This document shows positions 1 to 47,925 of a stretch of 47,925 bases of DNA, in pieces. Origin of the DNA: Hyphomicrobiales bacterium. Its GTDB lineage: Bacteria; Pseudomonadota; Alphaproteobacteria; Rhizobiales; Methyloligellaceae. Every line of letters begins with the position of its first letter. The stretch's first letter is position 1. The stretch covers positions 770 through 48,694 of the forward strand of contig PLBV01000127.1 of assembly GCA_003135455.1 (NCBI GenBank), given 5' to 3'. The position numbers and the translations under genes were made by a program. The notes beneath the pieces are model-generated. The model worked only from the letters and a program-made list of their open reading frames with translations. It was not told where the DNA came from and did not search any database.

Positions 1-212
<212 letters not shown>

Positions 213-304
213 GGGCCTCGACACTACACCGAAAGGCGGGTGAGTCGGTAGCCTAAAGGTGAGGCTACCTCGGCTTGCCGGTGGAGGCTGTGGTTAAGCC
301 GCCT

Positions 305-661
305 TTACTGGGATTGGGGCGCTTGCGGAGCGGCCGGTGCGGCGGGAGCTTGCGGTGCGGGCGCCACCGGCAACTGCAGATTAGGCAGACCGTTTTCCGA
401 GGGCGAGGAGCCTGCCGGGGTCAGCACCGAGGTGGGCGTGCTCTGATGGCTCGCCAGAAGCGACAGCGCGAGGCTGGTGGCGAAGAAGCACGCCGCGAGC
501 ACGGCGGTGGTCTTGGTCAGTGCGTTGCCGGCGCTGCGACCAGTCATGAAGCCGCCGCCACCGCCGATGCCAAGGGCGCCGCCTTCGGAGCGTTGCAGCA
601 GCACGACGCCGACGAGGGCCGCCGCGACCATGACATGAATGACGAGAAGCACTGTGGTCAT
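305..661 (-). CDS. secG: Preprotein translocase subunit SecG
   Basis: SecG is the small inner-membrane subunit that assists SecYE and SecA in protein export. The 118-residue product has the usual two membrane segments, at about residues 1-22 and 50-70, joined by the conserved loop LLQRSEGGALGIGGGGG and followed by FMTGRSAGNALTKTT. After about residue 75 the chain becomes a Pro/Ala/Gln-rich tail (PAPQAPAAPAAPQAP), a frequent and poorly conserved feature of alphaproteobacterial SecG. The ATG at 661 overlaps the stop of the upstream small exported protein as ATGA, so the two are probably translationally coupled. pyrG follows 92 bp downstream. Confidence 0.95.
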   Translation of the reverse strand: MTTVLLVIHVMVAAALVGVVLLQRSEGGALGIGGGGGFMTGRSAGNALTKTTAVLAACFFATSLALSLLASHQSTPTSVLTPAGSSPSENGLPNLQLPVAPAPQAPAAPAAPQAPQSQ

Positions 662-1086
662 CGTGTGGCCTTAGGTTTTGCTGGCGCCGTCTTATCCTGA
701 TCCGCCAGGGCTTGGCTAGGGTTGGCGGAAGGTGCGGGCGAGGCAGGCGTCGTGGGCTTGCGGTCGGGCAGAGGCACCTCGCCAGCAGGCGGCGGAGCCT
801 TGGCCTTGGCGATGCCGCCGCCCCGGCAGCGGAACTCGATCTGCTCCTCGATGCTCAAGAACCGCCTTACCTGCTCGATCTCGGTCTCGTTCAGATGCGT
901 CTTGACCCAGTCGGGGCCCTGGTCGAGCGCCACCTGCATCTCCTTGGTGAGGAGCTGCCTGCGCTGGGCCTGCAAGCCGGCGCAGCTGTCCTTGTCGAGC
1001 GGCTCTCCAACCACGCTTATGGCGGCAAGCGGGCTCACAGCCGCAACAAGCACCAAGATTGCGCTGAGACGCTCGATCGACATCAT
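658..1086 (-). CDS. Small exported protein of unknown function, coupled to secG
   Basis: I do not recognise a named family. From the ATG at 1086 (a second in-frame ATG is at 1083) the 142-residue product begins with a likely Sec signal peptide (MMSIERLSAILVLVAAVSP). A short soluble domain of about 60 residues follows, with two cysteines (DSCAGLQ and EFRCRGG) that could form a disulfide, and a central acidic-aromatic helix (LNETEIEQVRRFLSIEEQ). The C terminus is Pro/Ala/Lys-rich and low complexity. The stop overlaps the secG start as ATGA, and tpiA lies 99 bp upstream. A longer reading from 1158 is open, but its extra 24 residues look non-coding and would bury the signal peptide. A periplasmic location is inferred from the signal peptide only. 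Confidence 0.75.
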   Translation of the reverse strand: MMSIERLSAILVLVAAVSPLAAISVVGEPLDKDSCAGLQAQRRQLLTKEMQVALDQGPDWVKTHLNETEIEQVRRFLSIEEQIEFRCRGGGIAKAKAPPPAGEVPLPDRKPTTPASPAPSANPSQALADQDKTAPAKPKATR

Positions 1087-1185
1087 GGCCCCGCCGAAGC
1101 GACCTCCCTCCCTATAATGAGGCTGCCGCAGCATGGCGAAGTTCGCGGCCCTTGCCAACCTCCAGCGGTAAAGTTTTGCCCCGCA

Positions 1186-1953
1186 TCAAGCGTTTGTTTC
1201 GGCGTAAGTGCTCAAAATGCCATAGAAATCGCTGGCCTTTAGGCTCGCGCCCCCGACCAGCGCGCCGTTGACCTCGGCAACCGAAAGGAACTCGCTGGCG
1301 TTAGCGGGCTTCACCGAGCCTCCATAGAGAATGCGCACATCGCTCCCCTCGGCCTCGCCCAGTCGCTGCTTGAGCCCGGCGCGGATGAAGCCATGCACTT
1401 GCCCCACATCGTCGGCGCTTGGCGTGAGCCCGGTGCCGATTGCCCAGACGGGCTCATAGGCGATCACAATATTGGCGGCGGCTGCCGATGGCGGCACCGA
1501 GCCAGCCAGCTGGCGGCCAACCACGTCCAAGGTCGCGCCTCCCCGCCGCTCGGCTTCCGTCTCGCCGATGCAAATGATTGCCGTAAGGCCGGCGCGATGG
1601 GCGGCGGCGGCCTTGGCATTGACCAGGGCATCGGTCTCGCCATGGTCGGCGCGGCGCTCCGAATGGCCGACGATGATGGCTTCCGCGCCCGCATCGGCCA
1701 GCATCTCGGCGGAGAGGTCGCCGGTATGGGCACCTGACGGCAAAGGGTGGCAGTCCTGGGCGCCGAGGGCGACCGCGCTGCCCATCAGCACCTCCCGGGC
1801 GAGGGAAAGGAGCGTCGCGGGTGGGCAGACCATGATGTCGGTTGCCACGGGGTCGCGGTTGAGGCGTTCGAGCAGCGAGCTCAACTCGCCAAGCGATGCG
1901 CCGAGCCCGTTCATTTTCCAATTGCCGGCGACCAGCGGTCTGATGCCTTTCAC
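1186..1953 (-). CDS. tpiA: Triosephosphate isomerase
   Basis: The enzyme interconverts dihydroxyacetone phosphate and glyceraldehyde 3-phosphate in glycolysis and the Calvin and Entner-Doudoroff routes. The product has the family's active-site lysine in GNWKMNG near residue 13, the electrophilic histidine in IIVGHSERR, the catalytic glutamate in [11 protein letters not shown], and the C-terminal phosphate-binding [11 protein letters not shown] placed the start at the GTG at 1953, which gives 255 residues (the normal size) and has AAGGGGGATGAG just upstream. An ATG at 2019 would add 22 residues with no counterpart in the family. The gene heads the minus-strand group tpiA, small exported protein, secG, pyrG and is divergent from ppiD. 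Confidence 0.96.
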
Positions 1954-2043
1954 CTCATCCCCCTTCAATGCAAGGCCTTGCGGGAGCCTCCACTGAGGCT
2001 TTTCAGGCTCTTCGCCCAAGGGCTTGGCCTTGCAAGCCCCGCC

Positions 2044-2072
2044 TTGCCGCCCCGCATCTTGCTACCTATGAT
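2044..2072 (+). promoter_or_regulatory. Housekeeping-type promoter for the ppiD-trpE operon
   Basis: A -35 element TTGCCG (2044-2049) and a -10 element TATGAT (2067-2072) are separated by exactly 17 bp. They lie about 80 bp upstream of the ppiD start, in the 199-bp divergent region shared with tpiA. Since trpE overlaps ppiD, this is probably also the main trpE promoter. No comparably good promoter was seen facing tpiA. Confidence 0.6.
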
Positions 2073-2152
2073 GCGCGCGCCCGCGCCAAGGCTCTCTCAA
2101 GCTTGGGCTGCCGGCGCGGCGAATGCAAACATCGAATGGAAGGTTCTAAGAC

Positions 2153-4045
2153 GTGGCACTCGACACTTTGCGCAAAGGGGCAGGACGCCTAATCGGCATG
2201 ATCCTGATGGGCCTCCTGGTCATCAGCTTCGGCGTCTGGGGCATCGCCGACATTTTCCGCGGCTATGGCCATCAGACGCTGATCAGCGTCGGCGATGTCG
2301 AGATCTCCGCGCCGGATTATCTCCGCGCACAACGGGAAATGCTGCACAGCATGAGCACAGAGGCCGGCCGCAGCCTGTCCTTGCAGGAGGCCCGCCAGGC
2401 GGGGCTCGACTCCCGCGTGATCCAGCGGCTGGTCGCAAGCGCCGCCGTCGATACCCACGCCCACGACCTCAAGCTCGGCATCAGCGAGGCTGCCCTGCTG
2501 GACGAGATCATGAGCGAACCGAACCTGAAGGACCCGGCGGGCAATTTCAGCCCGATCGCCTTCCAGCAGCTCCTGCGCAATATTGGCTTGAGCGAGCAGG
2601 GGTTCGTTGACGAACAGCGCGAGCGGAGCCTCCGTCGCCAGCTGATCGGGACAGTCAGCAAGACGGTGAGCACGCCGCAGATTCTGCTCACCGCGCTCAA
2701 CCGCTACAACGACGAGACCCGCTCGCTCCTCTATGTGATCGTGTCGAAGACCGCGGGCGGGTCTACGCCAGAGCCGACCGAGGAAGACCTGAAGCGCTTC
2801 TTCGACAATCACCACGCCAAATTTACTCAAGGCGAGACCCGCAAGATCGGCGTGCTGGCGGTGACGCCCGAAACCGTCAAGGATGAGGTGAAGATCAGCG
2901 AGGACGACATCAAGGCCGCCTATGAGGCTGGCAAGGACAAGCTCGGCCAGCCCGAGCGCCGGCACGTGCAGCAGATCTCCTTCGCCGACAAGGCGGCGGC
3001 TGAGGCCGCCTATCAGAAGATCCAGTCGGGCACCGACTTTGCCGCCGTGGCCAAAGAGCAAGGCTTGAGCGACACCGACATCGATCTCGGCACGATGAAG
3101 CTCCAGGACCTTGCCGACCCCGCCGTCGCCGATGCCGCCTTCAAGTTGGAGGCGAACACGGTGAGTGAGCCGGTCGACGGCAAGCTCGGCACCGTGTTGT
3201 TGCGCGTGACCGCGATCGAGCCCGGCAAGGTTCCGAGCTACGAGGAGGCCAAGGCCGAGGTGGAGAAGGGCATCCTCAAGGAGCGCGCCGAGGGCGTGAT
3301 ACTCGACCTGCACGACCGCATCGAAGACCAGCGCGCCTCGGGCGCCAAGCTGTCGGAGGTCGCCCTGAAGCTCAAGCTTCCCTATCAGGTCGTCGACCAG
3401 GTCGATCGGCGGGGCAAGGGACCGGACGGCGCAGATGTGCCGCTGGCGGGCAAGTCGGACCTGCTCGATGCGGCCTTCTCTACCGATGTGGGCGTCGAGA
3501 ACGACCCGCTCGACAACAAGGATGGCGGCTTCGTCTGGTACGACTTGCTGGGCGTCGCTCCGCAACAGCTGAAGCCGTTCGAGCAGGTCAAGGACGAGGT
3601 TACCAAGGACTGGCGCCAGGACACCGAGCGGGACCGCTTGGCCAAATACACCGACGGCCTGGTGCAGAATTTGAAGGACGGCAAAACGCTCGAGGATCTC
3701 GCCAAGGAGCTCAATACCGAGGTCACGACGTCGGAGCCCCTGAAGCGGGCCGGTATGACGGTCAACGTGCTGCCGCCGGCCGTGGCGCAGGCCTTTACCT
3801 TGCCGCAGGGCGGGTATGGCTCGGCGCCCAGCGGCATCGATGAGGGCCGGATCGTGTTCCAGGTGGACAAGGTCAACCCGCCTGCCGACCTCCCGGTCCC
3901 CGCGGCCGAGGAGCTGAAGCGGCAGCTCAATGTGTTTCTGAGCGACGATATGGTGGCGGAATATTTCGTGGCGCTGGAAGACCGTTACGGCGTCACCATC
4001 AACCAGGCGGCGCTGGCCAAGCTTGTCGGCGGCGACCAGCAATGA
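2153..4045 (+). CDS. ppiD: Membrane-anchored periplasmic peptidyl-prolyl isomerase (PpiD/SurA type)
   Basis: This is a PpiD-like folding factor that helps proteins emerging from the Sec translocon. The 630-residue product has one N-terminal membrane anchor at about residues 12-30 (LIGMILMGLLVISFGVWGI), then a SurA_N-like helical domain from about 35 to 190. A parvulin-type rotamase domain at about 230-360 contains RRHVQQISFADKAAAEAAY, a FAAVAKEQGLSDT-like core and EPVDGKLGTVLLRVT. A long C-terminal region follows. The start is a GTG at 2153 with GGAAGG nine bases upstream. The stop overlaps the trpE ATG as ATGA. The pairing of this isomerase with trpE is a familiar alphaproteobacterial arrangement. 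The symbol follows architecture; the isomerase domain may be catalytically weak, as in E. coli PpiD. Confidence 0.88.
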   Translation: MALDTLRKGAGRLIGMILMGLLVISFGVWGIADIFRGYGHQTLISVGDVEISAPDYLRAQREMLHSMSTEAGRSLSLQEARQAGLDSRVIQRLVASAAVDTHAHDLKLGISEAALLDEIMSEPNLKDPAGNFSPIAFQQLLRNIGLSEQGFVDEQRERSLRRQLIGTVSKTVSTPQILLTALNRYNDETRSLLYVIVSKTAGGSTPEPTEEDLKRFFDNHHAKFTQGETRKIGVLAVTPETVKDEVKISEDDIKAAYEAGKDKLGQPERRHVQQISFADKAAAEAAYQKIQSGTDFAAVAKEQGLSDTDIDLGTMKLQDLADPAVADAAFKLEANTVSEPVDGKLGTVLLRVTAIEPGKVPSYEEAKAEVEKGILKERAEGVILDLHDRIEDQRASGAKLSEVALKLKLPYQVVDQVDRRGKGPDGADVPLAGKSDLLDAAFSTDVGVENDPLDNKDGGFVWYDLLGVAPQQLKPFEQVKDEVTKDWRQDTERDRLAKYTDGLVQNLKDGKTLEDLAKELNTEVTTSEPLKRAGMTVNVLPPAVAQAFTLPQGGYGSAPSGIDEGRIVFQVDKVNPPADLPVPAAEELKRQLNVFLSDDMVAEYFVALEDRYGVTINQAALAKLVGGDQQ

Positions 4046-5610
4046 GCGCCTCGCCGGCGGCTGCCGTCACGCCGCTCCGCGAGCGAGGCGCCACCGTCCT
4101 CATCGAGCCGGACTTCGCAAGCTTTGCGCGGGTGTATGACGAGGGCACGCCGCAAGTCGCCTGGACACGGCTCGTCGCCGATCTGGAGACACCGGTGTCG
4201 GCGATGCTCAAGCTCGCCCATGAGCGCCCGAACAGCTTCCTGCTGGAGTCGGTCGAAGGGGGCGCCGCACGTGGCCGCTACTCCATCATCGGCTGTGAGC
4301 CCGATCTGATCTGGCGTGCCGATGGGAACAAGGCCGAATTGAACCGGGCGCCGCAGTCCGATCATGACGCCTTCGCTCCCTCGCCGCACCCCACGCTGCA
4401 ATCGCTCCGCGCGCTCTTGGCGGAATCGGCGATTGCGCTGCCGCTGGAGCTGCCCCCCATGGCCGCCGGCATTTTCGGCTATATGGGCTACGACACGGTG
4501 CGGCTGATCGAGGACTTGCCGACGGCCGCGCCCGATGCGCTGGCGCTCCCCCACAGCATCCTGGTCCGGCCGACGCTGATCGTGATTTTCGACACGGTGA
4601 AGGATGAGATGACGGTGGTGACGCCGGTCAGACCCGCCCCAGGTGTCAGCGCCAAGGCGGCCTATGCGCGCGCGACCGACCGGCTCAACGTGGTGGTCGA
4701 GCGGCTCGACCAGCCCCTGCCCCATGCCGCCGATATCGATCCGAGCGCCACACATCCGGAGCTGAAGCCTTCCAGCACGCCCGAGGCCTATATGGCCAAG
4801 GTCGCCCGCGCCAAGGAGTACATCGCTGCCGGCGACGTCTTCCAGGTGGTGCTCAGCCAGCGCTTCGAGGCGCCGTTCACGCTGCCCTCCTTCGCGCTTT
4901 ACCGGGCGCTGAGAAGGGTCAACCCCTCCCCTTTCCTTTATTATCTCAATTTCGGCGGCTTCGCCGTGGTGGGCTCCAGCCCCGAGATCCTGGTGCGGGT
5001 GCGCGACGGCAAGGTCACCATTCGCCCCATCGCCGGCACGCGCCGCCGCGGCGCCACGCCGGAAGAGGACAAGGCGCTCGCCGCCGAGCTGCTCGCCGAC
5101 GCCAAGGAGCGCGCCGAGCACCTGATGCTGCTCGATCTCGGCCGCAACGATGTGGGACGCGTGGCGGAGGTCGGGAGCGTGCGCGTCACCGATAGCTTCT
5201 TCCTCGAATATTACAGCCAGGTGATGCACATCGTGTCGAATGTGGAGGGGACGCTCGACCCCCGCTTCGACGCCATCGACGCGCTGATGGCGGGCTTCCC
5301 CGCCGGCACCGTGTCGGGGGCGCCCAAGGTGCGCGCCATGGAGATCATCGACGAGCTGGAAGACGGGCGGCGCGGGATCTATGCCGGCTGCGTCGGCTAT
5401 TTCTCGGCCAATGGCGAGATGGACTCTTGCATCGTGCTCAGGACCTCGGTGGTGAAGGACGGCACCATGTATGTGCAGGCGGGCGCCGGCGTCGTCGCCG
5501 ACTCCGTGCCTGAGCGCGAGCAGGCCGAATGCGTGGAGAAGGCCAAGGCCCTGTTCAAGGCCGCCGAGGAGGCGGTTCGCTTCTCGGCCCGCGCCAAACG
5601 GGGCCAGTAG
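4042..5610 (+). CDS. trpE: Anthranilate synthase component I
   Basis: TrpE converts chorismate and ammonia to anthranilate, the first committed step of tryptophan synthesis. The 522-residue protein carries the feedback-site motif LLESVEGG near residue 70 and the chorismate-binding core: PSPFLYYLNFGGFAVVGSSPE, PIAGTRRRG, LMLLDLGRNDVGR and FPAGTVSGAPKVRAMEII. It is a stand-alone TrpE with no fused glutaminase, unlike the TrpEG fusion of Rhizobiaceae; trpG is a separate gene 750 bp downstream. The ATG overlaps the ppiD stop, so expression is probably coupled to ppiD. No tryptophan-rich leader peptide or attenuator was seen upstream. Confidence 0.97.
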   Translation: MSASPAAAVTPLRERGATVLIEPDFASFARVYDEGTPQVAWTRLVADLETPVSAMLKLAHERPNSFLLESVEGGAARGRYSIIGCEPDLIWRADGNKAELNRAPQSDHDAFAPSPHPTLQSLRALLAESAIALPLELPPMAAGIFGYMGYDTVRLIEDLPTAAPDALALPHSILVRPTLIVIFDTVKDEMTVVTPVRPAPGVSAKAAYARATDRLNVVVERLDQPLPHAADIDPSATHPELKPSSTPEAYMAKVARAKEYIAAGDVFQVVLSQRFEAPFTLPSFALYRALRRVNPSPFLYYLNFGGFAVVGSSPEILVRVRDGKVTIRPIAGTRRRGATPEEDKALAAELLADAKERAEHLMLLDLGRNDVGRVAEVGSVRVTDSFFLEYYSQVMHIVSNVEGTLDPRFDAIDALMAGFPAGTVSGAPKVRAMEIIDELEDGRRGIYAGCVGYFSANGEMDSCIVLRTSVVKDGTMYVQAGAGVVADSVPEREQAECVEKAKALFKAAEEAVRFSARAKRGQ

Positions 5611-5629
5611 GCGAGGGCCGGATACCCCC

Positions 5630-6154
5630 ATGCTGACGCTCTGCCTCTTGCGTCACGCCAAATCGAGCTGGCAAAGCCCGACGCTGCCGGACCGCGACCG
5701 GCCGCTCGCCTCCCGCGGGCGCGCCGAGGCCCCACTCATGGGCCGGGCCATGGCCGAGCGAGGGCTCGTGCCTCAGCTCGTGCTCTGCTCGTCGGCGCGG
5801 CGGACGCGCGACACCCTTGATCTGGTGCTGCCGGAGCTGAAGGTCACGCCGAAGGTGATCTATGAGGACAGCCTCTATCATGCGAGCTCGGCGGCGATGC
5901 TGGAGATGCTGCAGGGCATCTCCACCTCAGGCGTTGGCCAGGTCCTGCTCGTCGGCCACAACCCCGAGCTTCACGCGCTTTCGCTTGATCTCATCGGCTC
6001 CGGGCCGAAGCATATGCGCGAGCGGCTGGCGGAGAAGCTCCCGACCGCCGGGCTGGTGGTGATTATTTTCCTCGCCAGCGCATGGAAGGACGTTGTGGTG
6101 AATAGCGGGGAGCTCAAGCTGTTCCTGACGCCCAGGCTTGCGGAGGAGGACTAG
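5630..6154 (+). CDS. sixA: SixA-type histidine phosphatase
   Basis: A 174-residue histidine phosphatase of the SixA branch, which removes phosphate from phosphohistidine (in E. coli from the phosphotransferase protein NPr and, as first described, from ArcB). The phosphate-accepting histidine is His9 in LLRHAKSSW, with the family's DRDRPLASRGRAEAP at about 21-35, LCSSARRTRDT at about 52-62, and the second catalytic histidine in LLVGHNPE at His110. The ATG at 5630 starts exactly at the conserved N terminus and lies 19 bp after the trpE stop. It sits between trpE and trpG, with a 206-bp repeat-bearing gap after it. A metabolic link to tryptophan synthesis is not evident. The substrate cannot be read from sequence. 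Confidence 0.85.
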   Translation: MLTLCLLRHAKSSWQSPTLPDRDRPLASRGRAEAPLMGRAMAERGLVPQLVLCSSARRTRDTLDLVLPELKVTPKVIYEDSLYHASSAAMLEMLQGISTSGVGQVLLVGHNPELHALSLDLIGSGPKHMRERLAEKLPTAGLVVIIFLASAWKDVVVNSGELKLFLTPRLAEED

Positions 6155-6170
6155 ACTAGCGGCGTCTTTT

Positions 6171-6289
6171 GTCATACCCGCGCTAACCGGGCCTCCAGTA
6201 ACCAGCGGCCTTCGTAAAGCCGGCCACCGGGCCTACTGGTTCGCCGGGTCAATCCTCGGGTTAAGCCCGAGGACAGGTCCGGCGATGAC
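6171..6289. repeat. Dispersed intergenic inverted repeat, Rhizobiales type
   Basis: The sixA-trpG gap (6155-6360) is filled by nested inverted repeats. GTCAT at 6171-6175 pairs with ATGAC at 6285-6289; CCAGTA at 6195-6200 pairs with TACTGG at 6234-6239; and CCTCGGG-TTAAG-CCCGAGG forms a perfect 7-bp hairpin at 6254-6272. The wording (GTCAT...CCGGG...CCAGTAACCAG) resembles the mobile-looking palindromic repeats scattered between genes in Rhizobiales genomes. A shorter relative lies at 11469-11491. There is no T-run, so it is not an obvious intrinsic terminator. Confidence 0.65.
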
Positions 6290-6360
6290 AGGAAGTAAGG
6301 CCCCGCGTCGGTGAGGCGCCGACCTTGACGGGGCACCGCCCTCAAGGGTAACACCAGACC

Positions 6361-6981
6361 ATGCTGACGCTCATCGATAATTACGACAGCTTCACCTATA
6401 ACCTCGTTCATTTCCTTGGCGAATTGGGCGCGCCCACCCGTGTCTACCGCAACGACAAGGTCACGGTGGACGAGGTGCTGGCTGAAGGACCGGAGGCCAT
6501 CGTGCTATCGCCGGGCCCTTGCGACCCCGACCGCGCCGGCATTTGTTTGGAGCTGATTGCCCGCGCCGGCGCGGAAGTTCCGATCTTGGGCGTCTGCCTC
6601 GGCCATCAGGCGATCGGCCAAGTCTATGGCGGCCGCATCGTGCGCGCACCCACGCTGATGCACGGCAAGCTTTCCAAGGTGCATCACACGGGCAAAGGCG
6701 TCTTTGCCGGCATCCCGCAGGATTTCGCCGCCACCCGCTACCATTCGCTCATCATCGAGCGTGCCTCCCTCCCCGAGGCGCTGGAGATCACGGCGGAGAC
6801 GACCGACGGCGTGATCATGGGCGTGCAGCACAAGCGCTATCCGGTGCATGGCGTGCAGTTCCATCCCGAGAGCATTGCCTCGGAGCACGGCCATCGGCTG
6901 CTCGCCAACTTCCTCGATCTCGCCCGCGTCGGCCGGCGCGCCAAGGAAGCGTCCCCCCGAGAAGCCGTCGGTGTCCTCTAA
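6361..6981 (+). CDS. trpG: Anthranilate synthase component II (glutamine amidotransferase)
   Basis: TrpG hydrolyses glutamine and channels ammonia to TrpE. The 206-residue product shows the class I amidotransferase triad: nucleophile Cys79 in LGVCLGHQAIG, and His168 and Glu170 in GVQFHPES. The oxyanion region is VLSPGPCDPDRAG, and the N terminus MLTLIDNYDSFTYNLVHFLGE is characteristic of TrpG/PabA. PabA is a close relative, but the next two genes are trpD and trpC, so a role in tryptophan synthesis is the better call; dual use with a PabB elsewhere is possible. trpD begins 11 bases inside its 3' end. Confidence 0.95.
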   Translation: MLTLIDNYDSFTYNLVHFLGELGAPTRVYRNDKVTVDEVLAEGPEAIVLSPGPCDPDRAGICLELIARAGAEVPILGVCLGHQAIGQVYGGRIVRAPTLMHGKLSKVHHTGKGVFAGIPQDFAATRYHSLIIERASLPEALEITAETTDGVIMGVQHKRYPVHGVQFHPESIASEHGHRLLANFLDLARVGRRAKEASPREAVGVL

Positions 6982-8026
6982 CCCGGTGCTTGCAGGGACG
7001 GCAACGCATCCCGACCTGCGCGGGGCCATCGCCAAGGTCGCTGCCGGCGAGACCCTCAACCAGGATGAATCAGCGGATGCCTTCGAGCTGATGATGTCGG
7101 GCGCGGCGACGCAGGCGCAAATGGGCGCGCTGCTCATGGGGCTCCACGTGCGCGGCGAGACCGTGGACGAGATCGCGGGCGCGGCACGTGCCATGCGGGC
7201 GCGGGTTCTGGCCGTTCGGGCGCCGGAAGGGGCCATCGACACCTGCGGCACCGGCGGCGATGCCAAGGGTACTCACAATATCTCCACCTGCGCCGCCTTC
7301 GTGGTGGCGGGCGCCGGCGTTCCCGTCGCCAAGCACGGCAACCGCTTGATCTCCTCGCGGTCGGGCTCCGCGGACGTGCTCACCGCGCTCGGCGTCAACA
7401 TCGAGTGCACGCCTGCGACGATCGAGCGCTCTATCGCGCAATGCGGGCTCGGCTTCATGTTCGCGCCAGCCCATCATGCCGCCATGCGCCATGTGGCGTC
7501 GGTGCGCACCGAGCTCGGCACGCGCACCATCTTCAATTTGCTCGGGCCGCTCGCCAATCCGGCGGGCACCAAATATCAAGTCGTCGGCGTCTTCAGCGAA
7601 AAATGGGTGGAACCGCTCGCCCATGTGCTCGGTCTGTTGGGCGCAAAGCGGGCCTGGGTCGTGCACGGCTCCGATGGGTTGGACGAGTTGACCACAACCG
7701 GCATCAGCCATGTCGCGGTGCTCGACGCAGGCCACGTCAAGACCTTCAACATCTCCCCCCGGAATGCCGGACTGCCCGAGGCAAGCCTCAAGGACCTCAC
7801 CGGCGGCGATGCGGTCGAGAACGCCGCCCATATTCGTGCCGTGCTGCAAGGAATGAAGGGACCGTTTCGGGATATCGTGCTTCTAAATGCGGCGGCGGGA
7901 TTGCTCGTTGCGGGTAAGGCTGCATCGCTGCGCGAGGGCGTAGCACTCGCGGCTCAGTCCATCGATAGCGGCAAGGCTAGGTCCGTCCTCGACGCCCTGG
8001 TCGAGCTCAGCCATGATAAGTCTTAA
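6971..8026 (+). CDS. trpD: Anthranilate phosphoribosyltransferase
   Basis: TrpD joins anthranilate to phosphoribosyl pyrophosphate. Conserved motifs are [18 protein letters not shown] (PRPP and metal site), [19 protein letters not shown] (anthranilate and PRPP contacts), [16 protein letters not shown], and [15 protein letters not shown] start the gene at the GTG at 6971, which gives 351 residues and overlaps trpG by 11 bases; a second GTG at 6986 is possible. The open frame extends further upstream, but that part is a shadow of trpG. trpC follows after 4 bases. The start is the least certain part of this call. Confidence 0.93.
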
Positions 8027-8030
8027 GCCC

Positions 8031-8852
8031 ATGGCAGAGGTGCTCGACAAGATCATCACCTATAAGCGGCGGGAGGTGGAAGCCGCCAAGGCTAGCCTTC
8101 CCGCTTCCGCCTTGCGTGCCCGCGCCGAGGCAGCGCCCCCGGTGCGGCCATTCGCCGAAGCGCTACGCGCTTGTGTAGCGCGGCGCGAATTCGCGCTCAT
8201 CGCCGAGGTCAAAAAGGCGAGCCCCTCCAAAGGCTTGATCCGCGCCGATTTCGATCCGGCCGCCTTGGCGCAGGCTTATGAAGCGGGCGGCGCCACCTGT
8301 CTTTCGGTGCTGACCGATGCCCCCTCCTTCCAGGGCCGGCCCGAATTTCTGACTGAGGCCCGCGCGGCCACCGGGCTGCCTGCTCTGCGCAAGGACTTTA
8401 TGCTCGACGCCTATCAGGTGCTGGAGGCGCGGGCCTGGGGGGCCGACTGCATCCTCATCATCATGGCCGCGGTCGACGATGCGACGGCGCAGGATTTGAC
8501 GCGAGCCGCCCGCGATCTCGGCATGGATGTGCTGGTCGAAATCCATGATGAGGCCGAGCTCGATCGCGCGCTCGTGCTCGATACACAGCTCATCGGCATC
8601 AACAACCGGGATCTCAAGACTTTCGAGACGAGCCTCGGCACCACCATGCGGCTTGCGCCTTGGGTGCCGGAGGAGCGCCTGGTGATCGCCGAGAGCGGCA
8701 TCTCCACCTACACCGATCTCGCCGCGCTCTCCACCTATGGCGTCTCGGCCTTCCTGGTGGGCGAGAGCCTGATGCGGCAGGAGGACGTGGCGGCGGCCAC
8801 ATGTGCGCTGCTCACCGGCTCGTTGGCACAGCAGCAGGCGGCGGAGCAATGA
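8031..8852 (+). CDS. trpC: Indole-3-glycerol phosphate synthase
   Basis: TrpC closes the indole ring from carboxyphenylaminodeoxyribulose 5-phosphate. The TIM-barrel protein has the catalytic lysine in [15 protein letters not shown], the second in [15 protein letters not shown], the glutamate in [27 protein letters not shown], and the C-terminal phosphate site VIAESGIST with AFLVGESLM. From the ATG at 8031 it has 273 residues. An in-frame ATG at 8013 would overlap trpD and add six residues; family N termini of the type MADVL-x-KI-x-xYKR favour 8031. The stop overlaps the moaC ATG as ATGA. Confidence 0.96.
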
Positions 8853-9349
8853 CGGCCGGGCGGCTCAGCCATCTCAACGACAAGGGCGAAGCGCGCATGG
8901 TCGACGTCTCGGCCAAGGACGCGACGGAGCGGCGCGCGGTGGCCGAGGGCTTTATCGCCATGGCGCCCGCGACGCTCGATCTCATCCTCGCCGGCGAGGC
9001 TCCCAAGGGCGACGTGCTCGCCACCGCCCGCATCGCCGGCATCATGGCGGCGAAGCGCACCCATGAGCTGATTCCGCTCTGCCATCCTTTGCCGCTTACG
9101 CAGGTGACCGTGGATTTCACCCCGTCGCGTGATCCAGCGGGTTTGCGCGTCGAGGCGACCGCCAAGGTGGACGCCAAGACCGGGGTGGAGATGGAGGCGC
9201 TGACGGCGGTCTCGATCGCCTGCCTCACCATCTACGACATGTGCAAGGCGGTGGACCGCGCCATGTCGTTCTCCGGCATCCGCCTGGTGCAGAAGACCGG
9301 CGGCCGCTCCGGCGCCTTCAAGGCGGAGCCGGTGCGGCGCTCGCGCTAG
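8849..9349 (+). CDS. moaC: Cyclic pyranopterin monophosphate synthase (MoaC)
   Basis: MoaC completes the first stage of molybdenum cofactor synthesis, turning the MoaA product into cyclic pyranopterin monophosphate. The 166-residue protein begins with the family's [21 protein letters not shown], followed by [20 protein letters not shown], the strongly conserved [10 protein letters not shown] at about 74-83, and [20 protein letters not shown], which holds the substrate-site residues. The ATG overlaps the trpC stop by four bases, and moeA begins immediately after its TAG. The moaC-moeA pair after trpC is a common alphaproteobacterial arrangement. The upstream open frame is a shadow of trpC. Confidence 0.96.
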
Positions 9350-10558
9350 ATGCTCATGGCGCTTCTGACCGTCGCTGAAGCCCTGGCCCGCGTCACCGAC
9401 GGGCTCGTCCCGCTCGACGCCGAGGCCCTGCCCCTCGACCAGGCGGCGGGGCGGGTGCTTGCCTGTGAAATGGCCGCCCGCCTCACCCAGCCTCCGTTCG
9501 ATGCGTCCGCCATGGACGGCTATGCGGTTCGCGCCGCAGACGTGGCGTCGCTCCCGGCCAGGCTCCGGCTGATCGGCGAATCGGCCGCGGGTCACCGCTT
9601 TGGCCGCGTGGTCGAGCCCGGCGCCGCGGTGCGTATCTTCACCGGCGCCCCGGTGCCTGAAGGCGCAGACACCATCGTCATCCAGGAGGACGCCGAAGAG
9701 TCCGATGGCGTGGTCCTGGTGCGGGAGGCCGCGCCCGGGCGGCACATCCGGCCGCGCGGGCAGGACTTCAGCGAAGGCCAAGTGCTGCTGCGTGCAGGCA
9801 GACGCCTCGGTTCACGCGAGCTGATGCTCGCCGCTTCGATGAATTATCCCGAGCTGCTGGTGCGCCGCCGGCCCAAGGTGGCGCTGCTTGCCACCGGCGA
9901 TGAGGTGGTGCCGCCGGGCTCGGAGCTTGCGGCCGATCAGATCGTCTCCTCGGTCCCTTATGGGCTAGCAGCGCTGATCGCGGCGGAAGGCTGTGAGGCC
10001 ATGAGCCTTGGCATTGCCAAGGACGATACGGAGAGCCTCGTCACGCTCGCCCGTTCCGGTCGCGCCGCTGATATCCTCATCACCATTGGCGGCGCCTCGG
10101 TCGGTGCGCGGGACCTGGTGAGCAGCGCTCTCCGCGGCGAAGGGCTCGAGCTCGACTTTTGGAAGATCGCCATGCGGCCCGGTAAGCCGCTCCTCTATGG
10201 CAAGCTCGGGCATCAACGGGTGCTCGGCCTCCCCGGCAACCCGGTCTCGGCGCTCGTCTGTGCCCATGTGTTCCTGGTGCCCATGCTGCGGAAGCTGCTC
10301 GGCCTTGCCGAGCGGGCACAGCCATCGCCCGAGGCCCTGCTTGCCGAGGATTTGGAGGCCAACGGCCCGCGGGAGCATTACATGCGCGCGGTTTCGGAGT
10401 GGACGGCGGAGGGGAAAAGGCGGGTCAAACCCCTGCCCTCCCAGGATTCTTCGCTCATGGCGGCTTTCGCCGAGGCCGACTGCCTCATCGTGCGTCCGCC
10501 CCACGTGCCCGCGCTCTCCCAGGGGCAGCGGGTGCGGATCATCCCGCTCGACGATTGA
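9350..10558 (+). CDS. moeA: Molybdopterin molybdenumtransferase MoeA
   Basis: MoeA inserts molybdate into adenylated molybdopterin, the last general step of cofactor assembly. The 402-residue product shows the domain order of the family: an N-terminal linker and lid, FDASAMDGYAVRAAD near residue 50, PVPEGADTIVIQED in the second domain, LATGDEVVPPGSEL and ITIGGASVGARDLV in the MoaB-like domain, and RPGKPLLYGKLGHQRVLGLPGNPVSALV, then a C-terminal beta barrel. The ATG at 9350 abuts the moaC stop; an alternative ATG two codons on (9356) is equally plausible. The gene ends the trp-moa operon, and lexA follows after a 181-bp regulatory gap. Confidence 0.96.
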   Translation: MLMALLTVAEALARVTDGLVPLDAEALPLDQAAGRVLACEMAARLTQPPFDASAMDGYAVRAADVASLPARLRLIGESAAGHRFGRVVEPGAAVRIFTGAPVPEGADTIVIQEDAEESDGVVLVREAAPGRHIRPRGQDFSEGQVLLRAGRRLGSRELMLAASMNYPELLVRRRPKVALLATGDEVVPPGSELAADQIVSSVPYGLAALIAAEGCEAMSLGIAKDDTESLVTLARSGRAADILITIGGASVGARDLVSSALRGEGLELDFWKIAMRPGKPLLYGKLGHQRVLGLPGNPVSALVCAHVFLVPMLRKLLGLAERAQPSPEALLAEDLEANGPREHYMRAVSEWTAEGKRRVKPLPSQDSSLMAAFAEADCLIVRPPHVPALSQGQRVRIIPLDD

Positions 10559-10569
10559 GCGGAGGGACC

Positions 10570-10621
10570 GGCTAAAGTTAAGCGCTCAGCAACGCGAATC
10601 GCGTGAAAGGTCGCTTTAGCC
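10570..10621. repeat. Nested inverted repeat after moeA
   Basis: Outer arms GGCTAAAG (10570-10577) and CTTTAGCC (10614-10621) are perfectly complementary and enclose an inner hairpin ACGCGA-A-TCGCGT (10594-10606). Placed 11 bp after the moeA stop it may end or process the operon transcript. There is no downstream T-run, so a standard intrinsic terminator is unlikely. Confidence 0.45.
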
Positions 10622-10654
10622 TCCTCGATCCCCTGGATATAGCGCCTAACGGGC

Positions 10655-10698
10655 TTGCGGAACACAACTAGAACAGATAAACTGTTCATGATTTGTAC
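10655..10698 (+). promoter_or_regulatory. lexA promoter with two SOS (LexA) operators
   Basis: A -35 TTGCGG (10655-10660) and -10 TAAACT (10678-10683) are spaced 17 bp. Within the spacer lies a perfect alphaproteobacterial SOS box GAAC-N7-GAAC (10660-10674). Directly after the -10 lies a second, one-mismatch box GTTC-N7-GTAC (10684-10698), in the opposite orientation. LexA bound here would block its own promoter, the expected autoregulation. Confidence 0.8.
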
Positions 10699-10739
10699 AA
10701 ACGGGCGGCCGCGCGGACGACCACCGCTGAAGGGACCAG

Positions 10740-11444
10740 ATGCTGACCAGCAAGCAAAAAGAGCTCCTCATGTTCATCCATGAGCGGTTGAAGGAAACCG
10801 GCGTGCCACCGTCCTTCGACGAGATGAAGGAGGCGCTGGACCTCAAGTCGAAATCCGGCATTCACCGCCTGATCACCGCGCTCGAGGAGCGCGGCTTCGT
10901 GCGCCGTCTGCCTCACCGGGCGCGCGCCATGGAGATCGTGCGCCTGCCTGACTCCGTGCCTCAATCCTTCGGCCATGGACGCTCCCGCGGCTTCTCGCCG
11001 AGCGTGATCGAGGGGAGCTTGGGCCGCGTGCCGCAGGTGGCGGAAGGCGAGAGCCTGCCGCAGACGGTGAGCGTGCCGGTCATGGGCCGCATCGCCGCGG
11101 GCGTCCCCGCCGAGGCGATCCAGACGCGTATGGCCACCATCGAGGTGCCGCCCGAGCTGCTCACCAAGGGCGAGCATTTCGCCCTTGAGGTCAAAGGCGA
11201 TTCGATGATCGAGGCCGGCATCCTCGAGGGAGACACCATCATCCTCCGCAAATGCGACGATGCCAGCAACGGGGACATCGTGGTGGCGCTGGTGGATGAG
11301 GAGGAGGCGACCTTGAAACGGCTCCGGCGCCGCGGCGATTCGATTGCGCTCGAGGCCGCCAACCCCGCTTATGAGACGCGTATCTTCGGCCCGGACCGGG
11401 TGCGGGTGCAGGGTCGCCTTGTCGGGCTCATCCGCCGCTATTAG
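10740..11444 (+). CDS. lexA: SOS-response transcriptional repressor LexA
   Basis: LexA represses DNA-damage genes and cleaves itself when stimulated by RecA filaments. The 234-residue protein has an N-terminal winged helix (about 1-65; [20 protein letters not shown] spans the recognition helix), a long linker typical of alphaproteobacteria, the Ala120-Gly121 cleavage site in [11 protein letters not shown], and the S24 protease dyad Ser155 (KGDSMIEAG) and Lys193 (EATLKRL). The ATG at 10740 has GAAGGGA about five bases upstream. Two SOS boxes cover its promoter. It is the last plus-strand gene before the comEC remnant, and a 9-bp hairpin follows it. Confidence 0.98.
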
Positions 11445-11466
11445 AGGCTTTTCTCTCTTTCTGTTG

Positions 11467-13599
11467 TTATCGCCCGGCTTGACCGGGCGATCTAGTAACC
11501 CGAGCGTCCAGGTCATCGTCCGGCTCCACGGGGTCGCGCGCATAGGCCTGCCCTGAGCTTTGGCCAGGCGCTGGCTTCACCATCGGCCGGTCCGGCACCC
11601 AGGGGCGATTCCCCCGCGCCTCGGCCACGCTTTCGCTGCGGATCGACAGCCCTTCGATGTAGAGCGCGTACGCGCCTTCCGACCACAGCATCTTCCGATC
11701 GACGACGACCCGCGCCGCGCCGCATCCCTTGCCGACGGTGAAGGGAACGATGACGATGTCGGCGCTGCGGCAGTCCTCTTCCAGCGCGGCCGGATGACGG
11801 ACGATCGCGATGGTCTTGCCCTTGACCATGCCGATGCAGCGAAGCAAGTCGCAATGGAAAGACGAGCCGATGGCAGCGGTCTCCGCGTCGCGCTCGTCGT
11901 CATCTGCGAGCAGCCAGTTGTCGACGCTGTAATTGGCGACGGTGGCCGGGGGAAGCGCCAGCGCGTCCGCCAGAGGCAGAGCCACAACCCGCCAAGCACC
12001 ATCAGCGCCAGCGCGTGAGCCGGGATGGCGGGTAGCACGGAGACGGCGCCCGGCCAGGAGGCGACCCATTTGCCCACGTCGACGAGAAGATCGATGCCAA
12101 CGCCCATGGCTTGCAGCGGCCAGGCTTCCAGCCCGAAGGGCATCGCCACCAGCGCGGCGAGCGCCATGGGCATGATGATCAGGCTCACCAGCGGCAGTGC
12201 CAGCAGATTGGTAAAGACGCCGTAATAGGACGCGCGGTGGAAGTGATAGACGGCGAAGGGCGAAACGGCGACGGTTGCCACCAGAGTGGACAAGGCGTCG
12301 CCGGCGATGATCGCGCGGAGCTTGTGCACGAGCCGCCAGAAAAGGCTCACACCGGCCGCGGACGCCTCGCTCCTGCCCGGCCTTGACTCGAAGAGGGCGA
12401 CGAGGCCAATCACCGCGGCAAAGGACATCTGGAAGCTTGGATCGAAGACGGTCTCGGGTTCACAGACGAGGATCAGAAGGGCGGCGAGCGCGACATTGCG
12501 CATGGTGAGCGCCGGCCGGTCGAGCAGCACAGCGAGTAGCACGATGCTCATCATCACCCAGGACCGCACCGCGGGCACGGAGGCGCCGGAGAGCAAGAGA
12601 TAGCCGAGCACGGCGGCCAGGGCGCAGGCCGCCGCCCATTTGCGGATGGGGAAAGAGAGCGCGAGTGCGGGCACGAGCGCAAGCAAGGCCCTGACCAGCC
12701 AAAACACCGTGCCGGCCATGATCACCATATGCAGGCCGGAAATGGAGAGGATGTGGAACAGGCCCGAATTGCGCATGGCCTGGTTCACCTCGTCGGAGAT
12801 GCCGGCGCGCTCGCCGGTGATCAGCGCCGCCGCGATCTCGCCACGCTCTCCCGGCAGCGCCGCGTGGATGCGGACGTTGATCTCATCCCGCACCCGGTCG
12901 ATCGGGGCCCATAAGCGCAGGTCGAGCGGTGCCACCTGGTCAAGGGTCAATGGTTCGATCGCTCCCGTCGCGTCACCCGTGCCGCCAAGCCGCGCGAACC
13001 AGGCGGTGCGGCCGAAGTCGAAGCCGTTCGGCATTACCGGTTCGGGCAGCGGCCGCAAGGTGGCCTTCACCGCCACGGCGTCTCGGGACCCGCCTTCTCG
13101 CTCAGGCTAACGCGTACGCGGTAGGGCGTGGCCTCAGGTGCAAGTGCACCCAGGCTGATCACACGTAAGGTGATCCGTACACGCCTCTTCTCGCGCCGTT
13201 CAAACGCCTCGACGAAGCCTTTGACAGTGACATTGTGCAGCTCCTTGGCGAGCACCGGCGCCCGCGTCATCTCGGTGCGGAGCTTGGCGTCGGCGAAGCC
13301 GCCGGCAAAAGCGAGCGCCGCCCCGCCAATGGCAAGCCCGAGTGCCGTGCCACGGGTGGCAAGCGCAAGGCCAAGGGCTGCGACAGGCTCACCGCCAAGA
13401 TTGGATCGAGCTCGTTGGCAAGCGCGAAGTAGCCAAGGACGCCGCATGCGAACAGCACCGGTATCCACAGCGACCAGCGGTCGGCCTCGGCTTCGAGCGA
13501 GCGGGCCGCGGCGGCGAGAGCTCGCGCCACCAGTCCTTTCGGTTGCGGCGAGCTGGTACGCTCCTGGCCGCCCTAGCCCTGCCCGCCCCCGCGCGACAT
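11467..13599 (-). pseudogene. comEC: Degenerate comEC (DNA uptake channel)
   Basis: Pieces of one ComEC-like protein lie in order in three reading frames. From an ATG at 13599 the frame meets TAG at 13575 after eight codons, then resumes (PQPKGLVARALAAAARSLE, RWSLWIPVLFACGVLGYF). Near 13390 homology switches frame (VAALGLALATRGTALGL ... TPYRVRVSLSEKAG). Near 13085 it switches again into the competence domain (AVAVKATLRPLPEPVMPNGF, SGLFHILSISGLHMVIMAG, LLLSGASVPAVRSWVMM). Near 12000, just after LWLCLWRTRWR, it switches a third time straight into ANYSVDNWLLADDDERDAE and RHPAALEEDCRSADIVIV. The stretch normally linking the last membrane helix to YSVDNW seems missing, by my recollection of the family some 60-70 residues. 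A GTG at 13530 could bypass the TAG, but not the frameshifts. It is most likely non-functional. Confidence 0.8.
11469..11491. repeat. Perfect 9-bp hairpin, short relative of the 6171-6289 repeat
   Basis: ATCGCCCGG-CTTGA-CCGGGCGAT, followed by CTAGTAACC, matches the form of the repeat at 6171-6289. It lies 24 bp after the lexA stop. The last codons of the comEC remnant (TRSPGQAGR, stop at 11467) read through it. It may act as a weak bidirectional terminator between the converging genes, but has no T-run. Confidence 0.6.
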
Positions 13600-13717
13600 T
13601 GGCGATGCCCGATGGCCCTGGCAGGCCCCCCTGCCCTTACCCGCATCCAGCCCCTATGCTACATCACGCCGCGCTTTGCACCTATCTGCCATAGAGAGAA
13701 CAAAGAACGTCTGATCC

Positions 13718-15154
13718 ATGAGCGAGACCGTCATCACCCGCTTTGCGCCGTCGCCCACGGGCTATCTGCATATCGGCGGCGCGCGCACGGCCCTGTTCAA
13801 CTGGCTCTATGCACGCGCCAAGGGCGGCAGGATGCTGCTCCGCATCGAGGACACCGATCAGGCGCGCTCGACCGAAGGCGCGATCCTCGCCATCCTCGAT
13901 GGGTTGCGCTGGCTCGAGCTCGATTGGGACGGCGAGCCCGTCTATCAGCTCGCCCGCGCCGAGCGCCATCGCGCGGTGGCCGAGCAGCTGCTGGCCCAAG
14001 GCAACGCCTATCGCTGCTACGCGAGCCCAGAGGAGCTTGCCGCCATGCGCGAGCAAGCCCGCGCCGACGGCCGCGCTCCCGGCTATGACGGCACCTGGCG
14101 CGATCGCGAGGCCTCCGACGCGCCAGCCGGCACCCACCCGGCAATCCGCTTCAAGGCGCCGCGCGAGGGCGAGACGGTGATCGAGGATCAGGTGCAGGGC
14201 CGCGTCGTCGTCGCCAACAAGGACATCGACGATCTCGTCATCCTGCGCAGCGACGGCTCCCCCACCTACAACCTCTCCGTCGTGGTCGACGACCACGACA
14301 TGGGCATCACCCATGTCATCCGCGGCGACGATCACCTCACCAATGCGGCGCGCCAGGCGCAGATCTATCGCGCGCTCGGCTGGGACACGCCCATCTTCGC
14401 CCATGTGCCGCTGATCCATGGGCCCGACGGTGCCAAGCTCTCCAAGCGTCACGGGGCGTTGGGCGTGGAGGCCTATCGTGCCATGGGATATCTGCCGGCG
14501 GCCTTGCGCAACTATCTCGTGCGGCTCGGCTGGAGCCATGGCGACGACGAGATCATGTCGATGGACGACGTGGTCCGCTGGTTCGATCTTGACGCCATCG
14601 GCCGCTCGGCCGCGCGGTTTGATTTCGCCAAGCTCGAAAATTTGAATGGCCACTATCTTCGTGGGACCGCTGACGCCGAGCTCGTGCGCAGCCTGCAAGC
14701 GCTGGTGCCGGAGCTTCCAGACGGCGCCGAGCTTGGCCGGCGCATCGATGCCGAAGGCTGGCGCCAATTGGAGCGCGCTATGCCCGGCTTGAAGGAGCGC
14801 GCCAAGACCTTGGTCGAGCTCCTCGACAATGCCGCCTTCCTCTTCGCCAAGCGGCCGCTTGAGCTCGACGAGCAAGCCGCCAAGCTGCTCGATCCAGCCG
14901 CGCGCCAGACGCTGGCTGAGCTGCTGCCGGGATTGGAGGCGGTCGAGCCCTGGTCGCCGGAGGCGCTCGAGGCCTGCGTGCGGGACTTTGCCGAGGCGAC
15001 CGGCCGTAAGCTCGGCAAGGTCGCCCAGCCGCTCCGCGCCGCGCTCACTGGCCGGTCGGCGTCGCCCGGCATCTTCGATGTCCTGGACGTGCTCGGCCGG
15101 GAAGAGTCGCTCGCCCGCATCCGCGATCAGGCTTTGTCAATAGAATCTGCTTAA
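13718..15154 (+). CDS. gltX: Glutamyl-tRNA synthetase
   Basis: GltX charges tRNA-Glu, and in many alphaproteobacteria also tRNA-Gln for later amidation. The 478-residue class I synthetase shows [19 protein letters not shown] (HIGH motif) near the N terminus, [51 protein letters not shown] (KMSKS equivalent) near residue 240, and [24 protein letters not shown] helical anticodon-binding domain ends the protein. The ATG at 13718 gives the conserved [16 protein letters not shown] terminus. It is divergent from the comEC remnant (118 bp between) and is followed by gltA, its usual neighbour in this order. Whether it is discriminating or non-discriminating cannot be told here. Confidence 0.96.
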
Positions 15155-15175
15155 GATTTGAGCATCATATACTTG

Positions 15176-15216
15176 TTGCACTGCGTCACAGTTGCTTCAA
15201 TTATGCGGCAGTGCAA
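15176..15216. promoter_or_regulatory. 9-bp inverted repeat in the gltX-gltA gap
   Basis: TTGCACTGC (15176-15184) and GCAGTGCAA (15208-15216) are perfect inverted copies 23 bp apart, followed by a run of A. The gap (15155-15343) must hold the gltA promoter; TTGCAC at 15176 with AATTAT 17 bp on is one possible pair, which would put the arms over the promoter as an operator. As a plus-strand hairpin it lacks a T-run, so it is not a usual gltX terminator. Confidence 0.4.
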
Positions 15217-15343
15217 AAAAACACTACGCCAGAGCCAGACTTCCTGCCAAACTATGCTTCCGTTGGCGTTCCGTCTCGCTGCCCGTCGCTATCCGGTCAG
15301 GCATCCCTGGCTTGCCCAGCGCATGGGTCATAGGAGGGTTTAG

Positions 15344-16657
15344 ATGAGCGTCGCAGAGAGCTACAGGCCTGAGGCTGCCGAGGCATCGGTCCTTCTCGGC
15401 GGTGCATCCCACGATTTGCCGATCCGGCGCGGCACCCTTGGTCCCGACGTGATCGACATTGCCACGCTTTATCAGGACACGGGGCATTTCACCTACGATC
15501 CCGGGTTCACCTCGACGGCGAGCTGCGAGTCGAAGATCACCTTCATCGACGGCGACAAGGGCGTGCTGCTCTATCGCGGCTATCCCATCGACCAGCTCGC
15601 CGAGCGCGGCGAATTCATGGAGACCTGCTACCTCCTGCTCTATGGCGAGCTGCCGAGCAGGGAGCAGTATCAGGACTTCCGCAAGCTCATCGTGATGCAC
15701 ACCATGGTGCATGAGCAGATGGCCCGGTTCTACACGAGCTTCCGGCGCGATGCGCATCCCATGGCGGTCATGGTGGGAGTCGTCGGCGCGCTGTCGGCCT
15801 TCTATCACGACTCGCTCGACATCCACGACCCCGAGCAGCGCAAGATGGCGAGCGTGCGCATGATCGCCAAGATGCCGACCATCGCTGCCATGGCCTACAA
15901 ATATTCGATCGGCCAGCCCTTCATCTATCCGAAGAACGACCTCGGCTACTCGGCGAACTTCCTCAATATGTGCTTCGCCGTGCCATGCGAGGAATACAAG
16001 GTCGATCCGGTGCTTGCCCGCGCCATGGACCGTATCTTCATCCTGCACGCGGACCACGAACAGAACGCCTCCACCTCCACGGTGAGGCTTGCAGGCTCGT
16101 CGGGTGCCAACCCCTTTGCCTGTATCTCGGCCGGCATCGCCTGCCTGTGGGGGCCCGCTCATGGTGGCGCCAACGAGGCCGCGCTGACGATGCTGCAGGA
16201 GATCGGCTCGGTCGACCGCATCCCCGAATACATCAAGCGCGCCAAGGATCGGAACGACCCGTTCCGGCTGATGGGCTTCGGCCACCGCGTCTACAAGAAC
16301 TACGACCCGCGGGCGCGCATCATGCAGAAGACCTGCCATGAGGTGCTGGACGCCGTGGGTCACGGCAACGACCCGATCCTGCAGGTCGCGCTCGAACTTG
16401 AGCGCATCGCGCTGAACGACGACTATTTCATCGAGAAGAAGCTTTACCCCAATATCGACTTCTATTCGGGGATCACGCTGAAGGCGCTCGGCTTCCCGAC
16501 GGACATGTTCACCGTGCTGTTCGCCATCGCGCGCACCGTGGGCTGGATCGCCCAGTGGAAGGAGATGATCGAGGATCCCTTGCAGCGCATCGGCCGGCCG
16601 CGCCAGCTCTATACCGGCGCGACCGAGCGCTCTTACATGCCGATCGAGGCGCGCTGA
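15344..16657 (+). CDS. gltA: Citrate synthase (type II)
   Basis: GltA condenses oxaloacetate and acetyl-CoA to citrate, the entry step of the TCA cycle. The 437-residue protein matches the hexameric, NADH-sensitive Gram-negative type in length and layout: [29 protein letters not shown] near residues 60-90, the active-site [26 protein letters not shown], and the catalytic aspartate region [19 protein letters not shown]. The ATG at 15344 is preceded by a good AGGAGG. Its last 25 bp overlap the convergent lpxB 3' end. Confidence 0.97.
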
Positions 16658-17874
16658 GGCCGCGGGGCGGATATGCCCGCCTGGTTTGCATAAGACAGCA
16701 CGAGCCTTGCCGCTCTTTCACTTGGGCTGTCGCCGGTTTCGCGTACGAGCTCAATCACCTTTGCGAGCCCCTTTAGCTGCGCATCGCGCTCTAGGCCTTC
16801 GTGCATGAGCGGCGCGAGCGCGCCTGCGAGCTTCTCACCGTTGCAATCCTGATGCAGGAATTCGGGGAAAATCCTCTTACCCAAAATGAGGTTGGGAAGC
16901 GCGACGGAATGGGCGAGAAACAAGAAGCGTAGGCTGTATGCCAGCGCATCGACCTTATACGCAACCACCATCGGCGTGCCGGCAAGAGCAAGCTCTAGAG
17001 TCACGGTGCCTGAGGCCGCAAGGGCCACCGTTGCGAGCTTGAAAGCGCAAAACTTGTCAGCTTCATTGGTTACGACGTGTGGGGTGACAGGCCAAGAGCG
17101 GAGCCCCTCCTCCACGGGAGCGCGGACGCTCTCCACGACAGGCATGATGACCTCAAACGGCTCGCATTGTGAAGCAAGCGCGCGCACGGCTTCCCCAAAC
17201 GGTGCCATGAGGCGTTGGACTTCGCTTGCGCGGCTCCCCGGCAATACCAACAGCACCGAGCGATCCTGTGGGATGCCGAGGCGTTTGCGCAGCGGCTCCA
17301 CATCGAGCGCCCCGATCCAGTCGAGCTTCTCGACCATCGGATGGCCGACATAGTTGCAAGCCGGTCCGCCCAGGCGCGTGTGGACGTCGGGCTCGAAGGG
17401 CAGGATCGCAAGGATCTGGTCGATATAACGGCGCATCTTGCGTGCCCGCCAGGGCCGCCAAGCCCAGACGCTCGGTGAGACGTAGTCGACGATCGGGATG
17501 GTGGGGGCGCGGCGGCGGACGCGCTTGGCGACCTGATGGGTGAATTCAGGGCTGTCGAGAATCACGAGGACCTCCGGCTGGAAGGCGAGCGTCGCTCGCA
17601 CCGTCTCCCGCAGCCGGCGCCAAAGACTTGGCAAGCGGGCAAGAATTGCAAGCGGGCTCATCACCGCGAGCTCGGCCAGGGGGAAGAGCGAGACCAAGCC
17701 TTGCTCCGCCATGAGCTCGCCTCCGACGCCCGCAAGCTCCAGGGGCCGCGGCGAGAGCGTGCGCAAAGCCTCGATCAGGTGAGCGCCCAGCGCATCGCCG
17801 GAATGCTCGCCCGCGATCAGGAACAGCCGCAAAGGCTTGGTCGGCGAGGCAGAAGCTGCGCTCGTCTCAGGCAT
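16633..17874 (-). CDS. lpxB: Lipid-A-disaccharide synthase
   Basis: LpxB joins 2,3-diacylglucosamine 1-phosphate and UDP-2,3-diacylglucosamine to form the lipid A disaccharide at the inner membrane. The 413-residue GT-B-like protein shows [17 protein letters not shown] at the N terminus, [19 protein letters not shown]-like [59 protein letters not shown] and [24 protein letters not shown]. Its start overlaps the lpxI stop by 8 bases. The 3' end overlaps the convergent gltA by 25 bp. It closes the bamA-lpxD-fabZ-lpxA-lpxI-lpxB series. Confidence 0.96.
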
Positions 17875-18778
17875 CGCTGCCAGACGGCATCACTCGGCCG
17901 AAGAGGAAGATGCCGGCCGCGTCGGCAGCTTCAATGGTTGCTTCGCGCTCGGCGATCAGGACCTCTCCCGCGGCGACCGCGATTCCGGCAAGGCCGGCCG
18001 CGGCGGCTTCCGTTACTGTAGCGGGCCCGATCGTCGGTAGATCGACACGTTTGTCCTGCTGAGGCTTCGGCGCTTTGACGAGCACTCCGCTACGCTCACC
18101 GCGGCCGCGACTGCCCCATTGCCGAAGCGCGGCCGTCCGGGCGAGCATGGCGTCGGTTCCTTCCACGGCCTCCACCGCCAGAACGTGACCGCGAACGACC
18201 ACGGCAGCTTGGCCGATATCAAATCGGCCGAGCGCGGCGATGACCTCGAAGCCAAGCGCGATGTCGATAGCGTCCTCGCGGCTCGGCGCCTTGGCGCCAA
18301 GCTTTCCGGCGCCCACCAATAGATTGGGGGCGACGTCGCCTGCGCCCCGTACGCGATATCCCTTATCCTCGAAGTAGCGGACGATGCGCGCCAGCACCTT
18401 ATCGTCGCCGCCGATCGTCAAGCTCAGCAAGAATGGGAGGATCTTGATAGCGCCGAGGTCGAAACGGACATTGGCGAGATCGGGCCTTGAGACGCCCCCG
18501 ATGATCACGAGCTCGCGGCAATCATTTGTCTTTAGAATGCTGAAAAGCTTTCCCACCTCGCCCAGCTTGACCCAGCTATGCGGGTATTCGGCGATTCCCG
18601 GGTCGGCCTCGCCCATGAACCCGATCACGTGGACCCGGCGGCCAGCGGCAAGTGCCGATTGAGCGAGATAGCCTGGAAACGGTCCGCTGCCGGCCAGGAT
18701 CGCAAGCGTGCCTCGCGCGCTGTCAGGAGCCTGGACCTCCGTCTCCAATGCCGATTGCTTAGACTGACGCGGCGGCAT
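17867..18778 (-). CDS. lpxI: UDP-2,3-diacylglucosamine pyrophosphatase LpxI
   Basis: LpxI hydrolyses UDP-2,3-diacylglucosamine to lipid X; alphaproteobacteria use it in place of LpxH. The product has the family pattern LAILAGSGPFPGYLAQSAL, the swap region VIIGGVSRPDLANVRFDLGA, GGDDKVLARIVRYFEDKGYRV, a C-terminal half with LAVEAVEGTDAMLAR, then KAPKPQQDKRVDLPTIGP and GLAGIAVAAGEVLI. I use the ATG at 18778 (303 residues, 20-bp overlap with lpxA); a GTG at 18790 is an alternative and neither has a clear ribosome site, so translational coupling to lpxA is likely. The acidic residues of EAVEGTD are expected to be catalytic from family knowledge. Confidence 0.93.
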   Translation of the reverse strand: MPPRQSKQSALETEVQAPDSARGTLAILAGSGPFPGYLAQSALAAGRRVHVIGFMGEADPGIAEYPHSWVKLGEVGKLFSILKTNDCRELVIIGGVSRPDLANVRFDLGAIKILPFLLSLTIGGDDKVLARIVRYFEDKGYRVRGAGDVAPNLLVGAGKLGAKAPSREDAIDIALGFEVIAALGRFDIGQAAVVVRGHVLAVEAVEGTDAMLARTAALRQWGSRGRGERSGVLVKAPKPQQDKRVDLPTIGPATVTEAAAAGLAGIAVAAGEVLIAEREATIEAADAAGIFLFGRVMPSGSDA

Positions 18779-19562
18779 TGCGCGGCACACATATAGGGCG
18801 GTCGGAGCCCGCTTTCACGAAATCGAGAATCTGCCTGACGCCGTCATTCTCACCGAACATCTCGTGGACGCCTTCGAGGCGCTCGGCGAAGGTACCCTCG
18901 GTGGAGAATAAGAGGCGATACGCCTTGCGCAGGTCCTGGATCTGCTCTCGGCTGAAGCCACGCCGTTTCAGTCCAATGACATTGAGCCCGGCGAGACAGG
19001 CTCGATCGCCGACTACCATTCCATAAGGGATGATGTCGTCAACCACGGCAGAAAGACCGCCAACGAAGGCATGGGATCCGATGCGCACGAACTGGTGCAC
19101 GCCGGCAAGACCTCCGAGCGTCACATGGTCACCGACCACGCAATGGCCAGCCAAAGACGCGTTGTTGGCGAGGATCACGTGATTCCCGATGCGACAATCA
19201 TGGGCGATGTGACAACCGATCATGAACAATCCGTCTGAACCCACCTCGGTGATCAGGCCGCCACCTTCCGTCCCGGGGTTCATCGTCGCATATTCACGGA
19301 TGATGTTCCGCTCGCCGATAACAAGGCAGCTATTTTCTCCAGCAAATTTCTTATCTTGCGGGGGTTGTCCTAGCGACGCGAAGGGGAAGATCTCGCAATC
19401 AGCACCGATCGTCGTGCGTCCGGCGATCACGACATGAGAGTGTAGGCGTACACGATCGCCGAGCTCGACGTTGGGGCCGACCACGCAAAAAGGGCCGACC
19501 TCTATGGCGGCACCGAGCTTGGCGGCGGGATCGACTAATGCGGTCGCGTGAAGAGTAGCCAT
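18759..19562 (-). CDS. lpxA: UDP-N-acetylglucosamine acyltransferase
   Basis: LpxA transfers a 3-hydroxyacyl chain from ACP to UDP-GlcNAc, the first lipid A step. The 267-residue protein is a left-handed beta helix of hexapeptide repeats from the N terminus (HATALVDPAAKLGAAIEVGPFCVVG) to about residue 190, with the catalytic histidine in IGCHIAHDCRIGNHV and the conserved LGQPPQDKKF and REYATMNPGTEGG. The helical C-terminal domain follows (KRRGFSREQIQDLRKAYRLLF). The start is 14 bp after the fabZ stop. Confidence 0.97.
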   Translation of the reverse strand: MATLHATALVDPAAKLGAAIEVGPFCVVGPNVELGDRVRLHSHVVIAGRTTIGADCEIFPFASLGQPPQDKKFAGENSCLVIGERNIIREYATMNPGTEGGGLITEVGSDGLFMIGCHIAHDCRIGNHVILANNASLAGHCVVGDHVTLGGLAGVHQFVRIGSHAFVGGLSAVVDDIIPYGMVVGDRACLAGLNVIGLKRRGFSREQIQDLRKAYRLLFSTEGTFAERLEGVHEMFGENDGVRQILDFVKAGSDRPICVPRNAAASV

Positions 19563-19576
19563 GCGAGAGCGTGAGC

Positions 19577-20044
19577 CTAGGGTTCGACAATAACGGCGCT
19601 CACTTCGGCTTCCGCCACAAGCGCACCGTCGACCAGCGCCCGGGCCTTGAAGCGCCAGACGCGCCCCCGGTGGCGCATCTTCTGGACGTGATAATGGATC
19701 GTGTCCCCGGGCACCACCGGCCGGCGGAAGCGCACCTTGTCGATGGCCATGAAATAGACGAGCGGCGGCTCCTCGAACTCATCCAGATGGCTCATGCAGA
19801 GCGCGCCGGCGGTCTGCGCCATGCCCTCGATCAGGAGCACGCCCGGCATGACGGGATTGCCGGGGAAATGGCCTTGGAAATAGGGCTCGTTCGCCGTCAC
19901 GTTCTTGATGCCGGTGGCGGAGCGGTCGCCATCCATGTCGATGACGCGGTCGATCAGAAGAAAGGGATAGCGGTGCGGCAAAAGCTTGAGGATCGCGGCG
20001 GCATCCACGCTCCCCAGCTTTCTTTTGGCGCCACTCTCATTCAT
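19577..20044 (-). CDS. fabZ: (3R)-hydroxyacyl-ACP dehydratase FabZ
   Basis: FabZ dehydrates 3-hydroxyacyl-ACP in fatty acid elongation and competes with LpxA and LpxD for the same acyl pool, which fits its place between those genes. The 155-residue hot-dog protein has [16 protein letters not shown], the active-site histidine His59 in [14 protein letters not shown], Glu73 in [11 protein letters not shown], and a closing [19 protein letters not shown] strand. The ATG at 20044 follows lpxD after a 137-bp gap that carries a dispersed repeat. Confidence 0.96.
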
Positions 20045-20082
20045 CTCTGACAGGCTCCCGTCGCAGCTTGGGCAAAGAGGCT

Positions 20083-20183
20083 AGAGCGCTTTCGCGTCAG
20101 GTTGAATCGCGACAGCGCTCTAACTTCTTGTTGGAGCATGATCTTTTCGGAAAACCGGTTCCCACTTTTCCGGATCATGCTCT
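20083..20183. repeat. Dispersed palindromic repeat, copy 1 (lpxD-fabZ gap)
   Basis: Two modules. The first is an inverted repeat AGAGCGCT-T-TCGCG ... CGCGA-C-AGCGCTCT (20083-20121). The second is a long imperfect hairpin beginning GAGCATGATC, with GGAAAACCGGTTCCC in the middle and GATCATGCTC at the end. A second copy is at 27968-28126. The left end of copy 1, read on the minus strand, is TAG-AGCATGATC, where the TAG is the stop codon of lpxD. The module is familiar from Bradyrhizobium and related Rhizobiales. Confidence 0.9.
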
Positions 20184-21255
20184 AGCCCTCCTCGCCGTCC
20201 TTCTCGTCATCACCGATCTTCACGTCCTTGCGCTCGGCGAGCCGGCGCAGCAGCGTGATCTCCCTGAACCACAGCCGCGTGGGCTTGGCGGGCGTGCCGC
20301 CCCACCTTACACCCGGCGGCACATTGCCCCGCACATTGCTCGAGCCAGCGATCTGGGCGCCAGCGCCGATCTTGACGTGGCCGACCACGCCGACCTGTCC
20401 GCCAAGCGCCACGAAATCGCCAAGCTCCGTGCTCCCTGAAATACCGGTTTGGGCCACGATAATGCAATGCCTTCCAATCACCACGTTGTGCCCGATTTGG
20501 ACGAGATTATCAATTTTCGTGCCTTCGCCGATGATGGTGTCACGCAAGGCCCCCCGATCGATCGTGGTATTGGCGCCGATCTCCACGTCGTCCTGGATGA
20601 TCACTCGCCCGATCTGGGGCACTTTCAGGTGAGCGGTTCTGCCCATGGCGAAGCCGAAGCCGTCCTGGCCGATGGCGGCGCCGGCATGGATGGTGACCCG
20701 GTTGCCGATCAGCGCATGGGTCAGCACCGTATTGGGTCCGATATAGCAGTCCCGGCCGATATGCACTCGGTAGCCGATCACGCTGCCCGCGGCAATGGTG
20801 GTGCCTTGCCCAATCTCGGCCTCTTTGCCGATCACGGCACCCGGCTCGACCGTCACGTCTGCCTCGAGCTTGGCACTTGCGTGGATGCCGGAGTCCTGTG
20901 CCGACGCGCGCTCTCCCGCTGTCTTCGGCGCACGGGCCTCTGGATAGAACAGGGCAAGCACCTTGGCGAAGCTGCGATAGGGCTCGGGCGTGATGAGGCA
21001 AACGGTTCCAGGGGGCGCATGGCTCGCAAATTTCGCCGCGACGAGGCAGGCGCTTGCTTTGGTGCTGGCGAAGAGGGGCAAATATTTCGGATTGTCGAGG
21101 AAGGAGACGTCGCCCTGCCCCGCCGCATCGAGCGGGCGCACATCGACGAGCTTGCTTTCGCCATCGCTGGCGCTAGGCAGGCTGGCGCCCGCAGCCTCGC
21201 TGACGGCGCGCAAGGAAAATGGGCCAGCACGCTCGAAGAAGCCGGGATGTTGCAT
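20182..21255 (-). CDS. lpxD: UDP-3-O-acylglucosamine N-acyltransferase
   Basis: LpxD adds the N-linked hydroxyacyl chain to UDP-3-O-acylglucosamine, the third lipid A step. The 357-residue protein has the uridine-binding N-terminal domain ([22 protein letters not shown], about 35-60), then a hexapeptide-repeat beta helix from about residue 125 ([20 protein letters not shown]), with the catalytic histidine in [41 protein letters not shown], and [12 protein letters not shown]. The tail ends DDEKDGEEG. The stop codon TAG is formed by the border of the dispersed repeat at 20083-20183. bamA lies 65 bp upstream. Confidence 0.96.
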
Positions 21256-21320
21256 GAAGACCTACCGACAGGCGCCGCCGCATCAAGCCATGGCGCCAAG
21301 AGGACGCGGACGCAATAAAC

Positions 21321-23696
21321 TTAGAAGGCCGTGGATGCGCCGAAGCGGAAGACTTCCGTCTTGTCGAAGGCTTCCTTGAGCAGGGCCTGAGCGATATCGG
21401 CGCGCAAGGGACCAAGCGGCGACTGCCAGATGATGCTGAAGCCCGTCGACAGGCGAACACCGGCGCTGTTAGAAATGTAGCTTCCTTCTTGGCTGACCGC
21501 CGAGGAGGCGAGACCGCTCGGGCTGAACAGCGAGCCCGCATCGACGAAGAAGGCGCCTTGCATGCCAAGGTTATCGGGAATGTAGGGTAAGGGAAAACGA
21601 ACTTCGGCGGTGGATGCCCAATAGATCTCGCCTCCGAGCGCATCCTGCCTGCAATTCTTCACCCGCTCACCGCTGGTCGGGTTTGCGCAGGCGTCGCGTG
21701 GGCCGATGCCGGCAAGCTGGAAGCCTCTGATCGTCTCGCCGCCCTTGAAAAAGAGATCGGTGAGGCGGATATCTTGGCCGCCCCAGCCCTCGATGGCACC
21801 GCCTTGGACGCGGCCAACCAGAGTGATCTTGTTGGTGATCGGATAATAACCGCGTGCATCCGCCCCCGACCTGAAATAGTTCACGTCGCCGCCGACGCCG
21901 GCAAAGTCCTGCGAGAAAGAGGCAAAGACGCCGCTTGTGGGCGAGGCGGGCAGGTTGCGGGTATCATAGGCGATGCTGTAGCCGACGCTCGACACGTTCG
22001 AGACGCCTGCGGCCTGCTTCACCGCCAACGAAGCGTTGGTGAGCACGCCATAAATATCCTCGCGCTCGAACTTGTAGCGCAGGCCGAGCTGGACATTGTC
22101 GGCAATGGGAAAGCCCATGCGGATGTCGCCACCAGCGTCACGCTCCTTGAATGACGCCTGTTGGGTCAGGTCGACGTCCTTGAAGAAGAGGTCGAATCCC
22201 GCCGCAAGATTGCGATCGAGGAAATGCGGCTCGGTGAATGAGAAGTCGGCCTGGGCGCGCGTGAAGCTGCCGGAGAAGCCGAGGCGTACATATTGGCCTT
22301 TGCCCATCAGGTTGCGCTCGGTGATGCTGATGTCGCCGATGACGCCCTCACTCGTTGAATAGCCGGCTCCGAAGGACAGCTCGCCGGTTGGTGTCTCAAG
22401 GACCTTGACGATGACGACCACGCGATCTGGAGCACTGCCGGGCTCGGTGTCGATATCGACGGTCTTGAAGAAACCGAGCGCGCGTAAACGCCGCCTGGCC
22501 GCCTCCACCAGCAGGCGGTTGAAGGCATCGCCCTCGGCCATCCGGAACTCGCGGCGGATCACGTCGTCATGGGTACGGAAATTGCCAACGATGTTGATGC
22601 GCTCGATATAGATACGGGGGCCCTCGTCGATGACGTAGGTGACGTTTACGACGTGCGTGGCTGCATCATGATCGAGCCGCGGCTTGACTTGCGCAAAGGC
22701 GTAACCCTGCTGGGACGCCGCGATGGTCAGGGCCTCGGCCGACTTCTCGATCTTCTCCGCATTGTAGACGCGCCCGGACCTCGACAAGATATCGCCCCGC
22801 AACGCATCGATATTGAGGGATGGAAGCACGCTTTCGACGTCGACACTGCCGAACCGGTAGCGCTCGCCCTCGTCAATGGTGAAGGTGATGAAGAAGCCGC
22901 GCCCATCGCGATCGAGATCGGCAGTGGCCCCCAGGATGCGCGCGTCGGCATAGCCGTTCTTGGTGTAGAACTGGTGCAGCAGCTCGCGATCGAGGCTCAA
23001 GCGGTCGGGATCGTAGATGTTGGTGCCCTTGAGGAAGCTCAGGATGTTGGTCTGCGTCGTGGAAATCACGAAGCGGAGCTGCGAATCGCTGAAGGCATAG
23101 TTGCCGATGAAGTTGATGGAGCGAACCTTGGTGCTCGGGCCCTCATTGATCTCGAACACAACGTCAATGCGGTTGCTTTCGACATTGATAATCTTGGGAT
23201 TCACCTGCGCGGCGTACATGCCCTGGCGGCGATAAATATCGAGAATGCGCTGCACGTCCGCCTGCACACGGGAGCGGGTGTAGACGGCGCGCGGCTTGAG
23301 CTGCACCTCGGCGGTGAGCGAGGCGTCCTCGACCTCTTTGTTGCCCTCAAAGGCCACGCGGTTGACGATCGGGTTCTCGACTATGGTGATGACCACCGTC
23401 GTGCCCTCGCGCCGGATGCGAACGTCTTGGAACAGGCCGGTGGCAAACAAGGCTTTTAGAGATTCGTCGATCCGCGCGGGGTCGTAAGGGTCGCCGGAGG
23501 AGAAGGTGAGATAGGAGCGGACCGTCTCAGGCTCGACGCGCTTGCTGCCTTCGACACGGATAGCCCGAATCGCTCCGGCGGACTGCGCGTGCACAGACAG
23601 ATCGCCCAAGCCAAGGCTCAGGCCGAGCGAGAGCGGGACAGCGCTCATCGCCAGCAGAGCGGCAAGCAGCCCTCTTTCCAACCACCGCCGCACCAT
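21321..23696 (-). CDS. bamA: Outer-membrane protein assembly factor BamA
   Basis: BamA is the core pore of the machinery that folds beta-barrel proteins into the outer membrane. From the ATG at 23696 the product has 791 residues, beginning with basic VRRWLERGLLAALLAMS and a signal peptide ending near VHAQSA. POTRA domains (IRAIRVEGSKRVEPETV, VAFEGNKEVEDASL, RSINFIGNYAFSDSQL, INIVGNFRTHDDVI) fill the first half. The barrel has NLMGKGQYVRLG, the conserved FFKGGETIRGFQLAGIGPRD loop, and a terminal phenylalanine, the usual outer-membrane export signal. The longer open frame from 23819 would put 41 unrelated residues before the signal peptide; GAGGGG lies 12 bases before the chosen start. Confidence 0.96.
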   Translation of the reverse strand: MVRRWLERGLLAALLAMSAVPLSLGLSLGLGDLSVHAQSAGAIRAIRVEGSKRVEPETVRSYLTFSSGDPYDPARIDESLKALFATGLFQDVRIRREGTTVVITIVENPIVNRVAFEGNKEVEDASLTAEVQLKPRAVYTRSRVQADVQRILDIYRRQGMYAAQVNPKIINVESNRIDVVFEINEGPSTKVRSINFIGNYAFSDSQLRFVISTTQTNILSFLKGTNIYDPDRLSLDRELLHQFYTKNGYADARILGATADLDRDGRGFFITFTIDEGERYRFGSVDVESVLPSLNIDALRGDILSRSGRVYNAEKIEKSAEALTIAASQQGYAFAQVKPRLDHDAATHVVNVTYVIDEGPRIYIERINIVGNFRTHDDVIRREFRMAEGDAFNRLLVEAARRRLRALGFFKTVDIDTEPGSAPDRVVVIVKVLETPTGELSFGAGYSTSEGVIGDISITERNLMGKGQYVRLGFSGSFTRAQADFSFTEPHFLDRNLAAGFDLFFKDVDLTQQASFKERDAGGDIRMGFPIADNVQLGLRYKFEREDIYGVLTNASLAVKQAAGVSNVSSVGYSIAYDTRNLPASPTSGVFASFSQDFAGVGGDVNYFRSGADARGYYPITNKITLVGRVQGGAIEGWGGQDIRLTDLFFKGGETIRGFQLAGIGPRDACANPTSGERVKNCRQDALGGEIYWASTAEVRFPLPYIPDNLGMQGAFFVDAGSLFSPSGLASSAVSQEGSYISNSAGVRLSTGFSIIWQSPLGPLRADIAQALLKEAFDKTEVFRFGASTAF

Positions 23697-23850
23697 TAGT
23701 GGTGTTGTCCCCTCACGCCGATCCCCCTTCAGACGCGATACCCCGGGATCGAAACTGGCCGCGGTTTGTGGCCGATTTTTGATTCCCACCTCGCTACGGG
23801 AACTTACGCCGCGCTGCACCTATCCCGCGTCGCCGCAAATGCCCCGGTGT

Positions 23851-24999
23851 TTATAAAAACTTCAAATGAATCAGGTCATTCCAGGTCGCGAAGATCATTA
23901 GCATAAGAACGAAAGCCAGGCCAATGCGGAAACCGATCTCCTGCGTGCTCTCGCTCAAGGGCCGGCCCCTCAACCCCTCGATGCCGTAAAATAGAAGATG
24001 ACCGCCATCGAGCATGGGGATGGGGAACAGGTTCAACAGCCCAATACTGACCGACAGCACAGCAGCGAGATTGAGCAGCGCAACAAAGCCTGCCGTCGCC
24101 ACTTGGCCGGAGACTTGCGCAATGCGAATCGGGCCGCCCAACTGGTCGGCCGACTCTCGCCCCGTGGCCACATCGTAAAGATAGCCGAGAGAACGGGAAA
24201 TAACGAAGTAGCATTCCTTGACCGCCATGATGAAGGCGGTGATCGGGTCATGGCGCTTCAGCGTCCAATCGTCGGGCGAGGCGTTGCGCTGGATGCCCAA
24301 CAAGCCAATGCGCATGGTGTTGCCGAAATGGTCGGTGATTTCCTTGCGCTCGGGCGTGGCCACGATCTCTAACGGCTTGCCGTCGCGCTCGACGGCGAAG
24401 GTCAGCTTCTGGTCGGCGCTCATGCCCACGATTCGCTGCATCTCGCCGAAGCTCTCGATGGTTTGGCCGTCGACGCTGAGCACGCGGTCGCCGGGCTTGA
24501 AGCCCGCCCTTTCCGCGGCACTGCCTGGGTTGACGATATCGACCTTGGCGGCGGTGATGCGCTCGCCGAAAACGCTGAAAATCGCCGTGAAAATGACGAT
24601 GGCCAGGATGAAGTTGGCAATCGGGCCTGCCGCCACCACCGCCGCGCGGGCGGGCAAGGACTTGCCCTGGAAGCTGCGCTTGCGGTCTTCTTCCGACAGC
24701 GCCTCGAATGCCTTGCGGCCTTGGGCGCTTGCGGCATTCTCGTCGTCGATGAATTTCACATAGCCCCCAAGGGGAACCCAGGAGAGCCGCCAGCGCGTCC
24801 CGTGCCGGTCGTTGAAGCCTACGATCTCCGGGCCAAAGCCGATGGAGAATACCTTGACGGCGACACCGCACCACCGGGCGACGAGAAAATGGCCGAGCTC
24901 GTGGAAGAACACCACGATGGTGAGGACGAACAGGAAGGGCAGCAGATAAGAGAGCAGGGTATCGCCGAAGCCTGCCGTGAGCTTAATTATCGTTTCCAT
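23851..24999 (-). CDS. rseP: Site-2 metalloprotease RseP
   Basis: RseP cuts transmembrane segments of anti-sigma factors and remnant signal peptides in the inner membrane. From the ATG at 24999 there are 382 residues: a first membrane helix with the zinc motif VVFFHELGHFLVAR, FSIGFGPEIVGF and WVPLGGYVKFIDDE, one PDZ domain at about 125-205 (GSAAERAGFKPGDRVLSVDG), and the third zinc-ligand helix NLFPIPMLDGGHLLFYGIEG. One PDZ domain is the usual alphaproteobacterial form, against two in E. coli. The long frame upstream of 24999 is a shadow of dxr, which lies 31 bp upstream. bamA follows after 154 bp. Confidence 0.95.
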   Translation of the reverse strand: METIIKLTAGFGDTLLSYLLPFLFVLTIVVFFHELGHFLVARWCGVAVKVFSIGFGPEIVGFNDRHGTRWRLSWVPLGGYVKFIDDENAASAQGRKAFEALSEEDRKRSFQGKSLPARAAVVAAGPIANFILAIVIFTAIFSVFGERITAAKVDIVNPGSAAERAGFKPGDRVLSVDGQTIESFGEMQRIVGMSADQKLTFAVERDGKPLEIVATPERKEITDHFGNTMRIGLLGIQRNASPDDWTLKRHDPITAFIMAVKECYFVISRSLGYLYDVATGRESADQLGGPIRIAQVSGQVATAGFVALLNLAAVLSVSIGLLNLFPIPMLDGGHLLFYGIEGLRGRPLSESTQEIGFRIGLAFVLMLMIFATWNDLIHLKFL

Positions 25000-25030
25000 G
25001 GTGGAGGTTATCCCAGAGACCTTGACCTTA

Positions 25031-26272
25031 TTAGCCCGCCGGCCGGGCCGATGCAAACCGCCCCAGCAGCGATTTGGCGCGGGCCCTGGCGGCGGCGTCG
25101 ATGGCAAGCACGTCCTCAACGCTTGCCGCTTTAAGCGAGACCAAGTCGGAAGCGGCATCGAGCGTCGCCTCGACCAGGCTCGCGATCTCGAGGAACTTGA
25201 TAATCCTGGCAAAAAAAGCTTCGACCGCCACCTCGTTGGCGGCATTCAGCACCGTTGTTGCGCTCCCGCCCGCGGCAAGAGCGGCCTTGGCGACGCGCAG
25301 GGCCGGAAAGCGAACCTCGTCGGGGGCGGCAAAAGTAAGCGCGCCGAGTTTGGCAAGATCAAGCCGCTCGTTGGGCACATGCATGCGCTCGGGCCAAGCG
25401 AGGCTGTAGGCGATGGGGGTGCGCATGTCGGGGCAGCTCAGCTGGGCAAGCACCGACCCGTCGCGGTAGGAGACCAGGCAATGCACGATCGACTGGGGGT
25501 GGATGAGGACGTCGAGCTGGTCGGCGCTAAGGGAGAAGAGATGATGCGCTTCGATGAGCTCGAGCCCCTTGTTCATGAGCGTCGCCGAATCAAGGGTGAC
25601 CTTGGGTCCCATGGACCAGTTGGGATGTTTGAGGGCCTGCTCGGGCTGCACATCCGCCATCTCGGCCAGGCTCCATGAGCGGAAGGGCCCGCCCGAGGCG
25701 GTGAGGCAGACCCTCTCGATGCCCTCTGAAGGCGTGCCGGCCATCACCTGCAGTGCCGCGCAATGCTCCGAATCGACGGGGAGCAGCGTAGTCTTGTGGC
25801 GAGCCACCTCGGCCATGAAGATCGTTCCCGCCGAGACCAGACACTCCTTGTTGGCAAGTGCCGTCACGGTTCCCTGCCGCACTGCGGCCAGCGTTGGCTC
25901 AAGCCCGGCGGCGCCGACGATGGCCGCCATCACCCAGTCGGCCGGCCGGCCGGCCGCCTCGACCAGCGCCCCTCGCCCGGCCGCCACTTCGATGCCGGTG
26001 CCCGCAAGTGCCTCGCGCAGCTCCGCGTAATGGGCTTCGTCGGCGATGACGGCGAGCTCGGCGCGATGCCGGACCGCCAGCTCGACGAGCCGGGCGACGT
26101 TGCGTCCCCCGGTCAACGCCACCACCTCGAAGGAGGCCGGGTCGCGGCCAATGAGGTCGAGCGTGCTCTCGCCGATCGAGCCAGTGGCGCCCAGCACCGA
26201 GATGCGGCGCGGCCGCTTCGCGGGCACGCTGGCGCTGGCATTGAGCGATCGGAGCTTCGTCAGCACGGTCAT
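25031..26272 (-). CDS. dxr: 1-deoxy-D-xylulose 5-phosphate reductoisomerase
   Basis: Dxr makes 2-C-methylerythritol 4-phosphate, the first committed step of the non-mevalonate isoprenoid route. From the ATG at 26272 the 413-residue protein shows the NADPH site RISVLGATGSIGESTLDLI, ALANKECLVSAG, the metal and substrate site LLPVDSEHCAALQV, LTASGGPFRSW, HPNWSMGPKVTLDSATLMNKGLE and HPQSIVHCLVSYRDGS. GAGGCGAGG precedes the ATG, which is 7 bp after the cdsA stop. The gene feeds undecaprenyl diphosphate synthesis by uppS two genes upstream. Confidence 0.96.
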   Translation of the reverse strand: MTVLTKLRSLNASASVPAKRPRRISVLGATGSIGESTLDLIGRDPASFEVVALTGGRNVARLVELAVRHRAELAVIADEAHYAELREALAGTGIEVAAGRGALVEAAGRPADWVMAAIVGAAGLEPTLAAVRQGTVTALANKECLVSAGTIFMAEVARHKTTLLPVDSEHCAALQVMAGTPSEGIERVCLTASGGPFRSWSLAEMADVQPEQALKHPNWSMGPKVTLDSATLMNKGLELIEAHHLFSLSADQLDVLIHPQSIVHCLVSYRDGSVLAQLSCPDMRTPIAYSLAWPERMHVPNERLDLAKLGALTFAAPDEVRFPALRVAKAALAAGGSATTVLNAANEVAVEAFFARIIKFLEIASLVEATLDAASDLVSLKAASVEDVLAIDAAARARAKSLLGRFASARPAG

Positions 26273-26279
26273 CCTCGCC

Positions 26280-27154
26280 TCACCAGATGAGCAGCGCGCG
26301 GCCGGGACCGGCCGGATCGCGCAGCGCGATAAGTGCGGCGGCAAGGCTCGCGATTAAGACACCGTCGATGCGGTCGAGCAGCCCCCCATGGCCCGGGATG
26401 AGATGGCTCATGTCCTTGGCGCCAAATCTCCGCTTCACGGCGCTCTCGCTAAGGTCGCCCAACTGGCAGGCGACCGCGATCGCGACGCTCACCAGCGCAA
26501 GCCTGAGGCCGGAGGTGCCTCCAAGCGCGAGGGCGAAAGCATAGCCCACAAGGGCGGGTGTCATAGCGCCGATGATGAGCCCGCTCCAGGTTTTGCGCGG
26601 CGAAATGCTGGGGGCGAGCTTGGGCCCGCCGATCAGGGTGCCGGCCACATAGGACGCCGTGTCCGTCGTCCAGGCCACGGCAAAGAGATAAAGCAGCGCT
26701 GTGGCGCCGAAGGTCTCGTCGCTGCGCAGCCAAGTGAGCGCCCAGGCCGGCAGCGCCGCATAAGCGAGCCCGGCGAGCGACCAGCCAAGGGTGCCGGAGG
26801 GCGCGCTCGCCAGGCCGATCAAGACGGCGGCACAAGCAAGAGCGATGAGCGCGAGCTCGGGACGGGCGAGCGTGACGAGGATCACCACGGTGGCGACGGC
26901 CAGCGCTTGCAGAACGGCGATGCGATCGAAGCGAGTGCCGCGCACGAGCCGCCCCCACTCCCAAGCTACCGCGACGCCGCCTCCGGCTATGAGCAGCGCG
27001 AAACTCCATGGGCTCGCCACGACGGCGGCAACCGCAATGGCAGCAAGCACGACCGCCGAGCCAATCCGCTTCGCCATCTCAGGTTTGTTGGGCGCAGCCT
27101 CTTTATTGGGTGCAGCTCTGGGCGCGCCGCTGCCCGGCGCCGCGTCGAAGGGAG

Positions 27155-27158
<4 letters not shown>
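26280..27158 (-). CDS. cdsA: Phosphatidate cytidylyltransferase
   Basis: CdsA forms CDP-diacylglycerol, the precursor of all membrane phospholipids. The polytopic 292-residue protein carries the diagnostic C-terminal signature [20 protein letters not shown] followed by GLLDRIDG, and the upstream [17 protein letters not shown] start it at the GTG at 27158, which overlaps the uppS stop as GTGA; the residues upstream of this in the open frame shadow uppS. The first 30 residues (Pro/Ala/Asn-rich) precede the first membrane helix ([15 protein letters not shown]). Confidence 0.94.
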
Positions 27159-27913
<755 letters not shown>

Positions 27914-27967
27914 GTCCTAACGCGCTCCTCTCCCGGCAAGGGCGGTTCCCTTGGGTGCCGGTCTTCT

Positions 27968-28126
27968 AGAGCGCTTTCGCGTCAGGTTGAATCGCGACAG
28001 CGCTCTAACCTTTTGTTTGAGCATGATCTTTTTGCGAAGACCGGTTCGCACTTTTCGCCGATCATGCTCTTTTTGACGCATGATCCTATCGGAAAACCGG
28101 TTCCCACTTTTCGAAGATCATGCTCT
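27968..28126. repeat. Dispersed palindromic repeat, copy 2 (frr-uppS gap), with doubled hairpin module
   Basis: It begins with the same 39-bp AGAGCGCT...AGCGCTCT inverted repeat as copy 1. It then carries two hairpin modules in tandem: one at about 28019-28069 with a diverged centre (GACCGGTTCGC), and one at about 28075-28126 with the standard centre (GGAAAACCGGTTCCC). The left border on the minus strand is again TAG-AGCATGATC, and the TAG is the frr stop codon. The element fills the 211-bp frr-uppS gap. Confidence 0.9.
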
Positions 28127-28682
28127 AGACCTGCATGATCTCGGCTTCCTTGCTCGCCAGGCCCTCGTCGATTTCCTTGATGATCTTATCGGTCAACTCT
28201 TGCACCTTGGTTGCAAGCGAGTGGTGCTCGTCCTTGCCCATCTCGCCGTCCTTCTCCGCCCGCTTCAAATGCTCCATACCGTCCCGGCGCACATTGCGCA
28301 CCGCCACCCGCGCGTGCTCGGCGTATTTGTTCGCGACCTTGGCGATCTCGTGGCGCCGCTCCTCGTTGAGCTCGGGGATGGGAAGGCGCAGGAGCTGGCC
28401 CTCGACCACGGGATTGAGCCCCAGATCCGACTCCCTGATGGCACGGTCCACGGCGCCGACTTGGCTCCTGTCCCAGACCTGCACCGTGATCAGCCTGGGC
28501 TCCGGCACGTTGACGGTGGCGAGCTGATTGAGCGGCATGGGGCTCCCATAGGCATTGACCATGATCGGATCGAGCAAGCCGGCGCTGGCACGGCCCGTGC
28601 GCAAGCCTCCGAACTCCTGCTTCAGCACGCCGAGCGCACCACGCATCCGGCGTTCGATCTCCTTAAGGTCGAAGCTCGCCAT
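28125..28682 (-). CDS. frr: Ribosome recycling factor
   Basis: RRF splits post-termination ribosomes together with EF-G. The product, 185 residues from the ATG at 28682, is the standard length and shows [28 protein letters not shown], the loop [46 protein letters not shown], and a C-terminal helix with [27 protein letters not shown] lies close upstream of this ATG; an ATG six codons earlier (28700) is inside that sequence and unlikely. Its TAG stop lies in the repeat at 27968-28126. pyrH is 70 bp upstream. Confidence 0.97.
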
Positions 28683-28752
28683 GTCGCCTCCCCCTTCCAA
28701 GCGGTCGGCTGGTCCTTGCTGTTAGGCCCGCGCCTTACCGGCCTTACGCCCC

Positions 28753-29490
28753 TTACCCACCGTTGATCGTGGTGGAGAGGCCCTTGCCTTGCAACAGCTG
28801 AGCCAAGCCTCCTTGGCGCTTGATCGAAAAAACAATTATCGGAATCCGATTATCCCGGGCAAGGGCGATCGCGGCCCCGTCCATGATGCGCAAATCCTGC
28901 TTGAGCACGTCGTCATAGGTGAGCGCGTCGTAGCGGCGGGCGTCCTTGTGTTTCTCGGGATCGGCGCTGTAGACGCCGTCGACCTGGGTTGCCTTCAACA
29001 TGGCGTCGCATCCCATCTCTGCCGCCCGGATCGCTGCCGCCGTGTCGGTGGTAAAGTAAGGATTGCCGGTGCCGCCTACGAAAATCACCACCCGGCCTTT
29101 GTCCAGATGGCGGAGCGCGCGGGCCCTGGCGAAGGGCTCGCAGACGGTCGGCATCGGGATCGCTGACATCACGCGGGCCTCCCTGCCCTTCGCCTGAAGC
29201 GCTGCTCCGAGCGCCAGGCCGTTCATGACGGTGGCGAGCATGCCCATATAGTCGCCCGCCACCCGGTCCATGCCATGGGCGGCGCCGGCAAGGCCGCGAT
29301 AGATGTTGCCGCCGCCGACCACCAGGCAAAGCTTGGCGCCAAGCTCGATGGCCTCACCGAGATCCGCAGCAATACGGTCGAGCTCGCTCGTGTCGATGCC
29401 GTATGGCGTGTCGCCCATCAGCGCTTCGCCGGAAAGCTTCACGAGCACGCGGGCGTAGCGGAGCGGTTGGCTTGAGCGGGCTTGTGCCAT
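28753..29490 (-). CDS. pyrH: Uridylate kinase
   Basis: PyrH phosphorylates UMP to UDP and is the hexameric bacterial amino-acid-kinase type. The 245-residue protein has [71 protein letters not shown], and the C-terminal [22 protein letters not shown]. The ATG at 29490 has AGAGGTTC just upstream. The rpsB-tsf-pyrH-frr order is nearly universal in bacteria. A run of G residues ends the protein (TTINGG). Confidence 0.97.
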
Positions 29491-29581
29491 GAACCTCTAG
29501 GCTCCGGGGGCCGGGGTTGCGGCGGCCGCGGGCACACGTGCGGGCGCCTCATGCATCGCCATTGGCTTCTTCCCGCGATCC

Positions 29582-30511
29582 TTAGGAGCCGGACGCCGCA
29601 GCGGCAACTTCGCCGGCGAAGTCGCTGTCGGGCCGGTCGATGCCCTCGCCGAGCGCCAAGCGGTGGAAGCCCGTGATCTTGATGGGCGAGCCGGCGTCCT
29701 TCTCCGCCGTGGCGAGTGCCTTGGCCACGGTCAAGTCGGAGTCGAAGACGAAGACCTGGGCCAGCAGCACCACCTCCTCGTAGAATTTGCGCAAGCGGCC
29801 CTCGACCATCTTCTCGATGACCAGGGCGGGCTTTCCGGACTCCTTCGCCTGCTCGGTCAGCACCGCGCGCTCGCGCTCGATCAGCGCCTTGTCGAGGCTC
29901 GCCACATCGATGGCCTGCGGGTTGGCGTGGGCGATATGCATTGCGACCTGGCGGCCGAAGCCTTTGAGCGTCTCGGCGTCGCCGGTCGACTCCAGCGCGA
30001 CAATGACGCCGATCTTGCCGAGGCCGGGTGCGATCACGTTGTGGATATAGCTCGCGACCGCCCCGTTCTTGGCGGCGAGATAGACCGTGCGCCTCAGCGT
30101 CATGTTCTCGCCGATGGCGCCGATCATCTCCTTGATGGTGTCGGCGACGCTGCCCTTGCCGCCCGGATATTTGTCCTCACCGAGCTTGTCGAGATCGCCT
30201 TTGACCTTGAGTGCGACCTCCGCCACCTTGCTCACCATCTCCTGGAACTTCTGATTGCGCGCGACGAAGTCGGTCTCGGAGTTGACCTCGACCAGCGCCG
30301 CCTCCTTGGCGTCTGCCGCGAGCCCGATCAGGCCTTCGGCCGCGATGCGGCCGGCCTTCTTGGCTGCTTTGGCAAGACCCTTGGTCCTCAACCAATCGAC
30401 CGCGGCCTCTGTGTCCCCCAAAGTCTCGTTGAGCGCCGCCTTGCAGTCCATCATGCCTGCGCCGGTCTTCTCGCGCAGGTCCTTCACCATATTTGCCGTG
30501 ATCGTCGCCAT
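29582..30511 (-). CDS. tsf: Translation elongation factor Ts
   Basis: EF-Ts exchanges GDP for GTP on EF-Tu. The 309-residue protein carries the N-terminal UBA-like domain [21 protein letters not shown], the EF-Tu contact motif [13 protein letters not shown], and the two-fold core domain ([38 protein letters not shown]), plus a coiled segment and a C-terminal module ([20 protein letters not shown]). The ATG at 30511 has GAGGCAAGA upstream. It lies 50 bp after rpsB. Confidence 0.97.
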
Positions 30512-30561
30512 GTCTTGCCTCTAGCGTGATTGCCGCGCGCTCTCTTTAGCTGCGCAAGACC

Positions 30562-31512
30562 CTAGCTGGTCTCCTCGGCAGCCGGCGTCTCGGCTGGCGC
30601 CTCAGCCTTGGGCTTCTTCTGGGGCCTTCCACCTTGCGGCCGCGCCCTGGCGTTGCCAGGTGCCCGCTGGTCGCTCCGCATCGGCTTCCGCCGTGGGCCT
30701 TTGCGCTCGCCGCTGGGCGCGCCTGGTCCGGGACGCCGTGGCCTCTGCTCGCCCTCGCCTTCATCGAGTCCGGGCTCGCTCAACGCCTCTTCGGCGGCGC
30801 CAAGATCGACGCCGCCGGCCCCTTGCGCCCGCTCGATGCCGTCAATCGCCGCGCGCGAGATCAGGTCGCAGTAAAGCGTGATGGCGCGGCCCGCGTCGTC
30901 ATTGCCCGGAATGGGATGGCTGATGCCTTCCGGATTGCAGTTCGAGTCGACGATGGCGACAACGGGCATGTTCAGCTTGCGCGCCTCGGCGATGGCGATC
31001 GCTTCCTTGTTGGTGTCGATCACGAACATCAGGTCGGGCAGCGCCCCCATGTCCTTGATGCCGCCGAGGGCACGCTCGAGCTTGTCCTTCTCACGGGTGA
31101 GCTGCAGCAGCTCCTTCTTGGTGAGGCCGTGGGCCTCGCCCGCGAGCAGCTCCTCAAGCGATTTGAGGCGCCTGATCGAGTTGGAGATGGTGCGCCAATT
31201 GGTCAGCGTGCCGCCGAGCCAGCGGTGATTGACGTAGTATTGCGCGCAAGACCGCGCCGCTTCGGCGATCGCCTCGGACGCCTGCCGCTTGGTGCCGACG
31301 AAAAGAACGCGGCCCCCTTTGGCCACGGTGTCGGCTATGGTCAAGAGCGCCTGGTGCAGCAGCGGCACCGTCTGGGTCAAATCGATGATGTGGATGTTGT
31401 TGCGGGACCCATAGATGTAGGGCGCCATCTTGGGGTTCCAGCGGTGGGTCTGATGACCGAAATGCACGCCAGCTTCGAGCAACTGGCGCATAGTAACATT
31501 GGGCAGTGCCAT
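30562..31512 (-). CDS. rpsB: 30S ribosomal protein S2 with a long low-complexity C terminus
   Basis: S2 binds the small-subunit head-body junction. The first 230 residues or so are canonical: [91 protein letters not shown], and [19 protein letters not shown]. The remaining 75 or so residues form an acidic linker ([16 protein letters not shown]) and then an Arg/Pro/Lys-rich tail ([25 protein letters not shown]), giving 316 residues against about 240-260 for most S2. Tails like this are known in some alphaproteobacteria. The ATG at 31512 has AAGGAGGAG upstream. Confidence 0.96.
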
Positions 31513-31641
31513 GGGACTGCTCCTCCTTTTTCCGGTTCTGCCGCCGCGGGAGTGAGGATCGGTCGAATGAGCCGACCACCGGAGCGAGCGCAAAGGCGAA
31601 AGGGCCTTACGACGCTTTGGTCCCGCGTGTGAGATGAGGGG

Positions 31642-31670
31642 TTTATAGGGAGGGGGGTTTGGCTTGGCAA
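31642..31670 (-). promoter_or_regulatory. rpsB-tsf-pyrH-frr promoter
   Basis: On the minus strand, -35 TTGCCA (31665-31670) and -10 TATAAA (31642-31647) are separated by exactly 17 bp. Initiation near 31635 would give a leader of about 120 nt before rpsB, containing a GGTCG...CGACC hairpin (around 31560-31580). Such leaders are often autoregulatory targets of S2; that role is only inferred here. The promoter lies entirely in the 183-bp dnaE-rpsB gap. Confidence 0.65.
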
Positions 31671-31695
31671 GGGCGGCGGCTGGCCCCTTTCCTTG

Positions 31696-34600
31696 CTAAA
31701 GCACGCTGACCGCGGCCACGCCGTCCACGAGCTTGAGCGCGCTTCGCTGCTTCGGTGTGGCGTCGATGCCTTGCGGGAGCAGGAACTCCACCTCGCGGGA
31801 GAGGTCGTCGAGGCGGAGCACAAGCCTCAACTGCCCCTGGCCTCCATTATTGCCCACCTGCTCGGCGAGAGGGCGCAAGGCCTTCGTGCCTTCGAGAATG
31901 ATCTTCATGCCCGAATGGCGCGCTTCCGCGGCCGCTTCGAGCGAGACAAGGCTCTGCACCCGCGCCTTGACGGTCTCCCCCTCGGCCTCCGCCTCGACTT
32001 CGAGCAGGACCGCGGTGCCCGGCTCGAGCAGCTCGCGCGAGGCCGCGAGCGCCTCGGAGAACACCACCGCCTCGAACTGGCCAGTGGGATCGGAGAAGGC
32101 GACGAAGGCGTAGGCGTTGCCGCTCCGACCCTTCCGCTCGCGCTTGTAGAGCACGGTGCCGGCGAGCGTGCCCACCACGCGGCGGGCGCGGGCCTTGGCC
32201 GCGAACTCTACCCAGGTCTCGGCGCCGAGCGCGGCAAGCACGTCCTGATAGTCGTCCAGCGGGTGGCCGGTGAGGAAGAAGCCGATGGCCTCGAACTCGC
32301 GCCCAAGCCGGTCGGTGGGGACCCACGGCTTGGCAGGCCGAAAGTCGATGGGCGCCGGCTCATGCGAGCCGCCGGCGAAAAGATCGTTCTGGCCGTCCGT
32401 GCTTGCCTCGATCGACCTGGAGCCCGCCGCGATGATGCGGTCGACATTGGCAAAGGCCGTGGCGCGGTCGGGGCCGAGCTCATCCAGCGCGCCCGCAGCG
32501 GCGAGGGTCTCCAGCGCGCGCTTGTTGACGAGGCGCGGATTGATGCGGCGGGCGAAGTCGGAGAGGTCGCGGAAAGCGCCGTTGGCGTCGCGCTCGGCTG
32601 TGATGTGCTCGACCGCCTGGCGGCCGACATTCTTCAGCGCCGCGAGCGAATAGCGGATGGCGCTGTCGCTCGGGAGGAAGCCCGTCTCGGAGCGGTTCAC
32701 CGAAGGCGGCTCGATGCGGATGCTAAGCCGCTTTGCCTCCTGGGCGAAGCCGTTGAGCTTGTCGGCATTGCCGATGTCGAGCGTCATGGAGGCGGCCAGA
32801 AACTCGATGGCATGGTTCGCCTTGAGGTAGGCGGTCTGGTAGGCGATCAGCGCATAGGCGGCGGCGTGGGACTTGTTGAAGCCGTAGCCCGCGAACTTAG
32901 CCACGAGCTCGAAGATCAATTCGGCGCGTCCCCGCTCGACGCCCTTGGCGACCGCGCCTTCGACGAAGCGCGAGCGTTGCTGCGCCATCTCCTTCTTGAT
33001 CTTCTTGCCCATGGCGCGGCGGAGCAGGTCGGCCTCGCCGAGCGAGAAGCCCGACAGGGTTTGCGCGATCTGCATCACCTGCTCCTGGTAGATGATGACG
33101 CCGTAGGTCTCCTCCAGGATCGGCTGGATCAGGGGATGAAGATAGTCCGGCGCCTCGCGGCCATGCTTGCGGCTCACATAGCTGTCGATGTTGTCCATGG
33201 GGCCCGGCCGGTAGAGCGCCACGATGGCGATGATGTCCTCGAAGCGGTCGGGCTTCAGCTTGCGCAAGACGTCGCGCATGCCCTGACCTTCGAGCTGGAA
33301 CACCCCGTAGGTATCGCCGCGCTGCAAGAGCTCGTAGGTGCGCGCGTCGTCCAGCGGAAGCCGCGCCGGATCGAGCGCGATGCCGTGGCGGGCAAGCAGC
33401 GTGCGCGCGGTCTCAATCACGGTGAGCGTCTTCAGCCCGAGAAAGTCGAACTTCACCAGCCCCGCGGCTTCCGCCCATTTCATGTTGAACTGCGTCGCCG
33501 GGAGCTGGGCGCGGGCGTCGCGGTAGAGCGGCACGAGCTCGATCAGCGGCCGGTCGGCGATGACCACGCCCGCGGCATGGGTCGAGGCGTGGCGGTAGAG
33601 CCCTTCCAGTCTCTGCCCGATATCGAGCAGCTTGGCCACGATTGGCTCACTGTCGCGCGCCTCCTGCAGCCGCGTCTCGGCGGCGATGGCCTGCGGCAAG
33701 GTGATGGGGTTGGCGGGGTTGTGGGGGACGAGCTTGCACAGGCGGTCGACTTGGCCATAGGGCATCTGCAGCACGCGGCCTACGTCCCGCAGCACCGCGC
33801 GGGCCTGCAGCTTGCCGAACGTGATGATGTGGGCCACGCGGTCGGCACCGTAGCGCTCGCGCACATAGGCGATCACCTCGTCGCGCCGGTCCTGGCAGAA
33901 GTCGATGTCGAAGTCGGGCATCGAGACGCGCTCGGGGTTCAGGAAGCGCTCAAACAGCAGCCCAAAGCGGATTGGGTCGAGGTCGGTGATGGTGAGCGCC
34001 CAGGCGACGAGCGAGCCCGCGCCCGAGCCGCGCCCCGGCCCGACAGGGATGTTTCGCGCCTTCGCCCATTGGATAAAATCGGCGACGATGAGGAAATAGC
34101 CCTGATAATTCATGCCGGTAATCACGTCGAGCTCGAAGGCGAGTCGCTCGGCGTAAGCCTGTGCGTCATAGCCCAGCGCCGGGCCTTCTTGCGCCAGCCG
34201 CCGCGAAAGCCCCGCCTCGGACTGGCGGCGGAGCTCGGCTGCCTCGGTCGCCCCTTGGGCGTCGGAGGAGGCGTTGCCGGGGAGGAATTGCGGCAGGATC
34301 GGCGCGCGCTCGGTCGGCCGGTAAGATGAGCGGCGCGCGATCTCGATGGTGTTGTGGAGCGCCTCGGGCAGATCGGCGAACACCTGCTGCATCTCGGCGA
34401 CGCTCTTGAAATAGTGCTCGGGGCTCAGGCGTCGGCGCTGGTCGACCCCGACATAGCTCCCCTCGGCGATGCAGATAAGCGCGTCATGCGCCTCGAAATC
34501 GTCGGGCGAGGCGAAGTAAGGTTCGTTGGTGGCAACGATCGGCAGGCGCGCGCCATAGGCAAGATCGAGCAGGAGCGGCTCGACCGCCCGCTCCTGCTGC

Positions 34601-35163
34601 AGGCCGTGGCGCTGCAGCTCCACATAGAGGCGGTCGCCGAAGATCGTCTGAAGCGCGTCGAGGCGCGTACGGGCGAGATCCTGGTTGCCGGCGGCGAGTG
34701 CCAGGTCGATCACGCCGTCGGGCCCGCCGGTGAGCGCGATCAGGCCGTCGGCCTGTGACGCGAGTGCGCCGATCGATGTCACCACCTCGCCTGTCTCGGC
34801 GGCGGCGAGATAGGCGGCGCTCGACAGCCGCATGAGGTTGGCATAACCGCTCGCGTCCTTGGCGAGCAGCGCGATGCGGCCGTCGGGTCGAGGTGCCCTC
34901 GCCTCGCCTTGCGGCGGCGTGTCGCCGGCAGCCGCGAAGCTCAAGGACAGGGTGCAGCCAACGATCGGCTGGATGCCGGCCTCGGCAAGGGTCTCGGAGA
35001 ACTCCAGCGCGCCAAAGAGATTGTTGGAGTCGGTGAGCGCGAGCGCCGGCATGCCATCGGCGCGGGCAAGCGCCACGAGGCGCGGGATAATGAGCGCCCC
35101 CTCCAGCAGCGAATAGGCGGAATGCACGCGTAAGTGCACGAAGGGATGGACCGGCTCAGTCAC
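31696..35163 (-). CDS. dnaE: DNA polymerase III alpha subunit (replicative DnaE1)
   Basis: The catalytic subunit of the chromosomal replicase, 1155 residues. It opens with a PHP domain (HLRVHSAYSLLEGAL, ALTDSNNLFGALEF). The polymerase core has GPGRGSGAGSLVAWAL at about 375-390 and the metal-binding PDFDIDFCQDRRDEV at about 416-430, followed by fingers and tandem helix-hairpin-helix (YRPGPMDNIDSYVSRKHG, GVIIYQEQVMQIAQTLSG, FNKSHAAAYALIAYQTAYLKA). A C-terminal OB fold (RVVGTLAGTVLYKRERKG) and tau-binding region close it. Length and N terminus fit DnaE1, not the error-prone ImuC/DnaE2. The start is a GTG at 35163 with GGAG 11 bases upstream. The upstream gap contains a consensus SOS box and a tandem direct repeat. 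Confidence 0.97.
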   Translation of the reverse strand: MTEPVHPFVHLRVHSAYSLLEGALIIPRLVALARADGMPALALTDSNNLFGALEFSETLAEAGIQPIVGCTLSLSFAAAGDTPPQGEARAPRPDGRIALLAKDASGYANLMRLSSAAYLAAAETGEVVTSIGALASQADGLIALTGGPDGVIDLALAAGNQDLARTRLDALQTIFGDRLYVELQRHGLQQERAVEPLLLDLAYGARLPIVATNEPYFASPDDFEAHDALICIAEGSYVGVDQRRRLSPEHYFKSVAEMQQVFADLPEALHNTIEIARRSSYRPTERAPILPQFLPGNASSDAQGATEAAELRRQSEAGLSRRLAQEGPALGYDAQAYAERLAFELDVITGMNYQGYFLIVADFIQWAKARNIPVGPGRGSGAGSLVAWALTITDLDPIRFGLLFERFLNPERVSMPDFDIDFCQDRRDEVIAYVRERYGADRVAHIITFGKLQARAVLRDVGRVLQMPYGQVDRLCKLVPHNPANPITLPQAIAAETRLQEARDSEPIVAKLLDIGQRLEGLYRHASTHAAGVVIADRPLIELVPLYRDARAQLPATQFNMKWAEAAGLVKFDFLGLKTLTVIETARTLLARHGIALDPARLPLDDARTYELLQRGDTYGVFQLEGQGMRDVLRKLKPDRFEDIIAIVALYRPGPMDNIDSYVSRKHGREAPDYLHPLIQPILEETYGVIIYQEQVMQIAQTLSGFSLGEADLLRRAMGKKIKKEMAQQRSRFVEGAVAKGVERGRAELIFELVAKFAGYGFNKSHAAAYALIAYQTAYLKANHAIEFLAASMTLDIGNADKLNGFAQEAKRLSIRIEPPSVNRSETGFLPSDSAIRYSLAALKNVGRQAVEHITAERDANGAFRDLSDFARRINPRLVNKRALETLAAAGALDELGPDRATAFANVDRIIAAGSRSIEASTDGQNDLFAGGSHEPAPIDFRPAKPWVPTDRLGREFEAIGFFLTGHPLDDYQDVLAALGAETWVEFAAKARARRVVGTLAGTVLYKRERKGRSGNAYAFVAFSDPTGQFEAVVFSEALAASRELLEPGTAVLLEVEAEAEGETVKARVQSLVSLEAAAEARHSGMKIILEGTKALRPLAEQVGNNGGQGQLRLVLRLDDLSREVEFLLPQGIDATPKQRSALKLVDGVAAVSVL

Positions 35164-35263
35164 GTGGGCAAGAGCTCCATGCGGTCGTGGGGTGGACGCT
35201 TGGCTCTAGCCTCACGGATTCGCTCCGTCGTGCAATGCGCCAGGGGCCGCATGACCGACATAT

Positions 35264-35293
35264 CCAAGCTTTCCACCTCTCCAAGCTTTCCAC
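35264..35293. repeat. Tandem 13-bp direct repeat upstream of dnaE
   Basis: CCAAGCTTTCCAC occurs twice without mismatch, at 35264-35276 and 35281-35293, a period of 17 bp. It lies in the 303-bp gap between dnaE (start 35163) and the small lipoprotein gene (start 35467), about 20 bp from the SOS box. A pair of protein-binding sites is one possible reading. Apart from this and the SOS box I see nothing coding in the gap. Confidence 0.75.
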
Positions 35294-35311
35294 GGCTCCA
35301 ACCCCAAGCAT

Positions 35312-35326
35312 GTTCTCTTTTTGTTC
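35312..35326. promoter_or_regulatory. Consensus alphaproteobacterial SOS (LexA) box between dnaE and a lipoprotein gene
   Basis: GTTC-TCTTTTT-GTTC matches the alphaproteobacterial LexA operator GTTC-N7-GTTC exactly, with the T-rich core common in strong sites. On the minus strand it sits between TTGCAC (35330-35335) and a weak -10 CATGCT (35307-35312), 17 bp apart. That is the same geometry as the first box of the lexA promoter, and would place dnaE under LexA. The plus-strand lipoprotein gene starts 140 bp away on the other side. Confidence 0.6.
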
Positions 35327-35466
35327 CAAGTGCAAGACCCGAGCGGCAAGGAACGATTCAGCAGGATGCGCGGTTCTAGGAATAGCCCGTCACGGTTAAG
35401 GCGTCCGGTAACCCTTTGCTAAAGCGCCAAGGCGTAGGACCGGACCATCAATAGGGGGATTGTCAT

Positions 35467-35596
35467 ATGTACACACGAAGCGTTCTTGTTGCCGCCCTGC
35501 TCATGGCCGCGTCGCTTGGCCTTGGCGGGTGCTTTCACCACGGGCAGACCTATATGGCGGAGCCCTTGCCGCCGCCGCCCTTGGGCCACCCGCCGC

Positions 35597-35604
<8 letters not shown>
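35467..35604 (+). CDS. Small lipoprotein, 45 residues, unknown function
   Basis: A short gene with strong signals: ATG at 35467 preceded by GGGGGA at a 7-base spacing, then a lipoprotein signal peptide ([18 protein letters not shown]) with the lipobox LGGC and the lipidated cysteine at residue 22. The mature part is only 24 residues: [11 protein letters not shown] followed by proline-rich [14 protein letters not shown] do not recognise the family; tiny lipoproteins of this build are common in Rhizobiales and are usually missed by gene callers. Its last 8 bp overlap the convergent lolD 3' end. An SOS box lies 140 bp upstream, so damage induction is possible but unproven. Residue after Cys22 is Phe, compatible with sorting to the outer membrane. 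Confidence 0.7.
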
Positions 35605-36355
<751 letters not shown>

Positions 36356-36365
36356 GGTCCCGCCT

Positions 36366-37637
36366 TTATTCGTAGCGCAACGCTTCTACCGGATCGAGGC
36401 GAGAGGCCCTCCAGGAGGGATAAAGGGTGGCGAGGATCGACAAGACGAGCGCCATGACCACCACGGACACCGTCTCGCCGGTATCCATCTCCGCCGGCAT
36501 TTGCGACAGGTAATAGAGCTCGGGCGAGAACAGCTCGGTGTCGGTGAGCCAGCCGATGAACTCGCGCAAGTGCTCGATATTGAGGCAGACGAGCAGCCCG
36601 AGTCCTAACCCCGCCAGCGTCCCGACGATGCCGATCGAGGCCCCGGTGATGAAGAAGATGCGCATCACCGCGGCGCGGGTGGCGCCCATGGTGCGCAGGA
36701 TGGCGATGTCGTGGCCCTTATCCTTCACCAGCATGGTCAGGCCGGAGATGATGTTGAGGGAGGCGACGAGCACAATCAGCGCCAGGATGAGGAACATGAC
36801 GTTACGCTCGACCTGAAGCGCGGTGAAGAAGGTGGCGTTACGCTGGCGCCAGTCGCTGATGTAGATGGTGGGGCCGCCCGCCTCGATGATCTCTGGCCCG
36901 AGCTTGCCCACCTCGTCGGGAGAGTCGAGCACCACTTCCAGCACGCTGACATTGTCCTGCTGGTTGAAATAGCGCTGCGCCTCGTTGAGCGGCATGAACA
37001 GGATGCTCGAATCGTACTCCGACATGCCGATCTCGAAGATGGCGACGATGGGATAGCGCTTTACCCGGGGCGCGGTGCCGAGCGCGGTCGAGGCCCCGCG
37101 TGGGGAGAGCAGGGTCACCTGGTCGCCGAGCTTCACATTGAGCTCGTTGGCAAGCCGCGAGCCGAGCGCCACCCCCGCCTGGCTGTCGAAGCCGTCAAGG
37201 GTGCCGAAGCGGATGTTGCCGGCCACGGCCTTGAGTTGCTTCAGGTCCGCCTCGCGAAGCCCGCGCACCAGCGCTCCACTCGAGGTCGAGGGCGTGGAGA
37301 TCATCACCTGCCCCTCGATCAGCGGCAGGGCGTATTTGACGCCGGGCACGCCCCTCACCCGCGCGGCCACGTCGTCGAAGCCGGTGAAGTTGCCGTCGAT
37401 GCTGTGCACCACGACGTGGCCGTTCAGCCCCAGCATCTTGCTGAACAGCTCCTGGCGGAAGCCGTTCATCACCGCCATGACGATGATCAGCGTCGCCACG
37501 CCGAGCATGATACCGATGAAGGAGAAGCCGGCGATCACCGAGATGAAGCCCTCTTTCCGGCGGGCGCGCAGATAGCGGAGCGCCACCAGCCATTCGAAGG
37601 GCGCAAAGGCCCGCGTGCCGTCCGGGGGTCCGCTCAT
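36366..37637 (-). CDS. lolC: Lipoprotein-releasing system permease LolC/E
   Basis: The membrane partner of LolD. The 423-residue protein opens with the family signature [29 protein letters not shown], one membrane helix (about 30-60), a large periplasmic MacB-like domain (about 60-270), and a C-terminal FtsX domain with three helices ([26 protein letters not shown], then two more, ending [22 protein letters not shown]). There is one such permease gene here; alphaproteobacteria usually carry a single LolC/E-type subunit that forms a homodimer, sometimes called LolF. Its ATG overlaps the proS stop by four bases. Confidence 0.94.
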
Positions 37638-38983
37638 GCCGCTTCCCTCCTCGCTTCGCTCGCCGAGCTTATCACCCGGTTCAGCGCGGCCTCGATGGAG
37701 AGCGTGTGGCGCATCCCGGTGGCGCGCTCCTTCAGCTCGATCTCGCCCGCTTTGATGCCCTTGGGGCCCACGATGATCTGCCAGGGGAGCCCGATCAGAT
37801 CCATGGCGGTGAACTTGGCCCCTGCCCTATCGTCGCGGTCGTCATAGAGCACGCTGATACTCGCGTTTTCGAGGCGCCGGTAAAGGTCCTCGCAGGCGCG
37901 GTCGACCTCGGCCTCGCCCACCTTCAGATTGATCAGGCCGACATCGAAGGGCGCCACGGATTTCGGCCAGATGATGCCGGCTTCATCGTGGGAGGCCTCG
38001 ATAATGGCGCCCACCAGCCGCGATACCCCGATGCCGTAAGAGCCCATCTGCACCGTCACCAATCCTCCGTCGGGACCCTGGACCTTGCAGCCCATGGGCT
38101 CGGAGTACTTGGTGCCGAAGAAGAAAATATGGCCGACCTCGATGCCCCGCGCGGTCACGCGCCTGTCTTCAGGCACCTCCTCGGCAAAGCGGCCGGCGTC
38201 GTGCTTCTCGCTGGTGGCGGCGTATTTGCCAGTCCAGGTGCGGACCAGAGGCGCGAGATCGTCCTCGTAATCGAGCTCGGGTCCGGGAGGCTCCTGCTCG
38301 ACCAGATCCTTGTGGAAGTAAACCTCGCTCTCGCCAGTCTCGGTGGGGATGATGAATTCATGGCAGAGGTCGCCGCCGATAGGGCCGGACTCCGCAGCCA
38401 TGGGAATTGATTTCAGCCCCATGCGGCCGAAGGTGCGCAAATAGGCCAGGAACATCTTGTTGTAGGACCTGCGCGCATCGTCGACGGTCAGGTCGAAGGA
38501 ATAGGAGTCCTTCATCAGGAATTCGCGCCCGCGCATCACGCCGAAACGGGGCCTGATCTCGTCGCGGAACTTCCATTGGATGTGGTAGAGGATGCGCGGC
38601 AGCTCCTTGTAGGATTTCACCGCGTCGCGGAAGATCTCGGTGATCAGCTCCTCATTGGTGGGGCCGTACAGCATCTCGCGCTCATGGCGGTCGCTGATGC
38701 GGAGCATCTCCTTGCCATAGACCTCGTAGCGGCCGCTTTCGCGCCAGATCTCCGCCGGCTGGATGGTGGGCATCAGCAGCTCCAAGGCGCCGGCGCGGTC
38801 CTGCTCCTCGCGCACTATTCTCTCGATCTTGCTCAAGACCCGAAGCCCAAGCGGCAGCCAGGAATAAATGCCGGCGCTCGATTGGCGGACGAGGCCGGCG
38901 CGCAGCATCAGTCTGTGGGAGACGATCTCGGCTTCCTTCGGATCGTCGCGCAAGAGGGGCAGGAAGTAGTGGCTGAGGCGCAT
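37634..38983 (-). CDS. proS: Prolyl-tRNA synthetase, short type without editing domain
   Basis: A class II synthetase that charges tRNA-Pro. From the ATG at 38983 the product has 449 residues: N-terminal [32 protein letters not shown]-type motif [52 protein letters not shown] (motif 2 region), [50 protein letters not shown] (motif 3) and an anticodon-binding domain. The roughly 180-residue editing insert of E. coli ProRS is absent between motifs 2 and 3, as is usual in alphaproteobacteria. An ATG at 39028 would add 15 unconserved residues. A separate promoter lies about 100 bp upstream. Confidence 0.95.
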
Positions 38984-39082
38984 GGGAAGCGGTGCTGGTC
39001 TTTTAGGGCGGGCGAACGCACTGCCCACGATGAAGCCACGCCTCGGCCGGAGGCATCCGCCTCGCGGGCGGCGTGTCGCGGC

Positions 39083-39111
39083 TAATAGCTTACTTTATTG
39101 AGGGGAAGCAA
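39083..39111 (-). promoter_or_regulatory. proS-lolC-lolD promoter
   Basis: On the minus strand, -35 TTGCTT (39106-39111) and -10 CTATTA (39083-39088) are 17 bp apart. Initiation near 39076 would give a leader of about 90 nt before the proS ATG. It indicates that proS is transcribed separately from the genes to its right. Confidence 0.5.
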
Positions 39112-39196
39112 TGCTGGGGCAAAACCTCCAGCCTGCCTGGCGTCTGCCGCGCGCGCTCTTGCACGCCCTTGAATGAGCCCGGCAACCGGAAAATCC

Positions 39197-39460
39197 TCAA
39201 AGGCGCCCGCTTCCGCCTCTCGTCTGACGGCGCTCGCAAAGCGTCTGTGCCGACGCAAATGGGCGGCGCATGGGATGTGCCCCACAGAGCCGCCAGAGAG
39301 ACACCGGGAAGTAGGGGCTGGTCGTAGACGGGACTGCGGCGCCCCAGCAACCGATTCGGCTCGTGCCGCGCGTGCATTGCCTATTATAGTGGCAATAGTC
39401 AGGGTTGCACCAGAGCGCTAGACCAACCCGGCCGCGACCTTGACCATAGAGAACGCCCAC
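39197..39460 (-). CDS. Possible small cysteine-rich protein, 87 residues, unknown
   Basis: A tentative gene. The GTG at 39460 is preceded by AAGGAGGT at a 4-base spacing, the best Shine-Dalgarno in this gap. The product starts MGVLYGQGRGRVGLALW and has a cysteine cluster (CNPDYCHYNRQC, GCWG, LCGAHP, LCERRQ), six or more cysteines in 87 residues. I recognise no family and see no membrane segment or signal peptide. The same DNA is open in other frames on both strands, as GC-rich non-coding DNA often is, so this may be spurious. It is divergent from the terminator-ended plus-strand transcript at about 39555-39788, with a palindrome between. The rest of 38984-39815 shows no recognisable gene. Confidence 0.3.
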   Translation of the reverse strand: MGVLYGQGRGRVGLALWCNPDYCHYNRQCTRGTSRIGCWGAAVPSTTSPYFPVSLWRLCGAHPMRRPFASAQTLCERRQTRGGSGRL

Positions 39461-39507
39461 AAATACCTCCTTATCATGGCTCTAATCAGAAAAAGATGTC
39501 TTCGCCC

Positions 39508-39548
39508 GTCACAATGATGGTGACAATTTGGCGCGGGCTTGCTAGCGT
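39508..39548. promoter_or_regulatory. Palindrome GTCAC-N7-GTGAC overlapping a plus-strand promoter
   Basis: GTCAC (39508-39512) and GTGAC (39520-39524) form an operator-like inverted repeat, flanked by longer arms GCCCG and CGGGC. The right arm is part of a possible -35 GTGACA (39520-39525), with TAGCGT (39543-39548) 17 bp on as a weak -10 driving the plus-strand transcript that ends at 39788. It lies between that transcript and the minus-strand ORF starting at 39460. Confidence 0.4.
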
Positions 39549-39554
39549 CCCCAC

Positions 39555-39788
39555 ACAACGTGAAAGCGGTCGGGAGTGGTAATGATCTCGGAGTTGCGCG
39601 TTGAGATTGGACCAGGTCCAAGTCTTGGGAGGAAGTAGCTCCAGGCGCGCTGATAGTGCAATTGCACAAGCGCTGCCGCCCTTAGCCAGCATTCTCGACA
39701 GTCAAGAATGGCGGCGAGGTCACGCCGGCTGAGGAGCCAAGGAGTCGCGTACTATAAGAGCAAGGTCAATCCGACCTTGCTTTTTTTT
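39555..39788 (+). ncRNA. Candidate structured non-coding RNA ending in an intrinsic terminator
   Basis: About 230 nt of plus-strand sequence with no credible protein gene but a series of hairpins: TTGGACC-A-GGTCCAA (39607-39621); GGCGCGCT ... AGCGCTGCC enclosing the 12-bp palindrome GTGCAATTGCAC (39644-39677); GCC-AG-CATTCT ... AGAATG-GC-GGC (39685-39715); GGCT-GAGG-AGCC (39727-39738); and a strong terminator (39759-39788). The 5' end is inferred from a weak promoter at 39520-39548. An 18-codon ORF (39582-39638, MISELRVEIGPGPSLGRK) with GGGAG upstream lies inside and could be a leader peptide. It does not show the landmarks I know for tmRNA, RNase P RNA or SRP RNA; 6S RNA cannot be excluded by eye. 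The next coding genes downstream are on the opposite strand, so it would be a free-standing RNA. Confidence 0.45.
39759..39788 (+). terminator. Strong intrinsic terminator on the plus strand
   Basis: AGCAAGGTC-AATCC-GACCTTGCT is a perfect 9-bp stem with a 5-base loop, followed by an unbroken T-run to 39788. Read on the minus strand, the hairpin is followed by CTTATAG, which is a poor terminator, so the signal belongs to a plus-strand transcript arriving from the left. Confidence 0.85.
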
Positions 39789-39815
39789 CGCCTACTCGCC
39801 AGCCCCCTCGCCCCG

Positions 39816-40091
39816 TCAACGAATGGTGTCGTAACGCGGCAGGAACGGGATCTGATCGAGCGTGATCACGCGATGCACGATGATCGCGTAGAGGGCGGCG
39901 AAGACGATGCTCGCCACCAGTGTCGTGGCCAGCATCTTCGGCAGGAGCTTTGGCGTATGCGGGGCGCTCTCCGCCGTGCCGGGCGCCACCTCTCCCTCCT
40001 CTTCCTGAGTGCGTACGCCGATCGGCAGCATGGCGAAGAGCACGATCCACCAGATGAGGAAATAGAGGGCGATGCCAAAGGCGAGCGTCAT
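39816..40091 (-). CDS. DUF1467 family small membrane protein
   Basis: A 91-residue inner-membrane protein of a family found in alphaproteobacteria. It has two membrane helices, LAFGIALYFLIWWIVLFAML (about 3-22) and KMLATTLVASIVFAALYAIIV (about 53-73), joined by a loop with the conserved GVRTQEEEGEVAPGT, and ends LDQIPFLPRYDTIR. The ATG at 40091 lies 7 bp after the mce stop. The longer open frame from 40337 is a shadow of mce. The function is unknown to me; its constant place beside mce and proS in this order is the only clue. Confidence 0.88.
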   Translation of the reverse strand: MTLAFGIALYFLIWWIVLFAMLPIGVRTQEEEGEVAPGTAESAPHTPKLLPKMLATTLVASIVFAALYAIIVHRVITLDQIPFLPRYDTIR

Positions 40092-40098
40092 GGCTGCA

Positions 40099-40503
40099 TC
40101 ACGCTTGCTCGAGCTCGACCAGCGTGCCGCAGAAGTCCTTGGGGTGGAGAAACAGCACTGGCTTGCCATGGGCGCCGATCTTGGGCTCGCCCTTCCCCAG
40201 CACGCGGGCACCGGCGGCCACGAGCCGGTCGCGCGCTTGGCCGATGTCGGGAACCTCATAGCAGAGGTGATGGATGCCGCCAGCAGGGTTGCGCTTGAGG
40301 AAGCCTGCGATGGGAGAGTCCTCGCCAAGCACGCCAAGCAGCTCGATCTTGGTGTTGGGCAGCTCGATGAACACCGTCGTCACGCCATGCTCCGGCTGGT
40401 CGACCATGTCGGAGACCTTGGCGCCGAGCGTCTTGCGGTAGATTTCGGCCGCGGCCGCAAGATCCGGCACGACGATGGCGACATGGTTGAGGCGTCCAAT
40501 CAC
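40099..40503 (-). CDS. mce: Methylmalonyl-CoA epimerase
   Basis: The epimerase interconverts (2R)- and (2S)-methylmalonyl-CoA, linking propionyl-CoA carboxylation to the B12-dependent mutase. The 134-residue vicinal-oxygen-chelate protein has the expected metal ligands: His7 in RLNHVAIVVPDL, His79 in GGIHHLCYEVPDI and Glu130 in GTLVELEQA, together with IELLGVLGEDSPIAGFL and LFLHPKDFCG. The start is a GTG at 40503 with AGGAGA about ten bases upstream. It follows rnj by 37 bp. Its mutase partner is not in the window. Confidence 0.93.
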   Translation of the reverse strand: MIGRLNHVAIVVPDLAAAAEIYRKTLGAKVSDMVDQPEHGVTTVFIELPNTKIELLGVLGEDSPIAGFLKRNPAGGIHHLCYEVPDIGQARDRLVAAGARVLGKGEPKIGAHGKPVLFLHPKDFCGTLVELEQA

Positions 40504-40540
40504 GGGACAGGTCTCCTCAAGAGAAGCATTGCGAGCTAGC

Positions 40541-42226
40541 CTATAGCACCGTCAACAGCACCTGGCACATGGGCTTCTTGCCCCAGGCCTGGTTGACGGC
40601 GGCGCGCACGCTCCGCCTCACCGCCTCGCTCACGAGCGCCTGATCCTTGCGCCGGGGCTTGGGGATGCTCTCGATGGTGCCGATGGCGGCGTCGCGGGCA
40701 ATGGTCTCGAAAGAGGTGCCGTGGGTGTCGGTCGCGGGCAGGCCGGTGAGCGCCACCTCCGGGTCGGCGAGCAGGACGCCTTTCTCCGACAGGACGAGCG
40801 AGACGGCGACAGAGCCGGCAAAGCTCAGTTTGCGCCGCTCGCGCACCTGGCCGTCATCGGCGCGGGTGATGATGGCGCCGTCGCGGTAGAGGCGGCCGAC
40901 CGGCACGTCGTCGATGATCTTGGCCGGACCCGGGGCGAGGCGAACCATAGTCCCGTTCCGCGCACGGATCACCTCGCTCACGCCGAGCTTCTCGGCGAGC
41001 CGCGCATGGGCCTCCAGATGCCTGCCCTCGCCATGCATGGGGATGGCGATCTTGGGCTTCACCCAGCGATAAAGCTGTTCGAGCTCGCCGCGGCGCGGGT
41101 GGCCCGAGACATGGACGGGAGCATCCTGATCGGTGATGACCTCGATCCCTTCGTCGGCAAGCGCGTTCTGCACCCGTCCCACCGCCTTCTCGTTGCCTGG
41201 GATGGTGCGCGAGGAGAAAATCACCCGGTCGCCCGCCTCCAGCGCCACATTCGGGTGCTCGCCGGACGCGATGCGCGCCATGGCGGCGCGGGACTCGCCC
41301 TGGCTGCCGGTGCAGAGCGCCACCACGTTCCGCGCCGCGAGCCCTTCGAACTCGGTCTCGGCGTGGAAGGGAAGATCGGGGTCGAGATAGCCGGTCGCCT
41401 GCGCCGCCTCCATGACGCGATACATGGCGCGGCCGACGACGACGAGCTCACGGCCGGCGGCGCGGGCGGCATTGGCGACGGAGCGGGTGCGCGCCACGTT
41501 GGAGGCGAAGGTGGTCACGGCCACGCGCTTCGGCGCCTCGCGGACGAGCCGCTCCAAGGTCAGGGCCACATCGGCCTCCGACGCCGAGACGCCGTCCCGT
41601 ACCGCGTTAGTGGAGTCGCAGATGAGCGCGGTGATGCCTTCTTCCCCTAGCGCCCTCAGACGCGCCTCGTCGGTGGGCGCGCTGGTCAAGGGGGTCGCGT
41701 CGAGCTTCCAGTCGCCGGTGTGGATCACGGTGCCGAGCGGGGTGCGGATGGCGACCGCCGACGGCTCGGGGATGGAATGCGACATGCTGATCAGCTCGAC
41801 GTCGAACGGGCCGATCCTCCTTCGGCTGCCTAAGGGCATGATCTCGAGGGGGAAATCGCGCGCAAGGCCTCTCTCGCCGAGCTTCGATTTGAGCATGGAG
41901 GCGGTAAAGGGGGTGGCAAAGACCGGCACGCCGCCAAGCCGTGGCCAAAGGTCGACCACGGCGCCGAAATGGTCCTCATGGGCATGGGTCAGGAGCAGGC
42001 CTTTGAGGTTCGGCCGCTCCGCTTCGAGGAAGCGGATGTCGGGGAGGATGACGTCGATGCCTGGCTCGGTCTCGCTGCCGAAGGTGATGCCCAGGTCGAC
42101 GATCAGCCATTCGCGGTCGCCGGGCGGCCCATAGCCGTAAACGTAGAGGTTCATGCCGATCTCGCCCACGCCGCCAAGGGGCACGAAGACGAAATCCGGG
42201 CTCTGGCGTTCGGAGCGGCGTGACAT
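40541..42226 (-). CDS. rnj: Ribonuclease J
   Basis: RNase J is a metallo-beta-lactamase-fold ribonuclease with 5' exonuclease and endonuclease activity; in Rhizobiales it matures 23S rRNA ends and mRNA. The 561-residue product shows FVPLGGVGEIGMNLYVYGYG, the zinc motif LLLTHAHEDHFGAV (His81, His83, Asp85, His86), ISMSHSIPEPSAVAI, VIHTGDWKLD, the beta-CASP part with ALCTGSQGESRAAMARI and VIFSSRTIPGNE, and the closing HVSGHPRRGELEQL and AIPMHGEGRH. A C-terminal domain of about 100 residues follows. birA lies 22 bp upstream, mce 37 bp downstream. Confidence 0.95.
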   Translation of the reverse strand: MSRRSERQSPDFVFVPLGGVGEIGMNLYVYGYGPPGDREWLIVDLGITFGSETEPGIDVILPDIRFLEAERPNLKGLLLTHAHEDHFGAVVDLWPRLGGVPVFATPFTASMLKSKLGERGLARDFPLEIMPLGSRRRIGPFDVELISMSHSIPEPSAVAIRTPLGTVIHTGDWKLDATPLTSAPTDEARLRALGEEGITALICDSTNAVRDGVSASEADVALTLERLVREAPKRVAVTTFASNVARTRSVANAARAAGRELVVVGRAMYRVMEAAQATGYLDPDLPFHAETEFEGLAARNVVALCTGSQGESRAAMARIASGEHPNVALEAGDRVIFSSRTIPGNEKAVGRVQNALADEGIEVITDQDAPVHVSGHPRRGELEQLYRWVKPKIAIPMHGEGRHLEAHARLAEKLGVSEVIRARNGTMVRLAPGPAKIIDDVPVGRLYRDGAIITRADDGQVRERRKLSFAGSVAVSLVLSEKGVLLADPEVALTGLPATDTHGTSFETIARDAAIGTIESIPKPRRKDQALVSEAVRRSVRAAVNQAWGKKPMCQVLLTVL

Positions 42227-42248
42227 GGGGTTGGTCTTGCCCGGGCTT

Positions 42249-43028
42249 TTAGCGGCTGCCGAAGAACACGTCGCCGGCCGCCACGCGGCGCTCGGCGCCG
42301 TCGCTCATCAAGAGCCGCAGCGCGCCGCCCGAATCGAGGCCCGCGAACAGGCCCTCGGCTTCCTCATTGTGGAGCCGTACGCGCAGCAGCCGTCCCGTGG
42401 GGCCGGCGCGGTCGAGCCAGGCCCGGCGGATGGACTGGAACGCGGCCCCCTCCTGCCAGCGCCTCAGCCACACATCGGTGGTGGCGGCGAGAGTCTCCAG
42501 CACGGCAACGGGGCTGGGGGTGGCGCCATGGGCGGCGAGGCTTGTGGCCGGCTGCGGGAGTCCTTCCGGATGATGGGCGAGGTTGATGCCGGTGCCGATC
42601 ACCACGACCGACCGTTTGTCGCCCTCGCCATTGGCGCTTTCGAGCAGCATGCCCGCGACTTTGGCGCCTCCGAGCAAAACGTCGTTCGGCCATTTGAGCA
42701 GAAGCTGCCCGCGCGTCTCCTCGTCCACGAGCTTGGCGATGGTGTCATAGGCGACAAGCCCTGCCAGCAGCGCGAGCTGCCCGGCCACGCTCAAGGGGCA
42801 GGACAGCCCGATCAGGAGGCTGGCAAACAGATTGCCGTGCTCGGAGCGCCATTCGCGCCCTGCCCGGCCGCGACCTGCCGATTGGCGGGCGGACCAGACC
42901 CAAAGCGGCCCCGGCTCTCCGGCGGCGGCGCGGCGGCGTGCCTCGGCATTGGTCGAATCCACCGCTTCCAGCCTAAGCAAACGGTAGCCGCTGGGCAGCT
43001 TCGGCGATGAGGAAGGGAAAGACGGCAT
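42249..43028 (-). CDS. birA: Biotin--[acetyl-CoA carboxylase] ligase, monofunctional
   Basis: BirA attaches biotin to the carrier protein of acetyl-CoA and related carboxylases. The 259-residue product has VDSTNAEARRRAAAG, the biotin-adenylate loop SAGRGRAGREWRSEHGNL, LLKWPNDVLLGGAKVAGMLLE with the catalytic lysine region, VVVIGTGINLAHHPEG, and a C-terminal SH3-like domain. There is no N-terminal helix-turn-helix, so it is not a biotin repressor. The ATG at 43028 lies 8 bp after the nuoN stop and has no clear ribosome site, suggesting coupling to nuoN. The longer open frame to 43667 is a shadow of nuoN. Confidence 0.94.
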   Translation of the reverse strand: MPSFPSSSPKLPSGYRLLRLEAVDSTNAEARRRAAAGEPGPLWVWSARQSAGRGRAGREWRSEHGNLFASLLIGLSCPLSVAGQLALLAGLVAYDTIAKLVDEETRGQLLLKWPNDVLLGGAKVAGMLLESANGEGDKRSVVVIGTGINLAHHPEGLPQPATSLAAHGATPSPVAVLETLAATTDVWLRRWQEGAAFQSIRRAWLDRAGPTGRLLRVRLHNEEAEGLFAGLDSGGALRLLMSDGAERRVAAGDVFFGSR

Positions 43029-43036
43029 CAAGACTT

Positions 43037-44467
43037 TCAGAACAAGGACCTGGCGGCGGTGTCGGCGATGGTCACGAGCGGCGCCGGGGCAACGAAGAAC
43101 AACAGAGTGAACGCACCGGTTACCCCGAGCACGGCGGCAAGGGTGCCGGGCATCGGCTCGAAGCGTTCGGCAGGGGCATCGAAATACATGAGCTTGACGA
43201 TGCGGAGATAATAGTAGGCGCCCACGACGCTCAACAGCACGCCGGTGACGGCTAGGCCATAGAGTCCGGCATGGATGGCGGCGAGGAACACGTAGAACTT
43301 GGCGAAGAAACCTGCAAGAGGCGGAATGCCCGCCAGCGAGAAGAGCAGCATGGCGAGCATGAAAGCCATCAGCGGGCTGGTGCGCGAGAGCCCGGCGAGC
43401 TGGTCGATGTCCTCGACCATGCGGCCAGAGCGGCGCATGGCGAGGATGCAGGCGAAGGTGCCGAGGGTCATGGCGAGATAGATGGCGAGATAGATGATGA
43501 CGCCCTGCACGCCCTCGGCGCTGCCGGCGGCAAGCCCGACCAGCGCATAGCCCATATGACTGATGGAGCTGTAGGCCATCAGCCGCTTGATGTTCTTCTG
43601 GCCGATGGCGGCAAACGCACCGAGCGCCATGGAGGCGATAGCGAGGAAGGTGACGATCTGCTGCCATTCGGGCGCTATGGCCGGGAAGGCCGCGAACAGG
43701 GTCCGCACGGTGAGCGCCATGGCGGCGAGCTTGGGTGCGGCGGCAAAGAAGGCAGTGACGGGGGTGGGCGCCCCCTCATAGACGTCGGGCGTCCACATAT
43801 GGAAGGGCACCGCCGAGATCTTGAAGGCGAAACCCGCCATCAGGAACACCAGCCCGAAGATCAGGCCGAGCGTAGCGCCTGAGTCGTGCACGATTGCGGC
43901 GATGTGGCCAAACTCGGTCGCGCCGGTGAAGCCGTAAACGAGCGAGGCTCCATAGAGGAGCATTCCTGAGGAGAGTGCGCCGAGCACGAAATATTTGAGC
44001 CCTGCCTCGCTTGAGCGGGCGGAATCGCGGTCGAAGGCCGCCACCACGTAGAGGGCGAGGCTCTGCAGCTCGAGACCAACATAGAGCGCGATGAGATCGT
44101 GGGCGGAGATCATCATCAGCATGCCGGTGGTGGCGAGCAGCACCAGCACCGGAAACTCGAACTTGATGCGGCCTTGCTCGCGCCAATAATCGTAGGACAT
44201 CAAGAGCGCCACGGCGGCGCCGGTCAGCGTCAAGAGTTTCATGGCCCGTGCGAAGGGATCGACGATGAAGCTCCCGCCGAACAGGGGTGTGGTGCCGTGG
44301 CCGGTCGCGACCAACACGCCGGCAGCGACGAGAATGAGGACGCCGAGCCAAAGCAGGAGCTCGCCATGCTCCTTGCGCGTGGCGACGCCAAGCATGAGCA
44401 GCACCATGGCTCCGATCGCGAGCGTAAGCTCCGGCGCCATGACGGCGAGCTGCAGGGATTGGAGCAT
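43037..44467 (-). CDS. nuoN: NADH-quinone oxidoreductase subunit N
   Basis: NuoN is one of three antiporter-like proton-pumping membrane subunits of respiratory complex I. The 476-residue protein has about 14 helices, with the proton-channel core [41 protein letters not shown] (broken helix 7), [20 protein letters not shown] with the conserved lysine, and [21 protein letters not shown] (helix 12 region). The ATG at 44467 is 15 bp after the nuoM stop. It is the last complex I gene here and is followed by birA, a usual alphaproteobacterial neighbour. Confidence 0.96.
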
Positions 44468-44482
44468 CAGGGCGAAAGTCCT

Positions 44483-45997
44483 CTAAGGCAGAAGCGCGAG
44501 CCGCGCCTGCTCGGCGGCGACGAGGGCTGCGTGGTAGTTCTTGATCAGTGCGTCGACCGAGACCGCGCTCGCATCGAGGATGGGTGCCGGGTAAAAACCG
44601 AACAGGAGGGTGAGCGCCACCAGCGGCGTCATTACCACCACCTCGCGCCAGCTAATATCCTGGATGAGACGGAGGCTTGGCTTTTCCAGTCTGCCGAAGA
44701 TGATGCGGCCATAGAGGTACAGCGCGTAAGCGGCCGACAGAATGATGCCGGTGGTGGCGAGGGACGCCACAGAGGTATTGATGCGGAAGGCGCCCAAGAG
44801 GCTCAGGAACTCGCCGACGAAGCCGCTTGTCCCCGGCAGCCCGATATTGGCAAGCGTGAACACCATGAAGCAGAAGGCATAGAGCGGCATGCGGTCGGCG
44901 AGCCCGCCATAGGCTTTGATCTCGCGCGTGTGCATGCGGTCGTAGATCACGCCTACGCAGAGGAACAGCGCGGCCGACACGATGCCGTGGGACAGCATCT
45001 GGAAGATGCCCCCTTGCAGGCCCTGCATGGTGAGGGTGAACACGCCGATGGTGACGAAGCCCATTTGGGCGACGGAGGAATAGGCGATTAGCTTTTTTAC
45101 GTCCTCCTGCGCCAACGCCACGAGCGAAGTGTAGATGATGGCGATCACCGACAGCGCGAAGATCAGGGGCGCGAACTCCGCCGAGGCGAGCGGGAACATG
45201 GGGATGGAGAAGCGCAAGAAACCGTAGCCGCCCATCTTCAGAAGGATGCCCGCGAGGATGACGGACCCCGCAGTCGGCGCTTCCACATGGGCGTCGGGCA
45301 GCCAGGTATGCACCGGCCACATCGGCAGCTTGACGGCAAAGGAGGCGAGGAAGCCGAACCACAGCCAGGTCTGCATCGAGGCCGGGAAACCGTAATTGAG
45401 CAGCGCCGGGATGTCGGTGGTTCCCGCCTGCCAATAGATGGCCATGATGGCGAGCAGCATCAGCAGCGAGCCCGCCAGCGTATAGAGGAAGAACTTGAAG
45501 CTCGCATAGACCCGGCGCGGGCCTCCCCAAACGCCGATGATCAGGAACATCGGGATCAGCCCGCCCTCGAAGAAGAGATAGAACAGCACGAGGTCGAGGC
45601 TCGTGAACACGCCGAGCATCAGCGTCTCGAGCACGAGGAAGGCGATCATGTACTCCTTCACCCGCTCGGTGATCGAGGTCCAGCTCGCCAGAATGCATAT
45701 CGGCATGAGGAAGGTCGTGAGCAGCACGAAGGGCATGGAGATGCCGTCCACCCCCATATGGAAGGTGATGGATCCCAGCCAAGCGCGGCGCTCGACAAAC
45801 TGGAATTGCGCCGTGGTCGGGTCGAAATCGCGCCAGAGCAGCAGCGAGATCGCGAAGGTGACGAGCGTCGTCCACAGCGCAATGAAGCGGGCGTTGTTGA
45901 AGGCGCTTTCGTCCTCGGCGCGGCGGAGCCCGATCAGAAGCGCGCCGAACAGCGGCAGGAAGGTGATTGCGGAGAGGATCGGCCAGCTATAGCTCAT
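44483..45997 (-). CDS. nuoM: NADH-quinone oxidoreductase subunit M
   Basis: NuoM is the second antiporter-like pump of complex I. The 504-residue protein has the conserved [40 protein letters not shown] with the helix 5 glutamate, [40 protein letters not shown] (lysine and broken helix), [19 protein letters not shown] and [21 protein letters not shown]. Its ATG overlaps the nuoL stop by four bases (ATGA). Confidence 0.97.
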
Positions 45998-47922
45998 CGC
46001 GGCAACCCGCTCCCGGAGAAGATGAAATAGGTGATGAGGGCTGCGACGCCGATCAGCATGACGAAGGCGTAGTGATAGATGTAGCCGCTCTGTAGCCGCA
46101 CGACGCGGTTGGTAATGTCGATGACGCGGGCGGCCACCCCGTCAGGGCCGATGCCGTCGATGATTTTGCCATCGCCAACCTTCCACAATTTGCGCCCAAG
46201 CCAGAACGCGGGACGCACGAACAGCCGGTCGTAAAGCGCGTCGAAATACCAGGCGTTGAGCAGGAAGAGGTGGACCCCTCGGAAGCGCTTGGCGAGGCCG
46301 AAGGGAACGAGCGGGTTGCGTAAGTAAAAGTACCAGGCGACCGCGAAGCCGAGCGCCATCATGAGCGTCGGCGCTAGCATCACCAGCACCGGCACCTCAT
46401 GCTCGGCTTGGCCCGTATGGGCGACGAGAGAGCCGCGCCAGAACTCGGCCTGGTCCGCGCCGATGAAGAGATGCATGAAGATCGCGCCGGCGAGCAGCGA
46501 GCCAAGCGCCAGGATGAGAAGCGGCACGCCCATCACTAAAGGCGGCTCATGGGCGTGGGCTAGCATTTCGGGCTTCTCGCGCGGCTTGCCCTCGAAGGCG
46601 AGGAACATCAGCCGCCAGGAATAGAACGACGTCAGCAGCGCCGAGAGCACGGTCAGCACGAAGGCGTAATTGCCCACGACGGAGCCTGCGGCATAGGCCG
46701 CCTCGATGACGGCGTCCTTGGAGACGAAGCCCGAGGTGAAGGGAAAGCCGGTCAGTGACAGGGTGCCGATCAGCATCATCGCCCAGGTGAAGGGCAGCAC
46801 CTTACGCAAGGCTCCCATGCGGCGCAGATCCTGCTCGTGATGCAGCGCGTGGATCACCGCGCCCGCTCCCAGGAACAGAAGCGCCTTGAAGAAGGCATGG
46901 GTGAAGAGGTGGAAGATGCCGGTGCCATAGGCGCCGACGCCCTCGGCCACGAACATGTAGCTGAGCTGGGAGCAAGTCGAATAGGCGATCACGCGCTTGA
47001 TGTCGGTCTGCACCAGCCCCACGGTGGCGGCGAAGAAGGCGGTGGTGGCGCCGATGAAGGCGACGACGCCCAGCGCGATGGGGGCGAGGTCGAACAGCGG
47101 CGAGAGCCTCGCCACCATGAATACGCCGGCCGTGACCATGGTGGCGGCATGGATCAGCGCCGAGACCGGCGTCGGTCCCTCCATGGCGTCGGGCAGCCAG
47201 GTGTGCAGCAGGAATTGCGCCGACTTGCCCATGGCGCCCATGAACAAGAGCAGGCAGATGAGCGTCAGCGCGTCGACGTGGGCGCCCAAGAACTCCATGG
47301 TCTTGCCGACCTGGTCGGGCGCAGAGGCGAAGATCGTGTCGTATTGGACCGAATTAAACAGGGTGAAGATGGCGAAGATGCCCAGCGCGAAGCCGAAATC
47401 GCCGACGCGGTTGACGACGAAGGCTTTGATCGCTGCCGCGTTGGCTGAGGGGCGGTGATACCAGAAGCCGATGAGCAGGTAGCTCATCAGTCCGACACCC
47501 TCCCAGCCGAAGAAGAGCTGCACCAGATTGTCGGCGGTCACCAGCGCGAGCATGGCGAAGGTGAAGAGCGAGAGATAGGCGAAGAAGCGCGGCCGGTGCG
47601 GGTCCTCCTCCATGTAGCCGATGGAATAGAGATGCACGAGGCCTGAGACGAGGGTGACCACCACCAGCATCACGGCGGTGAGCGTGTCGATGCGGAGCGC
47701 CCAGGCGGCATGCAGGTCGCCCGAGTCGATGAAGCGGAGAAGCTCGATGCGCTCCTCATGGCCCTGGATGGCGATCTGGTAGAAGGCCAAGCAGGACAGA
47801 AGGGCCGCGATGAGCACGAGCCCGGTGGTGATGACCTCCGAGCTGCGCGCGCCCATGAGGCGGCCGAAGAAGCCCGCTAAGATCGCGCCCAAGAGCGGCA
47901 GGAAGACGATCGCCTGATACAT
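45994..47922 (-). CDS. nuoL: NADH-quinone oxidoreductase subunit L
   Basis: NuoL is the distal pump of complex I and carries the long lateral helix. The 642-residue product is complete; its ATG at 47922 is three bases from the window edge. Motifs: [111 protein letters not shown] and [19 protein letters not shown], then the lateral-helix region ([20 protein letters not shown]) and a final anchor helix. The other nuo genes would lie upstream, beyond the right end. Confidence 0.97.
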
Positions 47923-47925
47923 GCG

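Follow-up and report, generated by a model that had tools for sequence, protein, structure and literature searches.

The window, by which we mean the whole 47,925-nt stretch of Hyphomicrobiales DNA analysed here, contains proS and a DUF1467 gene, and the gap between them ends in a Rho-independent terminator on the plus strand (Table 1). Its arms, AGCAAGGTC (39759–39767) and GACCTTGCT (39773–39781), enclose the loop AATCC and run into eight T (39781–39788). An earlier note, made from the letters alone, had seen this 9-bp stem with its T-run between two minus-strand genes, a structured stretch ahead of it and no credible protein gene, and had proposed a plus-strand small RNA of about 230 nt that it could not assign to any class. 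The terminator is present as described, Pfam confirmed both genes on the minus strand, and the structured stretch includes the palindrome GTGCAATTGCAC at 39656–39667. RNA folding of positions 39500–39790 gave −115.2 kcal/mol on the plus strand, better than shuffled sequences (z −2.67; 2 of 200 shuffles as good), and the minus strand scored likewise (z −2.95; 0 of 200). Since both strands score alike, folding energy is uninformative on strand and was dropped as strand evidence; conservation, together with the T-run and the promoter-like site, is what assigns the RNA to the plus strand. A terminator arm GCAAGG, GCAGGG or GCGAGG was found on the same strand in all 28 gaps printed for loci L001–L030 (L and G numbers are our own handles for loci and genomes). 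Scans of 38500–40500 listed no terminator and no promoter; the terminator was presumably missed because the stem had been extended into the T-run, leaving no tail. At Rfam's own cut-offs, nothing matched in the window.

Table 1. Features of the proS–DUF1467 region, in positions of the window.
Feature	Position	Strand	Basis
proS, divergent neighbour upstream	37634..38983	-	Pfam
Dyad GTCAC-N7-GTGAC over the -35, possible operator	39508..39524	.	18 aligned loci
-35-like element GGTGAC	39519..39524	+	TGACAA/TGACAT upstream of the core in relatives
-10-like element CTAGCG, 17 nt past the -35	39542..39547	+	TAG.GT kept in 18 aligned loci
Small RNA gene, probable diverged αr9 orthologue, ~231 nt	39558..39788	+	RF02343 and R1 matches; 5′ end estimated from spacing
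Hairpin GAGAUUGGAC-loop-GGUCCAAGUCUU, loop length varying by species	39603..39626	+	17 sequences
Predicted αr8 (suhB/MmgR) binding site, 20 pairs, U-U mismatch at 39626	39615..39635	+	Complementarity
Conserved core AAGUCUUGGGAGGA	39620..39633	+	Matches in relatives
Helix Pa, 5′ strand GCUCC	39638..39642	+	Covariation tests
Hairpin GGCGC...GCUGCC, variable top (here GTGCAATTGCAC)	39644..39677	+	Stem kept, loop varies
Helix Pa, 3′ strand GGAGU (alternative GGAGC, 39733–39737)	39741..39745	+	Covariation tests
Rho-independent terminator	39759..39788	+	9-bp stem and eight T
DUF1467 gene, convergent neighbour downstream	39816..40091	-	Pfam PF07330

Relationship to the αr9 RNAs

With relaxed thresholds, the Rfam model RF02343 (αr9, known as SmrC9, sra32 or SmelC289 in S. 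meliloti, C5 in A. tumefaciens and ReC25 in R. etli) matched 39561–39788 over its full length (1–149) with 31.6 bits (E 0.0033). The gathering cut-off is 45 bits, and for that reason we file the locus as a diverged αr9 orthologue and not as an Rfam member; the same place in a genome of the same genus (G003) reaches 47.1 bits. Among relatives, 24 of 61 genomes match RF02343 at E 0.1, six of them above the cut-off, one being of the same genus. Across the order, RF02343 is found at E 0.01 in 69 of 199 genomes, 31 of them scoring above the cut-off. Across the class the corresponding count is 3 of 241 (the window's own genome included), none above the cut-off; outside the order this rate is about that of chance, and αr9 was rejected there.

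The place of the gene is consistent with this assignment. In S. meliloti, SmrC9/sra32 has been detected by blotting at a site flanked by SMc01933 and proS, and its end has been mapped (PMC2245857, PMC2780559, PMC2573895); a 2011 survey counted 29 αr9 relatives in Rhizobiaceae, Brucellaceae and Phyllobacteriaceae, all but one adjoining proS (PMC3927594). The window RNA lies, likewise, divergent from proS. Among our 25 RF02343 loci (L112–L135 and L003, window included), proS is in the fetched stretch of 23, always on the opposite strand, and 20 of the 25 also have DUF1467. The stretches fetched around the matches L131 (G056) and L135 (G041) contain no proS, and G041 carries its weaker match besides a copy at proS. 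The far neighbour differs: SMc01933 is on the strand of the RNA in S. meliloti, whereas DUF1467 is on the opposite one in the window. The identity of proS to that of the window is 77–82% in Methyloceanibacter and 74% in Methyloligella, the closest being that of L032 (86%).

A covariance model, R1, was built from 28 loci outside the window's family, 22 found by RF02343 and six chosen among proS loci for carrying the core, the outside-family status of these six resting on record names and proS identity. R1 matched the window at 39612–39786 with 53.3 bits (E 2.2e-13), which at E 0.01 was the sole match in the genome. The next match within the window (18.8 bits, E 0.00073) falls on the minus strand of the terminator palindrome, as in several relatives. 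R1 recovered 29 of the 30 genomes of the window's family (the missing one, G008, is 80% complete), 20 of 31 other genomes and every locus from L001 to L030 with the exception of L028, where proS is lacking; none of seven control loci taken from the same genome as the window was matched.

Since the full-length RF02343 match, the R1 match, the place, the promoter spacing, the 14-nt core and the terminator all agree, we assign the locus to αr9 and hold it, on sequence evidence, to be almost certainly a real RNA and a diverged αr9 orthologue. On sequence evidence, the structure, the terminator and the length (about 230 nt) proposed in the earlier note stood, and the RNA does match a class. The check for 6S RNA (RF00013) suggested there gave no match at the locus, and the 6S of this genome is on another contig (59.9 bits, above cut-off). 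Promoter form and spacing, the core, the GGCGC/GCNGCC hairpin, helix Pa and a GCAAGG-type terminator are common to αr9 and the window. The differences, apart from the score under the Rfam cut-off, are in length (SmrC9 has 149 nt) and in the 5′ part, where no counterpart of the rhizobial hairpin with its AU-rich loop is evident in the window; that hairpin has been described as a variable stem (PMC3927594).

Core, helices and promoter region

The GAGAUUGGAC...GGUCCAAGUCUU hairpin, the core and the terminator are nearly invariant in 17 sequences from the genus and its sister genus, with varying loop lengths. Nine of the ten pairs of the hairpin are identical throughout and one is changed, one-sidedly, in a single sequence; being nearly invariant, the hairpin shows no covariation. 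The stretch AAGTCTTGGGAGGA is identical in the six loci that score above 120 bits with RF02343 (L112, L136–L140), and probably corresponds to the first middle hairpin of αr9, published as completely conserved and also recognizable in the window. The second middle hairpin of αr9, in which the stem is conserved and the loop is variable, is present as GGCGC...GCNGCC.

The core AAGUCUUGGGAGGA occurs exactly in 69 of 159 loci, some of which are the same place. With at most one mismatch and a terminator following, the 12-mer AGTCTTGGGAGG was found in 72 distinct loci across the order, with about 3.6 one-mismatch matches expected by chance among the loci; candidates having the motif only, such as L055, were excluded from the family. 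Position 39626, the mismatched base of the predicted duplex, is the only one in the 12-mer seen as all four letters (it differs in 7 of the 72 loci), and position 1 of the 12-mer differs in eight, always as T. In 60 of the 72 loci, TGACAA or TGACAT lies ahead of the core at a distance of up to 170 nt; 59 were kept, having this box 70–155 nt upstream and at least 80 nt between core and terminator, and 44 of these, hand-picked, were used in A2.

The comparison of relatives proposed in the earlier note yields one covarying helix, Pa, in which the five bases ahead of GGCGC pair with the stretch preceding the terminator. In 55 of the 59 loci (L025, L029, L130 and L155, without GGCGC, were omitted), the pairing score was 12.56 as compared with 9.23 for permuted partners (s.d. 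0.29; 0 of 10,000 permutations as good). Twenty hand-picked sequences gave 12.95 against 9.34 (s.d. 0.51; 0 of 20,000), and the reversed-string control on these 20 gave no signal (2,364 of 20,000). Because some of the 20 share a family, the test was repeated with strictly one sequence per group, groups being assigned by us (n = 12): 12.85 against 9.20, with none as good in 200 draws of 2,000 permutations each. One relative, L010, whose gap sequence is identical in L032, has lost the part from core to terminator (39 nt from core to T-run, as compared with 126–163 nt in L001–L009) and keeps the promoter block, the hairpin, the core and the terminator. This shortened form suggests that the core is the functional part.

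The promoter block is conserved in 18 aligned loci. Compared with the published sra32 promoter, gaTGAC-n17-CTA.AT (PMC2245857), the -35 of the window resembles gaTGAC and the spacing is equal, whereas the last two bases of the -10 differ. From the spacing we infer a 5′ end at about 39558, which would give the RNA its ~231 nt. Applied to the TGACAA box of L112, the same spacing gives the start AAAACAGGC, adjoining the mapped end of SmrC9/sra32 in S. meliloti, AAACAGGCAGGAA (PMC2245857). The dyad over the -35-like box looks like the operator of a regulator. Its right arm, GTGAC, is kept in 18 of 18 aligned loci and its left arm reads GTCAC in 14, GCCAC in three and GCGAC in one; the spacing is one base longer in two sister-genus loci, and the dyad was not seen by eye in more distant loci.

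Predicted pairing with αr8

The purine-rich core made us suspect a partner with a pyrimidine-rich linker. Such an RNA, distinct from αr9, is αr8 (suhB/MmgR, RF00519), found in the same genome at G000:C125:20913-20992 (69.6 bits): its linker UUUCCUCCCUAGACUUGGGCC is complementary to the core region GGUCCAAGUCUUGGGAGGAAG over 11 pairs, one U-U mismatch and 9 more pairs. At E 0.01, suhB was found in 19 of 21 genomes, the window's own included, and at E 0.001 in all 32 αr9-bearing genomes; this co-occurrence proves little, since suhB is present in most genomes examined. Up to six suhB matches occur per genome, some in tandem (e.g., G073, G127, G056).

The complementarity stands out from the surrounding DNA. 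When αr8 was paired with 23,950 segments of 28 nt, taken in steps of four bases along either strand of the 48 kb, the three strongest all lay on the core (top −39.5 kcal/mol; mean −15.6, s.d. 3.9), and only core segments reached −35 kcal/mol or lower, the next unrelated one being at −33.3. A single core shuffle among 500 paired with αr8 as well as the native sequence. In the αr9 fold, some of the core bases are engaged in pairs (mean unpaired probability 0.42). The 16S anti-Shine-Dalgarno end was rejected as a partner, giving 6 pairs at −10.2 kcal/mol. Other RNAs with an anti-Shine-Dalgarno sequence could also be bound by the GGGAGGA motif. For αr14 (RF02344) as a partner, no match was found in the genome, but the controls were likewise silent. 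A CsrA/RsmA decoy came to mind given the several GGA motifs; no CsrA gene was found at E 0.001 in this genome, which is 84% complete.

The two RNAs also appear to change together. In 40 genomes, own αr9–αr8 pairs averaged −37.73 kcal/mol and permuted ones −35.97 (s.d. 0.29; 0 of 20,000 permutations as good), using the best-scoring suhB copy per genome only. The set omits G026 and G047 (suhB not fetched), G012 (contig end), G007 (weak suhB) and further genomes for which the two loci were not both available, and the permutations reduce the effect of relatedness without removing it. Own pairs were weaker than the swapped mean in four of the 40 (G072, G108, G205 and G197). With 17 "lineages", 26 of 20,000 permutations were as good; because these split three families further, each family was represented by a single genome in a strict run (n = 13, 200 draws). 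Own pairs then averaged −38.24 against −37.00 for swapped ones, and the fraction of permutations as good had a median of 0.0015 and a maximum of 0.052, falling below 0.05 in 198 of the 200 draws. The own αr8 was bound better than those of other families in 12 of the 13, f44 showing the opposite. Fitting single exchanges are C-G to U-A in G044 and A-U to G-C in G184/G203, two-sided only with respect to the window's lineage and one-sided (G-U wobble) with respect to others.

An arrangement of this kind has been reported in Caulobacter crescentus, where CrfA sponges four αr8 RNAs (SisA–D) on Hfq via the core UUUCCUCCCU (PMC12559287). As in the window, a purine-rich site is complementary to the αr8 linker 5′-UUUCCUCCCU-3′, and an hfq gene is present in both genomes; the likeness concerns site complementarity and Hfq. 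SmrC9 binds Hfq, as seen by co-immunoprecipitation, and is a log-phase RNA (PMC2848018), whereas carbon starvation induces CrfA; MmgR depends on Hfq and occurs mainly in stationary phase (PMC7143759). In the openly licensed literature, as far as its accessible text goes (PMC7143759 and PMC8844928 included), we found no paper linking αr9 with αr8, and for αr9 no function beyond predicted mRNA targets. The terms SmrC9, ar9 and proS are absent from the accessible text of the CrfA paper (PMC12559287).

In our hypothesis, a housekeeping-type promoter would drive transcription of αr9 between about 39558 and 39788, and the RNA would be held by Hfq and paired through its core with the linker UUUCCUCCCUAGACUUG of αr8/suhB/MmgR. 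This linker carries the anti-Shine-Dalgarno motif that Caulobacter αr8 RNAs use to reach mRNAs, so that αr8, once bound, would be masked or destroyed and the mRNAs released, in the manner of CrfA. The combination of a nearly unchanging core with near-perfect αr8 complementarity suggests capture and silencing of αr8. We consider it fairly probable that the locus is a diverged αr9 orthologue whose core pairs with the αr8 linker to this effect. The sponge activity of αr9 towards αr8 is predicted from their complementarity and from their changing together, and we favor it to the same or a slightly lesser degree. A shade less assured, but still the reading we lean towards, is the wider one, in which αr9 would be an order-wide, co-evolving αr8 (suhB/MmgR) sponge in Hyphomicrobiales, the two RNAs would form a fixed antagonistic pair, and CrfA would be one case of a wider arrangement.

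Alternative readings and implications

It is possible, if unlikely, that the αr9 orthologue pairs directly with mRNAs and that the αr8 match is a by-product of its purine-rich seed. Trans-acting small RNAs usually retain their seeds, which counts in favor of this explanation. The mRNAs of fliM and smc01800 have, moreover, been predicted as sra32 targets (PMC2245857). However, the αr8 match spans 20 pairs and extends past the purine-rich part, own αr9–αr8 pairs outdo swapped ones, and YTTGGGAGGA-type sites are barely enriched in the genome (six, as compared with four for the reversed pattern). Less probable still is a real pairing with the roles reversed, αr8 being the regulator and αr9 its target, or each RNA limiting the other. 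The pairing data carry no direction and are compatible with it; on the other hand, αr8 reportedly occurs throughout the Alphaproteobacteria apart from Rickettsiales and is the sponged partner in Caulobacter (PMC12559287), and αr9 has no conserved reading frame to silence.

Two further explanations are very improbable. If there were no separate RNA, the hairpin would terminate a convergent DUF1467 transcript and the remainder would be chance structure, as the 27 nt between T-run end and DUF1467 stop codon and the equally good folding of the minus strand might suggest; yet the T-run of the window is on the plus strand only, though a few relatives (L014, L018, L051 and others) have one on both sides, and relatives retain the promoter-like site, the core and helix Pa. 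A small protein gene using GGGAGGA as its ribosome binding site, given the resemblance to a Shine-Dalgarno sequence, was rejected because only 6 of 59 relatives have a start codon 2–12 nt past the core and the peptides are dissimilar, in agreement with the absence of a credible protein gene claimed earlier.

The RNA itself is a relative of the known rhizobial αr9, and the new part is a lead on its function. αr9 has been known since 2007, and the sponge role, if true, gives it one. If the core is indeed an αr8 trap, Hyphomicrobiales possess a dedicated antagonist of the control that αr8/MmgR exerts on carbon storage and transporters. S. meliloti, with both RNAs described and with MmgR variants already constructed, would allow a test of this idea. 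Our mapping also extends αr9-like RNAs beyond the three families of the survey (PMC3927594), reaching, among others, Methyloceanibacter, Prosthecomicrobium, Kaistia and Roseibium. In four loci of one family (L117, L145, L146 and L149), the variable hairpin carries a second GGGAGG, possibly a second trap site.
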